Origin: Pantanalinema sp. GBBB05
GTDB lineage: Bacteria; Cyanobacteriota; Cyanobacteriia; Leptolyngbyales; Leptolyngbyaceae
Length of the DNA stretch: 64,000 nt
Direction of reading: 5' to 3'
Assembly (NCBI GenBank): GCA_016743235.1
Contig: VRZD01000019.1
Coordinates: 1-64,000, forward strand
This document shows, one piece after another, positions 1 to 64,000 of the stretch (its first letter is position 1; the number at the start of each line of letters is the position of its first letter). Both the position numbers and the translations under genes were made by a program. Under the pieces are notes generated by a model. It was not told where the DNA came from. It did not search any database and saw only the letters and a list, made by a program, of their open reading frames with translations.

Positions 1-2
1 GG

Positions 3-3000
3 AATTATCGGGGCTTAGCCAGCAGTTCAGATCCCGATTATTATCAGTTTGTTATCACCGAAGATACGACCCTCACCCTCTCGCTTAATGGGGTCAGTGG
101 CGGCACACTGACGTTGAGTGGAGATGGTATCAGTGGCACAGAAACACCGAGCAGCACGATTTCTAACCGGGTCCTGTCTGCTGGAACCTACTATATTCGG
201 GTCGATCAATCGGCAGCAACGTCCACTGAGTATCAGCTCACACTCACGGGTGTCGCCAACAATGACTATCCCACGATCGTGGTGGGACTTGCCAACGATA
301 CAACCTGGTATGAGCTGACGAATGAGGATGGCATTACGTCTGACTCCACGGTGACGGGTGAGATTACGAGTGTGCATGGTGTAAGCGCTCTGCAAGCCAG
401 ATTCACCAATGCTCCATCCCAGAGTTTTGTCAACATTCAGTCCTGGCTACAATCCGGCAGCTTCACCTTAGATGCCACCACCCTGAACAGTATTTATGGT
501 GGGGTATTGCCACAGGGAGACAACATTTTAGAGTTCCGTGTGACGGACACAAGAGGGGCGATCACCACGGAAACTCTCACGATTCACCTGGATACCTTAG
601 CCCCCACTGCCCCAACAAATCTCACCCTGGCTTCAGTGGGTAGTACCGCGATCCGAGTCAGTGGCAGTGCGGAAGCGGGAGCGTTAGTGCAACTGTTTGA
701 TGGGGAAGATCCGATCGCTGAAGTTTGGGCGACAGCAACGGGCAGTTGGAGTGTCACCACCAGCCAGATCCGCAATGGTACTCACAATCTAACGGCTAAA
801 GCGATCGACATTGCGGGGAACGTTAGTACGTTATCAACTCCCCTCAGCACGACGATTACAACCTTAATTCCGAGCGCTCCCCAAGATCTACAGTTAACGG
901 CAGCAACGGATACTGGAACCAGCACCTCGGATGGCATTACTACCGATCTCACCCCACAAATCACGGGGAGTGCCGAAGCCGGAGCGACCGTCCGGGTTTG
1001 GCGGGAGCAACAACTGTTGGGCGAAACGGTGGCAGATGCCAATGGGCAATGGACTGTTGCCATCACGACTGACTTGCCAGAGGGCACTTATGCCTTCCGA
1101 GCGATCGCCCATAATGCGAATGGGGACAGTGCCGCCGCCACATTGAGCGTCACGATTGATGCAACCACCCCAATCGCTCAGGTGAAGACATTGGCGGCAG
1201 GAAGTGAGAGTCAGGTGGTTCTAGCGGATGGCGCAACGCTTACCGCTGGGACACGATTGACGGGAATAGTCAATGGCACAGGGTCGGCAGTGGTATCCCT
1301 CCGCTACCAGTTGGGGACGCTGCCAGAAGTGACCGTTCCGGTTGCCGAAAATGGGTTATTTATTCAATCCCTGGACTTTGGGGGATTAAGTGGGACTCAA
1401 ACGTTAACCGTCAGGTCAGTTGATCTGGCGGGGAACGAAACGGTGCAATCCTATACCGTGACCCTCGACACAACGGGAGGTGGCGTAACCGTTGCCCCGA
1501 TGCTATTGGCACAACTTACCCAAGATACGGGTACAGCGGATGATGGCTGGACGTATGCGCCGGGGATTGCTGGCATCGTGTCGGATCGCTCTCAGGTGAC
1601 CGGACTGTGGGCAACGTTTGACCCCGCATCGACCGCCACGTTTCAGGATGTTACGGCACTGTTGAATGCTGATGGCACATTTTCATTCGATGAGAGCCAA
1701 CTTGCCGACTTAACATATGACGGGTTAGTGGATGGGGCATACACCTTGCGCTTGCAAGTACAGACCGCCACGAATCAGACGATCGAGAAGTCGATCCAGT
1801 TCCAGTTAGATCGTTCTACCCCAACAGTATCGTTGCCCGACGTAATCGACGGCATTGCCTGGGAGCGCGGGATGCATTTCTTGGGAACGGTACAGGACAA
1901 CGCAAATGCGGTGCAAATGGTCTATGAAATTGCCCGTGCCAGTGACGGGCTATCTGTGGCACAGCACTCCTTTACCGTCGCCGGGTCGCTGACCGGAACC
2001 GCCTTTGATCAGGTGCTGGATGAGCTAACGAGCGGGAATTCAGTGCTACAGGATGAGGAAGTTTACAACCTGATCGTGACTAGCACGGACGTTGCGGGGA
2101 ATGCTCAACGCACTCGCTTCCAGTTCTTTGTCCCTGGCGATCGCCGGGTGGTGGATGATGATCCGTGGATCTCACCGACCAACCCCAATGATCCCCCGAC
2201 TGACCCTCGGACTCCCATTCCGGGTGTGACTCCGACGGCTGGTAATCTGAGCAGTTGGGGTTATGTTGGCAGTGGCGGTGGTTGGGGCTACTACGGCGGT
2301 AGTGGCTCAGGGGGTGGTTGGACACCAGGGTATGGTGGGCAGCTCACGCCGGAAGAGAAAGACGATCATCGCGGTCTGACGGGGACTGGCTATGAGTACG
2401 AATATGCCGAAAGTATTGATGAGATTGTCCTTCAGGCGGTGAGTTTTATCAGTACCAGTCCAGCCACCATTCACCAAAAAGCCGCCTTGAATAACCGCCT
2501 GAATATTCTGAAAGCAATTGGCAATCGGTTAAATACGCTGATTCATGCAGATGGGATCTTCGACAATGACGAAACGTGGCTTGAACAGATGCGTCCGGCA
2601 ATGGAGGGATTGTTTGTCGATGCGTATGATTCCAAGGGGGTTCGGGCTGGGGTGTATGACACCTTTATCCCGTGGGGTGGGGCATGGTTAGCCCAGCAGT
2701 TAGTGAAGACTTCGCTACCAGGGCAGAACCCACCGAAGGAGCCGCTATCCGTCCGGGAACAGGTGTTTCAAGCCACCCTGTTAGAGGTCATGACGGAGGT
2801 GTTTATGTCCCGCCAGATAGTGATGAGTTCGGAACTATCTGCTGCTGTGCTGGAGTTGGCGAAAACCTATGCCTGGTTAAATCCGAACCCAGAAACGATA
2901 GTGCCAGCTGAGGGTGAGGCGTTTGGCTTCCTAGATCTGTTGTGGCGGTTACAAGTGCCTGATGCTAATGGTCAGTTTAAGGGCAGTGGGGACATTACAG

Positions 3001-4421
3001 CGGCACTGGGACAAGCAGTAACTCAATTAGGGCACTTGCTGGAGGGGGTGACTGATCCAGTGAGGGCGATCCAGTTCATCAATAATTTGATCCAAGCTGC
3101 GAGCAATGTAACTTCCTTCAATACGGATGTGAAAAATGCCCAATTTGTTAGAGAGTTAGTGCAATTTGGGGTTGCATATATCAAGATGAATCCAAATGAT
3201 GCTCCAAGTTCTAGTGAAGATGCTCTCAACGCTTTTCTTAACAAATTATGGTCTGGAGAAGACCAGCACTTGGCACAAGGAGGATTGAGTAGTTTATTCG
3301 ATGGAGCGACAACACTTGAAGACCGAATAAAGGTACTCAACTTTCAGGAAAAGATGTTTACGGCAATCAATATGGTACAGGAACTAGAGACTGATCGAAG
3401 AAATCCATCCTATCTAGTTAATGTAGTGTCTGTCGCAGGCAGCTATGCAATTTCAAAAATTAATTCAGACGCTGGTTTTGCTTATGAAGCTAGTGACTTC
3501 TTGAAAAGCTTATGGGAAGCAGAAACACAAGGAGACCTGACTTTAGCTACTAATCGATTAAAAGCTTTCATAGCCAATGATGAAGTTGACCGTTTTCAAA
3601 GTTCTGAAGTTGGCGATGAATATTTGGAGAATAATATAACTCCCTTTAACCTTTCGAAATTTACCGCAGGGCTTGATGAGCTTTTAGCTTTAGAAAATTC
3701 TAAGTCTTTAACTCAGGTTCAAGCTTACCATAGGAACTTGCGACAAATTTTAAACCTGTATGACGTCGCAATTCGACGGAGTATACTTAAGTCTCCTGCA
3801 ATAATGGATAGAATTTGGAGACTTCAAACAGATGAATATGCTGTGAATTTGACAGCAGCATTACTGATAGGCTCCCAAAACTGGACTCAGATTTCTGGTC
3901 CGACACAAAGCGATTTTGGTAAGTATTTTGTTGGTCAATCAAATAACAGTGGATATCTAAGTGAAACAGCATACATGAACTGTTACGAAATGATTCTTTA
4001 TGCAGGTTATCTTGCCAAGAGAATTACACCTTCACAAATTCGGGATTTTTATATTGAAATGACTTCTAGTTTTGACGTAGGTGTTTGGGAGAAACTAGGA
4101 TGGAATGAAACATTGCCTGAGTATAAAGGTGTATTTCCAGCGCAAGGACAGTATACTAAAGCTCCATTTGTTGGTGAACTTATATTTTTTAGACCATTAG
4201 AAGGTTGGTTCTTCAATAGGAGCGTAACGAAATTGCCAACACATGTAGGTATTGCAATAAATAGTAGTGATATCATTCATTTGGTAGGAATGGACGATGC
4301 ATATTCCACGCCTGATCCTGTCCGTGCCATTGGGATTTCTAAAATGTATCAAAAACTGAAAGGACTTATACAAGTTGGTCCCAGCATTACCATTGCACGT
4401 AATCTTAAAGAATGGAACTAG
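3..4421 (+). CDS. Giant secreted Ig-repeat protein with C-terminal NlpC/P60-like domain (5' end outside window)
   Basis: The reading frame is open from base 3, so the N-terminus lies upstream. Order seen: a PPC-like beta domain (about 24-250, starting DPDYYQF), then five or six Bap/cadherin-like Ig modules (about 290-2125) with recurring 'D-T-x-x-P' and 'D-x-A-G-N' turns, a Gly/Trp/Tyr-rich linker (2245-2335), a long helical region (2380-3880) and a C-terminal domain (3950-4400). The last domain has a Cys codon at 3981 in N-C-Y-E-M, then G-E-L-I-F-F, T-H-V-G-I-A-I with His at 4242, and D-I-I-H with His at 4278. This Cys-His-His order, with the two His 12 residues apart, is that of NlpC/P60 peptidoglycan peptidases. 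GC drops from about two thirds (961-1020, hand count) to one third (3541-3600), so the tip looks exchanged. A surface-displayed peptidoglycan hydrolase or contact toxin is the likely role (inference). Confidence 0.75.
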   Translation, partial: NYRGLASSSDPDYYQFVITEDTTLTLSLNGVSGGTLTLSGDGISGTETPSSTISNRVLSAGTYYIRVDQSAATSTEYQLTLTGVANNDYPTIVVGLANDTTWYELTNEDGITSDSTVTGEITSVHGVSALQARFTNAPSQSFVNIQSWLQSGSFTLDATTLNSIYGGVLPQGDNILEFRVTDTRGAITTETLTIHLDTLAPTAPTNLTLASVGSTAIRVSGSAEAGALVQLFDGEDPIAEVWATATGSWSVTTSQIRNGTHNLTAKAIDIAGNVSTLSTPLSTTITTLIPSAPQDLQLTAATDTGTSTSDGITTDLTPQITGSAEAGATVRVWREQQLLGETVADANGQWTVAITTDLPEGTYAFRAIAHNANGDSAAATLSVTIDATTPIAQVKTLAAGSESQVVLADGATLTAGTRLTGIVNGTGSAVVSLRYQLGTLPEVTVPVAENGLFIQSLDFGGLSGTQTLTVRSVDLAGNETVQSYTVTLDTTGGGVTVAPMLLAQLTQDTGTADDGWTYAPGIAGIVSDRSQVTGLWATFDPASTATFQDVTALLNADGTFSFDESQLADLTYDGLVDGAYTLRLQVQTATNQTIEKSIQFQLDRSTPTVSLPDVIDGIAWERGMHFLGTVQDNANAVQMVYEIARASDGLSVAQHSFTVAGSLTGTAFDQVLDELTSGNSVLQDEEVYNLIVTSTDVAGNAQRTRFQFFVPGDRRVVDDDPWISPTNPNDPPTDPRTPIPGVTPTAGNLSSWGYVGSGGGWGYYGGSGSGGGWTPGYGGQLTPEEKDDHRGLTGTGYEYEYAESIDEIVLQAVSFISTSPATIHQKAALNNRLNILKAIGNRLNTLIHADGIFDNDETWLEQMRPAMEGLFVDAYDSKGVRAGVYDTFIPWGGAWLAQQLVKTSLPGQNPPKEPLSVREQVFQATLLEVMTEVFMSRQIVMSSELSAAVLELAKTYAWLNPNPETIVPAEGEAFGFLDLLWRLQVPDANGQFKGSGDITAALGQAVTQLGHLLEGVTDPVRAIQFINNLIQAASNVTSFNTDVKNAQFVRELVQFGVAYIKMNPNDAPSSSEDALNAFLNKLWSGEDQHLAQGGLSSLFDGATTLEDRIKVLNFQEKMFTAINMVQELETDRRNPSYLVNVVSVAGSYAISKINSDAGFAYEASDFLKSLWEAETQGDLTLATNRLKAFIANDEVDRFQSSEVGDEYLENNITPFNLSKFTAGLDELLALENSKSLTQVQAYHRNLRQILNLYDVAIRRSILKSPAIMDRIWRLQTDEYAVNLTAALLIGSQNWTQISGPTQSDFGKYFVGQSNNSGYLSETAYMNCYEMILYAGYLAKRITPSQIRDFYIEMTSSFDVGVWEKLGWNETLPEYKGVFPAQGQYTKAPFVGELIFFRPLEGWFFNRSVTKLPTHVGIAINSSDIIHLVGMDDAYSTPDPVRAIGISKMYQKLKGLIQVGPSITIARNLKEWN

Positions 4422-4432
4422 GGTAATCCAAT

Positions 4433-5701
4433 ATGATTTCTAAGAAATCCTGGAGAAAATGTTTCTGGCAATTGCCCATATTTTTTATAGGGCTGGCATC
4501 TTGCAGTGTGGAAAGCAACAAAATTGCGTCCTCTGAAGTTCCAGTGAATCAAGTTACCAAAACTTGCAAACAGCTCAAAGTTTGGAAAATTGCCAAACTT
4601 GAATGGGGTAAACCCTTAGAACTCAAAATTGCGGAACATTATCCTGTTCCTCCCGGTTCTATGAGAGCCATTGATTCTTCTAAAATCCCAGGACCTAAAT
4701 TCTATCCGCTGAGACCCAACCTAGCTGTGAACGCGTCTCCCAGTGGGCTTGCAGGTATTCTAAGAGATGGCGAAGGGGAAAATCAGCCACTGGTTGTTCT
4801 ACTTGATCACAATAGTCAAACAATTCGTTTACCCGGAAAGCCGTATGGCGTTAGTGTTCGGAGTGATGTTGGAGCATGGATTCTGTTGGGAGACAAACTC
4901 ATTCATTACGACACTCAAGGAAATGCCCTACGAACAGTCAATAACCCTGGGGGAGGACACTTGATTGGGGCTGAAGACAACTCTGTCTGGGTTTTAAGTA
5001 TTCATGAGGCTTGGTTTATCGACTCAGCAGGCAGGGTTTACGGTCAACGAAACTGGAATCGGTGGGATAGTTCAATTGTGCTAGGGAAGGACTTGTGCGG
5101 TTGGGATTGGGACACAAAACCGAGACAATCACGTTTGCAGTGTTTAACCCCGGATGGTCAGGAGCGGTACATTTCTTTGGATGGGTTAACTAAGCTGAGT
5201 GGAAAGATTCTAGCGGTCACCCAAAACTCGTTACTTACCAAAGGTAGCTGGATTTACACGTATGAAGATCGGCGGGGCAGCCAACAATTACGATTAGACA
5301 ACGTTGGACTAACAGCACAGGATGAAGCGTTTGCCTCGATCGATACCAATGATGGTCAGGCAGATGTTTGTTTATCAAATGGAACATCGCATAGAGTCTC
5401 TGTAAAATACACTCATCCATCATGGGACCCTTCACCGATTGTACCCAGGATGAGCGTGGTAGCGGTTGAAGGGAATCGAACATTAACTTATGGATATGAC
5501 CAAGCCATTTGGTATAAAAATGGTTTCATTGATCAGAAATTTAAGGTTAACGATTGGACCTATCGGAACGATGTTTTTCCCCATTTATGGGACATGCTTA
5601 AGTTCACTACTACAACGTTAAACAGTACCGATAGAACCATAATTCTGGCTACCAGTGGACCAACAGGTATTGCAATCATCGGGTTGCAGTGGCAGCCTTA
5701 A
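4433..5701 (+). CDS. Lipoprotein, candidate immunity protein for the upstream NlpC/P60-like domain
   Basis: 422 aa. A basic start (K4, K5, R8, K9), a hydrophobic stretch and the lipobox L-A-S-C with Cys24 mark a lipoprotein signal peptide. The ATG is 11 bp after the stop of the giant surface protein, so the two are almost certainly co-transcribed. The mature part is rich in Trp, Gly and short beta-like segments separated by turns (for example G-V-S-V-R-S-D-V-G-A-W), which suggests a beta-propeller; no catalytic motif was found. Base composition stays AT-richer than the glycosyltransferase gene that follows, matching the tip of the upstream protein. A periplasm-facing lipoprotein next to a peptidoglycan-cleaving domain fits an immunity role, but 422 aa is long for one and an accessory surface lipoprotein is equally possible. 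Confidence 0.7.
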   Translation: MISKKSWRKCFWQLPIFFIGLASCSVESNKIASSEVPVNQVTKTCKQLKVWKIAKLEWGKPLELKIAEHYPVPPGSMRAIDSSKIPGPKFYPLRPNLAVNASPSGLAGILRDGEGENQPLVVLLDHNSQTIRLPGKPYGVSVRSDVGAWILLGDKLIHYDTQGNALRTVNNPGGGHLIGAEDNSVWVLSIHEAWFIDSAGRVYGQRNWNRWDSSIVLGKDLCGWDWDTKPRQSRLQCLTPDGQERYISLDGLTKLSGKILAVTQNSLLTKGSWIYTYEDRRGSQQLRLDNVGLTAQDEAFASIDTNDGQADVCLSNGTSHRVSVKYTHPSWDPSPIVPRMSVVAVEGNRTLTYGYDQAIWYKNGFIDQKFKVNDWTYRNDVFPHLWDMLKFTTTTLNSTDRTIILATSGPTGIAIIGLQWQP

Positions 5702-5780
5702 CCATTCAAACTCATGTCTACTGTCACAGTATCGGCAGGGATGCCGAATTGCGCCTAAGGGAACTCTAAGCATAGAACTT

Positions 5781-7865
5781 ATGTTGCAATCTCATCCTGT
5801 GCCCAGGCATCTTTCTATTGTTGTCACAAATTACAACCGCACCCAATACCTCCCTTTTACCCTCAATAGCATCCTTGCTCAAACGTACCGTGACTTTGAG
5901 CTGTTAATCTGGGACGACGGTTCCACTGACGATTCCCTTGAGATCGCCCAAGCGTATGCCCAGAGAGACGATCGCATCCGGGTCATTGCCGCCTCTCACC
6001 AAGGGATTGCCCCCTCACTCAAAGGCGCGATCGCGGCGACAACCGCTCCCTATTTGGGTTGGGTCGATAGCGATGATTTGTTAGCACCCACCGCTTTGGC
6101 AGAAACCGCTGCCATTCTAGATGCTCATCCGAATGTGGGGATGGTCTACACCAACCACTTGATCATTGACGAACAGGGGAACGATAAGGGGTTAGGCAGG
6201 CTTTGCCGCATTCCCTATAGCCTAGATCGCTTGTTGGTCGAATTCATGACGTTCCACTTCCGGTTGATCCGGCGCTCGGTATATGAACAGGTGGGGGGCA
6301 TTGACCCCAGCTTCAGCACCTCCGAAGACTATGACCTGTGCCTCAAACTCTCGGAAGTCACCGACATTTATCATCTGCCCAAACCACTCTATTTCTATCG
6401 TCGCCACACCGATAACGCCACCAACCGCCAGCTCGACGTGATCCACTCCAGCCAGCGAGCCATTAGCAATGCGCTACAACGTCGGGGGTTAGATCACCAT
6501 TACAGTTTGAGTGTCACGGCAACCTACACATTGCGTCCGAAACCCGGTGCGCCGGATCGTTCTATCCCACCCATCCAATCGCTGGAACCCATTGCGCTCA
6601 GCCCCCTGGTTTCGATTATCATCCCTGCCTATAACGCGGCTCCTCGCCTTGTCCCCTGCCTACAAAGCTGTATCCGGCAAACCTATCCAAACCTGGAAAT
6701 TCTATTGGTCGATAACGGCTCGACCGATGAGACCGTGGCGATCGCCGAGCGGATGGCGGCTGAATCCAATCGTTCCATCCAAATTCTGCATTGTTCCCAA
6801 CCGGGAGCCAACCATGCCCGTAACCTGGGCTGCACCCAGGCGCAAGGTGACTATATTCAATGGCTGGACGCGGATGATGACCTTGCCCTAGACAAGCTAG
6901 AGCGCCAAGTGATTGCCCTGATCCAACACCCCGAAGCTGACCTAGCCTATGGCGACTGGGATTGGTGCTTTTGGGAACAGCGGCAACTGAGCGATCAGTT
7001 GCGTTTCGCCGATCGCGCCTATGACGATCTTCCCCTGCAACTCTTGCTCGATAACTGGCGACCACCCCATGCTTATCTGCTCCGTCGTCGAGCTGCACTC
7101 CGCTTACACCACCTGCAAGCCTGGAATCCTGAAACGCGAGTGTACATGGATCGGGAATACTTTACGATCGCGGCTTTGTTAGGGCTACGGTTCCTGTATG
7201 TTCCTGATAGCCTGGTTCGCTATCACCGCTGGTCTACGACTCAGGTGAGCCGCCGTGCCACGTATCCAGAACGGATTCAGCATCGCCACCGGATCTTTCG
7301 TCGGTTTCAAGACATTGCCCATCTATGTCAGGGCGATCAACTCACCCCAGCCCATCAATTTCTGTTGCAACAAAACTGGCAGTTGTGGCAACCCACCTTC
7401 ACCCTGGAACGTTTGGATGATCAGGTATTTGCGCTCCATCACCGCGATCGCCCAGAGTCACTCCCCTTGACATGGCAGGAAGCAAACATCGCTCATGCCC
7501 TGTTACACGTTGCTGCCCCTCGTGCGCTTGAAGACCATACTCGTAAGGTGATTCAACAGCTATGGTTGGAGATTCTGGCAGAACTGAGCCAGGGCAATTC
7601 AGCATTGGACTATAGCCTGATCGCGGACAAACTGGCTTGGCGCATCGGCAGTGGCACTGCCCCTGATTCAGCCACCGCTAACCCGGAGCCAGATCGATCG
7701 CGGGAGACTCCATCTGATGCCACCCGATCGCACCTCCACCCCTTATTGCAAGAAGTCCCCCTCTTCACCCCCCTATTTGCGGAAGAACGATTCGTGGTGC
7801 AGCAGTTTTTGGAGCGATTGCGAAATCAGTGCTGGCTCAAGCCCATTGAATGGAATCACCCTTGA
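5781..7865 (+). CDS. Bifunctional-type tandem family-2 glycosyltransferase
   Basis: 694 aa from the ATG at 5781. An in-frame ATG at 5655 overlaps the lipoprotein gene and gives a non-conserved-looking N-terminus, so it was not used. Two GT-A domains lie in tandem. The first begins S-I-V-V-T-N-Y-N-R (residue 10 onward) with W-D-D-G-S-T-D-D and a V-D-S-D-D metal site near residue 95. The second begins S-I-I-I-P-A-Y-N (about residue 270) with V-D-N-G-S-T-D-E and L-D-A-D-D-D. Such proteins transfer two sugars to polysaccharide or glycoprotein acceptors at the cytoplasmic face. The remaining C-terminal 190 residues are helical and unassigned. The gene follows the surface protein and lipoprotein on the same strand, so glycosylation of surface material is plausible. 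GC-rich with HIP1 sites, unlike the gene before it. Confidence 0.85.
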   Translation: MLQSHPVPRHLSIVVTNYNRTQYLPFTLNSILAQTYRDFELLIWDDGSTDDSLEIAQAYAQRDDRIRVIAASHQGIAPSLKGAIAATTAPYLGWVDSDDLLAPTALAETAAILDAHPNVGMVYTNHLIIDEQGNDKGLGRLCRIPYSLDRLLVEFMTFHFRLIRRSVYEQVGGIDPSFSTSEDYDLCLKLSEVTDIYHLPKPLYFYRRHTDNATNRQLDVIHSSQRAISNALQRRGLDHHYSLSVTATYTLRPKPGAPDRSIPPIQSLEPIALSPLVSIIIPAYNAAPRLVPCLQSCIRQTYPNLEILLVDNGSTDETVAIAERMAAESNRSIQILHCSQPGANHARNLGCTQAQGDYIQWLDADDDLALDKLERQVIALIQHPEADLAYGDWDWCFWEQRQLSDQLRFADRAYDDLPLQLLLDNWRPPHAYLLRRRAALRLHHLQAWNPETRVYMDREYFTIAALLGLRFLYVPDSLVRYHRWSTTQVSRRATYPERIQHRHRIFRRFQDIAHLCQGDQLTPAHQFLLQQNWQLWQPTFTLERLDDQVFALHHRDRPESLPLTWQEANIAHALLHVAAPRALEDHTRKVIQQLWLEILAELSQGNSALDYSLIADKLAWRIGSGTAPDSATANPEPDRSRETPSDATRSHLHPLLQEVPLFTPLFAEERFVVQQFLERLRNQCWLKPIEWNHP

Positions 7866-8204
7866 GGCTAACGAGCAAATTCGTGCTCACTAAACACCTG
7901 TATGTTGTTTAACACTGTTTTGATCAAGACTCACAATCAGGTGCAGGGATTATACCCAGCTATAAGGGCTCTCCTAAGTCTCCTTAAGCTAATCTTGCAG
8001 TGAGATATTCTCCACAGACAGTTTAAGATTTAGCTCTAGAACCGCTTTAAAAGAATTTTGAAAATGACTGAGATGATGCTGTCATCCTCTATACGAGAGT
8101 CTTTCCACTAGTAGAACACTTGTACTATGCCACAGTAATGTGATAAAGTGCTATTATGTAAAGATTTTAACGTCTTGCTGAATCAAAGACTGGAGTATAA
8201 AGCA
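7866..8204. other. Intergenic region before the toxin-antitoxin pair
   Basis: AT-rich and without a convincing ORF. The only structure seen is the inverted repeat at 8109-8127, listed separately. It separates the GC-rich glycosyltransferase from the accessory block and may hold the left island boundary, but no direct repeat or integrase was found. Confidence 0.5.
8109..8127. promoter_or_regulatory. Inverted repeat, candidate autoregulatory operator of the Panacea TA pair
   Basis: TAGTAGAA and TTGTACTA flank CAC; the arms match at 7 of 8 positions. The right arm contains TTGTAC, which could serve as a -35 hexamer, and TATTAT at 8152 lies further down. The repeat sits 78 bp before the antitoxin start, where TA operons usually bind their own antitoxin. 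Function is inferred. Confidence 0.35.
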
Positions 8205-8750
8205 ATGACGGAAAAGAACCGACTGAAAGAACTTGTCCATCATATTTGCTATAAGTGTGGAGGCAAAAATGAACTTGGTGCAACTAAGCTGAATAAAATA
8301 CTTTGGTTTGCAGACAGCCTTGCTTATAAACAGACAGGTAAATCGATTACTGGTAGCCGATACAAGAAACTTCAGCATGGTCCAGTTCCCTTTGAAATTA
8401 ACTCTGTCTTGAAAGAGTTAGAGAACGAAGGCAAGATTTTAGTATACAAACACGAGTATTTTGGGTTGCCTAAAAAGACTTTTTTGCTTTTGGAGCACCC
8501 ATTAGACGAAATATTTTCAAGGGATGAATTGGAGTTCGTCGATCTCCTGACTGCGGAAATTTGTGGTGGACATACGGCAAAATCAATTAGTGAATTATCG
8601 CATGACATTGTATGGGAGGCTGCAAGCATGGGTGAAGAGATACCCTTATCAGCCGTTCTTGCCACTGATGAGGCTATCTTAAATGAAGAAGATATTGCTT
8701 GGGCTAATGCGGTTGTAAGCCGTATTCAGGCTGAAGGTACTGCCAAGTAA
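8205..8750 (+). CDS. Panacea-domain (DUF4065/SocA-like) antitoxin
   Basis: 181 aa from the ATG at 8205, chosen because TGGAG at 8191-8195 gives a good ribosome binding site; an upstream in-frame ATG at 8148 lacks one. The segment K-L-N-K-I-L-W-F-A-D ... Y-K-K-L-Q-H-G-P-V-P (about residues 28-65) is the signature of the Panacea domain, the neutralising domain of PanA antitoxins, which pair with unrelated toxins. The C-terminal part (E-L-S-H-D, then an acidic helix) also fits. The gene ends in TAA followed at once by the ATG of the next gene, the order and spacing of an antitoxin-toxin operon. No HIP1 site and AT-rich, unlike core genes. Confidence 0.8.
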   Translation: MTEKNRLKELVHHICYKCGGKNELGATKLNKILWFADSLAYKQTGKSITGSRYKKLQHGPVPFEINSVLKELENEGKILVYKHEYFGLPKKTFLLLEHPLDEIFSRDELEFVDLLTAEICGGHTAKSISELSHDIVWEAASMGEEIPLSAVLATDEAILNEEDIAWANAVVSRIQAEGTAK

Positions 8751-9062
8751 ATGTTTGATCCGCAGTGGTTTGCTAAAACGATTGTTGAAACTCGATATGT
8801 TCAAGAGCAGGTTGCAATCTTGCATGATCAATACGCACGTTTTGATCAGGTTTGGGAAGGCTTGACATGGTTGCTGGCTAGAAAAGCACATGAGTTAGGA
8901 CGACCGTTTAGAGGCTATAGGGTTTACAAACACTCTGGGATTACACGAGGTAATCAGTCACCTGCCCTAACCTTACTCTTTGAGGTCAGAGATTGCGAGG
9001 TTGAGATTATTTCTATTCAAGTTTCAGACCCAGAATGCAATTTTGAAGAGCTTGATTTTTGA
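8751..9062 (+). CDS. Putative toxin of the Panacea pair (RelE/ParE-like fold suspected)
   Basis: 103 aa. Its ATG directly abuts the stop codon of the Panacea antitoxin, so translation is coupled. An N-terminal helical part (E-T-R-Y-V-Q-E-Q ... W-E-G-L-T-W-L-L-A-R-K) is followed by strands Y-R-V-Y-K and T-L-L-F-E-V-R-D-C-E-V-E-I-I-S-I, resembling the core sheet of RelE/ParE toxins. That family assignment is tentative; the toxin role rests mainly on the partner. Catalytic residues cannot be named from sequence alone. Confidence 0.6.
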   Translation: MFDPQWFAKTIVETRYVQEQVAILHDQYARFDQVWEGLTWLLARKAHELGRPFRGYRVYKHSGITRGNQSPALTLLFEVRDCEVEIISIQVSDPECNFEELDF

Positions 9063-9218
9063 TGCACTAGATCCTGAAACCGATGCGAACGTTGAGCCAC
9101 TTAAGCTGATAGAATTATCATACTTATTAGCTTAAATGTTTCTATAACGTCTTTAACATCTGATAGTAGAAATAGACCTTAGAGCTGAACATAGTGGGGC
9201 GAAAAGAGGTGATATCGG

Positions 9219-9275
9219 AATTTAGACATCCGGTGAAATAGCTACCCATCAACTATTCCACCGGATGTCTAAATT
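9219..9275. repeat. Large inverted repeat / hairpin (23-nt arms, 11-nt loop)
   Basis: Arms 9219-9241 and 9253-9275 are complementary over 23 nt with one mismatch (at 9235). It is too long for an ordinary terminator and has no T-run on either side. It begins exactly at the stop of the 47-aa ORF on the minus strand. It could be that gene's 3' processing hairpin, or the remnant of a small non-autonomous element. Confidence 0.8.
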
Positions 9276-9417
9276 AATTTGTCGCTTCTTGCCAGCGCCA
9301 ACAAGCTAGCACATAGCCAGCATTAGACTTGACGGGAGCGCTGGACGAGGGAGTTGCGAGTTTGCGTCCAGCGTTGCTTGCTTGCTCAAAAGTGATTAAA
9401 GTTTTAGATTTCGCCAT
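9274..9417 (-). CDS. Small basic protein, 47 aa
   Basis: ATG at 9417 with AGAGGA about 9 nt upstream, a good ribosome binding site; stop TAA at 9274-9276. The protein starts M-A-K-S-K-T-L-I-T-F, has a Ser/Pro/Ala middle (T-P-S-S-S-A-P-V-K) and ends with an aromatic stretch L-A-C-W-R-W-Q-E. No family is recognised and no membrane segment is clear. The stop lies at the base of the large hairpin at 9219-9275, which supports a real transcription unit. A chance ORF cannot be excluded at this length. Confidence 0.45.
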   Translation of the reverse strand: MAKSKTLITFEQASNAGRKLATPSSSAPVKSNAGYVLACWRWQEATN

Positions 9418-9773
9418 GATATCTGTCCTCTAGACTATTGACCTAAAGTAGTTTTAGTGGTAGAAGCTAAACTCTTGACAGACGTGATATCATGGAAGCA
9501 CGAGGAGAAGATTGCTCTAGGAAAGCAACCTGATTCCGTGCCCTAGGTATCAGACTTGCAGGGTCTAACCACAAAGATCGACTGTTAGCCTCTACCGGGG
9601 TAAAGATGGAAGCCCTAGGAAAGCTTCTGTCAATTGCTCATAAATGACTGATCTCCAAATAGTGTGTTCGGTCGTAGGGGGTAGTGGGGTCGATATACAC
9701 AAAAACCTGGCTGGGTTGGCAGGTTAGGAGCCTGCCGTGTCTCGTTCCCACTACACCAAAAATTATTAAAATA
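9418..9773. other. Non-coding block with several stems, unidentified
   Basis: No ORF of useful length on either strand. Visible structure: GTAGTGGG (9681-9688) pairs with CCCACTAC (9747-9754); inside it GGCAGG / CCTGCC close a 7-nt loop (9718-9736); ACAC (9697-9700) can pair with GTGT (9737-9740). CTAGGAAAGC occurs twice (about 9517 and 9615). A TTGACA at 9475-9480 has no clear -10 partner. Possibly a structured RNA or the 5' leader of the 47-aa gene on the other strand. It matches no RNA family I can name. Confidence 0.4.
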
Positions 9774-9810
9774 GCGAGTCTTAGATGTTTCATCTAACTC
9801 GCCATTTTTT
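9774..9810 (+). terminator. Bidirectional rho-independent terminator
   Basis: Left arm 9774-9787, loop TTT, right arm 9791-9802, then CA and TTTTTT on the plus strand. Read on the minus strand the stem is followed by TATTTTAATAATTTTT, so it can also end the gene at 9895-10494. A T-run facing plus-strand transcription suggests that something is transcribed across 9418-9773. Confidence 0.75.
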
Positions 9811-9894
9811 AGGAAGAGTCAAAGTAACAAATCATAGCCGCTTTATTCTGTCATTAGTGCAGTTCTGTACGCTGGCAATGTCGGATGTGTTATG

Positions 9895-10494
9895 TCACTC
9901 CGGTGTGTTGATGGTTTCTTTATGCTCAGGCGGTAATGGACTTACCAATTCTGGTTCTGCAAAAAATACATCAGAATCCTTCATTCGTCCCAACCGACCT
10001 TCTCTAACACCTCGATTTAACTCAGCGAATAAAGAGTTTTTTGCTCTTATAAACTCATCTTTGTTAAAGGTTTCAAAGATTTCGTCTACAAGACTATTTA
10101 TGTGTAGCCCGCTGGGAAAACTGCTTAAAATTTTCTTGGCTTCGACAACATACCCTTTATTTCTTGAAGTCTTGGAACGCCTCATATCTTTCGGTTTTAG
10201 CCCTCGATCTCTTCGTGCTGTGTTCTCATCACCTATAGAAGTCGGAAAAGAACCACTTAAGCTATGAGACGTTTCTTGGTTGGCTTGCAATTCTAATGGA
10301 TGCTTGTCTTCGACTGAAACATCGATTGTCAACTGGTACTCTTCTTGAGATCTTGCAGCTTCCAAATGACGGATAGTTGCTTCAAGGCTTTCAGCTAGGG
10401 CTTCATAAACATTAGCTTGCCTCCTGAAGCTAATGGCGCGTTGTTCAGCTTCAGCCTTTTGTTCCCTCAAAAGCGAAATTAAGGCTTCATCCAT
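9895..10494 (-). CDS. Coiled-coil protein with winged-helix-like C-terminal domain, unknown function
   Basis: 199 aa from the ATG at 10494 (a TTG two codons earlier is possible). Residues 5-55 form a charged helix likely to be a coiled coil (L-R-E-Q-K-A-E-A-E-Q-R-A). A polar, low-complexity middle follows. Residues about 110-185 (A-K-K-I-L-S-S-F-P-S-G-L-H-I-N-S-L-V-D-E-I) read like a winged helix such as HARE-HTH, with the R-G-V-R-E-G-R-L-G-R-M wing, so DNA binding is a reasonable inference. The ribosome binding site is weak. It stands alone on the minus strand and ends before the terminator at 9774-9810. Confidence 0.6.
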   Translation of the reverse strand: MDEALISLLREQKAEAEQRAISFRRQANVYEALAESLEATIRHLEAARSQEEYQLTIDVSVEDKHPLELQANQETSHSLSGSFPTSIGDENTARRDRGLKPKDMRRSKTSRNKGYVVEAKKILSSFPSGLHINSLVDEIFETFNKDEFIRAKNSLFAELNRGVREGRLGRMKDSDVFFAEPELVSPLPPEHKETINTPE

Positions 10495-10804
10495 AGGCAA
10501 TATTGTACACCATCTTGGATAGTTTGGCGATGACTTCTTGCAATCTTGGCTGAATATACATGATCTTTAGCCGAACACTATATGTAGTACTGCCGCGTAA
10601 TTTTGTCTAGGGTGAGTGTTTTCAGATTACCAGTCTTGCTCCAGAGATGGCTTATTGGCACAACCAAGGATGGGTAACGTTAGCGACCGCACTCAGGTCC
10701 CAAGAATAGACAAGATCTCGAAGTTAGTACAGATGTTCATTGTTTTCTTCAGGAATCTTTTGAGGGTAATGATCTAGTTCCTAAGTGCGATCGAATAATA
10801 ATAT
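10495..10804. other. Intergenic region, no supported gene
   Basis: A 24-codon minus-strand ORF (10487-10561) whose stop overlaps the start of the coiled-coil gene could couple translation, but it has no good ribosome binding site. Nothing else was seen. Confidence 0.4.
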
Positions 10805-11056
10805 TCACTGCCTCTCATTCATAGGCTCATCTTGCCCAGACACAAAGTAGTCCAGGGATTTCTGATAGAGCGATGCGAAATCCGCGAGTTCGATCACATC
10901 CACACGGCGTTCCCCAGACTCACATTTGGAAACATAAGATTGCGGTACATCCAGTTGATCCGCAACTTCCTTCTGGGTCAGTCCAATTTCGCGCCGTGCC
11001 GCTCTGAGGCGCTTCAAGAATACCTGATACCTGTCTGAATGCACTGAGCTGCCCAT
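10805..11056 (-). CDS. XRE-family helix-turn-helix regulator
   Basis: 83 aa from the ATG at 11056. A TTG start 12 codons upstream would begin inside the palindrome at 11082-11104 and is less likely. The HTH reads R-R-E-I-G-L-T-Q-K-E-V-A-D-Q-L-D-V-P-Q-S-Y-V-S-K with a following E-S-G-E-R-R, the standard cro/C1 pattern. Size and simplicity resemble controller (C) proteins of restriction systems and regulators of TA or defence operons. It is divergent from the PD-(D/E)XK nuclease gene, with a perfect palindrome between them. The sequence before the ATG lacks a Shine-Dalgarno motif, so initiation may be leaderless or weak. Confidence 0.85.
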   Translation of the reverse strand: MGSSVHSDRYQVFLKRLRAARREIGLTQKEVADQLDVPQSYVSKCESGERRVDVIELADFASLYQKSLDYFVSGQDEPMNERQ

Positions 11057-11081
11057 GAGGAGCACGCTACAGCGCTTGCAG

Positions 11082-11104
11082 AAATATCCCAAAATGGGAT
11101 ATTT
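11082..11104. promoter_or_regulatory. Perfect palindrome, likely operator of the XRE regulator
   Basis: AAATATCCCA, spacer AAA, TGGGATATTT: 10-nt arms without mismatch. It lies 26 bp upstream of the regulator's ATG in the divergent intergenic space, the position expected for autoregulation and for control of the nuclease operon. Confidence 0.65.
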
Positions 11105-11227
11105 TGAGCCAAGACAGATCTCGAATTACCGTTCATCCACTGGCAAAGCAGCTTACCGGGTGAACTGGTTTGTCATGCCATTATCCATCCACCATGCTAG
11201 AACCTGGCTTGAGGGTTGCAGTTCATT

Positions 11228-11890
11228 ATGATGATTGAGATTGCGATTGAACGCCGATGCCTCCAGTTAACAGATTCGTTATCTGCGTTGGCTTCGCTGG
11301 CGAGTTCACGATCGGAGACAAAAGACCAGTTTCTGCGGGAAATGGCTGGTAACATCACCGACTATACCCCGCTCAGCCCATTGCCGATTGACTCCAATAC
11401 CTTAAGAACGATGATCACCCAGGTCAGTGAACAAATCGTTTACCGTCCCCTAGAGGAACTCCGGCATTTTTACTTCACTTATGCACGGGGCGCGTTCTTG
11501 CTACCAGGGTATCCCCGCCTCTATTACATGGCGACGAATAAACAACAGCTTTCACCCTCTAAGTCCGCGATCGCCGCGATCGGGGAAGGAGTTGCTGCCA
11601 TTTTGACCCAACGGCTGTATCCGGGGACATTGCGATTAGCCCGTCCCTACCATACCTATCCCGATCTCGTGAGTACCGATCAGACCTTCACACTGATGAC
11701 TGAAGCTAAGGCGACGGTGGATTCCGTTCAAGGGATCAAACAAGTAATTCAGGCAGAAGTGTTCCGCATGGCACAGCATGTGAGTGCTTGTACGACTCTC
11801 GATGTTAGACCCGTGGTGGGATTACTGATTGGGACAGCGTTACTGGATGAAACCAAATACCATGCTGTGATCACCGAGGTGAGGAAATGA
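11228..11890 (+). CDS. PD-(D/E)XK-type nuclease, restriction- or defence-like
   Basis: 220 aa from the ATG at 11228; GAGGG lies 14 nt before it. A helix with I-G-E-G-V-A-A-I-L is followed by Y-P-D-L-V (Asp146) and, 13 residues on, T-E-A-K-A (Glu159, Lys161). This E ... PD ... ExK order is the catalytic core of the restriction-endonuclease-like superfamily. The N-terminal 100 residues are helical and unassigned; residues 165-220 continue with alternating helices and strands as the fold requires. It overlaps the next gene by 4 nt (ATGA) and is divergent from a small XRE regulator. No methyltransferase is nearby, so this is not an ordinary type II R-M system. HIP1 sites in the gene suggest long residence in cyanobacteria. 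The specific target is unknown. Confidence 0.65.
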   Translation: MMIEIAIERRCLQLTDSLSALASLASSRSETKDQFLREMAGNITDYTPLSPLPIDSNTLRTMITQVSEQIVYRPLEELRHFYFTYARGAFLLPGYPRLYYMATNKQQLSPSKSAIAAIGEGVAAILTQRLYPGTLRLARPYHTYPDLVSTDQTFTLMTEAKATVDSVQGIKQVIQAEVFRMAQHVSACTTLDVRPVVGLLIGTALLDETKYHAVITEVRK

Positions 11891-12615
11891 TTGAGCGCAT
11901 TGAGGTGTTGTCGCGGGAAGAACTGCTGCTGCAAACGCTGACTGATTTAATTCGAGCAGTCGTTGCCACCGGGACAGCCAATTACAACCCTGTGATTGCC
12001 GAGGTGTATGCCGAGTTCACACGCGAGCTGATGGTGGGGCAAGCCGAGGCAGCAATGGGACTTGCTTACCCAGAGAGCCTATTGCGTCAGGCAGGCGATG
12101 CGATCGAACGGCGAGTTCAAGAGCGATTAGGGGAAATTCGCTTCAACTTATCCCGGTACAAAGAAGGTGTGGCAAAGGCATTAAAAGTCCCTGCCAAAGA
12201 GGTATTGGCTCTTCAAGAAGATCTGAAGCAAGCACGACGGCAGGACGAGATTCCGATGTACGGACCGAATGAGTACGGTGAGCACACTCCATTTTGGATC
12301 TCGGAAGTGGGCTTAAAGCGGAGTGAAATTCAAGCTTTGGTCGCCCTGCCTGACGATCGTCAGTGCTATCTGGATTTTGGACAGATTGCGGAGGATTGTA
12401 CCCGCCGAGGTGAGTGGTTTCCGTTTGAGTTGATTGTTCAAGACTCCTCGATCGGGGAACTGGTGTTCGTGGTGGATCAAAACGGCTCCATTCAGATTCA
12501 CACAGACAATTTCCCAGCTGAGGCACTCAGCAGAGTGCGGAATATTTTGAAGTACATCGCTGGAAAAATCTATGTTGAACCTGTGAGCGATGACTCTGAG
12601 TGGGTTGATATGTGA
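11887..12615 (+). CDS. Unknown partner of the PD-(D/E)XK nuclease
   Basis: 242 aa. Its ATG overlaps the stop of the nuclease gene (ATGA), so the two are translated together. Residues 1-115 are predominantly helical (M-I-E-R-I-E-V-L-S-R-E-E-L-L-L). A linker with P-M-Y-G-P-N-E-Y-G follows, then an alpha/beta part with strands F-P-F-E-L-I-V-Q and E-L-V-F-V-V-D-Q-N-G-S-I-Q-I. No Walker, methylase, protease or nuclease motif is visible. A sensor, specificity or inhibitor subunit for the nuclease is the likely role, from context only. Confidence 0.6.
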   Translation: MIERIEVLSREELLLQTLTDLIRAVVATGTANYNPVIAEVYAEFTRELMVGQAEAAMGLAYPESLLRQAGDAIERRVQERLGEIRFNLSRYKEGVAKALKVPAKEVLALQEDLKQARRQDEIPMYGPNEYGEHTPFWISEVGLKRSEIQALVALPDDRQCYLDFGQIAEDCTRRGEWFPFELIVQDSSIGELVFVVDQNGSIQIHTDNFPAEALSRVRNILKYIAGKIYVEPVSDDSEWVDM

Positions 12616-12831
12616 GTTGACTACGTGAAACTCAGGCGATCTGGGTCGCTATAGAGGATGGCTAAAAGGGGTGAAGTTCCATCAACCTAAACCCATTGCT
12701 AGGTATGGGTTGATCTTTTAGGTGAAACATATATACTACAAATGTAGTAGAAATTGGTTGTACACCTTCTCAATACCCTTCAGTCAATCCAACGAAGTTC
12801 AGTTAAGCATTTGCTCGTTACATGCAAGCTT

Positions 12832-12858
12832 GGGAGCAGTGGCATGATCATCGCTCCC
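12832..12858 (+). terminator. Weak terminator-like hairpin after the nuclease operon
   Basis: GGGAGC (12832-12837) pairs with GCTCCC (12853-12858) around a 15-nt loop. Only three T follow, so efficiency is doubtful. Confidence 0.35.
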
Positions 12859-12866
12859 TTTGTCAT

Positions 12867-12934
12867 GGGCGGTGCTTGACGCTAGGCGTGACTCCTAATC
12901 TATGCTCTAGAGGGTTTGATTCCCTTACCGTCCA
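12867..12934 (+). pseudogene. Degenerate tRNA-Arg(CCU)-like element
   Basis: GGGCGGT (12867-12873) pairs with ACCGTCC (12927-12933), followed by a discriminator A. A 5-bp T-stem closes the loop TTTGATT (12915-12921). The anticodon-type loop CTCCTAA (12892-12898) would read AGG as Arg(CCU), but its stem needs a bulge, and the D-arm is too short and has no proper stem. Length is 68 nt. It looks like a decayed or mobile-element-borne tRNA rather than a working one. Confidence 0.45.
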
Positions 12935-12974
12935 TTAAACTCATCCTAATCTAAGCAGTATAAATCAATAAACT

Positions 12975-13451
12975 TTAGGAACTTATAGCTGGAGCCTTGA
13001 TTTTCCAGCATTCATACGGAATAGAGATTTCGGGCGCTTCGTTCATTCTATTAAAGTCACTATCGGCAGTAACAAGAATTAGATTATTTCGCAAAGCGTG
13101 AGCAGCTATCCACAGATCATTTTCATCGAAACCTAATTCATGTAATTTTACTTTCTTGCGCTTTTCTAGTGGTTTGGGAGCAAAGTAAGCGTATATTTTT
13201 GCTTTTAATTCTGCATATATTTCGACGGTCAGTTCATCGGTAAAGTAAATCTTGGAAATATCAGCTAGAAAGTCATTCACTACTTTCAAATTGTCTTTCT
13301 TGTATTTTGAGTTTCTAGCCCCGAACAGCAATTCCCCTTGAATTATGTCACAGATACAAAGATTATGTGCGCCTATCTCTGACTGTTTCTTGACTACTTC
13401 AGGGAACCCCTCAAGAATGAGAATACAATGGTTGGTATCTAGTAAATACAC
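12975..13451 (-). CDS. PIN-domain ribonuclease, VapC-like toxin
   Basis: 158 aa from a GTG at 13451. The acidic residues of the PIN active site are all present: Asp5 in L-L-D-T-N, Glu40 in Q-G-E-L-L-F-G, Asp112 in E-N-D-L-W-I-A-A and Asp130 in V-T-A-D-S-D-F. VapC toxins cleave tRNA or rRNA and are normally preceded by a VapB antitoxin. Here only 48 bp separate it from the upstream minus-strand gene, which is not VapB-like, so the antitoxin is missing or unusual. AT-rich, no HIP1 site. Confidence 0.85.
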   Translation of the reverse strand: MYLLDTNHCILILEGFPEVVKKQSEIGAHNLCICDIIQGELLFGARNSKYKKDNLKVVNDFLADISKIYFTDELTVEIYAELKAKIYAYFAPKPLEKRKKVKLHELGFDENDLWIAAHALRNNLILVTADSDFNRMNEAPEISIPYECWKIKAPAISS

Positions 13452-13499
13452 TTTGGTTGTAAACTTTATTGAAAAATTTGCAAGGTTTTGATAAAGACT

Positions 13500-14396
13500 T
13501 CAAACATCATCTCCAATCCATTTTCCGGCATGACGGGACAGATCTAAACCCGTTCCAAATCGCACTCTTTGATTTTCAACTGCTAAACCTTTTGCTTCTT
13601 CCCATTGCTTAATCGCTAGTAGAACTGAATCTATAAAACGTTGAGCCTGTCTCTTTTTCTTTATGATTTCTATGTCAGCAGGGTTTGGTGTAGTAACTGT
13701 ATCCACTTCCAATCCAGGCTTGAATGCGTCAACTAGCCTTATAACTGAAAGATAGACATCTTCCGGGAAAAAAATAGGGCTTTCGTGAAGAGCCTGTGCA
13801 GTAAGCTCCATAGCAGGCAAAAGATAATTAATGTCCACGTTGACAGGTCTCGTCTTCTGATTGATCGCTTTTATCAAAAACTGGCTACCTTCAATGAGAT
13901 ACTTTTCTGCCAAAAATATGGAAATGATGTTCCTTAAATCTTCCCTATCTTCGGATAAGAGGTAGTCTAAGTAACGGTTTTGAAAGTCTCTGAGAAAGCT
14001 GATCGTATCCTCAATAACAGCTAATCCTTCTATAGAACTAGGTTTTGCTTCAGCTGCCTGCGCAATTTGATTGAACTTGTTTGAAAATTCCTGCTGAGCT
14101 TCATTTGGCAGTTGAGTGTTAACTGCAAAAAGCGCTTCAAGACGCTTTCTCGCTTGGGTTATTGTGTCCAAAGGAGAAAAATCCACTAATCCCTGTATAT
14201 CTTGTGTGACTACACTCATTACTGCCTCCTCCAGTTCCCAACTGGATAATTGAGCGGTTTGTCGCAGTCGTCTCAAAATGACTGTTATGCCCTTAATCAG
14301 CAAGGGCACTATAAGCAGAGTCACTGCCCCTGCTACCAGGATACCTGTGTCTATTCCGTTATCGCCAGATGTGGAACCGCTAATTAAATATTTCAT
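13500..14396 (-). CDS. Membrane-anchored helical protein, unknown function
   Basis: 298 aa; the ATG at 14396 has AGAGG 6 nt upstream. One membrane segment (about residues 18-42, I-L-V-A-G-A-V-T-L-L-I-V-P-L-L-I) is followed by R-R-L-R-Q, so the bulk is cytoplasmic by the positive-inside rule. The rest is alpha-helical and charged, with no recognised motif. It lies 48 bp upstream of the PIN toxin in the same orientation and may be its partner. Its 5' end abuts the break in comM, and the comM frame continues antisense into it. Confidence 0.6.
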   Translation of the reverse strand: MKYLISGSTSGDNGIDTGILVAGAVTLLIVPLLIKGITVILRRLRQTAQLSSWELEEAVMSVVTQDIQGLVDFSPLDTITQARKRLEALFAVNTQLPNEAQQEFSNKFNQIAQAAEAKPSSIEGLAVIEDTISFLRDFQNRYLDYLLSEDREDLRNIISIFLAEKYLIEGSQFLIKAINQKTRPVNVDINYLLPAMELTAQALHESPIFFPEDVYLSVIRLVDAFKPGLEVDTVTTPNPADIEIIKKKRQAQRFIDSVLLAIKQWEEAKGLAVENQRVRFGTGLDLSRHAGKWIGDDV

Positions 14397-14511
14397 TGTG
14401 CCTCTTCAAACTTTACAATCGCGAGCTAAACGTCTCTTTGTGGAAATCGTCAACAACGTAAAAAGCTTATGGCGGTTGAATTTCAAGTGTTTCGCTGTAG
14501 ATAAAAGGTTT

Positions 14512-15309
14512 GAAGAAGCCCTAGAGGTAACCCAGATTCACTCTGTGGCTGGATTGCTGAAGCATAAAGGCTCCCTGGTAACTACCCGCCCCTTTCGTAG
14601 CCCCCATCACTCCGCATCAGGACCCTCTTTAGTAGGCGGGGGCAGCTTTCCACGACCGGGTGAAATTTCTTTAGCCCATCGAGGCATCCTGTTCCTAGAT
14701 GAGTTAACCGAGTTTAAACGGGATGTGTTGGAATTTTTGCGGCAACCTCTAGAAGATGGCTATGTCAGCATTTCCAGAACCCGCCAGTCGGTATCGTTTC
14801 CCGCTCAATTTACGTTGATCGCTAGCACGAATCCCTGCCCCTGTGGGTATTACGGTGATACGATTCAACCCTGTACCTGTACCCCACGATCGCGGGAACA
14901 GTATTGGGCAAGGCTTTCCGGTCCCTTAATGGATCGAATTGATTTGCAAGTGGGCGTGAATCGGCTGAAGCCAGAGGAAATCACTCAGCAACCGATGGGT
15001 GAAGCTTCAGATCCAGTGCGAGAGCGGGTGCAGGTGGCTCGCGATCGGGCCCGTTCCCGTTTTCAAGACACGACTCTATGCTGTAATGCCGAGATGCAAA
15101 GTCGCCATTTACGGCAATGGTGTCCGTTAGATGATGCTTCACGGACATTGTTAGAAGCGGCAATTCGCAAATTGGGGCTTTCGGTCAGAGCGAGCGATCG
15201 CATCCTGAAGGTAGCTCGAACGATTGCCGATTTAGCGGGTGATGAGCCGCTCAAGCCCCAACATATCGCTGAAGCTGTTCAGTACCGCACGATCGATAGA
15301 ATGCAGTAG
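14512..15309 (+). pseudogene. comM: comM/yifB (Mg-chelatase-like AAA+ ATPase), 5' half missing
   Basis: Homology begins at E-E-A-L-E-V-T-Q-I-H-S-V-A-G-L-L and continues through F-R-S-P-H-H, L-A-H-R-G-I-L-F-L-D-E-L (Walker B), the Cys-rich N-P-C-P-C-G-Y-Y-G ... C-T-C-T insert, the R-L-S-G-P-L-M-D-R-I-D-L motif and the C-terminal lid. ComM is a hexameric helicase-like protein of about 510 aa that aids integration of transforming DNA. The N-terminal half with the Walker A loop is absent, replaced by accessory DNA, and it is not found elsewhere in the window. The frame stays open upstream to 14278 but reads antisense to the membrane protein gene. It is probably non-functional. Confidence 0.85.
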
Positions 15310-15434
15310 AAGCAGGAAATCAGGTGTATCTGTAGAGTTCTATGCATCACTGAGTTTGGCAAGCTGGGGGATTATGACCGCTTCACTCGGGCTGCCAGCG
15401 TCTAATTGCGATTCCATGCCGTATGTAGCACAAC

Positions 15435-18400
15435 ATGCCTAAATTTACACTGGCTCGGTTTTTCGTCCTGGCTGCCCTGGTGATGGCATCTAATGTCGTG
15501 GGCTATGCCGTATCGGCTTCGTTATTTATGAGCCAGGAAGGAGCCGAAGCGATTCCAGTGTTTTATCTGGTACTTGGACTGTTATCGATGCCAGTCTCGA
15601 TCGGCTTTTCCAAAGTGATCGATCGGGTAGAACGAACGCAATTATTCCGTTATCTGTTACTCGGAGCGCTGATTTGGGTGGGTCTCCTATACAGTGTGAT
15701 GAATCTGGAGAATCTACCCACTTATTACAGCATTTACATCAGCACAAGTTTGATTGACTTACAAATTAATGTGCTGTTTTGGACTTTAGTTTCTGACTAT
15801 TTCACCACGCTGGAACTGGAGCGTCATACATCATTTCTAGCGATGGGGATGACCTCCGGGGGGTTAGTTGGAGGAGTTCTGGTCCGGCTACTGACTGAAC
15901 ATATGCCAACGCAGAATTTGCTGTTGGGCTTGCCAATGTTGTATGGAGTCATGATTGCTGTTCTGGGGCTGATTCGGCGATCGGATACCGCGATCGCTAC
16001 CTATCACACTAAAGATCCAGATCTTCAATGGGTCAGTAGCTTGAGAACGTTTCCGAAGCTCCTGTCTCGCTACCCAATTATTGTGCTGTTGGCAACCAGT
16101 ACTGCCTTATCTGTGCAGCTTTGGGGTATGAGTGAACTCCAATTTTTCACAATTTATTCGCAAGAGTTTGCAGAACAGGAGGATTTAACCGGATTTCTTG
16201 GCTTACTTAGCGCCGTATTTGGAGCGATGGAACTGGCTGTTACCTATTTTGTCACCCGACCCTTGATTCGGGAGTGGGGCATCAGCCGGATGAATTTGGT
16301 CTATCCCTTTACCACCTTAATCAGTTTCCTAGGGCTGACCTTTAACTTCCGCTTACCTACCGCGATCGTCGTTAATCTCAACTACGAAACGCTTTACAGT
16401 AGCATTGCTCAACCTGTCCAAAACTTAAATTACACCGCTATTCCCCATCGGTTTGCTGGTCGGGTTCGGGTGATTATTGATGGTCTGCTTTATCCCACCT
16501 GCCAGGCTGCGACAGGCGGTCTATTGTTGGCACAACAAACCTTTTTCAGCCCCTTTGAAATGGCAGTCAGCGGGGTTATCCTCAGTTTTGCCTTCTTGTT
16601 CGTTGGTTATCTCACCAGTAAAACGTACCTGCGATCGATGCTGGCCCGGTTACGCTCTGGCTCTCTGGATTTGGATGACATTCGGGATAATTTGGTGCAA
16701 GTCCCCGATTCCTACACAACAGAAGTCAGCGAATTACTGACCAGTGATGACCCAAGTGCTCAGATTTTGGGATTAGAATTAGCGGCTCGGTTAAAAAACC
16801 CCAGTCAGTTTTTGGCGGAAATCCAAACTTTGTTGTTACAGGCTAATGCGGAGGTGCAAGAAGCGGTAGTCCGGTTTTTGGCAACCGGAAATCATCCGGA
16901 TTTTTATCGCTACTTACAAGTGCAATTGGTATCAGAGAGTGAAGCCGTCCGCGAAACTGTCTTAGAAACCTTGATCGCCATGCACCGATCGCTGTCCACT
17001 ATCCAACTCTGCTTCTTTCTAGACGATCCCAGCCCTGGTGTCCAGGCACTAGCTTGTGTGGCCGCCTGGCAACATAGCCCAATGGAACCCTTGGTGCAAC
17101 AGTCTTATGAGCAGGCATGGCAGACGTTTCGGACTGGCTCTGAAATGATTGCTCGTCGGGCGCACCAAACGATGATCCGGGCAATTCGGCGAATTGGCGA
17201 TCGCCAGTTAATTCCATTGCTGAAAGAAGTGCTAGTGGGGGCGAGTGCTGTAGTCAAGCAAGCGGGATTGGAGACCTTAGCCACCCTGGCAACTCCGGAT
17301 GACCATGAACTAGAGATCCTGGCTATTAACGAATTAGAGCATGATGATCCCCAGGTGCGGGCAGCGGCGATCAATCTGCTCCGGGTGCTGCAAGCAGAAG
17401 ATGCTTTAGTCCTACTGGTGACCAGTTTGGAAGACCCAAGTTTAATTGTCCGACAGTCAGTCATTACTGCGATCGCGACTTATGGAGATGTGGCATTATC
17501 TTTGGTTCAAGGTTACTTGAGTGATGCTCGGCAAGAAGTGGTGGAAGCGGCGATCGCCGCGATCGGGCAAATTCGGACCCGTCGAGCTGAGGATCTGTTG
17601 CTACAGCATTTGCAACCGGACTATCGCCGCCTAGCCCGAACGTTACGCTGGCAGGAGCAGATTCCTAGCACTGCTTCCCATTGGCAACCCTTAGCCATTG
17701 CGCTGCAAGATGCCCACGATCGACTGCTCCGACGGGTTTTACTGGTACTATCAGCTTTGGGTCATGCTCAACTGTTGCAGGGTATGCACCAACGGCTGTA
17801 TTCCACCGATCAACGGCAGCGGTTAAATGCCGTGGAAACGCTGGCTTCTCTGGAACAGCGGCGATTTGTGCAACCAATGCTCCCGCTGTTGGAATCGATC
17901 GCCAGAGAGCCGTGGCAAGCTGAGCTATCTAAGGCTGCTCCAACTGAAGGGGGACTAACCCCTAATCAAGCTACGCTGTTGCTGGAAATTTTGGAGTGTG
18001 ACGATCGCTGGATTCGCATTGGGGCGATTATGACTCTAGCGGCTGAGCATTATCCCATCCCAGTGAAAGCGATTACTGATGACGATTTTTTGGTCAAAAC
18101 CGTTGCCCAAACGGCAGCTCAGTTTTCTCCATTCCAGACCAATCCGGAGGAATTGCTCTTGAGTCGGTTATTTTTCCTCAAGCAAGTTTCGATCTTGCAC
18201 AACTTACCGCTCGACGACTTACTACAAATCGATCGCACCTTGAAAGAACAAGATTTTCTGAAAGGTGAAGTGATTTTTAAGGAAGGCAGCTATGGCGAGG
18301 ACTTTTATCTGATTTACCGCGGCGAAGTTCAGATTCTCAAGCAGGTCAAGCCACGCCGTGCCCCTGGTGGGTCAAATCGCGATTATCGGCTCTTGAGTGC

Positions 18401-18632
18401 CTCACAACGTCAACTAGCACGGCTGCAACCGGGTGAATTCTTTGGTGATATGGAATTTTTTGATCAACTTCCTCGATCGAGTACCGCTGTTGCGGTAACG
18501 GATTGCACGTTGCTGGCATTAAGCAAAAGTGATTTTTATAATCTGATTACCCAACGTCCCGAAGTACCGCTGCAAATGTGTCGCGTATTGAGTCTGCGAG
18601 TGCGGGACGCCAACCGCCAGTTGGAAGATTAA
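15435..18632 (+). CDS. MFS/ADP-ATP-carrier-like membrane protein fused to HEAT repeats and a cyclic-nucleotide-binding domain
   Basis: 1065 aa. Residues 1-410 contain about ten to twelve membrane segments of MFS/NTT type (V-F-Y-L-V-L-G-L-L-S-M-P ... Y-F-V-T-R-P-L). Residues 430-870 are HEAT-like repeats (for example D-P-Q-V-R-A-A-A-I-N-L-L-R). Residues about 913-1060 form a cNMP-binding domain with G-E-V-I-F-K-E-G, Y-L-I-Y-R-G-E-V and the phosphate cassette G-E-F-F-G-D-M-E-F-F ... R-S-S-T. The protein may be a transporter or membrane sensor gated by cAMP or cGMP. It meets the histidine kinase gene tail to tail with a 4-nt overlap. An adenylate cyclase is encoded 7 kb away. Substrate unknown. 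Confidence 0.85.
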   Translation: MPKFTLARFFVLAALVMASNVVGYAVSASLFMSQEGAEAIPVFYLVLGLLSMPVSIGFSKVIDRVERTQLFRYLLLGALIWVGLLYSVMNLENLPTYYSIYISTSLIDLQINVLFWTLVSDYFTTLELERHTSFLAMGMTSGGLVGGVLVRLLTEHMPTQNLLLGLPMLYGVMIAVLGLIRRSDTAIATYHTKDPDLQWVSSLRTFPKLLSRYPIIVLLATSTALSVQLWGMSELQFFTIYSQEFAEQEDLTGFLGLLSAVFGAMELAVTYFVTRPLIREWGISRMNLVYPFTTLISFLGLTFNFRLPTAIVVNLNYETLYSSIAQPVQNLNYTAIPHRFAGRVRVIIDGLLYPTCQAATGGLLLAQQTFFSPFEMAVSGVILSFAFLFVGYLTSKTYLRSMLARLRSGSLDLDDIRDNLVQVPDSYTTEVSELLTSDDPSAQILGLELAARLKNPSQFLAEIQTLLLQANAEVQEAVVRFLATGNHPDFYRYLQVQLVSESEAVRETVLETLIAMHRSLSTIQLCFFLDDPSPGVQALACVAAWQHSPMEPLVQQSYEQAWQTFRTGSEMIARRAHQTMIRAIRRIGDRQLIPLLKEVLVGASAVVKQAGLETLATLATPDDHELEILAINELEHDDPQVRAAAINLLRVLQAEDALVLLVTSLEDPSLIVRQSVITAIATYGDVALSLVQGYLSDARQEVVEAAIAAIGQIRTRRAEDLLLQHLQPDYRRLARTLRWQEQIPSTASHWQPLAIALQDAHDRLLRRVLLVLSALGHAQLLQGMHQRLYSTDQRQRLNAVETLASLEQRRFVQPMLPLLESIAREPWQAELSKAAPTEGGLTPNQATLLLEILECDDRWIRIGAIMTLAAEHYPIPVKAITDDDFLVKTVAQTAAQFSPFQTNPEELLLSRLFFLKQVSILHNLPLDDLLQIDRTLKEQDFLKGEVIFKEGSYGEDFYLIYRGEVQILKQVKPRRAPGGSNRDYRLLSASQRQLARLQPGEFFGDMEFFDQLPRSSTAVAVTDCTLLALSKSDFYNLITQRPEVPLQMCRVLSLRVRDANRQLED

Positions 18633-21600
18633 TTTCTAGAATTTGCTGCAATCAAATGGCGAATACTGGCAACCAGTTGTTTGAGGGACACGGGCTTGGT
18701 GATATAGTCGTTTGCCCCTGCGGCTATACATTTCTCGCGATCGCCCGGCATGGCTAACGCTGTCAGAGCAATAATAGGAATTTTTGCTAACTTCGGCTCT
18801 GCCCGAATCCGGCGGATGGCTACCAAGCCATCCATTTCCGGCAGTTGAATGTCCATTAAAATCAAATCCAGATCGGTGGCGTGAGTAATCGTGAGCGCCT
18901 CTTCCCCATTGGTGGCGAACAGCAAGTGATATCCCTGACCACTAAGGTAACTGGAAATGGTCGCCACATTGGCAGAATTGTCCTCCACTAGCAAGATGCG
19001 GTGAGGTGAAGAGAGATTGTCCGAGCCGATTATTTCTGGGAGAGGATTGGCTAATTGGACAGCAGAACATTGTGTAGTCAAAGCATTGGATAGATGGTTT
19101 GGTTGAGCATCATGTAGATAAGGTAAACGGACGGTGAAACAACTGCCCTCACCCACCTGGCTGGTGACGGTAATGCTACCATGATGCAGTTCTATCAAGC
19201 GGTGGACTAAGGCGAGTCCTAATCCTGTACCGCTGTATTGGCGGTTTAGGCTACTGTCAATTTGAACAAAGGCTTGGAATAATTTATCCAAATGTTCTGG
19301 AGCAATACCAATGCCTGTATCGACGATCGAGAAGAGTAAGAATGTTTGATTGAGCTCAACTGCTGTAGTCACGAGTAATTGGGCATGCCCCCCATTTGGC
19401 GTAAATTTAACAGCATTGTTGAGTAAGTTAATTAATACTTGGCGCATTCGACGTTCATCGACTGAAATCTTCGGGAGTCCTGAAGGGATATCCGCACTTA
19501 GCTGAATTTGTTTCTGAGCGGCCTGTTGTCGCACAAAGGCTAAACTTGACTGGCATAGGTAATCAATGCCTACAGGCGCGAGTTGCAGTTCTAATTTGCC
19601 CGACTCAACTTTGGCTAAATCGAGAATGTCATTGATTAATTCCAGCAGATGTTGTCCACTACTTTCGATCGTTTTAATGGCTCGTCTCTGACGCTCGTTG
19701 AGGGTTCCAAAAATTTCGTCTTGTACTCCTTCTGCCATACCCAAAATCGCATTGAGCGGAGTCCGTAATTCATGGCTCATATTGGCAAGAAACTCATCTT
19801 TTAGTCGAGTTGCTCGTGCCAGTTCAGCATTGGATAAAATTAGTTGCTCGTTAGTTCGATGAATTTGCTCTTCAGCTTGTTTTTGGGCTGTAATATCCCG
19901 ACAAACACAAATTAATTCACCTCTTTCTGTGAGAGTTAGGGAGAGTCCCTCAATGAACGTTGTACCATTTTTACGGATAGCGATCGCTTCTCCCTGCCAG
20001 TGACGCTGTTCCCAAAGGACTGGAAAAACGTCTCGTTGAAATCGGTCTAATTCTTCAGCAGCATATAAGATTTGCCAATGTTGACCAATTAACTCTTCTG
20101 AATGTTGGTAGCCAAATAACTCCAGATGGGATTGATTTAGATAGGTGTAAGTATCTCCAGTTAAAATGGCAATGCCATCAATGGCGGCTTCGATCGCGGC
20201 AAGGTGTTGTTTTAAGGTTTCTTCAACTGCTTTGCGATCAGTAATGTCCTTAATAAAACAGTAATGACCATGAAATTGACCATCAGAAGTCAATGCCTTG
20301 ACCATGGTTACTTGTTTGTAAAACATCGAACCATCTTTCCGTAACCCGCGTGCCTCTGTTTCAAACCTGCCTGTTGCCAGCATAGTTTGGTATGCCGTTT
20401 CCATTAAGGAAATGTCATCGGGATATACAGTTTTTTGCCAATTGCTGCCTAATAGTTCTTCTGGTTCATACCCGCAAGGAAGTGAATAGGCGCGATTCAT
20501 GGACAAATATCGCCCCTGTTGATCAAGATAGGAAATCCCTTCCATCGCATTCTGCATGGCTTTATTAAGTGCCTGAACCTCCAACTCCATTTGTTTGCGA
20601 TCGCTAATATCCGCGAGATATCCCACAATCTCTACAGGATGACCTTGGGGATCACAGATTAGCCGCATTTCATCGCGTACCCAGTGATAATTACCATCTT
20701 GATGTAAGAAGCGATATTCATGAATGGCATGTTTTTGTGCCCATAAATCAGGTAAATCAGCTAGTAGCTTAGGGGCATCATCAGGATGCACATGATTAAC
20801 CCAAAAACAGGAGTCTTTCAGAAAAGTGAGTGGCTCATAGCCTAATAATGCCCGGACATTCTCACTGATAAATGTAGTGCCGTAATCACGAGAAGTTTCA
20901 CAGGTAAAAATTACGGCTGGGCTGGAAGCGAGTAAAAACTGTAAACGTTCTTTGAGCAGTTGAGCTTTTAGCTCTGCCCACTTTCGAGCCGTAATATCTG
21001 TACGAATTGCTAAATATTGCCAGGGCTTACCGTCCTGACCTAAAAAGGGCACGATCGTAGTATCTACCCAATAATAACTCCGATCTTTAGCTCGATTTTG
21101 AATCTCACCTCGCCAGGTTTTTCCGCTACTAATTGTTTGCCAAATCTCCGCAAAAAATTCTTTTGGATGATAGCTAGCATTCACTAGCTGATGGGTATTA
21201 CCGATCAATTCTTCACGGGAATATTTAGAAATTTCACAGAAGCAGTCATTGACATAAGTAATTACGCCTTCAGCATCTGTGATTGCTACAATAGCCGCTT
21301 GATCTAGGGCATATTTGAAATCAGATAATTCTTGTAAGGTACTACTTAGCTCGGCTTCTGCTTGCTTGCGATCGCTGACATCTTCAATTAAGTGGATCAT
21401 TGCCGAGGGGCGAGCAAAACTATCTAAAATTAATGCACTGGTGAAATTGACCCAGACCCGTTCTCCATGTTGAGAAACTAGCTGTTCTTCAAATGATAAA
21501 ATGGGTAATGTTTGCTCTAGCAATTGCTGAATTTGTTGAATGCGTTGCTGCTGCCGAGAAACAGCAAAAAAGTCTTGAATAAAACATTCTAATAACTCGG

Positions 21601-23086
21601 GTTTTGGATAACCGATAATTTCAGTCAAGCTAGAATTAACTCGGAGTAGCCGTCCTTCTAAATCTGATAGAGCAATGCCAATTGGACTTTGTTCAAAAAT
21701 ATGGCGGAACCGTTCTTCACTTTGCTGAAGTTCGATCGTGCGTTGAGTGACGCGTGTTTCTAGGTCCTGGTTAAGTTGTTGTAAAGCGGCTTCAATTTGG
21801 TGGTGTTCTGCTTCGCTACGCTTGCGATCGGTAATATCTCGCACAATTACTAACACTTCATTCGCACCACAAACCACAATGCGAACTTCTTCTGTTCTTA
21901 ATTCACCCTCAATCTCAATTTGCTGCTCATACAACTGAAGCTGACTGGTTTGTAAAGCTTGCTGAATATATCCCATTCGTCGTTCAGCGAGATCAAATGG
22001 TAATCCTTGCTCAAAGATGCCCTTGCCAATCACATCTCCTGAACCAAATACTTTGAATGTATCAGTAGAAAAAAAGTCTAGATAAATGCCCTCGCCCGAC
22101 ATACGCATAATCAAATCTGGGAGGGCACTGATTAAAGCTCGATGCTTAGCCTCACTATGCTTTAAAGCCTGTTCAGCCTGCTGGCGTTCCACTTCGCTGC
22201 GCTTGCGATCGGTAATGTCTCGGATGATCACTAAAACATCATTGTGATTTAGCGGACTGATACGGATCTCTTCATAAAGTACCTGACCCTCAACTTCAAT
22301 CTGCTGTTCATAGGTCTGGAGCGCTCCCGTCTCCAAGGCTTGCTCAGTATAGTGCAGTCGTTTAGCCGCTAATTCTGCTGACAGGACATCATGCACCGAG
22401 GGGTGGTTAAACAGTTCGGGTGGTAGCACTACATTCACCGAGCCGCCACTTAACATACCCTGATACGTTCCCTGCCGATCCATCTGGATTAGGAGGTCAG
22501 GGAGCGCTTGAATAATGGCTCGATTGGTGGCTTCACTTTGCTGTAGGGCTGCCTCTGCTCGTTGTCGTTCAGCTAACTCGGTATGGCGTTGCTTGGGCTG
22601 TGCCTCGGCTGGGAGAGCAGAAAGCGGATAAATAGGAGCCTCCTCCGCTCGTTCATTGGGATATAGGGCTTGCAGTAAAGTAGTCTGAGTCACGATACCA
22701 ACGAGTTCTCCCTGATCGCCGGTTACAATAACCTGGCTTAAGCGGTAGCGCTGCATTAAATTCTGGACTGTCCACCCAGGATCGTGCGGATGCACGAATG
22801 GGATTGCGCCTTGCATCATGACTTGGGCTGAGGTCTGACTTAAGTCCAATGTCAACACTTGGCTGCGGACAACATCGTGTTCAGTCACGATCCCGATCGG
22901 CAGGAGTAAGTTAGCCGAATCCGTGGTAGCTATGGCTGTAGATTGCTCTGCCACAATCACGATCGCGCTAACCGCATGACTCACCATCAATTGAGCGATT
23001 TCCAACATAGAGGTCTCTGGAGATCGATGAATTACCTGAGAGGTCATGATCTCTGAAACTTCTAGCATGAGGGCATTTGCAGGCAT
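18629..23086 (-). CDS. Hybrid histidine kinase: CBS pair, multiple PAS, HisKA/HATPase, receiver
   Basis: 1485 aa. Two CBS motifs (residues about 10-140: I-M-T-S-Q-V-I-H, G-I-V-T-E-H-D-V-V, G-I-V-T-Q-T-T-L-L) are followed by seven or so PAS/PAC modules, many ending in I-T-D-R-K. The kinase core has N-M-S-H-E-L-R-T with phospho-accepting His1105, the N-box L-I-N-L-L-N-N-A-V-K-F, and D-T-G-I-G-I / G-T-G-L-G-L. The receiver ends the protein (L-V-E-D-N-S, L-I-L-M-D-I-Q-L-P-E-M-D-G with Asp1412, K in I-T-K-P-V). No transmembrane segment is seen, so it senses cytoplasmic signals, perhaps adenine nucleotides through the CBS pair. The output partner is unknown. Confidence 0.93.
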   Translation of the reverse strand: MPANALMLEVSEIMTSQVIHRSPETSMLEIAQLMVSHAVSAIVIVAEQSTAIATTDSANLLLPIGIVTEHDVVRSQVLTLDLSQTSAQVMMQGAIPFVHPHDPGWTVQNLMQRYRLSQVIVTGDQGELVGIVTQTTLLQALYPNERAEEAPIYPLSALPAEAQPKQRHTELAERQRAEAALQQSEATNRAIIQALPDLLIQMDRQGTYQGMLSGGSVNVVLPPELFNHPSVHDVLSAELAAKRLHYTEQALETGALQTYEQQIEVEGQVLYEEIRISPLNHNDVLVIIRDITDRKRSEVERQQAEQALKHSEAKHRALISALPDLIMRMSGEGIYLDFFSTDTFKVFGSGDVIGKGIFEQGLPFDLAERRMGYIQQALQTSQLQLYEQQIEIEGELRTEEVRIVVCGANEVLVIVRDITDRKRSEAEHHQIEAALQQLNQDLETRVTQRTIELQQSEERFRHIFEQSPIGIALSDLEGRLLRVNSSLTEIIGYPKPELLECFIQDFFAVSRQQQRIQQIQQLLEQTLPILSFEEQLVSQHGERVWVNFTSALILDSFARPSAMIHLIEDVSDRKQAEAELSSTLQELSDFKYALDQAAIVAITDAEGVITYVNDCFCEISKYSREELIGNTHQLVNASYHPKEFFAEIWQTISSGKTWRGEIQNRAKDRSYYWVDTTIVPFLGQDGKPWQYLAIRTDITARKWAELKAQLLKERLQFLLASSPAVIFTCETSRDYGTTFISENVRALLGYEPLTFLKDSCFWVNHVHPDDAPKLLADLPDLWAQKHAIHEYRFLHQDGNYHWVRDEMRLICDPQGHPVEIVGYLADISDRKQMELEVQALNKAMQNAMEGISYLDQQGRYLSMNRAYSLPCGYEPEELLGSNWQKTVYPDDISLMETAYQTMLATGRFETEARGLRKDGSMFYKQVTMVKALTSDGQFHGHYCFIKDITDRKAVEETLKQHLAAIEAAIDGIAILTGDTYTYLNQSHLELFGYQHSEELIGQHWQILYAAEELDRFQRDVFPVLWEQRHWQGEAIAIRKNGTTFIEGLSLTLTERGELICVCRDITAQKQAEEQIHRTNEQLILSNAELARATRLKDEFLANMSHELRTPLNAILGMAEGVQDEIFGTLNERQRRAIKTIESSGQHLLELINDILDLAKVESGKLELQLAPVGIDYLCQSSLAFVRQQAAQKQIQLSADIPSGLPKISVDERRMRQVLINLLNNAVKFTPNGGHAQLLVTTAVELNQTFLLFSIVDTGIGIAPEHLDKLFQAFVQIDSSLNRQYSGTGLGLALVHRLIELHHGSITVTSQVGEGSCFTVRLPYLHDAQPNHLSNALTTQCSAVQLANPLPEIIGSDNLSSPHRILLVEDNSANVATISSYLSGQGYHLLFATNGEEALTITHATDLDLILMDIQLPEMDGLVAIRRIRAEPKLAKIPIIALTALAMPGDREKCIAAGANDYITKPVSLKQLVASIRHLIAANSRN

Positions 23087-23470
23087 AAATTACATGGCAT
23101 GGGTAAACAGCCACCACTCTGCTCTTAATATGCCCATCTCTAGCGAGCAGAATCGCCGGATCTTCTGATCAACTCGTGGGGGCGATCGCAGTTTTGAAAC
23201 CTTAAAAGTTATGTCTAAAAAATCGGTAGTGTACTGAGCCGTGAGTCAGCCTAATCGGTAAATGTTAGGAGCCGCCCCGGTGAGGCTGTGACATATCGTT
23301 ACCTCTTCACCGTCAGCCTCATGGTAATCCTGTTCTGGCAATTGTTGCTTTAGCCCATGGTATCGGTATGCTCCATAGAGCCACTATAGCTATTGAATGA
23401 TCACGATTCAGGGTGAGCTGTCCTGTAAATCTACTGAAATTACTGGCTCAAAACTCTGCGAGTCCTCTGG
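23087..23470. other. Intergenic region between divergent genes
   Basis: Holds a nested inverted repeat (about 23277-23322) in which GTGAGGCTG pairs with CAGCCTCAT, or alternatively CGGTGA pairs with TCACCG. No ORF. Promoters for both flanking genes should lie here; none is clear by eye. Confidence 0.5.
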
Positions 23471-24340
23471 ATGCCAATCCATATTCAACCTGCAGAAGAT
23501 AAAAGCAATATTTATTTGGTCAGGGTAAATGCAATCATGGCAGCAGCGAACTTGGGCTCTCAATCTATAGCGCATCAGCACCATCTCTATCGTCTCTGGA
23601 ATGGTCAAGGTTACTCTATGCTCCAGGATGCTTACTATGAGGATGCTTTAACTTGCTTTAATCGCGCGATCGCAATTGATCCTGATCAGGCAGAAAGCTG
23701 GCATGGGCGGGGAGAAGCATTAGCCAATCTAGGCTTTTATCGGGAGGCCTTTAGCTGTTTTAATACGGTGCTAGAGCTTGAGCCGAACTATAGTCAAGCC
23801 TGGGCACTGCGAGCCAGAATGTTGTTCTATTGCAATCATGCTGCTGCCGCCCTAGAAAGCTGTAATCAAGCTCTGACTCTCCAGCCTGGTGATGCGGAAA
23901 CTTGGATGATCCGAGGAGCCACGCTGCAACGGTTAGGTCACGCTGAGGAGGCGGATGCCAGCTATGAGAAAGCGTTACGTCTGCAACGCCAACCTAAGCT
24001 GACCCGCGCTATGAATCAGCCAATGCGGGGGATTCGCCAACTGATGCGTTGGGTTTCTGGTCAATCTCGCTCTCCAGCGATCGGTCAACAGCCAAGATGG
24101 AGATTGCCGCGTGATCGATCTCAGCAGGACCAGCCGTCCAATAGCTGGGAAACTACGATGACCTATTCTGCGGCATTAATCATATTATTGATGTTATTGC
24201 AGTTAATCCCGATCTTGCAACCTGAAAGTAATCTATTTGGGCTGATCCAAGTTCATGGGAATGCTACTTTATGGATTCAAAACAAAGCGGCTTGCCAGGC
24301 AAGCGGCAGGCATTGGCAACAAGGGATCTGCTGGGAATAA
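23471..24340 (+). CDS. TPR protein with C-terminal membrane anchor
   Basis: 289 aa (ATG 23471; an in-frame ATG at 23537 is an equally good start). Residues about 45-175 hold four TPR units (for example A-L-T-C-F-N-R-A-I-A-I-D-P-D, F-S-C-F-N-T-V-L-E-L-E-P, A-L-E-S-C-N-Q-A-L-T-L-Q-P). A basic linker follows, then a membrane segment near residues 230-250 (A-A-L-I-I-L-L-M-L-L-Q-L-I). Likely a membrane-tethered scaffold; partners unknown. It stands alone, with a hairpin 30 nt after its stop. Confidence 0.8.
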   Translation: MPIHIQPAEDKSNIYLVRVNAIMAAANLGSQSIAHQHHLYRLWNGQGYSMLQDAYYEDALTCFNRAIAIDPDQAESWHGRGEALANLGFYREAFSCFNTVLELEPNYSQAWALRARMLFYCNHAAAALESCNQALTLQPGDAETWMIRGATLQRLGHAEEADASYEKALRLQRQPKLTRAMNQPMRGIRQLMRWVSGQSRSPAIGQQPRWRLPRDRSQQDQPSNSWETTMTYSAALIILLMLLQLIPILQPESNLFGLIQVHGNATLWIQNKAACQASGRHWQQGICWE

Positions 24341-24370
24341 CTTCTAGAGCCACGCCTGTAGGCAGGAGGC

Positions 24371-24387
24371 ATGCCCAGCTTGGGCAT
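24371..24387 (+). terminator. Hairpin after the TPR gene
   Basis: ATGCCCA-GCT-TGGGCAT, 7-nt perfect arms, 30 nt past the stop. There is no T-run, so a terminator or RNA-stabilising role is uncertain. Confidence 0.35.
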
Positions 24388-24506
24388 CAAACAGGCTGCA
24401 ATGAGATAAGTTGGGTATGGTATCGTGGCATCGGTCAAACCATTAAGCTGGTCTGAGTCAGCGTCTTTATCTCCCCTATCTCCTCCCACTTTCCCTTCTC
24501 CTTCCT

Positions 24507-25265
24507 ATGGCAAAATCTACTCGTTTCCTTTCTCCCTGGTTGGATGTGTTGGCGATCGCGGCTTGGGGCGTCTTATTTCTGCAATATTGGCTGACGGGGA
24601 GATTGTATCTGTTGATCCATCCCAACTACATGGGGCTAACAGTAGTAGCCGGAGTTGGCTTGTTGGTGATTAGTGGTGTTCGGGCGATCACTTTATGGCG
24701 GCGATCACGGCGCTATCCGCCCAATATGCCTGCTGCCCAACATCTCACCTTGTTTCCGCCCGGTTGGAGTAGTGCCATTCTGTTAGCGACTGCCATTTTT
24801 GGTTTAGTGATCACACCGCGGGCATTTGCTAGCCAAACGGCAATTCAGCGTGGGGTCACAGACACAATGACGATGACGCGAGTAAAACCGCAAGCATTTC
24901 GAGCCTCTAATAAATCAGAAGACAAGTCGATTATTGATTGGGTCAGAACGTTAAGCTTGTACCCCGAACCAGATGCCTATATGGGGCAAAAAGCTAAAGT
25001 GCAGGGATTTGTGATTCATTCGCCCGACTTTCCAGAGCAATATTTATTGATTTCACGGTTTGTCATTACTTGTTGTGCGGCGGATGTGTATCCTGTGAGC
25101 CTGCCTGTGAAATTAACTCAAAATCGCAATGCCTATAAACCGGATACTTGGTTAGAAGTAGAAGGGCAAATGGTGACTGAAACGTTGGCGGGGAAACGGC
25201 AAATAGCGATCGCAGCAACGAGTCTGAAACCGATTCCAGAACCAAAGAATCCCTATGACTATTAA
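24507..25265 (+). CDS. TIGR03943-family (YcgQ-like) membrane protein
   Basis: 252 aa. Membrane segments near residues 10-27, 38-58 and 84-104, then a soluble domain with V-Q-G-F-V-I-H-S-P-D-F-P and I-T-C-C-A-A-D, the recognisable signature of TIGR03943/YcgQ proteins. These usually accompany a YcgR-type permease (DUF318) thought to handle metals or small solutes. No such permease is adjacent here, which is unusual. The ATG follows directly on a pyrimidine-rich tract (about 24462-24503) of the dispersed repeat family. Confidence 0.8.
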   Translation: MAKSTRFLSPWLDVLAIAAWGVLFLQYWLTGRLYLLIHPNYMGLTVVAGVGLLVISGVRAITLWRRSRRYPPNMPAAQHLTLFPPGWSSAILLATAIFGLVITPRAFASQTAIQRGVTDTMTMTRVKPQAFRASNKSEDKSIIDWVRTLSLYPEPDAYMGQKAKVQGFVIHSPDFPEQYLLISRFVITCCAADVYPVSLPVKLTQNRNAYKPDTWLEVEGQMVTETLAGKRQIAIAATSLKPIPEPKNPYDY

Positions 25266-25410
25266 CTAAGCTGGAACCCGATCGGTGACACTCAACGAAT
25301 ATTTACGCCATCTCAGTAATTTTTCTTGCTGGTATTTGAGCAGTCCCAGAGTAAATTAGTATAGCTGTGAAGTAGGATGCAACTAACCTGGCTCTAGTTG
25401 AGTTAAGGAG

Positions 25411-27903
25411 ATGCCGCTGAGATTATTATCCCGTTGGAGTTTTCGATTGCCTAGGCAAGTCTCACTACGAACCATCTTAGTGGTTCCCTTTGTAGTGTTG
25501 ATTTTCCTGGTTGTGGGGTTGACTGGTTATCTGGCCTTCTTAAATGGGCAAAGAACCGTGAATGCTCTGGCAATTCAGTTGCAGGAAGAGGTCAGTGCCC
25601 GGATTGGGCAACATTTAACCAGTTATCTTTCTAGCCCGATCGAAATCAATCAGTTAAATGCGGCAGCGGCGGAACTGGAACTCCTGAATTTAGCGGATTT
25701 TGATCGGGCTGGCAGGTTTTTTGGGCAGCAGATGCACGTCTTTCCAGTCAGCTACATTTCGTACTGTAGTGTTGATGGCAAGTTTATTGGCATTGAGCGG
25801 ACTGATACTGGGCAGTTGCAGTGGGTGGAAATTACTGATCCGACCACACGTCAAGTTTCTTCCTATGAAACCGATCGTCAGGGTAATCGAGGGGCATTTG
25901 TAGAGTCACGGGATTGGAATCCGCAGACCGAAGTCTGGTATACCGAGCCGATTAAACAAGGTAAGCCTCTGTGGAGCGAAATTTACCTATGGGAGGATAA
26001 GCCACAGATCATGTCGATCTCGGCTAATTACCCAGTGTATGGTCGCGATCGTGTGATTAAAGGAGTGCTCAGTGTTGATTTAATCCTGTCCCAGATTTCT
26101 CAGTATCTCAGCAGTAGTAAAGTCAGCCAAACTGGCATGGCGTTTGTGCTAGAACGCAATGGGCTATTGGTTGCCACCTCTACCAAACAATCACCGATCC
26201 AAATCAAAGACGATACAGCGCACCGAGTTGCCGCGATCGAGAGTGCTGATCCAGTCGTGCAGCTCACGACGCAGCAGTTAATCCAGACGTTTGGCTCCCT
26301 GAATCAGATTCAAGCCAGCCAAGCCTTACAAGTGGTAACTCAGCAGTCTCGATTTTATGTTCAAGTTAAACCGTTTACGGACAAATTGGGACTCAACTGG
26401 CTGATTGTCGTGGTGATCCCTGAGAGCGATCTAATGCGCCAGGTTTATACCAATAATCGGCTGACGATTGTGCTGTGTTTACTGGCGTTAGGAGTGGCGA
26501 TCGTCGTAGGACTGATGACATCGCAGTGGATTATTCGACCAATTTTGCAATTAAGCCAAGCGACCACCGCACTATCTCAAGGCAAATGGAATCAACCAGT
26601 GCCGAGCAGCCGGTTGCGGGAAGTTAGTCAATTGGCACAGGCATTCCGAGAGATGGTTGGACAGCTGCATCTATCCTTTGCCGAACTGGAGGATGCTAAG
26701 GCAACGCTGGAAGCTCGGGTAGAAGAACGGATGACGGAAGTGCGGCAGACGAACCGCCAATTGTTGGAAGAAGTGCGGGAACGCAAACGATCGGAGTCAG
26801 CGCTACGTCAGGCAGAAGAAAAATACCGCAGCATTGTGGAGAATGCCGTAGAAGGAATCTTCCAGTCCTCCCCGGAAGGACGCTATCTTAGTGCCAATCC
26901 AGCGTTAGCTCGCTTATACAAATATGATTCTCCAGAGGAGCTGATTGCCAATGTTACCGATCTGGCTCAGCAAATCTATGTACAGCCAACCCGTCGAGCT
27001 GAGTTGACGGCTTACTTGCAGCGGTTTGATGAAGTTTCAGATTTCGAGTCGCAAGTGTATTGCAAAGATGGCACGACGATCTGGGTAGCAGAAAATGTCC
27101 GAGCGGTGAAAGACAAGCAAGGCAACATTTTGTACTACGAAGGCTCCGCCCGAGATATTACTGATCGCAAACTGGCAGAGGAAGAACTGCGACGACAGCG
27201 GCATCGTTCCGAACAATTATTACTCAACATTTTGCCCCAGCCGATCGCCGAACGGTTGAAGAAAGGGCAGCAGAAAATTGCCGATAGTTTTTCGGAAACC
27301 TCAGTTTTGTTCGCAGATATTACCAACTTTACCGATCTATCTAGCCATATCTCTCCCACGGAATTAGTTGAGCTACTCAACCAAATCTTTTCCGTCTTTG
27401 ATCATTTAGTAGAAGAGTATGGGCTAGAAAAAATTAAAACGATCGGGGATGCTTACATGGTGGTGAGTGGCTTACCTCATCCCCGGAAGGATCACGTCGA
27501 AGCGATCGCCGATATGGCGTTGGAAATGCAGCATGCGATCGCTGAAATTCGCACTTATGATAATGAACCTATCCTGCTACGGATTGGCATTAACACTGGG
27601 TCAGTAGTCGCTGGCGTGATTGGCATTCGGCGCTTCATTTATGATCTGTGGGGCGATACGGTGAATGTCGCGAGCCGGATGGAATCCCATGGGGAAGCTG
27701 GGCGAATTCAAGTGACCCATGCGGTGTATGAACGTCTCAAGGACAATTACGAGTTTGATGCTCGGGGGGCAATTTCCGTGAAGGGTAAAGGTGACATGCT
27801 GACCTACTGGCTCGTTGGCAGAAAGCCCCATTGGCCGGGTACTAGTCAGCCATCCAATGCTCGGAAACGTAGGCGCTATGTCCCCAGTGATCCTGTGGCT
27901 TAA
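25411..27903 (+). CDS. Membrane-bound class III adenylate cyclase with dCache, HAMP and PAS domains
   Basis: 830 aa. A membrane segment (residues about 22-45), an extracytoplasmic Cache-type sensor (about 50-345), a second membrane segment (about 347-370), HAMP, a coiled coil, PAS (about 470-590) and the cyclase domain (about 625-800). Metal ligands are Asp636 (F-A-D-I-T-N-F) and Asp680 (I-G-D-A-Y-M). Lys676 (K-T-I-G) and Asp745 (Y-D-L-W-G) are the pair that selects ATP over GTP, and Asn752 and Arg756 (N-V-A-S-R-M) complete the active site, so cAMP is the expected product. A GGAG-like site (TAAGGAG, 25404-25410) directly precedes the ATG. Its stop is 4 bp from the convergent ABC permease gene. 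Confidence 0.93.
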   Translation: MPLRLLSRWSFRLPRQVSLRTILVVPFVVLIFLVVGLTGYLAFLNGQRTVNALAIQLQEEVSARIGQHLTSYLSSPIEINQLNAAAAELELLNLADFDRAGRFFGQQMHVFPVSYISYCSVDGKFIGIERTDTGQLQWVEITDPTTRQVSSYETDRQGNRGAFVESRDWNPQTEVWYTEPIKQGKPLWSEIYLWEDKPQIMSISANYPVYGRDRVIKGVLSVDLILSQISQYLSSSKVSQTGMAFVLERNGLLVATSTKQSPIQIKDDTAHRVAAIESADPVVQLTTQQLIQTFGSLNQIQASQALQVVTQQSRFYVQVKPFTDKLGLNWLIVVVIPESDLMRQVYTNNRLTIVLCLLALGVAIVVGLMTSQWIIRPILQLSQATTALSQGKWNQPVPSSRLREVSQLAQAFREMVGQLHLSFAELEDAKATLEARVEERMTEVRQTNRQLLEEVRERKRSESALRQAEEKYRSIVENAVEGIFQSSPEGRYLSANPALARLYKYDSPEELIANVTDLAQQIYVQPTRRAELTAYLQRFDEVSDFESQVYCKDGTTIWVAENVRAVKDKQGNILYYEGSARDITDRKLAEEELRRQRHRSEQLLLNILPQPIAERLKKGQQKIADSFSETSVLFADITNFTDLSSHISPTELVELLNQIFSVFDHLVEEYGLEKIKTIGDAYMVVSGLPHPRKDHVEAIADMALEMQHAIAEIRTYDNEPILLRIGINTGSVVAGVIGIRRFIYDLWGDTVNVASRMESHGEAGRIQVTHAVYERLKDNYEFDARGAISVKGKGDMLTYWLVGRKPHWPGTSQPSNARKRRRYVPSDPVA

Positions 27904-27907
27904 CGGC

Positions 27908-29455
27908 TTAAAAGCCTAATGAAGTGCCCAGAATCCGGCTACGCCAATACGCGATCGTGAGCATACCTGCGATAGCGCCTAAGCCTTGGAGGGTCAGAGT
28001 GTGATTTCCCTGCCCAGCCTGAAAACCGACAAACATCCAGGTAAATAGGGCTGTAATTTCCAAACAGCCTAGTAGTACGTCACCCCAAGCATTTTGACGC
28101 TGGCGGGCAATTAATCCGGTGAGAGAAATCGGTCGTCCATTCCATAACCGTAAGGTAGCCGCAGATAAGGTAGCTCCCAAACACACCAAAAGAGCAGGCA
28201 ACCAGGATTCGCCCCGCAAGATTAGAATCAGAAAAATTGGAGATAATAATAACCAAACTGGGATTAAAGCCGCTAATAATTTTAATTGCCGTAGCTGGGT
28301 TCCCTGTGTGGGTGAGGATTTTAACAAATCGGGAGCTTCTTCCCCAGACACACAAATGAGGGTAAGGGCAGAGGTCAGATTACCGCCAATTAGTGGAATT
28401 GCACTGGTGACTAGTGTACTGAGATTGGCGATCGCTTGACTATTCCCGCGTAGCACAATAATCAAAAACGGAATCAGAAAGAGAATGGAGAGAAATGTCT
28501 GAGAAATGAGATAGGGATTCCGTCCAATAATGCGCCACTCTTTCAACAGCACGACCCGATTTAAGCCACTCTTAAACCGAGTGTCTTGGATGGGGCGCGA
28601 TCGGGATTGTTTAACGGTGACGGATTGCTGAGTGCCGCTAATAAAAGAGTGATGGAGAGCAGTGACGCTCAACCACGCTAATCCTGCACTAATGCCGAGA
28701 GTTAGGAAAACAGCAGTTGGTTCCAGAAAAATTGCCTTCACTGGAAACCATAACCAACTCTTAGAACCTAGCCAACTAGAGTGACTAAACCAGGTTTGTA
28801 CTCCTACGATCGCCGTGCTTGAATTAACTGGGGTACCCTGAAGCAAATTGGGCAACTGAAACCCCACAAATACAAAGGCAGCCAACATCGCTGTAAGAAT
28901 CTGGGCAACCGTGCGGGCCCGGCGAGCACCTAATAATCTTACTAGCCAAAGTGTGAGTAGCATCGCTAGACTGGCTACGGTCAAACTCAGACCTACCAGA
29001 GCAGGGTAGACTCCTAACAGCTCATAAGCGCCGATCAAAACGAAGAGCAAACTCATCGGCGCTACAAACAAACTAATCCCCAGAAATACTTTGAGGGCAA
29101 CTCCCAGCAGCCGACTAGCAAAAATCACTTGACTGGAGATGGGTGAGGATACCAGCAGATCCAGGTCACCGCGATCGAATAAAGACGTGATACTGTTTTC
29201 CATTGCCACGGTGAACCCATAGAAAAAGGCAAACAGCCACATGACCACTGCCCCCCAAAATAGAAATTCTGGGACAGGATGGAGGGAAAACCGTTGCCCA
29301 AGCCGTGAGAACAGTAACCAGGAAATCACCAATGAGAACAGCAACAACATCTCAATGACGATCGCAAATCCTAGGAGCACCCACTTGCCACGCAACTCCC
29401 GCCACCAGAGACGAAGTTCGTGCATCAGTAACCAGGGAAGTGTGCCGACTTGCAT
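27908..29455 (-). CDS. ABC-2 type exporter permease
   Basis: 515 aa with about ten hydrophobic segments (for example V-L-L-G-F-A-I-V-I-E-M-L-L-L-F-S, L-V-A-S-L-A-M-L-L-T-L-W-L-V) and a cytoplasmic central region. It lies downstream of, and is probably transcribed with, the ATPase at 29531-30280. Substrate unknown. Start chosen at ATG 29455; an internal ATG at 29425 is possible and neither has a clear Shine-Dalgarno. Confidence 0.85.
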   Translation of the reverse strand: MQVGTLPWLLMHELRLWWRELRGKWVLLGFAIVIEMLLLFSLVISWLLFSRLGQRFSLHPVPEFLFWGAVVMWLFAFFYGFTVAMENSITSLFDRGDLDLLVSSPISSQVIFASRLLGVALKVFLGISLFVAPMSLLFVLIGAYELLGVYPALVGLSLTVASLAMLLTLWLVRLLGARRARTVAQILTAMLAAFVFVGFQLPNLLQGTPVNSSTAIVGVQTWFSHSSWLGSKSWLWFPVKAIFLEPTAVFLTLGISAGLAWLSVTALHHSFISGTQQSVTVKQSRSRPIQDTRFKSGLNRVVLLKEWRIIGRNPYLISQTFLSILFLIPFLIIVLRGNSQAIANLSTLVTSAIPLIGGNLTSALTLICVSGEEAPDLLKSSPTQGTQLRQLKLLAALIPVWLLLSPIFLILILRGESWLPALLVCLGATLSAATLRLWNGRPISLTGLIARQRQNAWGDVLLGCLEITALFTWMFVGFQAGQGNHTLTLQGLGAIAGMLTIAYWRSRILGTSLGF

Positions 29456-29520
29456 GGGAGGTGGGTAAGGAAGATGGGGGAGATGAGGGAGATGGGAGAG
29501 GTAAGGAGAGGAAGCGGGAC
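29456..29520. repeat. Purine-rich G-tract of the dispersed GGGAGATGGG family
   Basis: Plus strand reads as runs of GGGAGATG, GGGGAGATGA and similar. It directly precedes the permease ATG, so the permease mRNA leader is pyrimidine-rich. Related tracts occur at 24462-24503, 31528-31586, 37735-37795 and 47432-47485. Confidence 0.6.
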
Positions 29521-29530
29521 GGCTTGCGGC

Positions 29531-30280
29531 TTATTGGTCATTAGCCGCTGGTTCTTGGGTGAGTTCCAGAAAGATGCTCTCTAGAGTGCCAGCGGTTTCA
29601 CCACTGGTGGCTCGCAGTTCATCAAGAGTCCCTTCGGCAATCAAGCGTCCGTGATTAATGATGCCAATTCGTTCTGCCATACGTTCGGCGACTTCCATAA
29701 TATGGGTCGTAAGAATGACGGTGTTGCCCTGCCGCACAAAATTGACCAACATATCTTTGACTAGACGAGCAGCAGCGGCGTCTAAACCAGATAAAGGTTC
29801 ATCCAGAATAATCACCTCGGGATTGTGAACGAAGGCACCTGCCAGTGCCAGCTTTTGCTTCATACCACGGGAGAAAGTGTCACAAAAATCATCGCGCACA
29901 TCCCATAAGCCCAACTGTTTTAGCAGGTCTTTGGCTAGAGGTTCGGCTTTCGCCGCCGGAATGTTCCACAATCCAGCCACGAATTCTAAGTATTCTAGCG
30001 ATCGCAGTTTGCCATACAGCATCGGCTCATCGGGCAAATACGCCAGGACTTTTTTTGCCGCATGAGGATGCCGAGTAATGCTATGACCTAAAATCGCCGC
30101 ATCACCACTATCGGGTTGTAGCAGACCCGCCACCATGCGTAAGGTCGTGGTTTTGCCAGCTCCATTCGGACCTAACAGGGCGTAGAAGGAACCGTGAGCA
30201 ATCTGAAGCTTGAGATCATTAACAGCTGGATGGGCGCCAAACCGTTTATTCAGGGAGATCAATTCCAACGCGATCGTCAT
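29531..30280 (-). CDS. ABC transporter ATP-binding protein (ABC-2 exporter)
   Basis: 249 aa. Walker A G-P-N-G-A-G-K-T-T (about residue 38), Q-loop region, signature F-S-R-G-M-K-Q-K-L-A-L-A, Walker B V-I-I-L-D-E-P and switch His in T-T-H-I-M-E. It energises the permease encoded 75 bp downstream. Usual length for CcmA/NatA-type ATPases. Confidence 0.93.
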   Translation of the reverse strand: MTIALELISLNKRFGAHPAVNDLKLQIAHGSFYALLGPNGAGKTTTLRMVAGLLQPDSGDAAILGHSITRHPHAAKKVLAYLPDEPMLYGKLRSLEYLEFVAGLWNIPAAKAEPLAKDLLKQLGLWDVRDDFCDTFSRGMKQKLALAGAFVHNPEVIILDEPLSGLDAAAARLVKDMLVNFVRQGNTVILTTHIMEVAERMAERIGIINHGRLIAEGTLDELRATSGETAGTLESIFLELTQEPAANDQ

Positions 30281-30302
30281 ATCGACAGGAGAGTAGCCAT
30301 CA

Positions 30303-30989
30303 TTAAGTTTGTACCTGAGGTCCCATCCAAACGCTACTCATAATCTGCCCAAATGTCACTGGTCGATCGCCAGGAGCGGGAACTGTACAGCCATCCACAT
30401 CCACTGTCCAGAGATGCCAATGTTCATCGCCCATGTTGCCAACCTGGAATAGAGCGCGATCGAGGTTGTTAGCGCTCCAACCTAACAACACGGCATTAGT
30501 GTACTGAAGATGTAAGGGGGAAACGGTGCGAACCCGATTGTTCTCCTGATCGACGATGACTGCATAATCCGATGCAATACTAGAACAAAATAGAGATTCA
30601 AACTCGCGAGCCAATAAGCAGTGACCTGTCTGTGACCAGGACACGGGGATCACGATCGAAATGCGTCCATCTAATTCAGCATTGCTATCGAGAAAGGGAT
30701 TATCCGCCAGAGGGGATGAGGGCGTGATTGCCTGTAAATCTCCCGTCTGCAAATTTTCCAAAAACAAAACGCTGGTCACATGGCTACGGAAGAACTCCGG
30801 CTGTACCTGCATTTGAATGCGGCTGTAGGCGGCGTATTGCCGATCAGGCGATAACAGCGATTGACTACGGTAATAATACAGCCCAGTGGGATGCCCTAAT
30901 GCTTTAGCGGTGGCGGTGGCCATGACCCATCCCCAGGGCACGGGATGCGGACTATTCAGGGGATCAACCTGCACCGACTGATTAGACAT
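30303..30989 (-). CDS. Conserved cyanobacterial hypothetical protein
   Basis: 228 aa, soluble, no signal peptide. Rich in Trp and short beta segments (W-S-Q-T-G-H-C-L-L-A-R-E-F-E, L-L-G-W-S-A-N-N-L-D-R-A-L-F-Q, W-H-L-W-T-V-D-V-D-G), suggesting a WD/propeller-like or TolB-like sheet. It lies 22 bp upstream of the ABC ATPase on the same strand and may form its operon. No function known to me. Confidence 0.7.
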   Translation of the reverse strand: MSNQSVQVDPLNSPHPVPWGWVMATATAKALGHPTGLYYYRSQSLLSPDRQYAAYSRIQMQVQPEFFRSHVTSVLFLENLQTGDLQAITPSSPLADNPFLDSNAELDGRISIVIPVSWSQTGHCLLAREFESLFCSSIASDYAVIVDQENNRVRTVSPLHLQYTNAVLLGWSANNLDRALFQVGNMGDEHWHLWTVDVDGCTVPAPGDRPVTFGQIMSSVWMGPQVQT

Positions 30990-31636
30990 AACCAGAATCC
31001 AAATAAACGAATAATGATTTGCATAGACAAATGTGTCTCTCAGCTGCTAATTGCCAGCTAGAGAGTAAGAAGTGATAGCGGTCGCTGGGTTGTCTGGAAT
31101 GACAACTGCCGCTGCTGGATCAATTCAGCTCACACCAAAATCGCGATCGCAGACTGTGTCAAATCAAAACTGACTTGGGCAACGATAGTGAACAGCCGTG
31201 TCTAGATTTCACTATCTAATGACGATCGAGATTGTCAGATGGTTGACATGTCATTCTGACCCAGAACTAACCCCCTGACTAAGAAATTAAGCTACTGACA
31301 AAAGTTGCTTATTTTAGTGGCAAAACCAACCTACGAACCAACTTTTTTGAGCAGCTGCCTAATTTTGGGTGAAGACCCAATCGAATTAATCGTTTTAGGC
31401 AGGAAAATCATCAATCAGAGAAACCAATTAGCTTACCTTTATGTATAGCAAGCACAGTCTCAGAAGACCTGAGATGTAACGAAGATTCCAAGAGATTTAA
31501 CTTTTGCAATGATTGTGCCGGAACCGGGAGGATGGGGAAGATAGAGGAGATGGGGAAGGTAGAGGAGATGAGGAAGATGGCGCAGAGAAAATGGTTTATT
31601 CTTTAATCCTTGCGGTTACCCTAATCTCTAAATTTT
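30990..31636. other. Long intergenic region upstream of fmt
   Basis: No ORF supported. It contains a purine-rich tract (31528-31586) of the dispersed repeat family. The rest is AT-rich without clear structure. Confidence 0.6.
31528..31586. repeat. Purine-rich tract of the GGGAGATGGG family
   Basis: Three imperfect copies of a GAGGAGATGGGGAAGATA-like unit on the plus strand, 50 nt before the fmt start. Confidence 0.6.
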
Positions 31637-32650
31637 ATGCGGCTTGTTTTCTTTGGCACTCCTGAATTTGCCGTTCCCAGCCTAGAACGGTTGCTGGCAC
31701 AGCCGGAATTTACCGTCTTAGCTGTAGTCACACAACCTGATAAGCGACGCGGCAGAGGCAATCAGTTAATGCCGTCTCCGGTGAAGCAGGTGGCAGTGCA
31801 GCATCACTTACCCGTCTGGCAGCCCAAGAGTGTTAAGAAAGATGCCGAGGCATTAGCGCAATTGCAAGCGACTCAGGCAGATGCCTTTGTGGTGGTTGCC
31901 TACGGACAAATCCTATCGCAACAGATTTTAGACATGCCGCGATTAGGCTGTATCAACGCGCATGGCTCGATCTTGCCGCGCTACCGGGGAGCCGCGCCGA
32001 TTCAATGGAGTATTTACCACGACGATCGCGAAACGGGCATTACCACGATGCTGATGGATGCGGGGATGGATACAGGGGCGATGTTATTAGAAGCTAGAAC
32101 CCCGATCGCCCTGCTCGAAACGGCTCAAGATGTCGCCATTCGGTTAGCCCAGTTATCGGCGGATTTGCTAGTAGAAACGTTATTGAAACTCGATCGAAAA
32201 ACAGTACAACCTATTCCACAGGATCACGATCAGGCTACCTACGCTCCCCTGATCCAAAAAGCGGATTATGGATTGGATTGGTCACGTCCTGCGATCGCCC
32301 TGCATAACCAAATTCGTGGCTTTTTTCCCAACTGCTTTGCCAGTTTCCGGGGAGAAAATCTGAAAATTACAGCCACGGCTCCTCTCGGTGAGCCATTCTG
32401 GTCAGAATTACCCCCCGAACTGCAAACCCTAAACAGCCCTAATACCACTTGGAACCAAGCAGCGGCTCAACCAGGGGAAGTCGTCGCGATCGCGAAAGGT
32501 CTAGGTCCAGTAATCCAAACTGGGGATGGCTGGTTGTTATTGCGAGAAGTGCAACTCCCAGGCAAGCGTCCGCAATCCGGCTCAGATTTTGCCAACGGTA
32601 GCCGTGTGACGAGCGGCGAACAATTAGGGAATGGCATTGTGGAAGTTTAA
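31637..32650 (+). CDS. fmt: Methionyl-tRNA formyltransferase
   Basis: 337 aa. Formylates Met-tRNAfMet with 10-formyltetrahydrofolate for translation initiation. Start [14 protein letters not shown] is the family signature. The catalytic Asn-His region is [17 protein letters not shown] and the catalytic Asp lies in [11 protein letters not shown]. The C-terminal tRNA-binding barrel (about 215-330) is present. Slightly longer than the E. coli enzyme, within cyanobacterial range. Confidence 0.97.
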
Positions 32651-32671
32651 CCAGTCTCTTCCCTACCTCCC

Positions 32672-33043
32672 TCACCGCCCGTTAATCCCCTCGATCGCCT
32701 CATAATAGCGACAATTCCCACAGGGACCATCGGGGTTAACTGCACAACGAATGAGTTCCGATCGAGCGTTAAACCGGCAATTAGCATCACCCACGATCCA
32801 TCGTCCCTGAAGCTGACTCCGTTCAACGGGACGTTGAGCAGATTGGACATACAACGCAATTTTGTGGAGACAGTAGCGTCCAGCCTTCAGTTGGTAACGA
32901 TGTCGCCGTTCTAAGACAGCATAGGTTTGTCCTTGTAAATCCAGGTAAGACCCTGGTTGGGGAGTCCAATCGAGTTGAACCTTGCCCAATGACTGATGTG
33001 GGTGAGTCAGAATCACCTCTGTTGGCAGGGATGATGGCTCCAT
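32672..33043 (-). CDS. DUF6464 family protein
   Basis: 123 aa. An N-terminal beta part (G-S-Y-L-D-L-Q-G-Q-T-Y-A-V-L-E-R-R-H-R-Y) is followed by W-I-V-G-D-A-N-C-R-F-N-A-R-S and C-A-V-N-P-D-G-P-C-G-N-C-R-Y-Y-E. The four Cys could bind metal. The family is common in cyanobacteria and has no known function. Convergent with fmt, 21 bp apart. Confidence 0.8.
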   Translation of the reverse strand: MEPSSLPTEVILTHPHQSLGKVQLDWTPQPGSYLDLQGQTYAVLERRHRYQLKAGRYCLHKIALYVQSAQRPVERSQLQGRWIVGDANCRFNARSELIRCAVNPDGPCGNCRYYEAIEGINGR

Positions 33044-33518
33044 GATCTAAATGTAATCCGGCTTACACATGGTTTGATGGTATCGCACTCGTGCAGCGCT
33101 TCTGAGGCGTGATTGTCTCTGTTCTCATCTTTTCCTCTGGCTTCAAAAGAGGTTTTCAGAATTTATGCGGCGCTCAAACGAGCTAACGCTGTGGATTTAG
33201 GACAGCCACCGGTCAAATTCTCGCTGATGAAATCATAGACAAGTAAAGTTTTGTATATTAACTTCTAATATAGACTGTGTTGCTGATCTGCTCGATCGAG
33301 CTAACTGAAAACCTCTCTGGCTGACGTTAGCTCTAAGAAATTTTGATAGATTACCACGCTATTAAAGTCAGTTTGATAGTCAACAGTGTGCAACAATTGC
33401 AAAAGTTTGCCTGGTACACACTCAAGCTAATAGGACTTAGACCTGCTAGCTGATCGAGGGCAGCAGGTTTTTTGTGTGCCTCAAATGCCAGATTTACTGT
33501 GGGAGAAACACATCGTTC
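33044..33518. other. Intergenic region and leader of desA
   Basis: No ORF. Holds a terminator-like hairpin at 33442-33473. Promoters were not assigned with confidence. Confidence 0.5.
33442..33473 (+). terminator. Intrinsic terminator / attenuator in the desA leader
   Basis: CCTGCT (33442-33447) pairs with AGCAGG (33462-33467), followed directly by TTTTTT. It ends 45 nt before the desA ATG and no gene precedes it on this strand. It either ends a small leader RNA or attenuates desA, a gene usually regulated by temperature. Confidence 0.55.
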
Positions 33519-34577
33519 ATGACAGTATCCATTTCTCTGTCCAATCCAAAGCCAGTGTCAGCGCCGCCGACCCCAGAAGTGAAGTTGCGCTTAAAAGACA
33601 TTGTCAAGAGCCTGCCCAAGGAATGTTTTCAGAAAGATATGCGGAAAGCCTGGGCTGATGTAGCGATAAATATTTTGATGATCGGGTTGGGCTATGTCAG
33701 CCTGACGATCGCGCCCTGGTTTTTGTTACCTGTTGCCTGGATCTTTACGGGAACTGCCCTAACTGGTTCGTTTGTGATTGGGCATGACTGTGGACACCGG
33801 TCTTTTGCCAAGCGTCGTTGGGTGAATGATTTAGTCGGGCACCTGATTCTGCTGCCGTTGATTTACCCCTTCCATAGTTGGCGGATTCTCCACAACAAGC
33901 ACCACAACTACACCAACAAAATGGATGTGGATAATGCCTGGCAACCTGCCCGCCCCGAAAAGTATGGTGCAGCACCTCGATTCTTGCAGCTAGGCTACCA
34001 AACCCTGCGGGGTAAGTTCTGGTGGATTGCCTCGATCGTGCATTGGGTGGGTCTGCATTTTAACCTGAATAATTTTGAACCTAAAGATCGCCGGAAAGTG
34101 GCGTTCTCGAATGGCTTGGTGATTGCTGCCGCCGCGATCGGCATCCCCGTCATGATTGCGACCCTAGGCGTATGGGGCTTGGTCAAATTCTGGCTCATGC
34201 CCTGGTTGGTCTACCATTTCTGGATGAGCACCTTCACACTGGTTCACCACACCGCTCCCGATATCATCTTCCAGGAACCCGACGTTTGGGATGCAGCATC
34301 TGCCCAATTAGCGGGTACGGTTCACTGTGACTATCCGGCTTGGGTGGAATTCCTCTGTTTCCACATCAACGTGCACATTCCCCACCACCTTTCTACCGCC
34401 ATTCCCTCCTACAATCTGCGGATGGCACACCGCAGCCTGAAAAAGAATTGGGGTAGCTATTTACATGAAAGTCGGTTTTCTTGGGCACTGATGAACGAGA
34501 TTACAAGCAAGTGTCACTTGTATGAGCCTGAAACTGGCTATCAAACCTTTAAGCAGTTTCATCAAGCTCAGCGATAA
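33519..34577 (+). CDS. desA: Delta-12 acyl-lipid (oleoyl) desaturase
   Basis: 352 aa from the ATG at 33519; an upstream in-frame ATG at 33474 lies just past the leader hairpin and gives an atypical N-terminus. Membrane di-iron desaturase that introduces the delta-12 double bond into lipid-bound oleate using ferredoxin. The three histidine boxes are H89-D-C-G-H93, H125-N-K-H-H129 and H286-I-P-H-H290. Hydrophobic segments surround residues 50-85 and 195-240. Length matches cyanobacterial DesA (about 350 aa). Confidence 0.93.
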
Positions 34578-34602
34578 ATCAAACCTGAGATAGCTGTTTA
34601 AG

Positions 34603-34647
34603 GGAGCGATCGCTAAGCAGAACTTCTGCCGCGATCGCTCCTTTTTT
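34603..34647 (+). terminator. Strong terminator after desA with a HIP1 site in each arm
   Basis: GGAGCGATCGC (34603-34613) pairs with GCGATCGCTCC (34631-34641), then TTTTTT. Both arms contain the full HIP1 octamer GCGATCGC. It lies between convergent desA and leuS. Confidence 0.85.
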
Positions 34648-34649
34648 GG

Positions 34650-37220
34650 CTAGCTGATCACAAAGTTCACCAGTTTTCCGGGAACAACGATCACTTTCTT
34701 GGTTTCTTTGCCTTCCAGGTAGCGGCGACCCACCTCCGACTCACGGGCATATTGCTCCAGTTCTTCCTTACTGGCCGTTGCCGGAACCTGAATCGTGCCT
34801 CTGGTTTTGCCTAGAATCTGAATCACTAGAGTGATCTCATCCGCGACCAACGCCGTGGGATCGGCTGCAAGCCAGGATTGTTCATGGATGGAATCGGTAT
34901 GACCCAACTGATGCCACAGTTCCTCGGCAATATGCGGCGCGAAAGGAGCCAGCAGAATTAACAAGGTATCAATGCCTTCCCGATAAATCGGTGACTCCTT
35001 ACAGGGCGCATCCGTCAAGGCGTTACTGAGTTTCATCAACTCCGATACCGCCGTATTGAACTGATATTCTCCCTCCAAATCCTCTGTGATCTCCTTAATC
35101 GCGGTATGGATGGCTCGCCGGAGTTCCTTTTCTGGCTTAGATAATTGATCAACCTGAGCTTTAGTCTTGGATGTTGCCTGACTCTCAAACTCGGTCACTA
35201 ACCGCCAAACCCGATTCAAAAAGCGGAACTGTCCTTCAACATCGGCTTCATCCCACTCCAGATCTTTTTCCGGTGGCGCTTTGAATAGGATAAACATCCG
35301 GGCTGTATCACAGCCATACTTCTCAATCACCGCTTCCGGAGCCACCCCGTTATAGCGAGACTTCGACATGGTGGTATAAGCGACCTGTAACGGTTCTCCC
35401 GTTTGGGGATCTTTGGGATCAGTTGGATCGACCTGGAAGGAGGGAATCCACTTGTCTTTCCCGGTTTTGTTGGGATTGAAATAGGTTAAGCCCTGCACCA
35501 TGCCTTGAGTCAGCAAGCGTTGGAAGGGTTCGTCGAAGTTGAGCAAACCGCGATCGCGCAACACTTTGGTAAAGAAGCGGGAATACAACAGGTGCAGGAT
35601 AGCGTGTTCAATGCCACCCACATATTGATCGACGGGCATCCAAGTATTGGTTTTCTTTGAATCAAACACCTGCTGGTCGTTGTTGGCATCGGTGAAGCGC
35701 AAGAAGTACCAGGAGGAATCGATGAAGGTATCCATCGTATCGGTTTCGCGCCGCGCCGGAGTGCCACAGGTAGGACAGGGGACATTCAGCCAGGCTTCCA
35801 ACTGGGTCAACGGTGACGCGCCTCGCCCGGTCAGTTCAATATCCTCGGGCAATGCCACCGGCAAATCGCTATCGGGTACGGGCACCGCGCCACACTTGGG
35901 ACAGTGAATAATTGGAATTGGTGCGCCCCAATAGCGCTGACGAGAAATTAGCCAATCCCGCAGGCGATATTGCACCCGGGCTTTGCCAAATCCCTGAGCT
36001 TCGGCATAGTCAATCACCGCCGTTTTGCCTGCCACCGACTCCATGCTATTAAAGTCACCGGAATTGACCATGATGCCCGGATCGACATAGGCAGCGGTTA
36101 ACTCGGCAGTTGCATCACCCCCTGTGGGCATGATCACTGTTTTAATCGGTAAGTTCTGCTCTTTAGCAAACTTGAAATCCCGCACGTCATGAGCCGGAAC
36201 CCCCATTACTGCGCCAGTGCCATACTCAAACAGCACATAGTCGGCAATCCAAATTGGAATTTCGGCTCCGGTAAAGGGATTAATTGCCGTTCCCCCGGTG
36301 GGAATCCCCCGCTTAGGTTTGTCTTCCGCCGTCCGTTCTAACTCACTTTGATCAGCAATCTCTTTGACAAAGGCTTCTATCGCTGATTTATGTGCCGCTG
36401 TCGTGACTTTAGCGGTCAACGGATGTTCTGGAGCCAGCACTACATAGGTGACCCCGTAGACTGTATCGGGACGAGTGGTGAACACGCCAATCTTTTCGTC
36501 CATGCCAACGATCGGAAATTCCAGGTATGCCCCGATCGACTTACCAATCCAGTTCGCCTGCATCACTTTGACCCGATCGGGCCAGCCATCCAACTTATCC
36601 AGGTCGGCTAACAATTGCTCGGCATAGTCAGTGATCTTAAAGAACCATTGTTTTAAAAGCTTGCGTTCGACTTTGGCTCCCGATCGCCAGGAGCGCCCTT
36701 CATTATCGACCTGTTCATTCGCCAACACCGTTTGGTCGATCGGATCCCAGTTAACCGCTGCTTCCTTCTGGTAGGCTAATCCGGCTTTGAAAAATTCCAG
36801 GAAGATCCACTGCGTCCAGTGGTAGTAGTCAGGCGAACAGGTCGCGAGTTCCCGGCTCCAGTCGTAGGACAACCCTAACCGCTTCAGTTCCGATCGCATC
36901 TGGGCGATATTCTGATACGTCCATTTCGCCGGATGGGTACCCCGGTCGATCGCGGCATTTTCGGCAGGTAAGCCAAAGGCATCCCAACCCATCGGATGTA
37001 GCACTCGATAGCCTTGCATCCGCCGAACCCGCGCCAGCACATCGGTAATCGTGTAGTTACGCACGTGTCCCATGTGTAGATTGCCGGACGGATAGGGAAA
37101 CATCGACAGCGCATAGAATTTGGGCTTGTCACTGTCATCGGCGGCTCCATACAGATCCTGTTCTTCCCAGGTCTGCTGCCACTTTTCCTCAATCGCTCCA
37201 GGGGTATAACGGGACTCCAC
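34650..37220 (-). CDS. leuS: Leucyl-tRNA synthetase
   Basis: 856 aa class I synthetase. HIGH motif as H-M-G-H in [15 protein letters not shown] (residues about 41-55), the editing CP1 domain (about 225-420, with [12 protein letters not shown]), a Cys pair site C-P-K-C ... C-P-T-C near residues 440-490 and the KMSKS loop as M618-S-K-S. C-terminal anticodon-binding region present. Usual bacterial length. Confidence 0.97.
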
Positions 37221-37337
37221 GCAAGAAACTCCTGACTTATCTCAGTAATGGGTTCGTCTCACCATTCTAAGCTGCCAAGTCGATCGCTTCCTGCGTTTCG
37301 GTCAGTCATCCTGGACAATCCATGATTCCCCCAACCG

Positions 37338-37667
37338 TTAATATTCTAAAAACATCGTATTGAAGCTACTGGAGGATTCGGCGGCAGGAGCTTTGGCAGC
37401 AGCTTTGATGCTCGGTTGGGTTGGGGTCAATTCCGCATCCCGGCGCTGATGCGCTGTGACTTCTAGATCAGCAATTTGCCCTTCCAGTGTTTCTAACCGC
37501 TGCTGAATCAGATCGCGTCGCTGTTCTAGAGTGACCAATTCCTGCTGTAGCCGTGTTTTCTCAGTGACTAACTTATAAATGTCCAAATAGGCAGCGGCTT
37601 CAGTCTTCTGGCGCGGCATCGTGGTGATTTTCGGGCGAATCTGAGATTGGGGGAGATGGGGGCGCAT
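37338..37667 (-). CDS. Coiled-coil protein, possibly GvpV-like
   Basis: 109 aa. The ATG at 37667 is preferred: AAAGGA lies 8 nt upstream, whereas the earlier ATG at 37676 overlaps that site. Residues 20-75 form a heptad-rich coiled coil (L-V-T-E-K-T-R-L-Q-Q-E-L-V-T-L-E-Q-R-R), then an Ala/Pro/Ser-rich tail. The segment A-A-A-Y-L-D-I-Y-K-L-V-T-E-K resembles cyanobacterial proteins annotated as gas-vesicle GvpV, but no gvp gene is near, so the role is open. Confidence 0.6.
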   Translation of the reverse strand: MRPHLPQSQIRPKITTMPRQKTEAAAYLDIYKLVTEKTRLQQELVTLEQRRDLIQQRLETLEGQIADLEVTAHQRRDAELTPTQPSIKAAAKAPAAESSSSFNTMFLEY

Positions 37668-37734
37668 GGCATTCATCCTTTAGCCGAGTGGAATTTTTCT
37701 TTAGTGTGCCCGGTTTGGCTGGAAGATCACGCGA

Positions 37735-37795
37735 GTGGGGAAATGGGGGAGGTCAGGGAGATAGGGAGATGGGGAGGTCAGGGAGATGGGGAGGC
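37735..37795. repeat. Purine-rich tract of the GGGAGATGGG family
   Basis: Two near-identical units (GGGGAGGTCAGGGAGAT), each containing GGTCAGGGAGATGGGG-like sequence, 55 nt before the ABC permease start. Runs of G could form quadruplexes. Confidence 0.6.
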
Positions 37796-37850
37796 TGTAG
37801 ACCATTTGGGGTAGGCAGTGTAGGGTGTAGGGGAGTTTTGGAGAGTAGGT

Positions 37851-38924
37851 GTGAACCGGAATTTAGCTCGACTGTTGCCTGTGTTGTCTTCAGTGTTTGC
37901 GATCGCGGCAGCGTTGTTGGTGGGAGCGGGATTGATTGCGATCGCGGGGGTGAATCCACTTCAGGCTTACTCAGTGCTGTTTCGAGAAGCGTTAGCCAAC
38001 TACTATGGGTTCGGCAACACGCTGACGAAGATGGCGCCGTTGTTGCTGGCTAGCTTGGGAATTTTAGTGGCGTTAAAGGCGGGGCAATTCAACATTGGTG
38101 GGGAAGGACAGATTTACTTAGGTGGCTTGGGGGCGGCGATCGTTGGACTATCGTTTCAGGGATTGCCGGCGATCGTGCATATCCCGTTAGCGTTAGCCGG
38201 GGGCTTTTTAGGTGGGGCAATTTGGGGCTTGATTCCGGGCTACCTGAAGGCTGTGCGAGGTGTGAATGAAGTGATTACCACGCTGCTGCTGAACTACGTT
38301 GCCCAGTATTTAGTCAGTTATATGGTTAGCTATCCGTTGCTAGAACCGGGTGCGCCCAGTCCTTTTAGTCCGCCGATCGCGGCGACGGCTCAGTTACCGA
38401 TTCTGCTACCCCAAACTCAGACCCATGCTGGAATTCTGTTGGGACTGGGATTAGCAGGTGTCCTGTGGTTCGTGTTAACGCTCACGCCTTGGGGCTATCA
38501 GATTGAAGCAGTCGGACAAAATCCGATCGCGGCTCGGTATGCTGGGATGTCAGTTCCGAAAACGATTATGGCGGCAATGGCTGTATCCGGTGGGTTAGCG
38601 GGTCTAGCGGGGGCAGGTGAAGTGATGGGACTACGCTATCGCCTGTTTGAAAATTTTTCACCCGGATATGGCTTTGATGCGATCGCGATCGCGTTTCTCA
38701 GTCGGGGCAATATCGCTGGAGTGGTGCTGATTTCGCTATTTTTTGGGACACTTCGCAGTGGCGCAAACGTGATGCAACGCAGTGCCGGGGTTCCATTCAC
38801 TGTCGTCTATGCCATTCAGGGCTTGACCGTGTTATTTATTGCGATCGCGCTAGTGCTGGAGCGACAGCTAGCCACACGTCAGCAAACTGTAGCGACTCAT
38901 CCCACCTCATCTACAGCGTCTTAA
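37851..38924 (+). CDS. Nucleoside/simple-sugar type ABC permease
   Basis: 357 aa from a GTG preceded by GGAGAG. Eight or more membrane segments and the family hallmark F-N-I-G-G-E-G-Q-I-Y-L-G-G, with G-V-N-E-V-I-T-T-L-L-L-N-Y and G-Y-G-F-D-A-I-A-I-A-F-L. This is the YufP/NupP-type permease that normally comes with a BmpA lipoprotein, a double ATPase and a second permease; none is adjacent, so the complex is scattered or incomplete. Confidence 0.88.
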   Translation: MNRNLARLLPVLSSVFAIAAALLVGAGLIAIAGVNPLQAYSVLFREALANYYGFGNTLTKMAPLLLASLGILVALKAGQFNIGGEGQIYLGGLGAAIVGLSFQGLPAIVHIPLALAGGFLGGAIWGLIPGYLKAVRGVNEVITTLLLNYVAQYLVSYMVSYPLLEPGAPSPFSPPIAATAQLPILLPQTQTHAGILLGLGLAGVLWFVLTLTPWGYQIEAVGQNPIAARYAGMSVPKTIMAAMAVSGGLAGLAGAGEVMGLRYRLFENFSPGYGFDAIAIAFLSRGNIAGVVLISLFFGTLRSGANVMQRSAGVPFTVVYAIQGLTVLFIAIALVLERQLATRQQTVATHPTSSTAS

Positions 38925-39010
38925 GCGATTGCCATCACCTACATCGCTAAAAGTGTCTGTCATAGCGTGTTCCCCAGAGCCAGCTAGCAGCGATCGCGTA
39001 TTTGCCTGCC

Positions 39011-39502
39011 TTACGTTGGATGGCGAAATCGTTGGTAGAACCGGACTAACCAGCCGATCGTGTAGAGCAAATAGGCACCGAGTAGGGTCCAGATTGGCAC
39101 TACAGGTAATCTGGCGGGTGGATTGAGGTTGGCGCTGATGGCGAGTTGAAATACACAAACCATTAACAACAAATTGGCAACGCTAAACCAGCCCAATTGC
39201 TGCCGAATAAAGGCGAAGGTAGTAGCGCGACGCTCGGGGGCGAGCCAGTAGTCTTTGTGAGGCAAGTTGATTTGGCTATTGGGTCGGCACTCAATGGAGT
39301 TGGGTACGCCCCAAACGAGCCAGGCAACTAGGGCAACGACCCCAGCATAGATCAGAAAAAAGAACCATTTTGGTGCCCAGCCATTGGGTTGCCCGATCGC
39401 ATCAAAGTGAGATGCCATTTGGGTAGGAAGTTGGGGATAAAAGTAAAGCGCTTGTAGGGTTACGACCACAACTAACGCCACGATCGCCGAAACTGGATTC
39501 AT
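39011..39502 (-). CDS. DUF1648-domain membrane protein
   Basis: 163 aa from the ATG at 39502, 2 bp after the stop of the upstream gene. Starts with a membrane segment (S-A-I-V-A-L-V-V-V-V-T-L), then the DUF1648 signature L-P-T-Q-M-A-S-H-F-D-A-I-G-Q-P-N-G-W. Three more hydrophobic segments follow. These proteins are SdpI-like; function not established here. Probably co-transcribed with the GH-like gene. Confidence 0.75.
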   Translation of the reverse strand: MNPVSAIVALVVVVTLQALYFYPQLPTQMASHFDAIGQPNGWAPKWFFFLIYAGVVALVAWLVWGVPNSIECRPNSQINLPHKDYWLAPERRATTFAFIRQQLGWFSVANLLLMVCVFQLAISANLNPPARLPVVPIWTLLGAYLLYTIGWLVRFYQRFRHPT

Positions 39503-39504
39503 GG

Positions 39505-41166
39505 TTAGGGTGTTGTGCTGGGGTTTGCTTGAATAAAGTCGATTAAGCCCTGATACTTCGGTGCTTGCTGCAAATCTTGATCTTGATACTCTAAGGCTCC
39601 CCAAGACCCCCATTTACTGAAATTACCAACGTAGTAGTACTGGTTATACAATCCACCGCCAACTTGTCGCCAGAGCTTAAGATACTCCTGGTACACTTCG
39701 CGCATACGAGGATGGCGATTGACGGCTGTAAATAAGGCGGTGACTTGTGGTTCTTTGGTATCCATCTGGCTACTATGCAAGCTCATGCCGCCTTCATAGG
39801 CGACGAGCTTCAAGCCGAATTGTTTGGCTAAGGCGGCATTCTTGATTAAAAGTTCGCGATCCTCAGTGCGGATGTCCTCCAGAATATTGTCGATGATCTG
39901 ATCAGGAGTCATTTTGAGAGTGCGATCGGCATTTTCTTTCTCCACCAGACCCTTGCCATCAAAGTAAGCTGCGATCGCATAGACATCCGCATGTTTGTAA
40001 GCCTCCTTCCAGGTTAATGCCTTGTCGCCTAGCCAGGGATTCACCGCTTGCGACGCTAACACCCGCACTAACCGCTGTCTGCCACCAAATACTTCTTCCC
40101 AAATTTTGAACACTTCTACCGATCGTTGGGCATAGTAGCGAATCATAGACATTCCGCCATCGCCAGGCGCTAAACCCAGCGCTAAGCCCCGCTGTTCTAA
40201 ATCCTTGGTTTGCTGGAAAGCATAGTTCCATACTTCATTGGAATATTCGATATACACCGTCAGAGTGGGATCAAGCCGCTCTCGTACCATCGTGGCAAAT
40301 CGTCGGACATAATCATCCGATGCCTGATGGGGTAGGGTGAACCAGGGATCAGCATGGACAGCGTTGGCTAAATCAATCATGTGTTCCAGAGCTACTCCAT
40401 ACTCGCCCATTTGCGTTGCATGCTGAGGCGTAATGCGATCGGACCATTCTTTGACTGGCGAACCATTGGTTTTCATCCAATCCATAAACCGGATCACCTT
40501 AAACCGAGATAAGCGCTCTAGAAATAATGGGTGAAAAGGTTGCTTTTGATAGGTCGTTTCAAATCCTGGCATGATCACCCGGATATTGCGAATGGGGTTG
40601 GCAGGATTGGTTTCCAACACTTGCAGCACAATGCCAGTATCTTGAGGTTTGACATCAACCACTAAGCGCCCTGGTGATTCACTAATAACTTTGCCGCTGC
40701 CGAAGTTAAACCCAATTTTGCCCTGCCCATCGTAGAACACGGTATATTTACCGGCTGGATACCGCGAGCCGTTATCAAACATAAAGGTTTCGGCATACTG
40801 TCCTGGTTCCAGAGCTGCAATCCAGCCTTCGGGAGTCAGCTTCAATGTCCCGCCCTGCCCCCAAGAGGCTCCCTGTTTCTGAGAAACCCACGGTCGCGAT
40901 ATCTTAAACGCATCCACAAATGCCCATTGGGTTGTCCAATCGACCAGTTCACTCATGTTCATGCCCAATGGCGATCGAGCATTCAGACGATTGGCATCTC
41001 CCTGGGCAACTTGGAGGGGTTGGGGCTGAGGCGGTTCAGCTTCAGGTAGGGGTGATGGCTTGGGATTACTAATCGTGCTGTACAGCCCCACGGCTAATGC
41101 GGCGCCCGCTACAAACAAGCCACCGACTAGCATCATGCGACCACTTCCTCGATCGTTACGATTCAT
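39505..41166 (-). CDS. Secreted or membrane-anchored TIM-barrel (glycoside-hydrolase-like) protein
   Basis: 553 aa. A signal anchor (residues 12-32, M-L-V-G-G-L-F-V-A-G-A-A-L-A-V-G-L) and a Pro-rich linker precede a beta region (about 70-190) and a barrel. V-Y-I-E-Y-S-N-E-V-W-N resembles the acid/base motif (Asn-Glu) of clan A glycosidases, and V-A-Y-E-G-G a nucleophile Glu, so hydrolysis of a polysaccharide is suspected. Such proteins are often annotated as cellulose-binding. Substrate unknown. Confidence 0.75.
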   Translation of the reverse strand: MNRNDRGSGRMMLVGGLFVAGAALAVGLYSTISNPKPSPLPEAEPPQPQPLQVAQGDANRLNARSPLGMNMSELVDWTTQWAFVDAFKISRPWVSQKQGASWGQGGTLKLTPEGWIAALEPGQYAETFMFDNGSRYPAGKYTVFYDGQGKIGFNFGSGKVISESPGRLVVDVKPQDTGIVLQVLETNPANPIRNIRVIMPGFETTYQKQPFHPLFLERLSRFKVIRFMDWMKTNGSPVKEWSDRITPQHATQMGEYGVALEHMIDLANAVHADPWFTLPHQASDDYVRRFATMVRERLDPTLTVYIEYSNEVWNYAFQQTKDLEQRGLALGLAPGDGGMSMIRYYAQRSVEVFKIWEEVFGGRQRLVRVLASQAVNPWLGDKALTWKEAYKHADVYAIAAYFDGKGLVEKENADRTLKMTPDQIIDNILEDIRTEDRELLIKNAALAKQFGLKLVAYEGGMSLHSSQMDTKEPQVTALFTAVNRHPRMREVYQEYLKLWRQVGGGLYNQYYYVGNFSKWGSWGALEYQDQDLQQAPKYQGLIDFIQANPSTTP

Positions 41167-41360
41167 GCCACCACCGTGGTTAACGTCATCTCCAGCATGC
41201 CCTCGATCGAGAACATCCCGATCAATTTCCTGATTTCTACGCTTGATTGATCGCTTTTTTCCAGTAACTTATTACCGGTTTGTCAGAATTTATGCCATGA
41301 TCGCAGCGAGATCGACTAAGCTATCTGACATCACTTTCACGTTTTTCTGAAGGCTGTACC

Positions 41361-42254
41361 GTGCCGAATCGTGCTTCTGTTCTTTCATTTCTTGTCCTGA
41401 TTGGGGTTTGGGGCATTGCTCAGCCAGCTACCGCTCAAATGCTTGTACCCCATACCTTACAGTTGGATGCCAGCAAGCTAGAGCTGCAAGGTCTGAGTTT
41501 GGCCAAGGAAGCGTCCCAGTTGGCACAGTTCCAACAGTATGAACTGGCGATGCAACGAGCCAAGCTAGCGACTCAACTAGCGCCAAAAAGTGCAGAACTT
41601 TGGGCGTTGGTGGGTGGCTTGTACTTGCAGACTAATCAGCTGGATGAAGGAATCGCGGCACTGAAACGGGCACAAGGATTAGATAGTAAAAGTGCGGCGG
41701 TATTTTTTGCTTTAGGATCAGCCTATTTTCAAAAAGCGCAGTATCCAACCGCTGTTAACTATCTCAAACAAGGCTTAAAGATTAAGCCAGATGTGCCAGG
41801 AGCGTTATTTGATCTGGGTAACGCTTATTTAATGTTGCGTGAGTATTCAAATGCGCTGGCTCAATATGAGCGAGCTGTGGCTCTGGACAAAAACTTCTGG
41901 CCTGCAATTAATAATATTGGGCTGATTAAATATGAGACGGGTGATAGTGACGCCGCGATTCGGCACTGGCGATCGGCTGTCTCTGTAGATGCGAAAGCCG
42001 CAGAACCGTTATTGGCGATCGCCGTCGCGCTTTATGCGAAAGGTGATCGTGAACAAGGCTTGGCGTTAGGTGAATCAGCAATTAAGTTAGATAGCCGTTA
42101 TAGCGATCTAAAGTTCCTCAAAGAGAATCTTTGGGGCGATCGCTTGTTATCGGATACCAAAAAACTATTGGCAACTCCAAGAATTCAAGCCACGATCGCC
42201 CAAGCTCAGGAGCGAACTAAACCGGTCTCCCAACCTCAACCACCTGCTCAATAG
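41361..42254 (+). CDS. Periplasmic TPR protein
   Basis: 297 aa from a GTG. Signal peptide (residues 1-25, ending Q-P-A-T-A-Q). Six or so TPR units from residue 40 (for example A-A-V-F-F-A-L-G-S-A-Y-F-Q-K-A-Q-Y, P-G-A-L-F-D-L-G-N-A-Y-L-M-L). Tail rich in Gln and Pro. A protein-interaction scaffold; 20 bp ahead of the YdcF gene. Confidence 0.85.
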   Translation: MPNRASVLSFLVLIGVWGIAQPATAQMLVPHTLQLDASKLELQGLSLAKEASQLAQFQQYELAMQRAKLATQLAPKSAELWALVGGLYLQTNQLDEGIAALKRAQGLDSKSAAVFFALGSAYFQKAQYPTAVNYLKQGLKIKPDVPGALFDLGNAYLMLREYSNALAQYERAVALDKNFWPAINNIGLIKYETGDSDAAIRHWRSAVSVDAKAAEPLLAIAVALYAKGDREQGLALGESAIKLDSRYSDLKFLKENLWGDRLLSDTKKLLATPRIQATIAQAQERTKPVSQPQPPAQ

Positions 42255-42274
42255 CCCATCGTACGGTACGGATA

Positions 42275-42913
42275 GTGATCATGGGACTGAAGGGAGCCAC
42301 TCGCCCAGGCCAATTGCGATCGAAGCCTCAGCGGCGTTTCCGGTTCAAACTAATGTTGTATTTGGGACTCCCCTTACTGATGCCAAGTCTCTGGTTGGGC
42401 TATCGGCAAATTCAGGGCTATCTCAATCAACCCCAAGCGATGCTGGTGTTAGGGGGGGCTCCAGAGCGTGAAGACTTTGCCGCCGTGTTTGCCCGTCAGC
42501 ATCCAGAGTTACCGATTTGGGTCTCGGGGGGAAGTAATCCCGAGTATACCGAGGGGACGTTTGCGGATGCGGGAATTGAGCGGCATCGGCTCCATATCGA
42601 TCGCGCGGCGGTAGATACAGTAACGAACTTCACGACGATCGTGGATCAACTTCAGGCAAACGGCATTGATAGTGTGTATTTGATCACCTCTGACTACCAT
42701 ATGCGACGGGCGCGGGTGATTGGCGAAATTGTGTTTGGTAGCCGGGGGATTACTCTTAAGCCTGTGGTCGTGCCCTCTCATCGCGATACTGAACCGATGC
42801 AAAAGTCGGTGCGAGATGGAGTGCGAGCCATTTTATGGCTGCTGACAGGGCATACTGGAGCTAGCTTCAGTCATCAGGTAGAAGCCACGATCGAGGGACA
42901 AAGCTCACCTTAG
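42275..42913 (+). CDS. YdcF/DUF218 family membrane protein
   Basis: 212 aa (GTG 42275, or ATG 42281). One N-terminal membrane segment (L-M-L-Y-L-G-L-P-L-L-M-P-S-L-W-L), then the DUF218 core: A-M-L-V-L-G-G-A-P-E-R, V-S-G-G-S-N-P-E-Y, D-T-V-T-N-F and V-Y-L-I-T-S-D-Y-H-M-R-R-A. The family includes ElyC/SanA, linked to envelope polysaccharide metabolism. Likely co-transcribed with the TPR gene. Confidence 0.85.
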   Translation: MIMGLKGATRPGQLRSKPQRRFRFKLMLYLGLPLLMPSLWLGYRQIQGYLNQPQAMLVLGGAPEREDFAAVFARQHPELPIWVSGGSNPEYTEGTFADAGIERHRLHIDRAAVDTVTNFTTIVDQLQANGIDSVYLITSDYHMRRARVIGEIVFGSRGITLKPVVVPSHRDTEPMQKSVRDGVRAILWLLTGHTGASFSHQVEATIEGQSSP

Positions 42914-42989
42914 GGGTGGCATCACCCGAAATGCTCAGTCCTCGGTGAGTAGCTACTCTGTAAATTCGCCTCTTTTCCGGTTGCTCATT

Positions 42990-44417
42990 ATGCTGACTCC
43001 AGATGCCGTCTTGCAGGAACGCTATCATCTGCGGCAACGGCTTGGTAATCATGCCGGTCGGCAAACCTGGTTCGCCTACGATCGGCAGACGGAATGTGAT
43101 GTGGTCGTCAAGCTGTTGGCATTTAGTCCCCAAATGGCATGGGATGACCTGAAATTGTTTGAGCGGGAAGCGCATGTCCTGCAACACCTTGACCATCCAG
43201 GTATTCCCCACTACCGTGACTATTTTGCAATCAACGAAACGGGTGGAGCAGGATTAAGCTGGTTTGGTTTGGTGCAGGACTACATTCCAGGTGCTTCATT
43301 GCAAACTCTGCTGGAGCAAGGAGAACGGTTTAATGAAGCCCAAATTCGGGAGATTGCTGTCCAGATCCTCACAATTCTGATCTATTTACATCAGCAACAG
43401 CCACCTCTTTTACATCGAGATATTAAACCAAGCAATTTGATTTGGGGACAGGATCAATGCATCTATCTGGTAGACTTTGGCGCTGTTCAAAATCAAGCAG
43501 CGATGACTGGCGTCACCTTTACGATCGTGGGTAGCACTGGGTATGCCCCGTTAGAACAATTTTGGGGACGGGCAGAACCCGCATCAGATTTGTATGCTTT
43601 AGGCGCTACACTGATTCACTTGCTGACAGGTGTTGCCCCTGCCGATCTGCCCCAGGAGCACTTGCGGATTCAGTTCCGCGATCGCGTCAGCGTCAATCTG
43701 AATCTGGTGAATTGGGTCAGCGCCTTAACAGAACCCAATTTGGAGTACCGTTATCGTTCAGCCACCCAAGCGCTAGAGGATTTACAAGCCGATCGCTCGA
43801 TTGTCTATCCGTTGCAAGCTAAACGTCCGCCGCAAGGGAGCCGCATTCAGTTGGCGCAATCCCCTAAACAACTGACGCTCATGATTCCTGCCTGCCCTCG
43901 TTTCTTTCTGCTGGATTGTGTCACCTCGCTAGGCAAACTGGTGTTGATGTCGAGTTCGGCGGGCGCCTATATTTTTGCCATCATGGGCATTCTGGCTCTG
44001 GGAGTATATGGCTTAGGATTGTTACCTGCGATTCCCTTGTTTGGGTGGTTTCTGCTCCTTTGGCTGAGCTTGGGTGTATTCGTTTTACGGATTCTGATTG
44101 TCAGTGTGCAGGGCATTCACCAAGAGTTTCTCAAAATTCCTCAAGGCTGGCTGAAATCTCCATTTGCAGCCTTACGTCACTACCGGGTTCAGGGCGATCG
44201 CAGGCAATGGACGATCGAATGGTGGGTCTTGGGCTGGCGGGTATATCGGTATCGGATGAATCTGACAGCGATCGATCACATCACCACGAACTCTTTAGGA
44301 GAAGTGATTGTGATGCTGCGATCGTGGGCAGCGGATCAGCATCTTGGTCATCGCCTCACCCCAACAGAACAGTACTGGCTAGCGCGAGAACTGCAAGACT
44401 GGCTGGATCAAGGCTAA
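42990..44417 (+). CDS. Serine/threonine protein kinase with two C-terminal membrane segments
   Basis: 475 aa from the ATG at 42990 (an ATG 15 codons upstream gives a non-conserved extension). Kinase domain residues about 10-275: V-V-V-K-L-L-A-F catalytic Lys, H-R-D-I-K-P-S-N catalytic loop, V-D-F-G-A-V-Q metal site, G-S-T-G-Y-A-P-L-E-Q-F activation segment. The Gly-rich loop is degenerate (L-G-N-H-A-G-R-Q-T-W). Two membrane helices near 325-385 and a soluble C-terminal domain follow. Closely related to the kinases at 49795 and 51161. Confidence 0.9.
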   Translation: MLTPDAVLQERYHLRQRLGNHAGRQTWFAYDRQTECDVVVKLLAFSPQMAWDDLKLFEREAHVLQHLDHPGIPHYRDYFAINETGGAGLSWFGLVQDYIPGASLQTLLEQGERFNEAQIREIAVQILTILIYLHQQQPPLLHRDIKPSNLIWGQDQCIYLVDFGAVQNQAAMTGVTFTIVGSTGYAPLEQFWGRAEPASDLYALGATLIHLLTGVAPADLPQEHLRIQFRDRVSVNLNLVNWVSALTEPNLEYRYRSATQALEDLQADRSIVYPLQAKRPPQGSRIQLAQSPKQLTLMIPACPRFFLLDCVTSLGKLVLMSSSAGAYIFAIMGILALGVYGLGLLPAIPLFGWFLLLWLSLGVFVLRILIVSVQGIHQEFLKIPQGWLKSPFAALRHYRVQGDRRQWTIEWWVLGWRVYRYRMNLTAIDHITTNSLGEVIVMLRSWAADQHLGHRLTPTEQYWLARELQDWLDQG

Positions 44418-44470
44418 ATCCAGGTCTGAAAGTGGTACGGCTCGGCAATCAATGAAGAACGGACAACCGA

Positions 44471-45148
44471 TTAGCTGCCGGGTTGGTCTAACAATTGTTG
44501 GATGGCATAGCTGGCAGCTTGAGCAACCTGGGTGTGGCTGTCTTTCTCCAGATAGCGCAGGGCTGACAGGCTTTTAGCGGATGGCAGCTGACCTAGGGCT
44601 TCAGCTACCCGTTGCCGCACTAACCAGTCCTCAGACTGCACGAAGCGCAAAATATGCTCAACGGCTTGTACTGCCTTGATTTCTCCTAAAGCCGAGATTG
44701 CAGCTTGTTGCAGTACTACTTCCTGACTATCCAGCGCTTGAATTAACGCATCATAGGCGCGGGGATCTTTCAAATTTCCTAGAGAGACCGCTGCACTAAA
44801 GCGAACTAACCAGTCGGTATCTTCATATAACGTCCGTACCAGGGGTTCAAAGGCGCGGGGATCTTGCAGATACCCTAAGGCTCCAGCCGCAGTCGCTCGG
44901 ATACTGTAATCTTTTTCGTTGGTCAAAATGTCCAGCAGCAGGGGATAGCACTCATCTGTTTGCTTAATTCCCAACGCAAAAATGGCCATTGCCCGGATTT
45001 GCAAGCTTTCATCATCGAGAACTTTCTTAATCAATGGCAAAGCATCGGCAGCAGGAACATGTTGCAGGGCTGCCAACGCTAACATCCGGTCTTTGGTGTT
45101 TTCGCTTTCTAACTGGGTAGATAGGTAGGACAGGTTTGCTGAATTCAC
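44471..45148 (-). CDS. HEAT-repeat protein, NblB-like
   Basis: 225 aa made of about six PBS-lyase-type HEAT units (for example [41 protein letters not shown]). Length and repeat type match NblB, which helps degrade phycobilisomes and detaches bilins; other HEAT proteins look similar. Divergent from rpsN. Confidence 0.8.
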
Positions 45149-45397
45149 GTTATAAAACTTTATAATGAGGCTACCCTTATTATAAGGACTGAGTTTCAGG
45201 AAACAGCAGACCCTTGGCGGGATTTCTCACATTGTCTTCTACGAGAAACGGCTGAATCTTGCGGTACAGAGTTGGCAACCGTGAGGAAATTACGATCGCC
45301 GGTCATCCGAGATTCGATCGCCACTAGTCAAGATCCGATCAAATTCGGTAGAATTAATAACTGTGTCTTTATCAATCTGGGAACAACGGGACGATTC

Positions 45398-45700
45398 ATG
45401 GCAAAGAAGAGCATGATTGAGCGCGAGAAGAAGCGCAAGAAGCTGGTAGAGAAGTACGCTCAGAAACGGCAGGATCTACTAGAACAATTTTCGGCTGCTA
45501 CTTCTCAGCAGGAAAAGATCACGATCCATCGGAAAATTCAACAGCTTCCTCGCAACAGCGCTCCAACTCGGATGCACAATCGTTGCTGGGTTACCGGTCG
45601 TCCGAGAGGCTATTACCGTGATTTTGGTTTGTCTCGTAACGTATTGCGGGAAATGGCGCACGAGGGACTATTACCCGGTGTCGTTAAATCGAGTTGGTAG
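45398..45700 (+). CDS. rpsN: 30S ribosomal protein S14
   Basis: 100 aa from the ATG at 45398. Full-length zinc-independent S14: [13 protein letters not shown], then [20 protein letters not shown] and ending L-P-G-V-V-K-S-S-W. Followed by a strong terminator. Confidence 0.97.
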
Positions 45701-45729
45701 TGAGTTAGTTACTCCTTGTTTCTCTAATT

Positions 45730-45762
45730 AACCCGGGTGAGCGATCGTTCATCCGGGTTTTT
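45730..45762 (+). terminator. Terminator after rpsN
   Basis: AACCCGGGTGA and TCATCCGGGTT pair around an 8-nt loop, followed by TTT. It lies between convergent rpsN and the acyltransferase gene. Confidence 0.8.
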
Positions 45763-45770
45763 ACATAATG

Positions 45771-46988
45771 TTAATGCTCTGATTGGGATAGTTGATCCAG
45801 ATTGGACTGCACCGTTTGCTGGAATTGGTTGACTAAGGTCGCGATCGTTTCTGTACGCTGCTGTTGGTAGGCGGCAAAATAATCTTTGAGATTGACTGGT
45901 GTGCCGATGCGGAGGGATGCACGTCGATGTCCTTTGGGCGGCGGTTGATCAATCTTGAACACTTCCCGTTCTAAACGAATTAAAGTCTCGAGAAAGCGCT
46001 CGGGAGTGGGAGCGGCTGCGACATAGCCATCGTGCAGAGCATCGAAGTTTAAAATGCGGATCATCGACCAGCGCATGGCTTCCAGGTTCCACAAGGTTTG
46101 TGGTTCAGCTGCGATCGTGTCTAAAGCTTCTGCTTTTTCTTGCAGCGCGTTCTGAATTTTGTAGACCCGTTCTCGATCGAGTTCGCCAGGAGCTGATGTT
46201 AATCCCAGTTGTTGCTCACAATTAGCTAGCACATGGAACTTGAGCCGAGTAATCCGCTGATCCCAGGAGGTTGGCTCAGGGAGAGGGTTCTCGATCCCAT
46301 ATTCCTGCTCAATCTGAGTCAAGATCCGTTCCCCAACAATGCGGAGTCGTTCATATCGATCGTTGCCGGGAGCTAGGTGTAAGGTTTGTTCTAAGCGGCT
46401 GAGGGTGTGCTCAATCACCGCTGTCATATCTTGGGTATATCGGTACTTGATGCTAACGGGAACTACATACAGATCAGGAATGGGCTGCCCTTGTTTAACC
46501 GATCGATTCATAGCCTGGAATGCCAGTTGCACCGCTCCCGCTCGAAACGGCATCACGATATCGTTTTGGAAGGAACAACCGCCTTCCGGGAAAATCACTA
46601 AGTGACAGCCTGATTGGCTTAAAAGCTCTATGGTTTGGGCAATACTGGCACGATCGGCTAACCCACGACGAATTGAGTACACGCCAAGCCACTGAAAAAT
46701 CTTGCCCAGTAAGCCTTGAAATTGTTCGTAGGCAGCCAGGTAATAAAACCGTTGCCCCAACTTGCCCGATAACAGAAACACAGCGATCGGATCCTGAAAG
46801 GTGGGATGGTTGGGTAATAACAGCACCCGCTGATCCCGCAAGGCAAGCAACTGATTCAGGCTGTCATAGTCGACATCCAATTCGATTTGATAGAGCAGGT
46901 AAGCTCCGCCAGGGGCGATCAGTTGGGCAAACCGAATAAAAGGCAGATTGAGTCGGGGTGGATAAAAATCAGATTTGGGCGACGACAT
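45771..46988 (-). CDS. PlsC-like 1-acyl-glycerol-3-phosphate acyltransferase family protein
   Basis: 405 aa. Motif I N-H-P-T-F-Q-D (H-x4-D catalytic pair, about residue 60), motif III F-P-E-G-G (about 130) and V-V-P-V-S-I-K-Y. Phospholipid or related acyl transfer at the membrane. The C-terminal 200 residues are a helical extension not found in PlsC itself. Lies 12 bp downstream of a small hypothetical gene in the same operon. Confidence 0.85.
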   Translation of the reverse strand: MSSPKSDFYPPRLNLPFIRFAQLIAPGGAYLLYQIELDVDYDSLNQLLALRDQRVLLLPNHPTFQDPIAVFLLSGKLGQRFYYLAAYEQFQGLLGKIFQWLGVYSIRRGLADRASIAQTIELLSQSGCHLVIFPEGGCSFQNDIVMPFRAGAVQLAFQAMNRSVKQGQPIPDLYVVPVSIKYRYTQDMTAVIEHTLSRLEQTLHLAPGNDRYERLRIVGERILTQIEQEYGIENPLPEPTSWDQRITRLKFHVLANCEQQLGLTSAPGELDRERVYKIQNALQEKAEALDTIAAEPQTLWNLEAMRWSMIRILNFDALHDGYVAAAPTPERFLETLIRLEREVFKIDQPPPKGHRRASLRIGTPVNLKDYFAAYQQQRTETIATLVNQFQQTVQSNLDQLSQSEH

Positions 46989-47000
46989 ATTTAGATGAAA

Positions 47001-47330
47001 TCATTGTCCACAGCAACGATCGATGCCCAAACTCTCTAACAGCAGATCACTCACGGCATTGGCAACCGCAAACTGCCCAAAGAAACTTGTGGAGAAATCA
47101 AATGATTCCATTTCTGTGACGATCGCTAACACGAGTGAGCCGAGATCATTTTCACCTTCCATCCGTTGCCGCATAAAAATTTGGGCCGCGCGATCGGCGA
47201 TTTGATGATTCACTTGCTCTGGAATAAACTCTTGATCCAACCACTTTAGTAATGCCTCACGCAGCCACATCCCTTCCTGCTGAGGATATTGGGCAGGAGG
47301 TAAGGTAATGGGTGGAATCGGTTCAATCAT
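47001..47330 (-). CDS. Conserved cyanobacterial hypothetical protein
   Basis: 109 aa, soluble, mostly helical (W-L-R-E-A-L-L-K-W-L-D-Q-E-F-I-P, I-A-D-R-A-A-Q-I-F-M-R-Q-R), ending in C-C-G-Q. It precedes the acyltransferase by 12 bp. I recognise no domain; the long helix content and regular length suggest a small regulatory or adaptor protein. Confidence 0.7.
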   Translation of the reverse strand: MIEPIPPITLPPAQYPQQEGMWLREALLKWLDQEFIPEQVNHQIADRAAQIFMRQRMEGENDLGSLVLAIVTEMESFDFSTSFFGQFAVANAVSDLLLESLGIDRCCGQ

Positions 47331-47431
47331 CAGCGCGATCGCCTCAAAAACTCGCAGCTATTCTTGTAAGTCTGCCATATCTCGTCAGCAGTCATTCACT
47401 GACAGTAACAGTTAGCAATGCATTGCCCTTC

Positions 47432-47485
47432 CCTTCCCCCATCCCTCGTACCTTTCCCATCTCCCCTATCCCCTCCCCTATAATC
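47432..47485. repeat. Pyrimidine-rich tract of the dispersed repeat family
   Basis: C-rich on the plus strand (CCTTCCCCCATCCC, CTCCCCTATCCCCTCCCC), that is the reverse complement of the GGGAGATGGG unit, 37 nt before aat. Confidence 0.6.
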
Positions 47486-47521
47486 ATTACTGGTTCACCA
47501 CCCTAATGAGGAATAGCACAG

Positions 47522-48109
47522 TTGGTTGGTAGCAAGTTTAATGTCCCTGCGATTATTCAAGGCTATGCTCAGGGATATTTCCTGATGGCAGATGAATCGG
47601 ATCAGGATTTAAGCTGGTATTCCAGTCGGCAGCGTACCTTGATCCCCCTGGACGATCGCTTTCGTTATCCCAAGTCACTCCAGCGAGTGTTGAACCAGAA
47701 TCGCTTTTCGGTGGCTGTGAATCGAGCCTTCATGGATGTAGTTGAGGGCTGTGCCGATCGCGAAACTACCTGGATTTCTAGTACCCTCAAGGAAATTTAC
47801 TGGGAATTGCATCAGGCAGGCTGGGCATATAGCTTTGAAACCTGGCAGGGGAATGAATTAGCGGGTGGCATTCTGGGGCTTGTGATTGGGGGAGCGTTTA
47901 TTGGCGAGTCGATGTTTTACCGCATTCCTGATGGCTCGAAAGTGGCAATGGTGAAATTGGTCGAACGTCTGCGCGATCGTGGTTTCCTCTTATTTGATGC
48001 CCAAATGATGAATCCTCACCTGGAACGGTTTGGTGCTTATATCGTGGACAACTGTGACTACAAAGATCAATTGCGGCAGGCCTTACAACAACGGTGTACT
48101 TTAGCCTGA
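47522..48109 (+). CDS. aat: Leucyl/phenylalanyl-tRNA-protein transferase
   Basis: 195 aa from a TTG at 47522 with GAGGA upstream. Adds Leu or Phe to proteins with N-terminal Arg/Lys for the ClpS/ClpAP N-end rule pathway. Signatures: Q-G-Y-F-L-M-A-D, F-R-Y-P-K-S-L-Q-R, C-A-D-R-E-T-T-W-I, G-W-A-Y-S-F-E-T-W and G-G-A-F-I-G-E-S-M-F. Size normal for cyanobacteria. Confidence 0.93.
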   Translation: MVGSKFNVPAIIQGYAQGYFLMADESDQDLSWYSSRQRTLIPLDDRFRYPKSLQRVLNQNRFSVAVNRAFMDVVEGCADRETTWISSTLKEIYWELHQAGWAYSFETWQGNELAGGILGLVIGGAFIGESMFYRIPDGSKVAMVKLVERLRDRGFLLFDAQMMNPHLERFGAYIVDNCDYKDQLRQALQQRCTLA

Positions 48110-48218
48110 TGTTGGCTGGCAGCAAGGATAGGGCTGGGCGATCGATGTCTATGCGATTCGGTCACTCGCCAATCGCCAGGATAGTCGCTAGAATGAATGA
48201 ACAAGATTCACTGCGGCG

Positions 48219-48246
48219 TTGGTGACTGCCAATAACGTTTTATGAT
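48219..48246 (+). promoter_or_regulatory. Sigma-70-type promoter of the RNA gene
   Basis: TTGGTG (48219-48224), 16-nt spacer, TATGAT (48241-48246). A start near 48253 would give an RNA of about 186 nt ending at the terminator. Confidence 0.5.
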
Positions 48247-48252
48247 CTATGC

Positions 48253-48438
48253 TGCTTCAATAAGGGAACCAACATAACAATCTGACGGCAGTAGACCGGG
48301 CATGTACCCGGAAACTTTAAGTCGGTAGGATGGTACCCACCTGGTTTTAACCAGGTCAAAAGCTGAGGTAAGACGGCGTTGCGGTGAACCCCTCAAATAT
48401 CTAAAAATTCCTCAGCTCTGACCGAGTGAGGAATTTTT
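48253..48438 (+). ncRNA. Stand-alone structured RNA, unidentified
   Basis: Between a promoter-like sequence and a strong terminator, with no ORF. Visible stems: CCGGG / CCCGG (about 48296-48312) and CCTGGTT / AACCAGG (48341-48356). AGCTGAGG (48361-48368) can pair with CCTCAGCT (48411-48418), which would break the terminator, or its TGAGG with CCTCA (48391-48395), so alternative folds are possible. No gene follows on this strand. Length is like 6S RNA, but I cannot identify 6S features or a known riboswitch. Confidence 0.55.
48403..48438 (+). terminator. Terminator of the structured RNA
   Basis: AAAAATTCCTCA (48403-48414) pairs with TGAGGAATTTTT (48427-48438), 12 bp perfect, ending in five T. 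Confidence 0.85.
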
Positions 48439-48533
48439 AGTTTGGGGTGGGTAAATTTTAGTCGGAAGCCAGGTTGGCTAATCTGGGATCTACGATCGAG
48501 ATTGAACTTCAGCTCAACCTACCTGACCGAATG

Positions 48534-49727
48534 TCAGGAGGCTTTTGCCACGTCAGCAAACCGGATTTTAAGATAATCCTCTTCCATTTTGGCGCCAGCG
48601 GGTTGTAAGGCAGCCAGGGCTTGAGGTAGAACTAGATTCCGGCGATGGTTGCCGATCCGAATATTCAACTCATCCCCAGTTTTGCTCAGTTCAATTTGGG
48701 TTTTAGCCACTCCAGGCAAGTAGAGTTCTAGACTGTACTGTTGTTGGTCTTGCACCACTCGCAGTGTGGTTTCCTTGTAGTAAACCAGAGCCGGATCTTC
48801 ACCATTGGGATACAGGGTTTCCTTCAGGCGATCGAGGGCTTCCAGTCCACACATTTCCTCAGAGTACAGGGGCACTTCTTTAATTGGTAGGGGCGAAAAA
48901 TTATCGTGAATTTCCTGCCGATATTTTTGTTGTTGATCTTTCCAGCGTTGGAAGAATGGATCCGTTACCGAGTCGGGAATAATCCGGTTGGCCACGACGA
49001 GGTCGGTGGCGACGTTATACAAACTCAGGTAAGCATGGGCGCGGAGTGATTCCTTAATCACCATTTTCTCGGGGTTCATCACCAGCCGCACCGAGGTCTG
49101 AGTCGGATCAGTTAAGACTTTTTCCAGCGCTTCGATTTGTTCATAGAACTCGTAAGGCGCATCCATCACTTCTTTATCGGGTAAGGAGAAGCCCGCGATC
49201 GGTCTAAAAATTGGCTCCACTAACGGACGCAATGCCACCGAAATGCCCTGAAAGGGTTTGTAGAAACGGCGCATATACCAGCCGCCGACTTCTGGCAAAC
49301 TTAATAGCCGTAACGCGGTGCCGGTCGGTGCTGAATCGATAATCAGGACATCGAAATCGCCTTCGTCATAATGGCGTTTCATCCGCACTAAACCAAAGAT
49401 TTCATCCATGCCCGGCAGAATCGCCAGTTCTTCAGCCTGGACTCCTTCTAAGCCACGGGCTTGTAACACCTGAGTAATGTAGCGTTTGACAGCGCCCCAG
49501 TTACCTTCGAGTTCCATTAAGGCATCGAGTTCGGCACCCCACAGGTTGGGACGGACGGGACGGGGTTCATGCCCCAATTCCATGTCAAAACTATCGGCCA
49601 GGGAGTGTGCCGGATCGGTGCTCAGGACGAGGGTTTTATAGCCCAGTTCGGCGCAACGCAATCCAGTTGCTGCTGCAACGGACGTTTTGCCAACGCCGCC
49701 TTTGCCCGTCATTAAAATTACGCGCAT
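48534..49727 (-). CDS. ArsA/Get3-family ATPase with C-terminal Hsp20-like domain
   Basis: 397 aa. Deviant Walker [10 protein letters not shown] (residues 8-16), switch [14 protein letters not shown] and switch [15 protein letters not shown]. The last 80 residues ([16 protein letters not shown]) form an alpha-crystallin-like sandwich seen in phototroph ArsA proteins. Likely targets or chaperones membrane proteins rather than pumping arsenite: no arsB or arsenic gene is near. Confidence 0.9.
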
Positions 49728-49794
49728 GAGTGTTGCTGCCCTTTCCTGAGAAGTTAGTTACATTCTTTTACTTTAGAGCAGGATTGGGAAAACT

Positions 49795-51144
49795 TCACGA
49801 TCGCTGGGCGTTTAGCCAACAGTTCATTTCTTGAACAATCCAGGCACATTCGTTACGGCTGAGTTTTTGAGCAAATGAAAGATCATCTGCATTCGTTTGA
49901 ATCGTGATGACTCGCCCTGCATGTCTTGGATCCTTGTGGTGAATGATGTTCTGAATGGTGTTGATGTCACAAGTGATCAAACGACGGCTAGCTGTGTAAA
50001 ACGGTAGTGTTGTTTCTCTAGATAAAGTAAAGTCTTGGTGATTAAGAACGGCAACAGTTGTTGCACTGGTATGGATTTTAGCTAAGAACAGCACAATCCC
50101 AATAATGAGGAAGAGAAAACCGGACGGATGGGGAACTGCTAGCACAATGCCAAGCGCCATCAACCCTATGCCACCCAGCATTCCTCCGGCTATGGCTAGC
50201 TGATGCTCACCAGGAATCTGCACCAGCAGTTGCGTGGGTGATGTTCGCATGGTAACGCGGCTATTCTCATACCTGAGAGTCTTTGCAGACCCCGGCGATT
50301 GCGAGAGTGGATAGCTCTGGCGGGGGGTGCGATCGGGATGGGTTTGGGGCGTTTTGAGGGCAGTTAAGGCTTGGCGGGCAGTGCTAAATCGTTGTTTAAC
50401 ATCTGGATCGGTCAATTTCTCGATCCACGCCACTAGCGAAGGACTGACGCTAACCACATGGTTGAACTGAATCCGAAACTTGTCTTGTGGTAAATCGGCT
50501 GGGGCTGTACCCGTTAGCAAGTGAATTAGCGTTGCTCCTAAGGAGTACAGATCAGAGGCGGGAACGGTACGACCACCAAACTGTTCGAAGGGGGCATACC
50601 CGTAAGTGCCTACAACAGTAAACGTTGCCCCCTCCACGGCAGCCCGATCTTGTACTGCTCCGAAGTCGATCATATAGATCTGTTGATCCTCACCCAGAAT
50701 TAAGTTACTGGGTTTGAGATCTCGGTGCAGCACGGGTGGACTGAGTTCATGTAAATAGATCAAAATTGCTAAAATTTCGCTGGCAATTTTGCGGACCTCA
50801 GTTTGCGAAAAGCGCTTACCCTGAACTAATAAATCTTTCAGAGAGTTGCCTGGAATGTAGTCCTGCACTAGCCCAAACCATAACACCCGATCGTCGATCG
50901 AAAAATAATTCTGATACTTGGGAATTTTGGGATGGTCAAGTTGCCGCAGAATGCTAGCTTCTCGTTCAAATAGCTTCAATGTTTCCCAATTCATCTGATC
51001 TGCAAACGCTAGCAATTTGACAATGACGGTTTGAGTGGGTGTTGTACCTAAATCTTCTGCCAGCCAAGTTTGCCGTCCGGTGGTTTGCCCCAGCTTCGTC
51101 TGTAACCGATAGCGATTGTGCAATATGGTCTGTTCTTGCAGCAC
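49795..51144 (-). CDS. Serine/threonine protein kinase with two C-terminal membrane segments (paralog)
   Basis: 449 aa. V-I-V-K-L-L-A-F, H-R-D-L-K-P-S-N, I-D-F-G-A-V-Q and G-T-Y-G-Y-A-P-F-E-Q-F are all present, so it should be active; the Gly loop is degenerate (L-G-Q-T-T-G-R-Q-T-W). After a Ser/Pro-rich linker two adjacent membrane helices (about 325-365) lead to a small soluble domain. 16 bp behind a near-duplicate at 51161. Confidence 0.9.
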   Translation of the reverse strand: MLQEQTILHNRYRLQTKLGQTTGRQTWLAEDLGTTPTQTVIVKLLAFADQMNWETLKLFEREASILRQLDHPKIPKYQNYFSIDDRVLWFGLVQDYIPGNSLKDLLVQGKRFSQTEVRKIASEILAILIYLHELSPPVLHRDLKPSNLILGEDQQIYMIDFGAVQDRAAVEGATFTVVGTYGYAPFEQFGGRTVPASDLYSLGATLIHLLTGTAPADLPQDKFRIQFNHVVSVSPSLVAWIEKLTDPDVKQRFSTARQALTALKTPQTHPDRTPRQSYPLSQSPGSAKTLRYENSRVTMRTSPTQLLVQIPGEHQLAIAGGMLGGIGLMALGIVLAVPHPSGFLFLIIGIVLFLAKIHTSATTVAVLNHQDFTLSRETTLPFYTASRRLITCDINTIQNIIHHKDPRHAGRVITIQTNADDLSFAQKLSRNECAWIVQEMNCWLNAQRS

Positions 51145-51160
51145 TATGATTTCTCCAAAA

Positions 51161-52528
51161 TTACGATCGTTGTGAATCCAGCCAACGGTTCATTTCTTGG
51201 ACGATCCAGGCACACTCGTCGCGGCTTAATCCCTTGGCAAATGAAATGTCGTCATCGATGGTTTGAATGGTGACGACTCGCCGCGTTACTGTTGATTTGC
51301 CTTCATGAAATTGCAAGTCATGGTGAATAATGGCTTGAATGGCAGTGAGGCTACAGTTGCCTAAATAATTGACAGATGAGTAGAACGGTAATTGAATTTC
51401 CTTCATTAACGTAAATTTTTGGTGAGTAAGAATGGCGAGTGTTGCTGCACTGGCATTGATACTGGCAATGAGTAGAACAACGCCAAAAATAACTAGCGGA
51501 AAAACAGGAAAGTGACTCGCGATCGACAAGAGCGTCCCAAGTCCGGTCAAGCCAATGCCAGCAAAGGCGCCATAGATTGCCCGTGAATCGCCTGGAATTT
51601 TGACAACTAGTTCAGCATGAGAAGCTTGCAACTCAACTTGACTGTACATGGGGCGCTCAAACACGATCATGGTTTGTGGCGATCGTGTCGGATGATGGCT
51701 CTGGCGAGAGGTCACCGATCGTTCAGGTTGGCGAGTGGTAAGGGCAGTTAAGGCTTGACGAGCCGTCTGGAATCGTTGTTGAGCATCCGGGTCAGTTAAT
51801 GTTTCGATCCACTGCACGAGGGCAGGACTGATGCTGACGACATGGTTGAATTGAATTCGAAGCTGCCGTTGGGGTAGGTCAGCGGGTGCGATGCCCGTCA
51901 GCAGATGAATCAACGTGGCTCCCAGGGAATATAAGTCGGATGCAGGAATGGTGCGACCACCAAACTGTTCCATCGGGGCATAGCCGTAAGTGCCTACAAC
52001 GGTAAACGTTGCCCCTTCCACAGCCGCCCGATCCTGCACTGCCCCAAAGTCGATCACATGAACCCGTTGATCTTCACCCAAAATCAAATTACTAGGTTTA
52101 AGGTCACGGTGCAGTACGGGCGGACTGAGTTCATGCAAATAGATCAGAATTGCCAAAATTTCGGTAGCAATTTCCCGGACCTGGGCTTCAGAGAAACGCT
52201 TGCTTTGGGCTAATAAATCTTTCAGGGAGTTGCCTGGAATGTAGTCCTGTACTAGCCCGAACCACAACACTCGATCGTCAATGGAAAAATAATTCCGATA
52301 CTTCGGAATCATGGGATGGTCGAGTTGTCGCAGAATATTGGCTTCTCGCTCAAATAGTTTCAACGTTTCCCAATTCACCTGATCCGCGAATGCCAGGAGT
52401 TTAACAATCACTGATTGATGAGGGACTGTCGCTAGGTCTTCGGCTAGCCAGGTTTGCCGTCCGGCAGTCTGCCCCAGTTTGGCTTGCAGCTGATAGCGAT
52501 CGTGCAATATATTCTGTGCTTGTAGCAT
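51161..52528 (-). CDS. Serine/threonine protein kinase with two C-terminal membrane segments (paralog)
   Basis: 455 aa. Same layout as its neighbour at 49795 with long identical stretches in the kinase domain (for example the region through H-R-D-L-K-P-S-N-L-I-L-G-E-D-Q), and I-D-F-G-A-V-Q-D-R. The linker and C-terminal domain have diverged more. A tandem duplication; the third copy lies at 42990. Confidence 0.9.
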   Translation of the reverse strand: MLQAQNILHDRYQLQAKLGQTAGRQTWLAEDLATVPHQSVIVKLLAFADQVNWETLKLFEREANILRQLDHPMIPKYRNYFSIDDRVLWFGLVQDYIPGNSLKDLLAQSKRFSEAQVREIATEILAILIYLHELSPPVLHRDLKPSNLILGEDQRVHVIDFGAVQDRAAVEGATFTVVGTYGYAPMEQFGGRTIPASDLYSLGATLIHLLTGIAPADLPQRQLRIQFNHVVSISPALVQWIETLTDPDAQQRFQTARQALTALTTRQPERSVTSRQSHHPTRSPQTMIVFERPMYSQVELQASHAELVVKIPGDSRAIYGAFAGIGLTGLGTLLSIASHFPVFPLVIFGVVLLIASINASAATLAILTHQKFTLMKEIQLPFYSSVNYLGNCSLTAIQAIIHHDLQFHEGKSTVTRRVVTIQTIDDDISFAKGLSRDECAWIVQEMNRWLDSQRS

Positions 52529-52829
52529 TTCGTCATCTCCCCGCTATCGTCGCGAGAGAGGTTGTGTAGAAGTATTGCTGGTTAACTTCAACTGAAATGA
52601 TGCTGCTTACGGAATCGCGGTCGCATTGCCGCCTCAATCAACGCTGGCAATATTTTGGGTTACGCTAGTCACTCTGTGGCACGGGTCCCCAGATCCCTGT
52701 CCTGGTCAACCGATCGCATCTCAGGCAGCAGGGAATTGCACTGGTGAAGTGGTTGGGTAATTCATCCCAAAGTCACCAACGCTAGAGGATGGAAATCCTG
52801 CCCTCCAGCATTGGCAAGGGAATGCTAAG
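52529..52829. other. Intergenic region with a hairpin
   Basis: No ORF. CCAACGCT (52776-52783) pairs with AGCATTGG (52807-52814) at 7 of 8 positions with an inner GAGG / CCTC stem. Possible small RNA or terminator; there is no T-run. Confidence 0.4.
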
Positions 52830-53018
52830 TTAACGATCGCTCGGTGTCTCCGGAAAAGTCTGCTTGAATTCGTCTAACAAATCATCGATTTCCTCGATCG
52901 CCTGATTCACATCAATGCGGAGTGTCCCTAAATCTGGCTTTTCCAGCAATCGCACCAGGGATTCCCGCTTGGTTTCAATTTGGGCAATCTGCTCCCGTAT
53001 CGTTACAGGATCAATCAT
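52830..53018 (-). CDS. Small coiled-coil hypothetical protein
   Basis: 62 aa, one long charged helix (I-R-E-Q-I-A-Q-I-E-T-K-R-E-S-L-V-R-L-L) and a second one (I-E-E-I-D-D-L-L-D-E-F). No function recognised; looks like a conserved cyanobacterial small protein. Confidence 0.6.
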   Translation of the reverse strand: MIDPVTIREQIAQIETKRESLVRLLEKPDLGTLRIDVNQAIEEIDDLLDEFKQTFPETPSDR

Positions 53019-53138
53019 GTCTGCTCCTTCACCCGTAGTTGGCTTGAATAGGGAATTCCCCCGTTCTTATTATTCTAAAGGTTGGTTACGGGATGCAGGA
53101 TCTGTCATCTGATAGGATGAGCGGTGACGCGGCGATCG

Positions 53139-53396
53139 TTACCGCAGAAAGGGGGGACGCTTGACATCAACTGGCTTGCTTTTCACCACTTCATCAATAA
53201 ATCGTTTGAGGGCTTGTTCCCGGTTTTTCATGAATGCTGCCCAAAAACCCGGCTGGAATTCGTCCATTGTCTTCGCGATCGCCCAAATATCGACTGCCAG
53301 AATGTTATACAGCATCTCATCTTCTCGCTTCAGCGAATTGAGTTGCTCTAACAACAGACCGTCTCTAACCACCCGCCGATTTTCATCTTTAAGCAT
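53139..53396 (-). CDS. Conserved small hypothetical protein
   Basis: 85 aa, soluble and helical (L-L-L-E-Q-L-N-S-L-K-R-E-D-E-M, W-A-A-F-M-K-N-R-E-Q-A-L-K-R-F-I-D-E). Acidic N-terminal half, basic tail with P-P-F-L-R. No domain recognised. Confidence 0.6.
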   Translation of the reverse strand: MLKDENRRVVRDGLLLEQLNSLKREDEMLYNILAVDIWAIAKTMDEFQPGFWAAFMKNREQALKRFIDEVVKSKPVDVKRPPFLR

Positions 53397-53559
53397 AGTT
53401 TCAAGCCGCTGAGCGAAGTTAGTTAATATACTCCCTGTTCACTTCTATCCGCAAGCCTCCTGATGTGTAAATGCGCATTCAGGCTGAGTCGGCTATAGAG
53501 TCCAAGAGTCAGGGATAATAAAGCAGTTCTATCTATAGGTTGCCCACCTGATTAGCTCT

Positions 53560-54117
53560 ATGTTACGTCAAACCTCTTTGGGATTGCTGGGTCTGGTAGT
53601 TGGGGCTGCCCTAACGATCGTTGGCTTCGGCGCTTACTTTACAAACAATGCCACCTTAAATCTAGTGGGATTTTTCTATGGAATTCCGTTACTGCTGGGT
53701 GGGCTAGCACTGAGAGCCGCTGAACTCAAGCCTGTTCCGGTGACAGAACCGATTTCCGATCGCGTGACTACCCTGCGGCAGCAACAGGCAACCGCTACTC
53801 AAACCAAAATTCGGAATGATGTCACCCGCTTTCGCTATGGGCAAAAAGCTCATCTCGATAGCTCGCTGAGTTTTCTGGGTCTTAGCCCCACTGATGAAGA
53901 ACGTCCGGTACTAACGGGAATTCGGGAAGTCGAGACAAATGGCGCTTACACCTTGGTATTGCAATTCCAATCGCCGCTCATTCCTTTGGAGACCTGGCAG
54001 CAGAAACAGGACAAAATGACGACATTTTTCGGACCAAATGTGCAAGTAGCCATTAGCCAACCTGCCTCATCCCAAATTGAAGTTGCTTTGATCTCGACTG
54101 TTCAGGAACCCAGTTAA
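53560..54117 (+). CDS. DUF2854 membrane protein
   Basis: 185 aa. Two membrane helices (L-G-L-L-G-L-V-V-G-A-A-L-T-I-V-G-F and L-V-G-F-F-Y-G-I-P-L-L-L-G-G-L-A-L) then a soluble domain with R-F-R-Y-G-Q-K-A-H-L and L-S-F-L-G-L-S-P-T-D-E-E-R-P. This is the DUF2854 family of cyanobacteria and chloroplasts, presumably thylakoid-associated. Confidence 0.82.
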   Translation: MLRQTSLGLLGLVVGAALTIVGFGAYFTNNATLNLVGFFYGIPLLLGGLALRAAELKPVPVTEPISDRVTTLRQQQATATQTKIRNDVTRFRYGQKAHLDSSLSFLGLSPTDEERPVLTGIREVETNGAYTLVLQFQSPLIPLETWQQKQDKMTTFFGPNVQVAISQPASSQIEVALISTVQEPS

Positions 54118-54146
54118 GTGACTGCACGTCTTCAATCCAGTTGGGG

Positions 54147-54470
54147 CTATTTTTCCAACCGCACCGCGTACCACTGGAGAAATTGACCAGGTGCTACGTC
54201 AAACTCACAGGATGTATCTAGCAAATACTGGGCTTGCTTGTCGATCGCGGTAAATTGCTGTAACTCTCGGGGTAAGTCATCCTGGCGCTCTGCCAAAATG
54301 CCTTTCAATTTATCTAGCATTTCGGCAGTGCTGAGAAACTGTTCGGCTTGACCAGGCTCCAGCACAACAAACGTATCACTCTCATATAACCGGGGATCTA
54401 CCATTTCAGGATGTCTTAAACAGCGGGCGATCGCTTCTATTGTCTCAGATCGTCCCTGACTTTGTGGCAT
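54147..54470 (-). CDS. CRR7-like (chlororespiratory reduction 7) protein
   Basis: 107 aa from the ATG at 54470 (an upstream in-frame ATG at 54512 is less likely). The core D-T-F-V-V-L-E-P-G-Q-A-E-Q-F-L-S-T-A-E-M-L-D-K-L-K-G-I-L ending W-Y-A-V-R-L-E-K matches my recollection of the CRR7 family, which in plants is needed for NDH-1 assembly. Assigned from memory of the pattern. Confidence 0.6.
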   Translation of the reverse strand: MPQSQGRSETIEAIARCLRHPEMVDPRLYESDTFVVLEPGQAEQFLSTAEMLDKLKGILAERQDDLPRELQQFTAIDKQAQYLLDTSCEFDVAPGQFLQWYAVRLEK

Positions 54471-54911
54471 TGCAATGTTTAGGCTGAGGGTACAAACTAT
54501 TCGTCCTTCCAAGAAATCTACCCCGTTTAGAACTTTTTGCCGCTCTGCTGTTCACAACTAGCTCTATACATTTGTGATTTCAGTATTTAGCGGTCTGAAA
54601 CAGAATTTTAGCGGTTAGTAGAACTACTAACGTCATAGTTCTAGCTAACTTAACTCAATTTACTCTACCGAAATGCATGATTTTCGGTAATTTTTTGTCT
54701 GAATTTATCTTCAAGCATCTTCTTGCTTTACCACTTCAATTAACAACCTCAGTTGCCGCTAATCATCATGATCAAATCCTTATGGCTAACTCTACATCTA
54801 GAAAAAATAATGACTCATCTTTTTTCTAAATTCCTGGAACTTATGCATCAGCGGATTCGACTCTAATAATAACTACGCACAATGACCATTCGTACACGAA
54901 GGATATTCACT
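54471..54911. other. Intergenic region, AT-rich
   Basis: No ORF or strong structure seen. Presumably holds the promoter of the outer-membrane-type gene. Confidence 0.5.
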
Positions 54912-55442
54912 ATGCAACTCTCTCTGAACGGCGTAAAAGCGATCGCAGCGATCTCTGCCCTGGCGCTAACTGCACTCTCCTTAACGGCTAATTCTGCTTC
55001 TGCACAACCGATTCGGTTTAGTGATACCTATGTTGGAGCAGGGATCGCAGGTGGTGTTACCAGTGGTGGACAAGGCGGCGATGATGCCAAATTCGGCGGC
55101 AATATTCAAGGTCGAATTGGGGTAAAAGAAGTCCCAGTTTCAGTACGGGGTGCAGTTATTTTCAGTGATGAAACTGCGGCGATCGTTCCTTCGGTTACCT
55201 ATGACCAACGCATTTCTGATAATGCCAACGTCTATGCTGGAGTTGGCTATTCTTTTGTAGAAAAAGATGGTGAGAATACTCCCCTTGGTAATAAGGATGC
55301 TGTCGTTCTCACAGTCGGTGCAGAAGCTGGCGTGATGAAAAATGTGGTCGTTTATGGCGATGCTAAATGGGGCATTAATGCTTACCAAAATAGCAAGGCT
55401 GATTCTCTCAGCTTCCAGGCCGGTGTTGGTTATCGCTTCTAA
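54912..55442 (+). CDS. Outer-membrane beta-barrel-type protein
   Basis: 176 aa from the ATG at 54912, with AAGGA 10 nt upstream. Signal peptide (residues 1-33, ending N-S-A-S-A-Q). The mature part alternates Gly-rich beta strands (Y-V-G-A-G-I-A-G-G, V-P-S-V-T-Y-D-Q-R, V-Y-A-G-V-G-Y-S-F) and ends in Y-R-F, the C-terminal aromatic typical of barrel insertion. About eight strands. Confidence 0.8.
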   Translation: MQLSLNGVKAIAAISALALTALSLTANSASAQPIRFSDTYVGAGIAGGVTSGGQGGDDAKFGGNIQGRIGVKEVPVSVRGAVIFSDETAAIVPSVTYDQRISDNANVYAGVGYSFVEKDGENTPLGNKDAVVLTVGAEAGVMKNVVVYGDAKWGINAYQNSKADSLSFQAGVGYRF

Positions 55443-55504
55443 TGAATGCTGGTTAGTAATTAGTGCTGAATCAACCCAATAATTGCTTTACCAACTACAG
55501 TCTA

Positions 55505-55539
55505 ATTCCCTCATACTAAATAGTTAAGTATGAGGGAAT
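55505..55539 (+). terminator. Hairpin after the barrel protein gene
   Basis: 13-nt perfect arms 55505-55517 and 55527-55539 around a 9-nt loop, followed by TTC. No long T-run, but position and strength suit a terminator. Confidence 0.65.
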
Positions 55540-55588
55540 TTCATGGCAGACTGTGGACGAGAAGGCAATTAGACCTGCCAACTAGCCG

Positions 55589-56422
55589 ATGGGACGGGAT
55601 GCGATGAGACAAATTCAGAAACTCGGCAGCTGTATGGCAACCGATGCTGATGGGTACTTAATTAATGAGTGCCGTTGGGAGCAGATTCAACCCCCCTGGT
55701 TAAAGCTTGTGGCTGATTTACGAGATGCCTGTGTTAGCCAGTGGGGCGATCGCCTCCATAGTCTCTATTTGCGAGGCTCTGTGCCGCGAGGTCTAGCTAT
55801 TCCCGAAATTTCAGACCTGGACAGTATTGCCATTCTTCAGGATGAACCAGGAGCAGAATCGGCAGCGGCAATTCGGTTACTCCAAACAGAATTAACTCGT
55901 CGCCATCCATTTTGCTCCAAAGTTGAAGTTGTTCTACTTTCCCTGACCGATATGCAATCTTCTACGTCATTATGGGCAGCGATCGTCCAAACGCAAGGAT
56001 TGTGTATTTATGGAGACGATCTGCGATCGCAGCTACCCCGCTGCAAACCGGGAATGGCACTGATCAGCCATGCCTTTGACTTGGCAGATGATCTGGCGGA
56101 CACCCAAGCTTATTTGCGGCAGTTACCGAGTTACCATCCTCAGCTTGACACCTGGATCAAAACCCGTTGCAGTTGGCTAGCTCGACGGATGGTCCGGACT
56201 GGATTTGAGCTGGTCATGACCTCTGAAGGCACATTTACGCGGGATCTATATCCCTGCTACGAAAGCTTTTCCCGTTACTTTCCAGCGCAGGAACCGCTGA
56301 TGCGAAAAGCGCTAGAGTTGGCAATTCAACCCTCAGCCAATCGGGCTGGCATATTGATGTTTTTCAGCCATTTTGGTAGCTGGTTAGTGGAAACCGTGGC
56401 ATCTACGTTTCCTGCGGCTTAA
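55589..56422 (+). CDS. Nucleotidyltransferase-domain protein
   Basis: 277 aa (ATG 55589; ATG 55604 with GGGA upstream also possible). Core L-Y-L-R-G-S-V-P-R-G-L-A and S-D-L-D-S-I-A-I give the Gly-Ser and the two catalytic Asp of the pol-beta superfamily; a third acidic residue follows in V-E-V-V. Aminoglycoside adenylyltransferases look similar, but the substrate here is unknown. Overlaps the convergent cupin gene by 4 nt. Confidence 0.8.
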   Translation: MGRDAMRQIQKLGSCMATDADGYLINECRWEQIQPPWLKLVADLRDACVSQWGDRLHSLYLRGSVPRGLAIPEISDLDSIAILQDEPGAESAAAIRLLQTELTRRHPFCSKVEVVLLSLTDMQSSTSLWAAIVQTQGLCIYGDDLRSQLPRCKPGMALISHAFDLADDLADTQAYLRQLPSYHPQLDTWIKTRCSWLARRMVRTGFELVMTSEGTFTRDLYPCYESFSRYFPAQEPLMRKALELAIQPSANRAGILMFFSHFGSWLVETVASTFPAA

Positions 56423-57570
56423 TCGGCAACCAGCAATACCCCTTCCATCACCAAGCGGGTCAGCAAGGGCACTACTTCCCCTTCTAGATCTAGCTCTGGT
56501 GCCCAATCTGCCATCTCCATCAGATCGAAACCGCTTGGTTGAAAGAGTTTAGGAATTAGTTCATCGGGTAACCCTTTCAGAGTTACTTGCTTAGCCCCGA
56601 TCGTAATTTGGTAGTGATCAGTTTCCAATGGCTCAATCTGGATAGCTTGAAATTGGGGGCGAACAAACCGAGTCTCCATACCATTAGCAAAGATGTCGGC
56701 TCCCAGTTGAGTGGGGAATGAGAAAGGTGCGATCGGCTGAATTTGCTGGTTCAGATGCTGACAATAGCGCTGGCGCAATTGAGGTTGCTGTAAACAGTCA
56801 TTCAGGTGTTGCCGCAGTGTTTCTAGTTGTTGCTCCAATGCCCGAGTGTCACCCTGGTGGACAAGCGGAAGATTTTGCCGCCAGAGCGGGTCGTCTTGCA
56901 GTGCACCGATGAGCCATGCTAGCCAGTCAATTCCGGTTTGGCAGTTGATCCCTAAGGTGAGGTGGAGGGAGGGTAGATCGCCCGCGATCGCATAATGCCA
57001 GTGTCCGCGTGGGATGTATAGCACATCTCCAGGTTGCAACCGGCATTGTAAATAAGGCGGCTTGTCGGGGGGGAGATGCTTGGTGGAGTCGTAGACTAAC
57101 GGCGCAGATACAGTGTCCCGAAACACAAACCACTCTTTTTCCCCCTCAATTTGCAGAATGAAGACATCATGGGTATCGAAATGGGTCTCAAATCCTCGCT
57201 GTTGAGCCGGAGAACAATAGAGATTCACTTGTCCTGGATGCCCCAGTTCGCTGTAAATTGCCGTTGCCAGTTCCGACACCGCTGGCACAAGTTGATCGAC
57301 ACTGTTAATGATCAGAGTGGCTCCCTGTTGTAGATACGATCGCCACTGGGCGCGATCGGGTTGCAGTAGAGCTTGCCCATCTTGGGAGAACCGCAGGTGG
57401 GGATCTTCAATGCGATGAAAGTTCAGTAAATCATTCAGGGCTTTCCAGGAAAACAGCGCCTGAAACTTGCCGCTCGTTTGATGGGGGATGTAAATTGCCT
57501 GCTGCGTCCAATCTTGGGTTAAAAACTGTTCCAGCGGGTAAGGAGCCAAAATCCCCTTCAGTGTTTTCAT
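56419..57570 (-). CDS. JmjC/cupin-type (Cupin_4) Fe(II)/2-oxoglutarate oxygenase
   Basis: 383 aa. F-E-T-H-F-D-T-H-D (H-x-D iron ligands, about residues 131-136), the distal His in P-R-G-H-W-H-Y-A, preceded by L-Q-P-G-D-V-L-Y-I. Resembles ribosomal-oxygenase (RoxA/YcfD) relatives that hydroxylate a protein side chain. The C-terminal winged-helix-like region is present. Target unknown. Confidence 0.85.
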   Translation of the reverse strand: MKTLKGILAPYPLEQFLTQDWTQQAIYIPHQTSGKFQALFSWKALNDLLNFHRIEDPHLRFSQDGQALLQPDRAQWRSYLQQGATLIINSVDQLVPAVSELATAIYSELGHPGQVNLYCSPAQQRGFETHFDTHDVFILQIEGEKEWFVFRDTVSAPLVYDSTKHLPPDKPPYLQCRLQPGDVLYIPRGHWHYAIAGDLPSLHLTLGINCQTGIDWLAWLIGALQDDPLWRQNLPLVHQGDTRALEQQLETLRQHLNDCLQQPQLRQRYCQHLNQQIQPIAPFSFPTQLGADIFANGMETRFVRPQFQAIQIEPLETDHYQITIGAKQVTLKGLPDELIPKLFQPSGFDLMEMADWAPELDLEGEVVPLLTRLVMEGVLLVAD

Positions 57571-57677
57571 ACCAATCCAATGTGAATCTTGATCCCCATC
57601 TCTCTTGACCTTGATCGCCAGGAGGATTAGACTGGCGCGGTTAGGGGGCTGACAATAACCGTGCCAGTAGTGTAGCC

Positions 57678-58142
57678 CTAGAAGCGAACCCGCACGTTAA
57701 TACCGCTAGCATCATTATTGCGATCGGGATACCGGGTAGGGATCTGTCTGACGCCGCGACCCGGCTGAATCACCCGGATTGGTTGTTGCCCCCGCCAGAT
57801 GATCTGACGACGGAGACTACTAGGCAACTGGTTGAACCGCTGTCTGTAGTAGCTATCTCGATAGTAGTTGTCTCGATAGCTATTGCGGCGGCTGTCGTTA
57901 TTTCGTTGGCTATCCCGATTTCGTTGGCTATCGTTGTTGCGTCGATTGTTAGAGTCGTTCTTGTCAGCAATTAGGATCGGCTGAGTGGCAGTTTGGTTAA
58001 GGTCAACCACTTCTACTTCTATGCTAGAGCGACGATCGAGCAAGTCTGTGGTAGAGGGCATAACAGCCGCCTGCGACACCATTGGCAATAGGACGCCTGC
58101 CTTGATCCCCAATAGTAGGCTGATCAAAAGTTTAGGATTCAT
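57678..58142 (-). CDS. Secreted Asn/Arg/Asp/Tyr-rich protein
   Basis: 154 aa from the ATG at 58142, preceded by GGAGG 6 nt away. Signal peptide (ends M-V-S-Q-A-A). The middle (about 70-105) is a low-complexity run of R-N-N-D-S-Q and R-D-S-Y-Y type repeats; a C-terminal block (L-P-S-S-L-R-R-Q-I-I-W-R-G-Q-Q) resembles RcnB-type proteins. Extracytoplasmic, role unknown. Confidence 0.75.
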   Translation of the reverse strand: MNPKLLISLLLGIKAGVLLPMVSQAAVMPSTTDLLDRRSSIEVEVVDLNQTATQPILIADKNDSNNRRNNDSQRNRDSQRNNDSRRNSYRDNYYRDSYYRQRFNQLPSSLRRQIIWRGQQPIRVIQPGRGVRQIPTRYPDRNNDASGINVRVRF

Positions 58143-58842
58143 GTTATCCTCCAATTAGAGATTTTCCTGAACGGGGACTTCCCCAGGTGAATGGGCAAGA
58201 AGTTCCATAAAAATACTGATTTGGTGCTATCGTCCGCAGCCTCACCTGAAGCGGATGATGGTGGTGATGCACAGATCTTAGAATTTACGAGTTGTAGACG
58301 ACCAACGCATTTTTTAGTTCCCGTCATTTGCCCAAATTCTTAGAACTAATAAATCTCCATTGAGCGATTTTTGGGGACTTCTCCTATGAAGTGGGAGCTT
58401 GTACTAATTTCAACTGTTGCAGTTACAGAGTACTGCCCGACCCAATCTCCCTCCGTTTCCCTGGTTCAGTAAGATGCCGGAGTTGGAGGGAGCTATATCT
58501 ATCGTAATCTCATCAATTTGATATAACTTCTACAGCCGCTTTACCGCACAGTTATGTAGCGGGACAATTGAGTATTCATTCCTAATTACTGATAGCTAAA
58601 TTCATGCTTTACCCACAAATCCGTTAAGGCTTCTTCAGAATTGCTGAGGAATCCACCGGAAGCGGGATCCTGATGATAGGATCGATTAGCCTAATTCCGA
58701 CCGACTTACTGGAGATGATCCCATTTTTTTAGAGCACGGCTACCCAGTCGCGATCGCTCAAATGGGCTTTTCTAATAGGCGTGAGGAATACTAGTGAGCG
58801 ATACTGTCCAAATACTGCTGCTTCCTGCATAGCCGAGAGCCG
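58143..58842. other. Intergenic region upstream of sir
   Basis: About 700 bp without a supported ORF. No NtcA-type GTA-N8-TAC site was found in a quick reading, nor a strong hairpin. Confidence 0.5.
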
Positions 58843-60762
58843 ATGGTTAATACTCAAGCACCGCCTACTGTTCGCAAACCGTCCAAAGTTGAGGGCATTA
58901 AAGAGCGTAGCCATGCGCTGCGTGAACCCGTTGCCTCCGAACTGCTACTAGATACGACTCATTTCACTGAAGAAGCGATCCAAATCCTGAAATTTCATGG
59001 GTCTTATCAACAGGACAATCGCGACAATCGGGTGAAGGGTCAGGAAAAAGACTATCAATTTATGCTCCGCACCCGCAGTCCGGGGGGCTTTATTCCACCA
59101 GAGCTTTACCTTACCCTCGATCGCCTATCGGATGAGTACGGCAATCACACCATCCGAGCCACCACCCGTCAGGGCTTTCAGCTACATGGCATTCTCAAGA
59201 AAAACTTGAAAGCCACGCTCGCTGCGATCGTTCGTAACCTGGGATCGACTCTGGGTGCCTGTGGTGACTTAAACCGGAATGTGATGGCTCCGCCTGCCCC
59301 GTTCCGGAATCGACCCGAGTATGAATATGCGCGTGAGTATGCCAATCAGGTGGCTGATCTGTTGGCTCCCCAAACTGGAGCCTACTATGAAATCTGGCTG
59401 GATGGGGAAAAGGCAATTTCCGGTGAAGAACATCCAGATGTGGTGGCGGCGCGTCAACGCAATCATAATGGCACGGTCATTCCCGACTCGGAAGAACCGA
59501 TCTACGGGACGCATTACATGCCCCGGAAGTTTAAGTGTGCGGTGACGGTGCCGGGAGATAACTCGATCGACCTTTACTCTCAAGATCTCAGTCTAGTTGT
59601 GATCACGAATGAGCAAGGGGAACTGGAAGGCTTTAACGTCCTAGCTGGTGGTGGCATGGGACGGACGCGAGGTCTAGAAACTACCTTCCCCCGCTTGGCT
59701 GACGAAATTGGTTATGTCGATCGCGCTGATGTTTACGATCTGATTAAAGCGATTGTGGCCACTCAACGGGACTACGGCGATCGTAGCGATCGGCGTCATG
59801 CCCGGATGAAATACCTACTGGAAGACTGGGGAGTAGACCGATTCCGCGCCAAAGTCGAGGAATATTTTGGTAAATCGCTCCAACCGTATAAACCCCTGCC
59901 AGAGTTCAAATATCTGGATTTTCTGGGCTGGCATGAACAAGGGGATGGCAAACTGTTTGTCGGCATTTCGATTCACAATGGGCGGGTGAAAGATGACGAC
60001 ACCCTGCAACTGAAGACCGCACTGAAGGAAATTGTGCAAACCTTTAATCTGCCGATGCTCCTCACAGGTAGCCAGGATGTGATTCTGTATGACATTGATC
60101 CGGCGAACCGTGATCAAATCCAACAAATTCTCACCCGGTGCGGCGTTCAGAGCGTTGAGGATATTGATCCCTTGGTGCGCTACTCCATGGCATGTCCAGC
60201 CTTACCGACTTGCGGATTAGCTACTACCGAATCCGAACGCGCGATTCCCAGCATTCTCGATCGCATTCGGGCATTGCTGGATAAAGTGGGCTTACCGGAT
60301 GAATACTTTATTATTCGGATGACAGGCTGTCCCAATGGCTGTGCCCGTCCGTATCTAGCGGAACTGGCGTTCGTGGGGGATTCTCCCAGTACCTATAACA
60401 TTTGGGTGGGGGCGGCTCCTAATCAAACCCGACTCGCCCAGCCGTTTATCGATAAGATGCATATCGATAATCTGGAAGCGGTGTTCGAGCCAATCTTTAT
60501 CTTCTTTAAGCAAGCCCGGCAGCCTGGAGAGAGCTTTGGTGACTTCTGCGATCGGGTTGGGCTAGAAGCAGTCCGGGAATTTAAGCCTGGGGCAGAAACC
60601 GCCACGATCAAGGTATCCGCTGGCAATGCCAGTCGGCACCGGGTCAGCGTCCGTCCGGAACTCTATGCCCGTCTGCGGGAGGTCGCGGTTCGGGAAGGCA
60701 AACCTGTAAGCCAGGTAGCAAGTGCCGCGATCGAAGCCTATCTCAGTCAATTGCTTCAGTAG
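58843..60762 (+). CDS. sir: Ferredoxin-sulfite reductase
   Basis: 639 aa. Reduces sulfite to sulfide with six electrons from ferredoxin in assimilatory sulfur metabolism, using siroheme and 4Fe-4S. Cluster ligands are Cys451 and Cys457 (C-P-A-L-P-T-C) and Cys496 and Cys500 (C-P-N-G-C). Siroheme/substrate residues lie in T-T-R-Q-G-F-Q and G-A-C-G-D-L-N-R-N. The last 60 residues ([15 protein letters not shown]) are a ribbon-helix-helix-like tail. GAGAG precedes the ATG. Confidence 0.97.
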
Positions 60763-60766
60763 GCTC

Positions 60767-61510
60767 TTGTTGCAACGGTTAGTCATTGATCCAGCGCAAC
60801 TAAGCGCCCCAGCGATCGCGCTGACCCCATCTCAACAGCATTACCTCCTGCGGGTGCTGCGATTGGGGCAGGGCGATCGTTTTGTTGCCATGAATGGTCA
60901 AGGGCAAGCCTGGATTGCCCAATTAACCCAATCGGCTGCAACGGATCACTGGTTAGCGGAAATCCTGCAACCTGTGACCGTAGCGACTGAGCTACCGATC
61001 GCCGTCACACTAATCATGGCACTGCCCAAAGGCAACGGCTTTGATGATGTAGTTCGCCAATCGACCGAATTAGGGGTGAGCTGTATTGCGCCAGTCATCA
61101 GCGATCGCACCCTCCTGCATCCCAGTGCTCAGAAGCTGGAACGCTGGCGGCGAATTGCGCAGGAAGCGGCGGAACAATCAGAACGCCAAATTGTGCCAAC
61201 TATTTTGGATCCTGTGCCCTTCAGTGCCAGTCTAGAGTCATTGTCACCCGGCATGAGCGGTTACTTGTGTGTGACGCGGCGATCGTCGCCTCATTTACTC
61301 ACTTGCCTATCAACTGCTTTACTTCAACCTGCCTCAGCGATCACGATCGCAATTGGAGCAGAAGGCGGTTGGACAGAGGCGGAAGTAGACCAGGCGATCG
61401 CCGTCGGTTATCAACCCGTTTCCTTAGGGGCACGAATTCTCCGGGCGGTAACGGCTCCGATCGTGGCGCTGTCACTCATTGCTGCCAGGTATGAAGTCGG
61501 TACACAGTAA
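60767..61510 (+). CDS. rsmE: 16S rRNA (uracil1498-N3)-methyltransferase
   Basis: 247 aa from a TTG at 60767 (TTG 60770 also possible), 4 bp after sir. SPOUT methylase: D-R-F-V-A-M-N-G-Q-G, K-G-N-G-F-D-D-V-V-R-Q-S-T-E-L-G-V, S-E-R-Q and the knot I-G-A-E-G-G-W-T-E-A-E-V with L-G-A-R-I-L-R-A-V-T-A. Most relatives have Glu where this one has Val in the last motif. Probably co-transcribed with sir. Confidence 0.9.
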   Translation: MLQRLVIDPAQLSAPAIALTPSQQHYLLRVLRLGQGDRFVAMNGQGQAWIAQLTQSAATDHWLAEILQPVTVATELPIAVTLIMALPKGNGFDDVVRQSTELGVSCIAPVISDRTLLHPSAQKLERWRRIAQEAAEQSERQIVPTILDPVPFSASLESLSPGMSGYLCVTRRSSPHLLTCLSTALLQPASAITIAIGAEGGWTEAEVDQAIAVGYQPVSLGARILRAVTAPIVALSLIAARYEVGTQ

Positions 61511-61572
61511 ACAGATCCCGCAGAATTGGGTATACCTAAAGGTAACTCACTCCTTTACCTGCCGTTTCTCTC

Positions 61573-62658
61573 ATGCTGGATCAGGTTGCCGCTGCCTTTG
61601 AGCAACAGAATTATCAAACGGCTGCCCGTTTGGTGAAAGAACTCTTGCAACGATCGCCCCAAGACCCGTGGGTTCAGTTTTACCTGGGGCGATTACAGGA
61701 AGTCTCTCAACCATTAGAAACTGCCGAAACCACCTATCGCCAGTTGTTACGCAACACGACAAATCCTAAGCTAGTGACTCAAGTCCGGCAGGCTTTACAG
61801 CGTTTAGAAGCCATGCGGCAAGAGCAACGACAAGCAGCGATCGCCCAAGCTACCTTGGATCCAGCCAACCAAAAGCCGGGGTGTTTGGTGCTGCAAGCGG
61901 TGACGGGTGAACCTAGAACCAAAGCCGTGCAGAATTTAGCGCGAGTGATGAATTTAGATGTTTACAATGCCCGATCAGTCTTACCGGGGCGGGGTTGGCG
62001 GTTGTATCGTATGGGTAAAGTGGGTGAAATCCAGGTCTATGGTCAGGAGTTACAACGTGCTGAAATCCCTGTATTTTGGTCATCTCTAGCGGCTGTAGAA
62101 GCCATTCAGGTCTTCCAGGTTAATTATTTCCAAGCTGTTTCGCCGCAAGTTACGGTGATCTGCCAGAACGATCTGGGTCAACTGGGATCCCTAACGTTTA
62201 ACTGGTCGGAAGTTAGCCAGCGGGTAGAGGGAATGCTGCCTGTGTTTGAGCAGGTGTTGGAATTGGGCTACCGCGATCGCTTAGAGCGGAAAGAACAGAC
62301 TCAGGACTATAATCATTTCTGCGATCTACATTTACCGAGTCGGAACTGTATTTTGCGGTTGCAGGATAGCCGCTACGAATTTCATCAAGGTGGCAAGTGG
62401 CTATTAGAACAACCAGGACGCGATCGGTTAGACAATACGATTCGCCGCAATTGGAATCGTTTGATGGCATTACTCGATCGCCATTTACCGCAAATTACAA
62501 CCTGGTCAGAATTCCAGGTATTTGGTGAATCGGCAGCAGATTTTGCCTTACCGTTAAGTCGGTTGAAATCTCATATCCATTTATCGCGCGATCGCGATTA
62601 TTACCTGGATCAAGCCTTTCACCTCTATAGCAGTCTGATCTTTTTGCACGATCGCTAA
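61573..62658 (+). CDS. TPR-containing cyanobacterial hypothetical protein
   Basis: 361 aa. N-terminal TPR pair (A-A-R-L-V-K-E-L-L-Q-R-S-P-Q-D-P-W-V-Q-F-Y-L-G), a coiled linker, then a conserved C-terminal domain (P-G-C-L-V-L-Q, Y-N-A-R-S-V-L-P-G-R-G-W-R-L-Y). Soluble. Function unknown. Confidence 0.75.
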   Translation: MLDQVAAAFEQQNYQTAARLVKELLQRSPQDPWVQFYLGRLQEVSQPLETAETTYRQLLRNTTNPKLVTQVRQALQRLEAMRQEQRQAAIAQATLDPANQKPGCLVLQAVTGEPRTKAVQNLARVMNLDVYNARSVLPGRGWRLYRMGKVGEIQVYGQELQRAEIPVFWSSLAAVEAIQVFQVNYFQAVSPQVTVICQNDLGQLGSLTFNWSEVSQRVEGMLPVFEQVLELGYRDRLERKEQTQDYNHFCDLHLPSRNCILRLQDSRYEFHQGGKWLLEQPGRDRLDNTIRRNWNRLMALLDRHLPQITTWSEFQVFGESAADFALPLSRLKSHIHLSRDRDYYLDQAFHLYSSLIFLHDR

Positions 62659-62775
62659 GGAGTTTAGATGACATCAAACCAGATGTTCTGAGGTAGATGG
62701 AACTCACTCCTGGCTCTTGAGGACGACCTGCACCCAGATAGAATAAGTGAAGCTGTTTGAACCAATGCGGAACCC

Positions 62776-63585
62776 ATGACTGTGCCCTCGGAGTTAGAGA
62801 CTGCTACACCTTCAGAACCAACTGCAACATCAGACGTGAGTTCGCGATCGTCCCAGCCTCCTGTGGTAGATGACGATGATTTAATCGATGACGTTGAAAT
62901 GTCGCTATTTGATCATCTCGAAGAACTGCGGCAACGAATTTTTTACGCCTTGATTGCGATCGCCGTTGGTATTGTTGGTTGCTTCACGGTCGTTCGACCG
63001 ATCGTGCAACTGCTAGAAGCGCCTGCTCAGGGTGTGAAATTTCTCCAATTGGCTCCAGGTGAATACTTCTTTGTCTCGCTCAAAGTAGCAGCATATAGCG
63101 GGATTTTGATTGCCAGTCCAGTCATTCTGTATCAGATCATTGCGTTTGTGCTGCCGGGATTGACCCGCCGAGAGCGCCGCTTTCTGGCGCCGATCGTATT
63201 CGGTTCCAGCATTTTGTTTGTGGCTGGACTAGCGTTTGCCTACGTGGCATTAATTCCGGCTGCCCTCAAGTTTTTTATTTCCTATGGGGCGGATGTGGTC
63301 GAACAACTGTGGTCGATCGATCGCTACTTTGAATTTGTTCTGCTACTGATGTTCAGTACTGGGATTGCCTTTCAGATTCCGGTCATCCAAATGTTGCTGG
63401 GGCTGCTTGGCATTGTTTCTTCCCAACGGATGCTCGCTGGATGGCGCTATGTATTATTGGGGGCTGTCATCCTAGGGGCTGTGCTGACTCCTTCCACCGA
63501 TCCGCTCACCCAAAGCTTATTAGGCGGAGCAGTCGTGGGATTATATTTAGGCGGAATTGGCTTAGTGAAATTATTAGGACGGTGA
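62776..63585 (+). CDS. tatC: Twin-arginine translocase subunit TatC
   Basis: 269 aa with six membrane segments after an acidic N-terminal extension of about 45 residues. Signatures: [23 protein letters not shown] and the periplasmic F-I-S-Y-G-A-D-V-V. Recognises Tat signal peptides and exports folded proteins across thylakoid or plasma membrane. TatA/B are not in the window. Confidence 0.95.
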
Positions 63586-63852
63586 GCAGGAAATCTCTTC
63601 CCCAACTTGCAACCGTTGGCAAGGAATTTTGTCAGATAATAGAGCGCTGACCGGGGTACCACTATAAATTTCTAGGTGAGCCACGATCGGGGCTTCAAAC
63701 ATTAAGCGTTGTCCTGGAAAGACCACCCGTTCCAAATACCAGTCGGGGACATCGGCAATCCGGGCGATCTGAATCTGGCTAGTGGCATTGACATAGGCAC
63801 ACAAGGTCAGAGCAGGACTATCATTGGTTAGATCGGCAAACAGCTGGGTCAT
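63574..63852 (-). CDS. DUF1830 protein
   Basis: 92 aa. [16 protein letters not shown], then [17 protein letters not shown] is the DUF1830 signature of cyanobacteria. Overlaps the 3' end of tatC by 12 nt tail to tail. Function unknown. Confidence 0.85.
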
Positions 63853-64000
63853 ATATTTTAAGGGTTCTGTTAAACCAAATATTGATGGGTAAAATTACTT
63901 AACTTTCAGTTTAGAAGAATATAGATGGCATGAACAGTGAGTGTTGATACATTTCGCAATATTTCTCTAATCTTTTCATGATGTCCCTGATGCCGCTGGC
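63853..64000. other. Non-coding end of window
   Basis: AT-rich, 148 bp, nothing recognised. Confidence 0.5.

Follow-up and report, generated by a model that had tools for sequence, protein, structure and literature searches.

We found that a giant surface-type protein of the cyanobacterium Pantanalinema sp. GBBB05 very probably ends in an exchangeable tip, a toxin that cuts competitors' cell walls, and that the lipoprotein gene behind this tip very probably encodes the antidote. Taken as a whole, the region is likely a polymorphic toxin-immunity locus, in which a wall-cutting NlpC/P60 tip is matched by a propeller antidote. Systems of this kind are already known, and the antidote family looks new. 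A preliminary description of the same DNA had proposed a wall-attacking polymorphic toxin and a lipoprotein as its cognate immunity partner. Of the readings considered, this putative function has the best support, from the fold, from the unrelated carriers and from the presence of other tips on the same stalks.

As to toxicity, peptidoglycan cleavage, neutralisation, export and delivery route, we infer the following mechanism. The stalk would export or display the giant protein, with a replaceable NlpC/P60 cysteine hydrolase at its C-terminus. The tip would reach the periplasm of a neighbouring cell, and its Cys1327-His1414 dyad would there cut peptide bonds in peptidoglycan. In the periplasm of the producer, a lipid-anchored beta-propeller would bind to the tip and obstruct the active site, in the manner of Tsi1 with Tse1.

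Organization of the locus and the giant protein

The window (the whole 64,000-nucleotide stretch of DNA analysed) starts with the first base of contig C70, so the open reading frame at 3..4421 (+), which encodes the giant protein, lacks its 5' end and the N-terminus lies beyond the contig end. The protein measures at least 1472 aa and is composed, from N- to C-terminus, of Ig-like repeats, a Gly-rich linker, a helical repeat stalk and the tip; linker and helical stalk were assigned by eye. The Ig repeats mentioned in the preliminary description were recovered as matches to Big_13 (5.9e-31) and Big_6 (2.8e-16). A stalk part comprising the end of the Ig repeats, the linker and the helical repeats (1791..3578, +) is common to copy 1 of a Kovacikia protein (genome G005), with 28-86% identity per 50-residue block. 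The lipoprotein gene (4433..5701, +; 422 aa), our proposed immunity gene, starts 11 bp past the stop codon.

A predicted NlpC/P60 domain with a conserved Cys-His dyad

According to structural modelling, the giant protein ends in a divergent NlpC/P60 domain of 199 residues (3822..4421, +). The window tip by itself matched no Pfam or NCBIfam model at E ≤10. A profile of 12 aligned tips, with 12 invariant positions, found NlpC/P60 wall hydrolases in the PDB, LytE at 1.7e-4, and aligned His1414 with the His of the LytE motif HMGIYIG. Pfam NLPC_P60 was matched by 8 of the 12 tips at E ≤1 (best 2.4e-5); with the gathering score of PF00877 at 23 bits, L014 at full length reached 23.5 bits and L013 22.4 bits, and the window tip gave no match.

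The AlphaFold model of the tip was of medium confidence (pLDDT 67, pTM 0.73) and presented a papain-like arrangement, with Cys54 of the model at the start of a helix (54-64), followed by a beta-sheet bearing the His (strands 141-145 and 150-155). All of the first 27 Foldseek matches, each with E above 0.001, were either NlpC/P60 proteins or wall hydrolases. In a VIA comparison, 7cfl scored Z 9.9 (119 residues superposed, rmsd 2.9 A) and MepS (8xud) Z 9.4, and the ten best matches are all NlpC/P60 enzymes by title or by name. The NlpC/P60-like character first noticed from sequence was thus corroborated by structure prediction, in that the closest solved structures are NlpC/P60 wall hydrolases.

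The preliminary description had also named a Cys-His-His set. All three codons are in frame, and both the predicted nucleophile Cys1327 (3981..3983, TGT, +; starting the predicted helix) and the predicted catalytic His1414 (4242..4244, CAT, +) are invariant in 12/12 tips; the motifs M-N-C-x-E and H-V (HV(G/A) for the His) are among the invariant positions. The second His, His1426 (4278..4280, CAT, +), occupies the third NlpC/P60 triad position, where these enzymes have a polar residue, often His, 12 positions after the first His; it is not conserved, being Ser in 10 of the 12 tips, Asn in G005 and His in the window only. Judged from the alignment, the conserved catalytic set is a predicted Cys-His dyad, not Cys-His-His. 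The Cys-His distance is 72-103 residues in 11 tips and 172 in that of G099.

A tip without catalytic activity, an NlpC/P60 relative serving only to bind the wall and anchor the adhesin, is very improbable. Such a role would fit the variable third triad residue, and non-catalytic NlpC/P60 proteins such as RipD exist. However, even the most divergent tips, down to 22% identity, keep Cys and His, and Tse1 is described as working as a Cys-His dyad without a third residue (available sections of PMC3391265).

The downstream gene is predicted to encode a periplasmic beta-propeller

The protein encoded behind the tip begins MISKKSWRKCFWQLPIFFIGLASC, and its L-A-S-C lipobox ends at codon 4502-4504. The preliminary description of this gene as a lipoprotein gene 11 bp from the tip was accurate for the window; the classical lipobox is found in the window copy only and not in the six other propeller genes that follow a tip, which have an N-terminal hydrophobic segment. 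Such a segment is present in 7/7 propellers, which fits the requirement of a periplasmic site of action. Foldseek returned 384 matches at E ≤0.001 for the structural model (pLDDT 70), propellers ranking highest, and VIA gave Z up to 12.8; since Z of 10-13 is common for repeat folds, we claim only the fold class. We therefore predict a membrane-anchored, periplasmic beta-propeller. The propeller-family profile matched no PDB chain at E ≤10.

Linkage of tip and propeller

The propeller family is rare, being present in 3/97 and 3/386 genomes (the window's genome is in both samples), all with the tip. Five genomes carried it (G000, G005, G044, G128 and G421), and no propeller was found without a tip in the same genome in either sample, so that within these samples the lipoprotein is not widespread without the tip, the occurrence that would have spoken against the pairing first proposed. 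In 7/7 cyanobacterial loci found with both, the propeller gene lies directly behind the tip (gaps of 11, 53, -7, -10, -13, -10 and 0 bp). Identities of tips and propellers correlate (r 0.89 over 21 pairs; 15/5040 relabelings reach this value). The sole propeller copy without an adjoining tip belongs to the genome from which the window comes (contig C58) and looks like a decayed orphan.

The 12-tip profile matched 11 of 386 genomes of the phylum at E ≤0.001. Six of the 11 had short matches only, at E 4e-6 or weaker, and were excluded from the tip count. G110 had a match of 1.8e-11 on a 92-aa frame starting near a contig end, and G099 a good match (7e-37) on another carrier with no propeller beside the tip. 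A second, distant G099 match (L028) had transporter-like ORFs behind it and was left out of the count. In the scan of species genomes, 7 of 65 pattern hits were confirmed.

Nine of the 12 genes next to a tip have a hydrophobic start, or ten with the marginal signal of L014. Three loci fit untidily: the ORF that follows in L013 lies 149 bp away and has no signal; in G099 it has 75 aa and no signal, with a lipoprotein-like ORF about 1 kb further; and in L014 the next gene begins MKKTILYLLLIFNYNC, below the hydrophobicity threshold. The threshold was passed by 9/12 next genes vs 57/160 ORFs in 14 loci (binomial P 0.006), a statistic that gives weak support for export because seven of the twelve next genes are homologous.

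In the tree of tips, three groupings were supported: the window with Kovacikia, an Oscillatoriales group and a Bacteroidota group. The placements of G044, Electrothrix and G099 were unsupported, and we therefore do not claim a Bacteroidota origin for the G044 tip, which is 46-49% identical to Bacteroidota tips.

Searches for a prophage or defence origin of the pair gave no PHROG and no PADLOC match for tip or lipoprotein, and none of 5 pattern hits in IMG/VR was confirmed as a relative. A plasmid search with the Kordia tip returned one record, from Kovacikia.

Tips on unrelated carriers and their probable exchange

The tip domain is found on unrelated carriers in three phyla and is always C-terminal, reaching the stop codon in 12/12 cases. 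Eleven tips are fused to carriers; L017 is a stand-alone tip ORF of 158 aa, with no carrier read in the preceding 600 bases. Ten of the 12 end ORFs of at least 431 aa, and the G421 tip ORF, of 335 aa, runs off a contig end. Carrier domains were eCIS_core, RHS, Peptidase_S8 and Big_13. Cyanothece sp. SIO2G6, Kordia periserrulae and K. zhangzhouensis bear the tip on eCIS-core/DUF4157 proteins (domain found in L009, L013 and L014), Ca. Electrothrix gigas on an RHS protein, G128 and Oscillatoria princeps on subtilase stalks, and the window and Kovacikia on Ig stalks.

Tip swapping with matched downstream genes, suggested for comparison in the preliminary description, was seen on two stalks. The Oscillatoriales stalk carries an NlpC/P60 tip with a propeller, a GHL10-related tip with a WG-repeat gene, and a PG_binding_1 tip with an exported LRR-like protein (repeats read by eye). 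On the Kovacikia Ig stalk, we found NlpC/P60 with the propeller and, beyond transposase ORFs, GHL10 with WG repeats. Kovacikia copies 1 and 2 share a stretch of 400 stalk residues with 100% identity and diverge after it; behind copy 2, past the transposase ORFs, the GHL10 tip is followed by the exported WG-repeat gene. At the C-terminus of copy 1, the longest stalk gene beside the tip cassette, no tip or immunity gene was recognised. The same Kovacikia plasmid has an RHS ORF with a Tlde1 domain. Orphan tip cassettes were also present: an 875-aa ORF of G005 starts mid-Ig domain, and ORFs on contigs C193 and C202 of G128 start mid-stalk, with no tip/immunity pair recognised in the C193 cassette. 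In a G128 cassette that includes part of the other type of stalk, a GHL10-related tip is followed by a WG-repeat gene. Different tips on shared stalks with different exported genes behind them, together with cassettes that start mid-stalk, are marks of polymorphic toxin-immunity systems.

A toxin tip with a target other than peptidoglycan, whose papain-like fold would cut or modify protein or lipid, perhaps in a eukaryotic predator, is unlikely. In its favour, the carriers with DUF4157 belong to the eCIS cargo, and toxins of eCIS can target yeast in addition to bacteria (accessible part of PMC8213781); also, one of the 12 tips weakly matches LRAT (E 0.26). An anti-eukaryotic toxin, however, would need no exported partner of the kind indicated by the hydrophobic starts in 9/12 loci. 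Among the other tips associated with these stalks is GHL10, which in Cwp19 is a lytic transglycosylase domain acting on peptidoglycan (available text of PMC6016235), and Tlde1 is present on the Kovacikia plasmid.

A PF00877 search of eight genomes returned one NLPC_P60 match in each. NlpC/P60 enzymes have housekeeping roles in most cases, and both points would suit a tip that remodels or processes the producer's own surface layer, with the propeller as regulator or chaperone and no rival cell involved. We consider this quite improbable, as it is at odds with the rarity of the pair, with the four unrelated carriers, mid-stalk cassettes and different tips on shared stalks, and with the lone decayed immunity copy. 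The housekeeping proteins themselves were rejected as equivalents of the tips: frames recovered for six of the eight genomes (the window genome's own excluded) are all of the YDCSG...THVG type, with 50 residues from Cys to His, unlike the tips. In a profile comparison of these six proteins with the tips (62% probability), the GDLxFF...HVG half aligned and the Cys did not, so that sequence supports the His half, and for the Cys half the support comes from the fold match.

Comparison with known toxin-immunity systems

Tox-NLPC/P60 toxins were described in Biol Direct in 2012, reportedly by Zhang. They have RHS and PVC-metallopeptidase (DUF4157) carriers and are predicted to degrade target cell walls; in the available part of that paper they are listed for Bacteroidetes and delta-proteobacteria only, with '-' as immunity entry (PMC3482391). 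The tips reported here share with them the NlpC/P60 toxin domain and the RHS and DUF4157 carriers, but extend to cyanobacteria and to Ig- and subtilase-stalk carriers and come with three candidate immunity families. By description, Tox-NLPC/P60 conserves C, H and D; C and H are invariant in our tips, and the invariant columns include no Asp.

Tse1 of the Pseudomonas aeruginosa T6SS is described as an NlpC/P60 amidase with a Cys-His dyad and Cys at the third position, blocked by Tsi1, a periplasmic partial beta-propeller with a structure in the PDB (crystal-structure paper, accessible sections of PMC3391265). The present pair is similar in having a dyad without a conserved third His and a predicted periplasmic propeller. 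In contrast to Tse1, a single-domain effector, the tips are nearly always carrier-fused, and in contrast to Tsi1 the propeller has an N-terminal membrane anchor or lipobox. No sequence kinship with Tsi1 was detectable in the PDB search, and Tsi1 is absent from the best 50 VIA matches listed for the propeller.

CDI/Rhs systems, as presented in the available part of PMC3150448, likewise combine a long conserved stick, an exchangeable C-terminal toxin and a cognate immunity gene behind it, and include orphan cdiA-CT/cdiI modules that, like the orphan cassettes here, retain a piece of upstream homology. They differ from our loci, which have an Ig/helical or subtilase-linked stalk and toxins with the wall as their expected target. 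The DUF4157 proteins of three homologues follow the cargo layout known for eCIS-associated toxins (PMC8213781, PMC11297309, as far as accessible); the main text of neither paper contains the word 'NlpC'. The window protein has no DUF4157 match in the 1472 aa covered, which lack the N-terminus.

A broader picture, to which in all its parts jointly we give an even chance, is that filamentous cyanobacteria may possess a dedicated wall-attack arsenal of long exported stalks, Ig/helical or subtilase-linked, and RHS proteins. Tips would be exchanged as units with exported repeat or propeller antidotes (NlpC/P60 with beta-propeller, GHL10 with WG repeats, Tlde1 with WG repeats, PG_binding_1 with leucine-rich repeats). 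One NlpC/P60 tip would serve on surface stalks, RHS proteins and eCIS cargo in three phyla with a changing antidote family, and the propeller answer to an NlpC/P60 toxin would have arisen independently of T6SS Tse1/Tsi1. If our main reading of the locus is correct, the Tox-NLPC/P60 class gains an immunity family and extends to cyanobacteria, and a second, apparently independent case of an NlpC/P60 enzyme blocked by a propeller opens convergent toxin inhibition to direct testing. Filamentous cyanobacteria would also gain a candidate weapon against bacteria that can be assayed clearly; the literature accessible to us describes few such weapons.

A glycosyltransferase gene and similar ORFs near the proposed toxin loci

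Directly behind the tip/lipoprotein pair, a family 2 glycosyltransferase gene is located at 5781..7865 (+; PF00535, 7.3e-66), possibly encoding a modifier of the stalk. ORFs resembling a glycosyltransferase, by eye, also adjoin the toxin loci of Kovacikia and Oscillatoria princeps (L008, L061-L064 and L018).

A divergent NlpC/P60 domain at the tip of a giant surface protein

The genome of Pantanalinema sp. GBBB05 is assembled into 94 contigs totaling 7.18 Mb, and the window (bases 1-64000 of contig C70) begins within ORF 3-4421, which is open at the contig end, with an N-terminus beyond the contig and a product of at least 1472 aa. Ig-like repeats, detected by domain match, are followed by a linker rich in Gly and a stalk of helical repeats, both recognised by eye, and finally by a C-terminal tip of 199 residues (3822-4421). 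Neither the tip nor the lipoprotein encoded behind it matched Pfam or NCBIfam at E ≤10, PHROGs at E ≤1 or PADLOC at E ≤0.1. The preliminary description had proposed an NlpC/P60-like enzyme with one Cys and two His residues, and Cys1327, His1414 and His1426 (codons 3981, 4242 and 4278) are present as claimed. Alignment of 12 distinct tips revealed 12 invariant positions, including M-N-C-x-E and H-V. Conservation did not extend to the second His, 12 residues beyond the first, as this position is Ser in 10 of the 12 tips, Asn in Kovacikia and His in the window alone.

Eight of the 12 tips match Pfam NLPC_P60 at E ≤1 (best 2.4e-5). Searched against PDB, the 12-tip profile recovered LytE and other wall hydrolases (best 1.7e-4), with MepS at E 0.065 and RipA at a higher E. 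An AlphaFold model of the tip (8 rows) reached pLDDT 67 and pTM 0.73; all of its top 27 Foldseek matches, each at E above 0.001, were to wall hydrolases or NlpC/P60 proteins, and the VIA alignment with 7cfl spanned 119 residues (Z 9.9, rmsd 2.9 A). These profile and structural matches bear out the original assignment, with the tip as a divergent member of the NlpC/P60 domains.

The closest tip, 43% identical, was found in Kovacikia minuta CCNUW1, which belongs to the same family as the window genome (Leptolyngbyaceae). Counting the window's own genome, 3 of 97 relatives and 4 of 386 phylum genomes had a homologous tip; these two partial and overlapping samples of the whole-genome collection both come from one phylum. 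A wider profile matched 11 of the 386 at E ≤0.001, most of the additional matches being weak. A scan of species genomes gave tip homologues at seven loci, one of which (L015) is the same contig as the tip locus of Cyanothece sp. SIO2G6 (G044) and not a separate one.

A predicted lipid-anchored propeller accompanies the tip

The proposed immunity gene, ORF 4433-5701, was located as described, 11 bp after ORF 3-4421, and encodes a lipoprotein with an L-A-S-C lipobox. Its model is a beta-propeller (pLDDT 70) with 384 Foldseek matches at E ≤0.001, topped by designed propellers, virginiamycin B lyase, clathrin terminal domains and NHL domains. VIA gave Z up to 12.8; because such values are common for repeats, the protein is assigned to a fold class and not to a family.

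Tip and propeller occur together at seven cyanobacterial loci, always adjacent and in this order, with gaps of -13 to 53 bp. Their pairwise identities are correlated (r 0.89, 21 pairs), a value reached by 15 of 5040 relabelings. All seven propellers carry an N-terminal hydrophobic segment, while the classical lipobox is found in the window copy only. In the two genome samples, we found the propeller in 3 of 97 and 3 of 386 genomes, each of which also has the tip. Elsewhere in the window's genome, contig C58 carries an extra propeller copy (L010 9326-10420), behind an ABC-permease-like ORF and with no tip or toxin alongside. One in-frame stop separates its hydrophobic segment from the mature part, and it is probably a decayed orphan immunity gene.

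At three Bacteroidota loci a different small protein replaces the propeller next to the tip; its signal-like N-terminus is above threshold in a Bacteroidia MAG (L017), marginal in Kordia zhangzhouensis (L014) and absent in Kordia periserrulae (L013). In Candidatus Electrothrix gigas, the next gene encodes a protein of 148 aa that is strongly hydrophobic at its N-terminus. In genome G099, roughly 1 kb past the tip gene, there is a lipoprotein-like ORF (L027 4975-6138) that, by eye, seems to contain NHL-type repeats; it may be the equivalent there of the propeller immunity protein.

Carriers and exchange of tips

The tip is a C-terminal module found on unrelated carriers. It ends Ig/helical stalks in the window and Kovacikia, subtilase-bearing stalks in genome G128 and Oscillatoria princeps, a G128-like stalk in an Oscillatoriales MAG (L016), eCIS-core/DUF4157 proteins in Cyanothece sp. 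SIO2G6 and two Kordia species, and an RHS protein in Candidatus Electrothrix gigas. In the Bacteroidia MAG it is a separate 158-aa ORF without carrier, followed by the small protein with the signal-like N-terminus (together L017 2663-3603), and in genome G421 the tip ORF runs off the contig. Kordia zhangzhouensis also has a long simple-sequence run (L014 3565-4135) that reads as poly-Val or poly-Leu depending on the frame. In Kordia periserrulae, a second DUF4157 gene with a different tip is followed 2 bases on by a lipoprotein-like gene, likely a further pair (L013 7037-8718).

Comparison of stalk copies agreed with tip swapping. The Kovacikia plasmid carries the same stalk in several copies, of which copy 1 (L008 10584-15551) and copy 2 (L061 6411-8795) match at 100% identity across 400 residues and differ from there on. 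No tip or immunity gene was recognised at the copy 1 C-terminus; the NlpC/P60 tip resides on an 875-aa ORF that starts mid-Ig domain about 630 bp behind, like an orphan cassette. Orphan CDI modules retain upstream homology in the same arrangement as the cassettes here (PMC3150448). Past the transposase ORFs behind copy 2 there is a GHL10 tip (7.3e-11), and after it comes a WG-repeat protein with a membrane anchor (together L061 1881-5357). In a G128 cassette, part of the other stalk type is fused to a GHL10-related tip, again with a WG-repeat protein behind (together L065 2981-6092); this tip has no Pfam match of its own and shares 20-30% identity per block with the GHL10 tip. Found with two stalk types, the GHL10-type tip and its exported WG-repeat protein form a candidate second toxin-immunity pair. 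A second G128 cassette, at a contig end, bears another tip. In the Oscillatoriales MAG, two adjacent genes have a common stalk and different tips; the second contains PG_binding_1 and an end judged by eye to be papain-like and of NCH type, and behind it is an exported protein whose leucine-rich repeats were likewise read by eye (together L016 6433-10531).

A 343-aa RHS ORF on the Kovacikia plasmid ends in Tlde1 (1e-13), a wall-acting T6SS toxin domain, and it too has a membrane-anchored WG-repeat protein behind it (together L062 9772-11753). In Cwp19, the GHL10 domain is a lytic transglycosylase of peptidoglycan (PMC6016235). Three of the tip kinds in these genomes are therefore expected to attack the wall, and next to them stand exported proteins built of repeats or a propeller. 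Upstream of the Tlde1 ORF lies a further RHS ORF (L062 12455-13594) whose end differs.

Proposed mechanism and known systems

Sequence, predicted folds and the order of the genes are the basis of all functional inference here, which points most likely to a stalk-delivered Cys-His wall-cutting tip and a protective lipid-anchored propeller. The stalk would display or release the tip, which would enter the periplasm of a neighbour cell and cut stem peptides with its Cys-His dyad; the propeller would shield the producer by blocking the active site. Tse1/Tsi1, the best precedent, likewise combines an NlpC/P60 dyad enzyme with a propeller-type inhibitor: Tse1 has a Cys-His dyad with Cys at the third position, and Tsi1 is a partial beta-propeller whose inserted loop binds the catalytic His through a Ser (PMC3391265). 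The likeness is one of mechanism and not of membership, since the propeller profile had no PDB sequence match at E ≤10. The entries for Tox-NLPC/P60 in a 2012 survey place it in Bacteroidetes and delta-proteobacteria, on RHS and PVC-metallopeptidase carriers, and name no immunity protein (PMC3482391). Among the papers that searches of one literature library listed on cyanobacterial polymorphic, contact-dependent or Rhs toxins, NlpC immunity, propeller immunity, WG repeats and GHL10 toxins, none described the tip-propeller pair in its title or abstract opening.

Neighboring genes

Behind the pair, a family 2 glycosyltransferase gene (5781-7865) may serve to glycosylate the stalk. Glycosyltransferase-like ORFs, recognised by eye, also adjoin the Kovacikia (L008, L061-L064) and Oscillatoria princeps (L018) loci. 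A SocA/Panacea antitoxin-like gene (PF13274, 6e-16) and the 103-aa ORF directly after it, for which no family matched, lie at 8148-9062 and may form a toxin-antitoxin pair that acts inside the cell, near the locus of the surface toxin. About 10 kb away, a 1065-aa protein (15435-18632) combines an MFS-like membrane part (weak match, 2.5e-5, below the curated cut-off) with HEAT repeats and a cyclic-nucleotide-binding domain.
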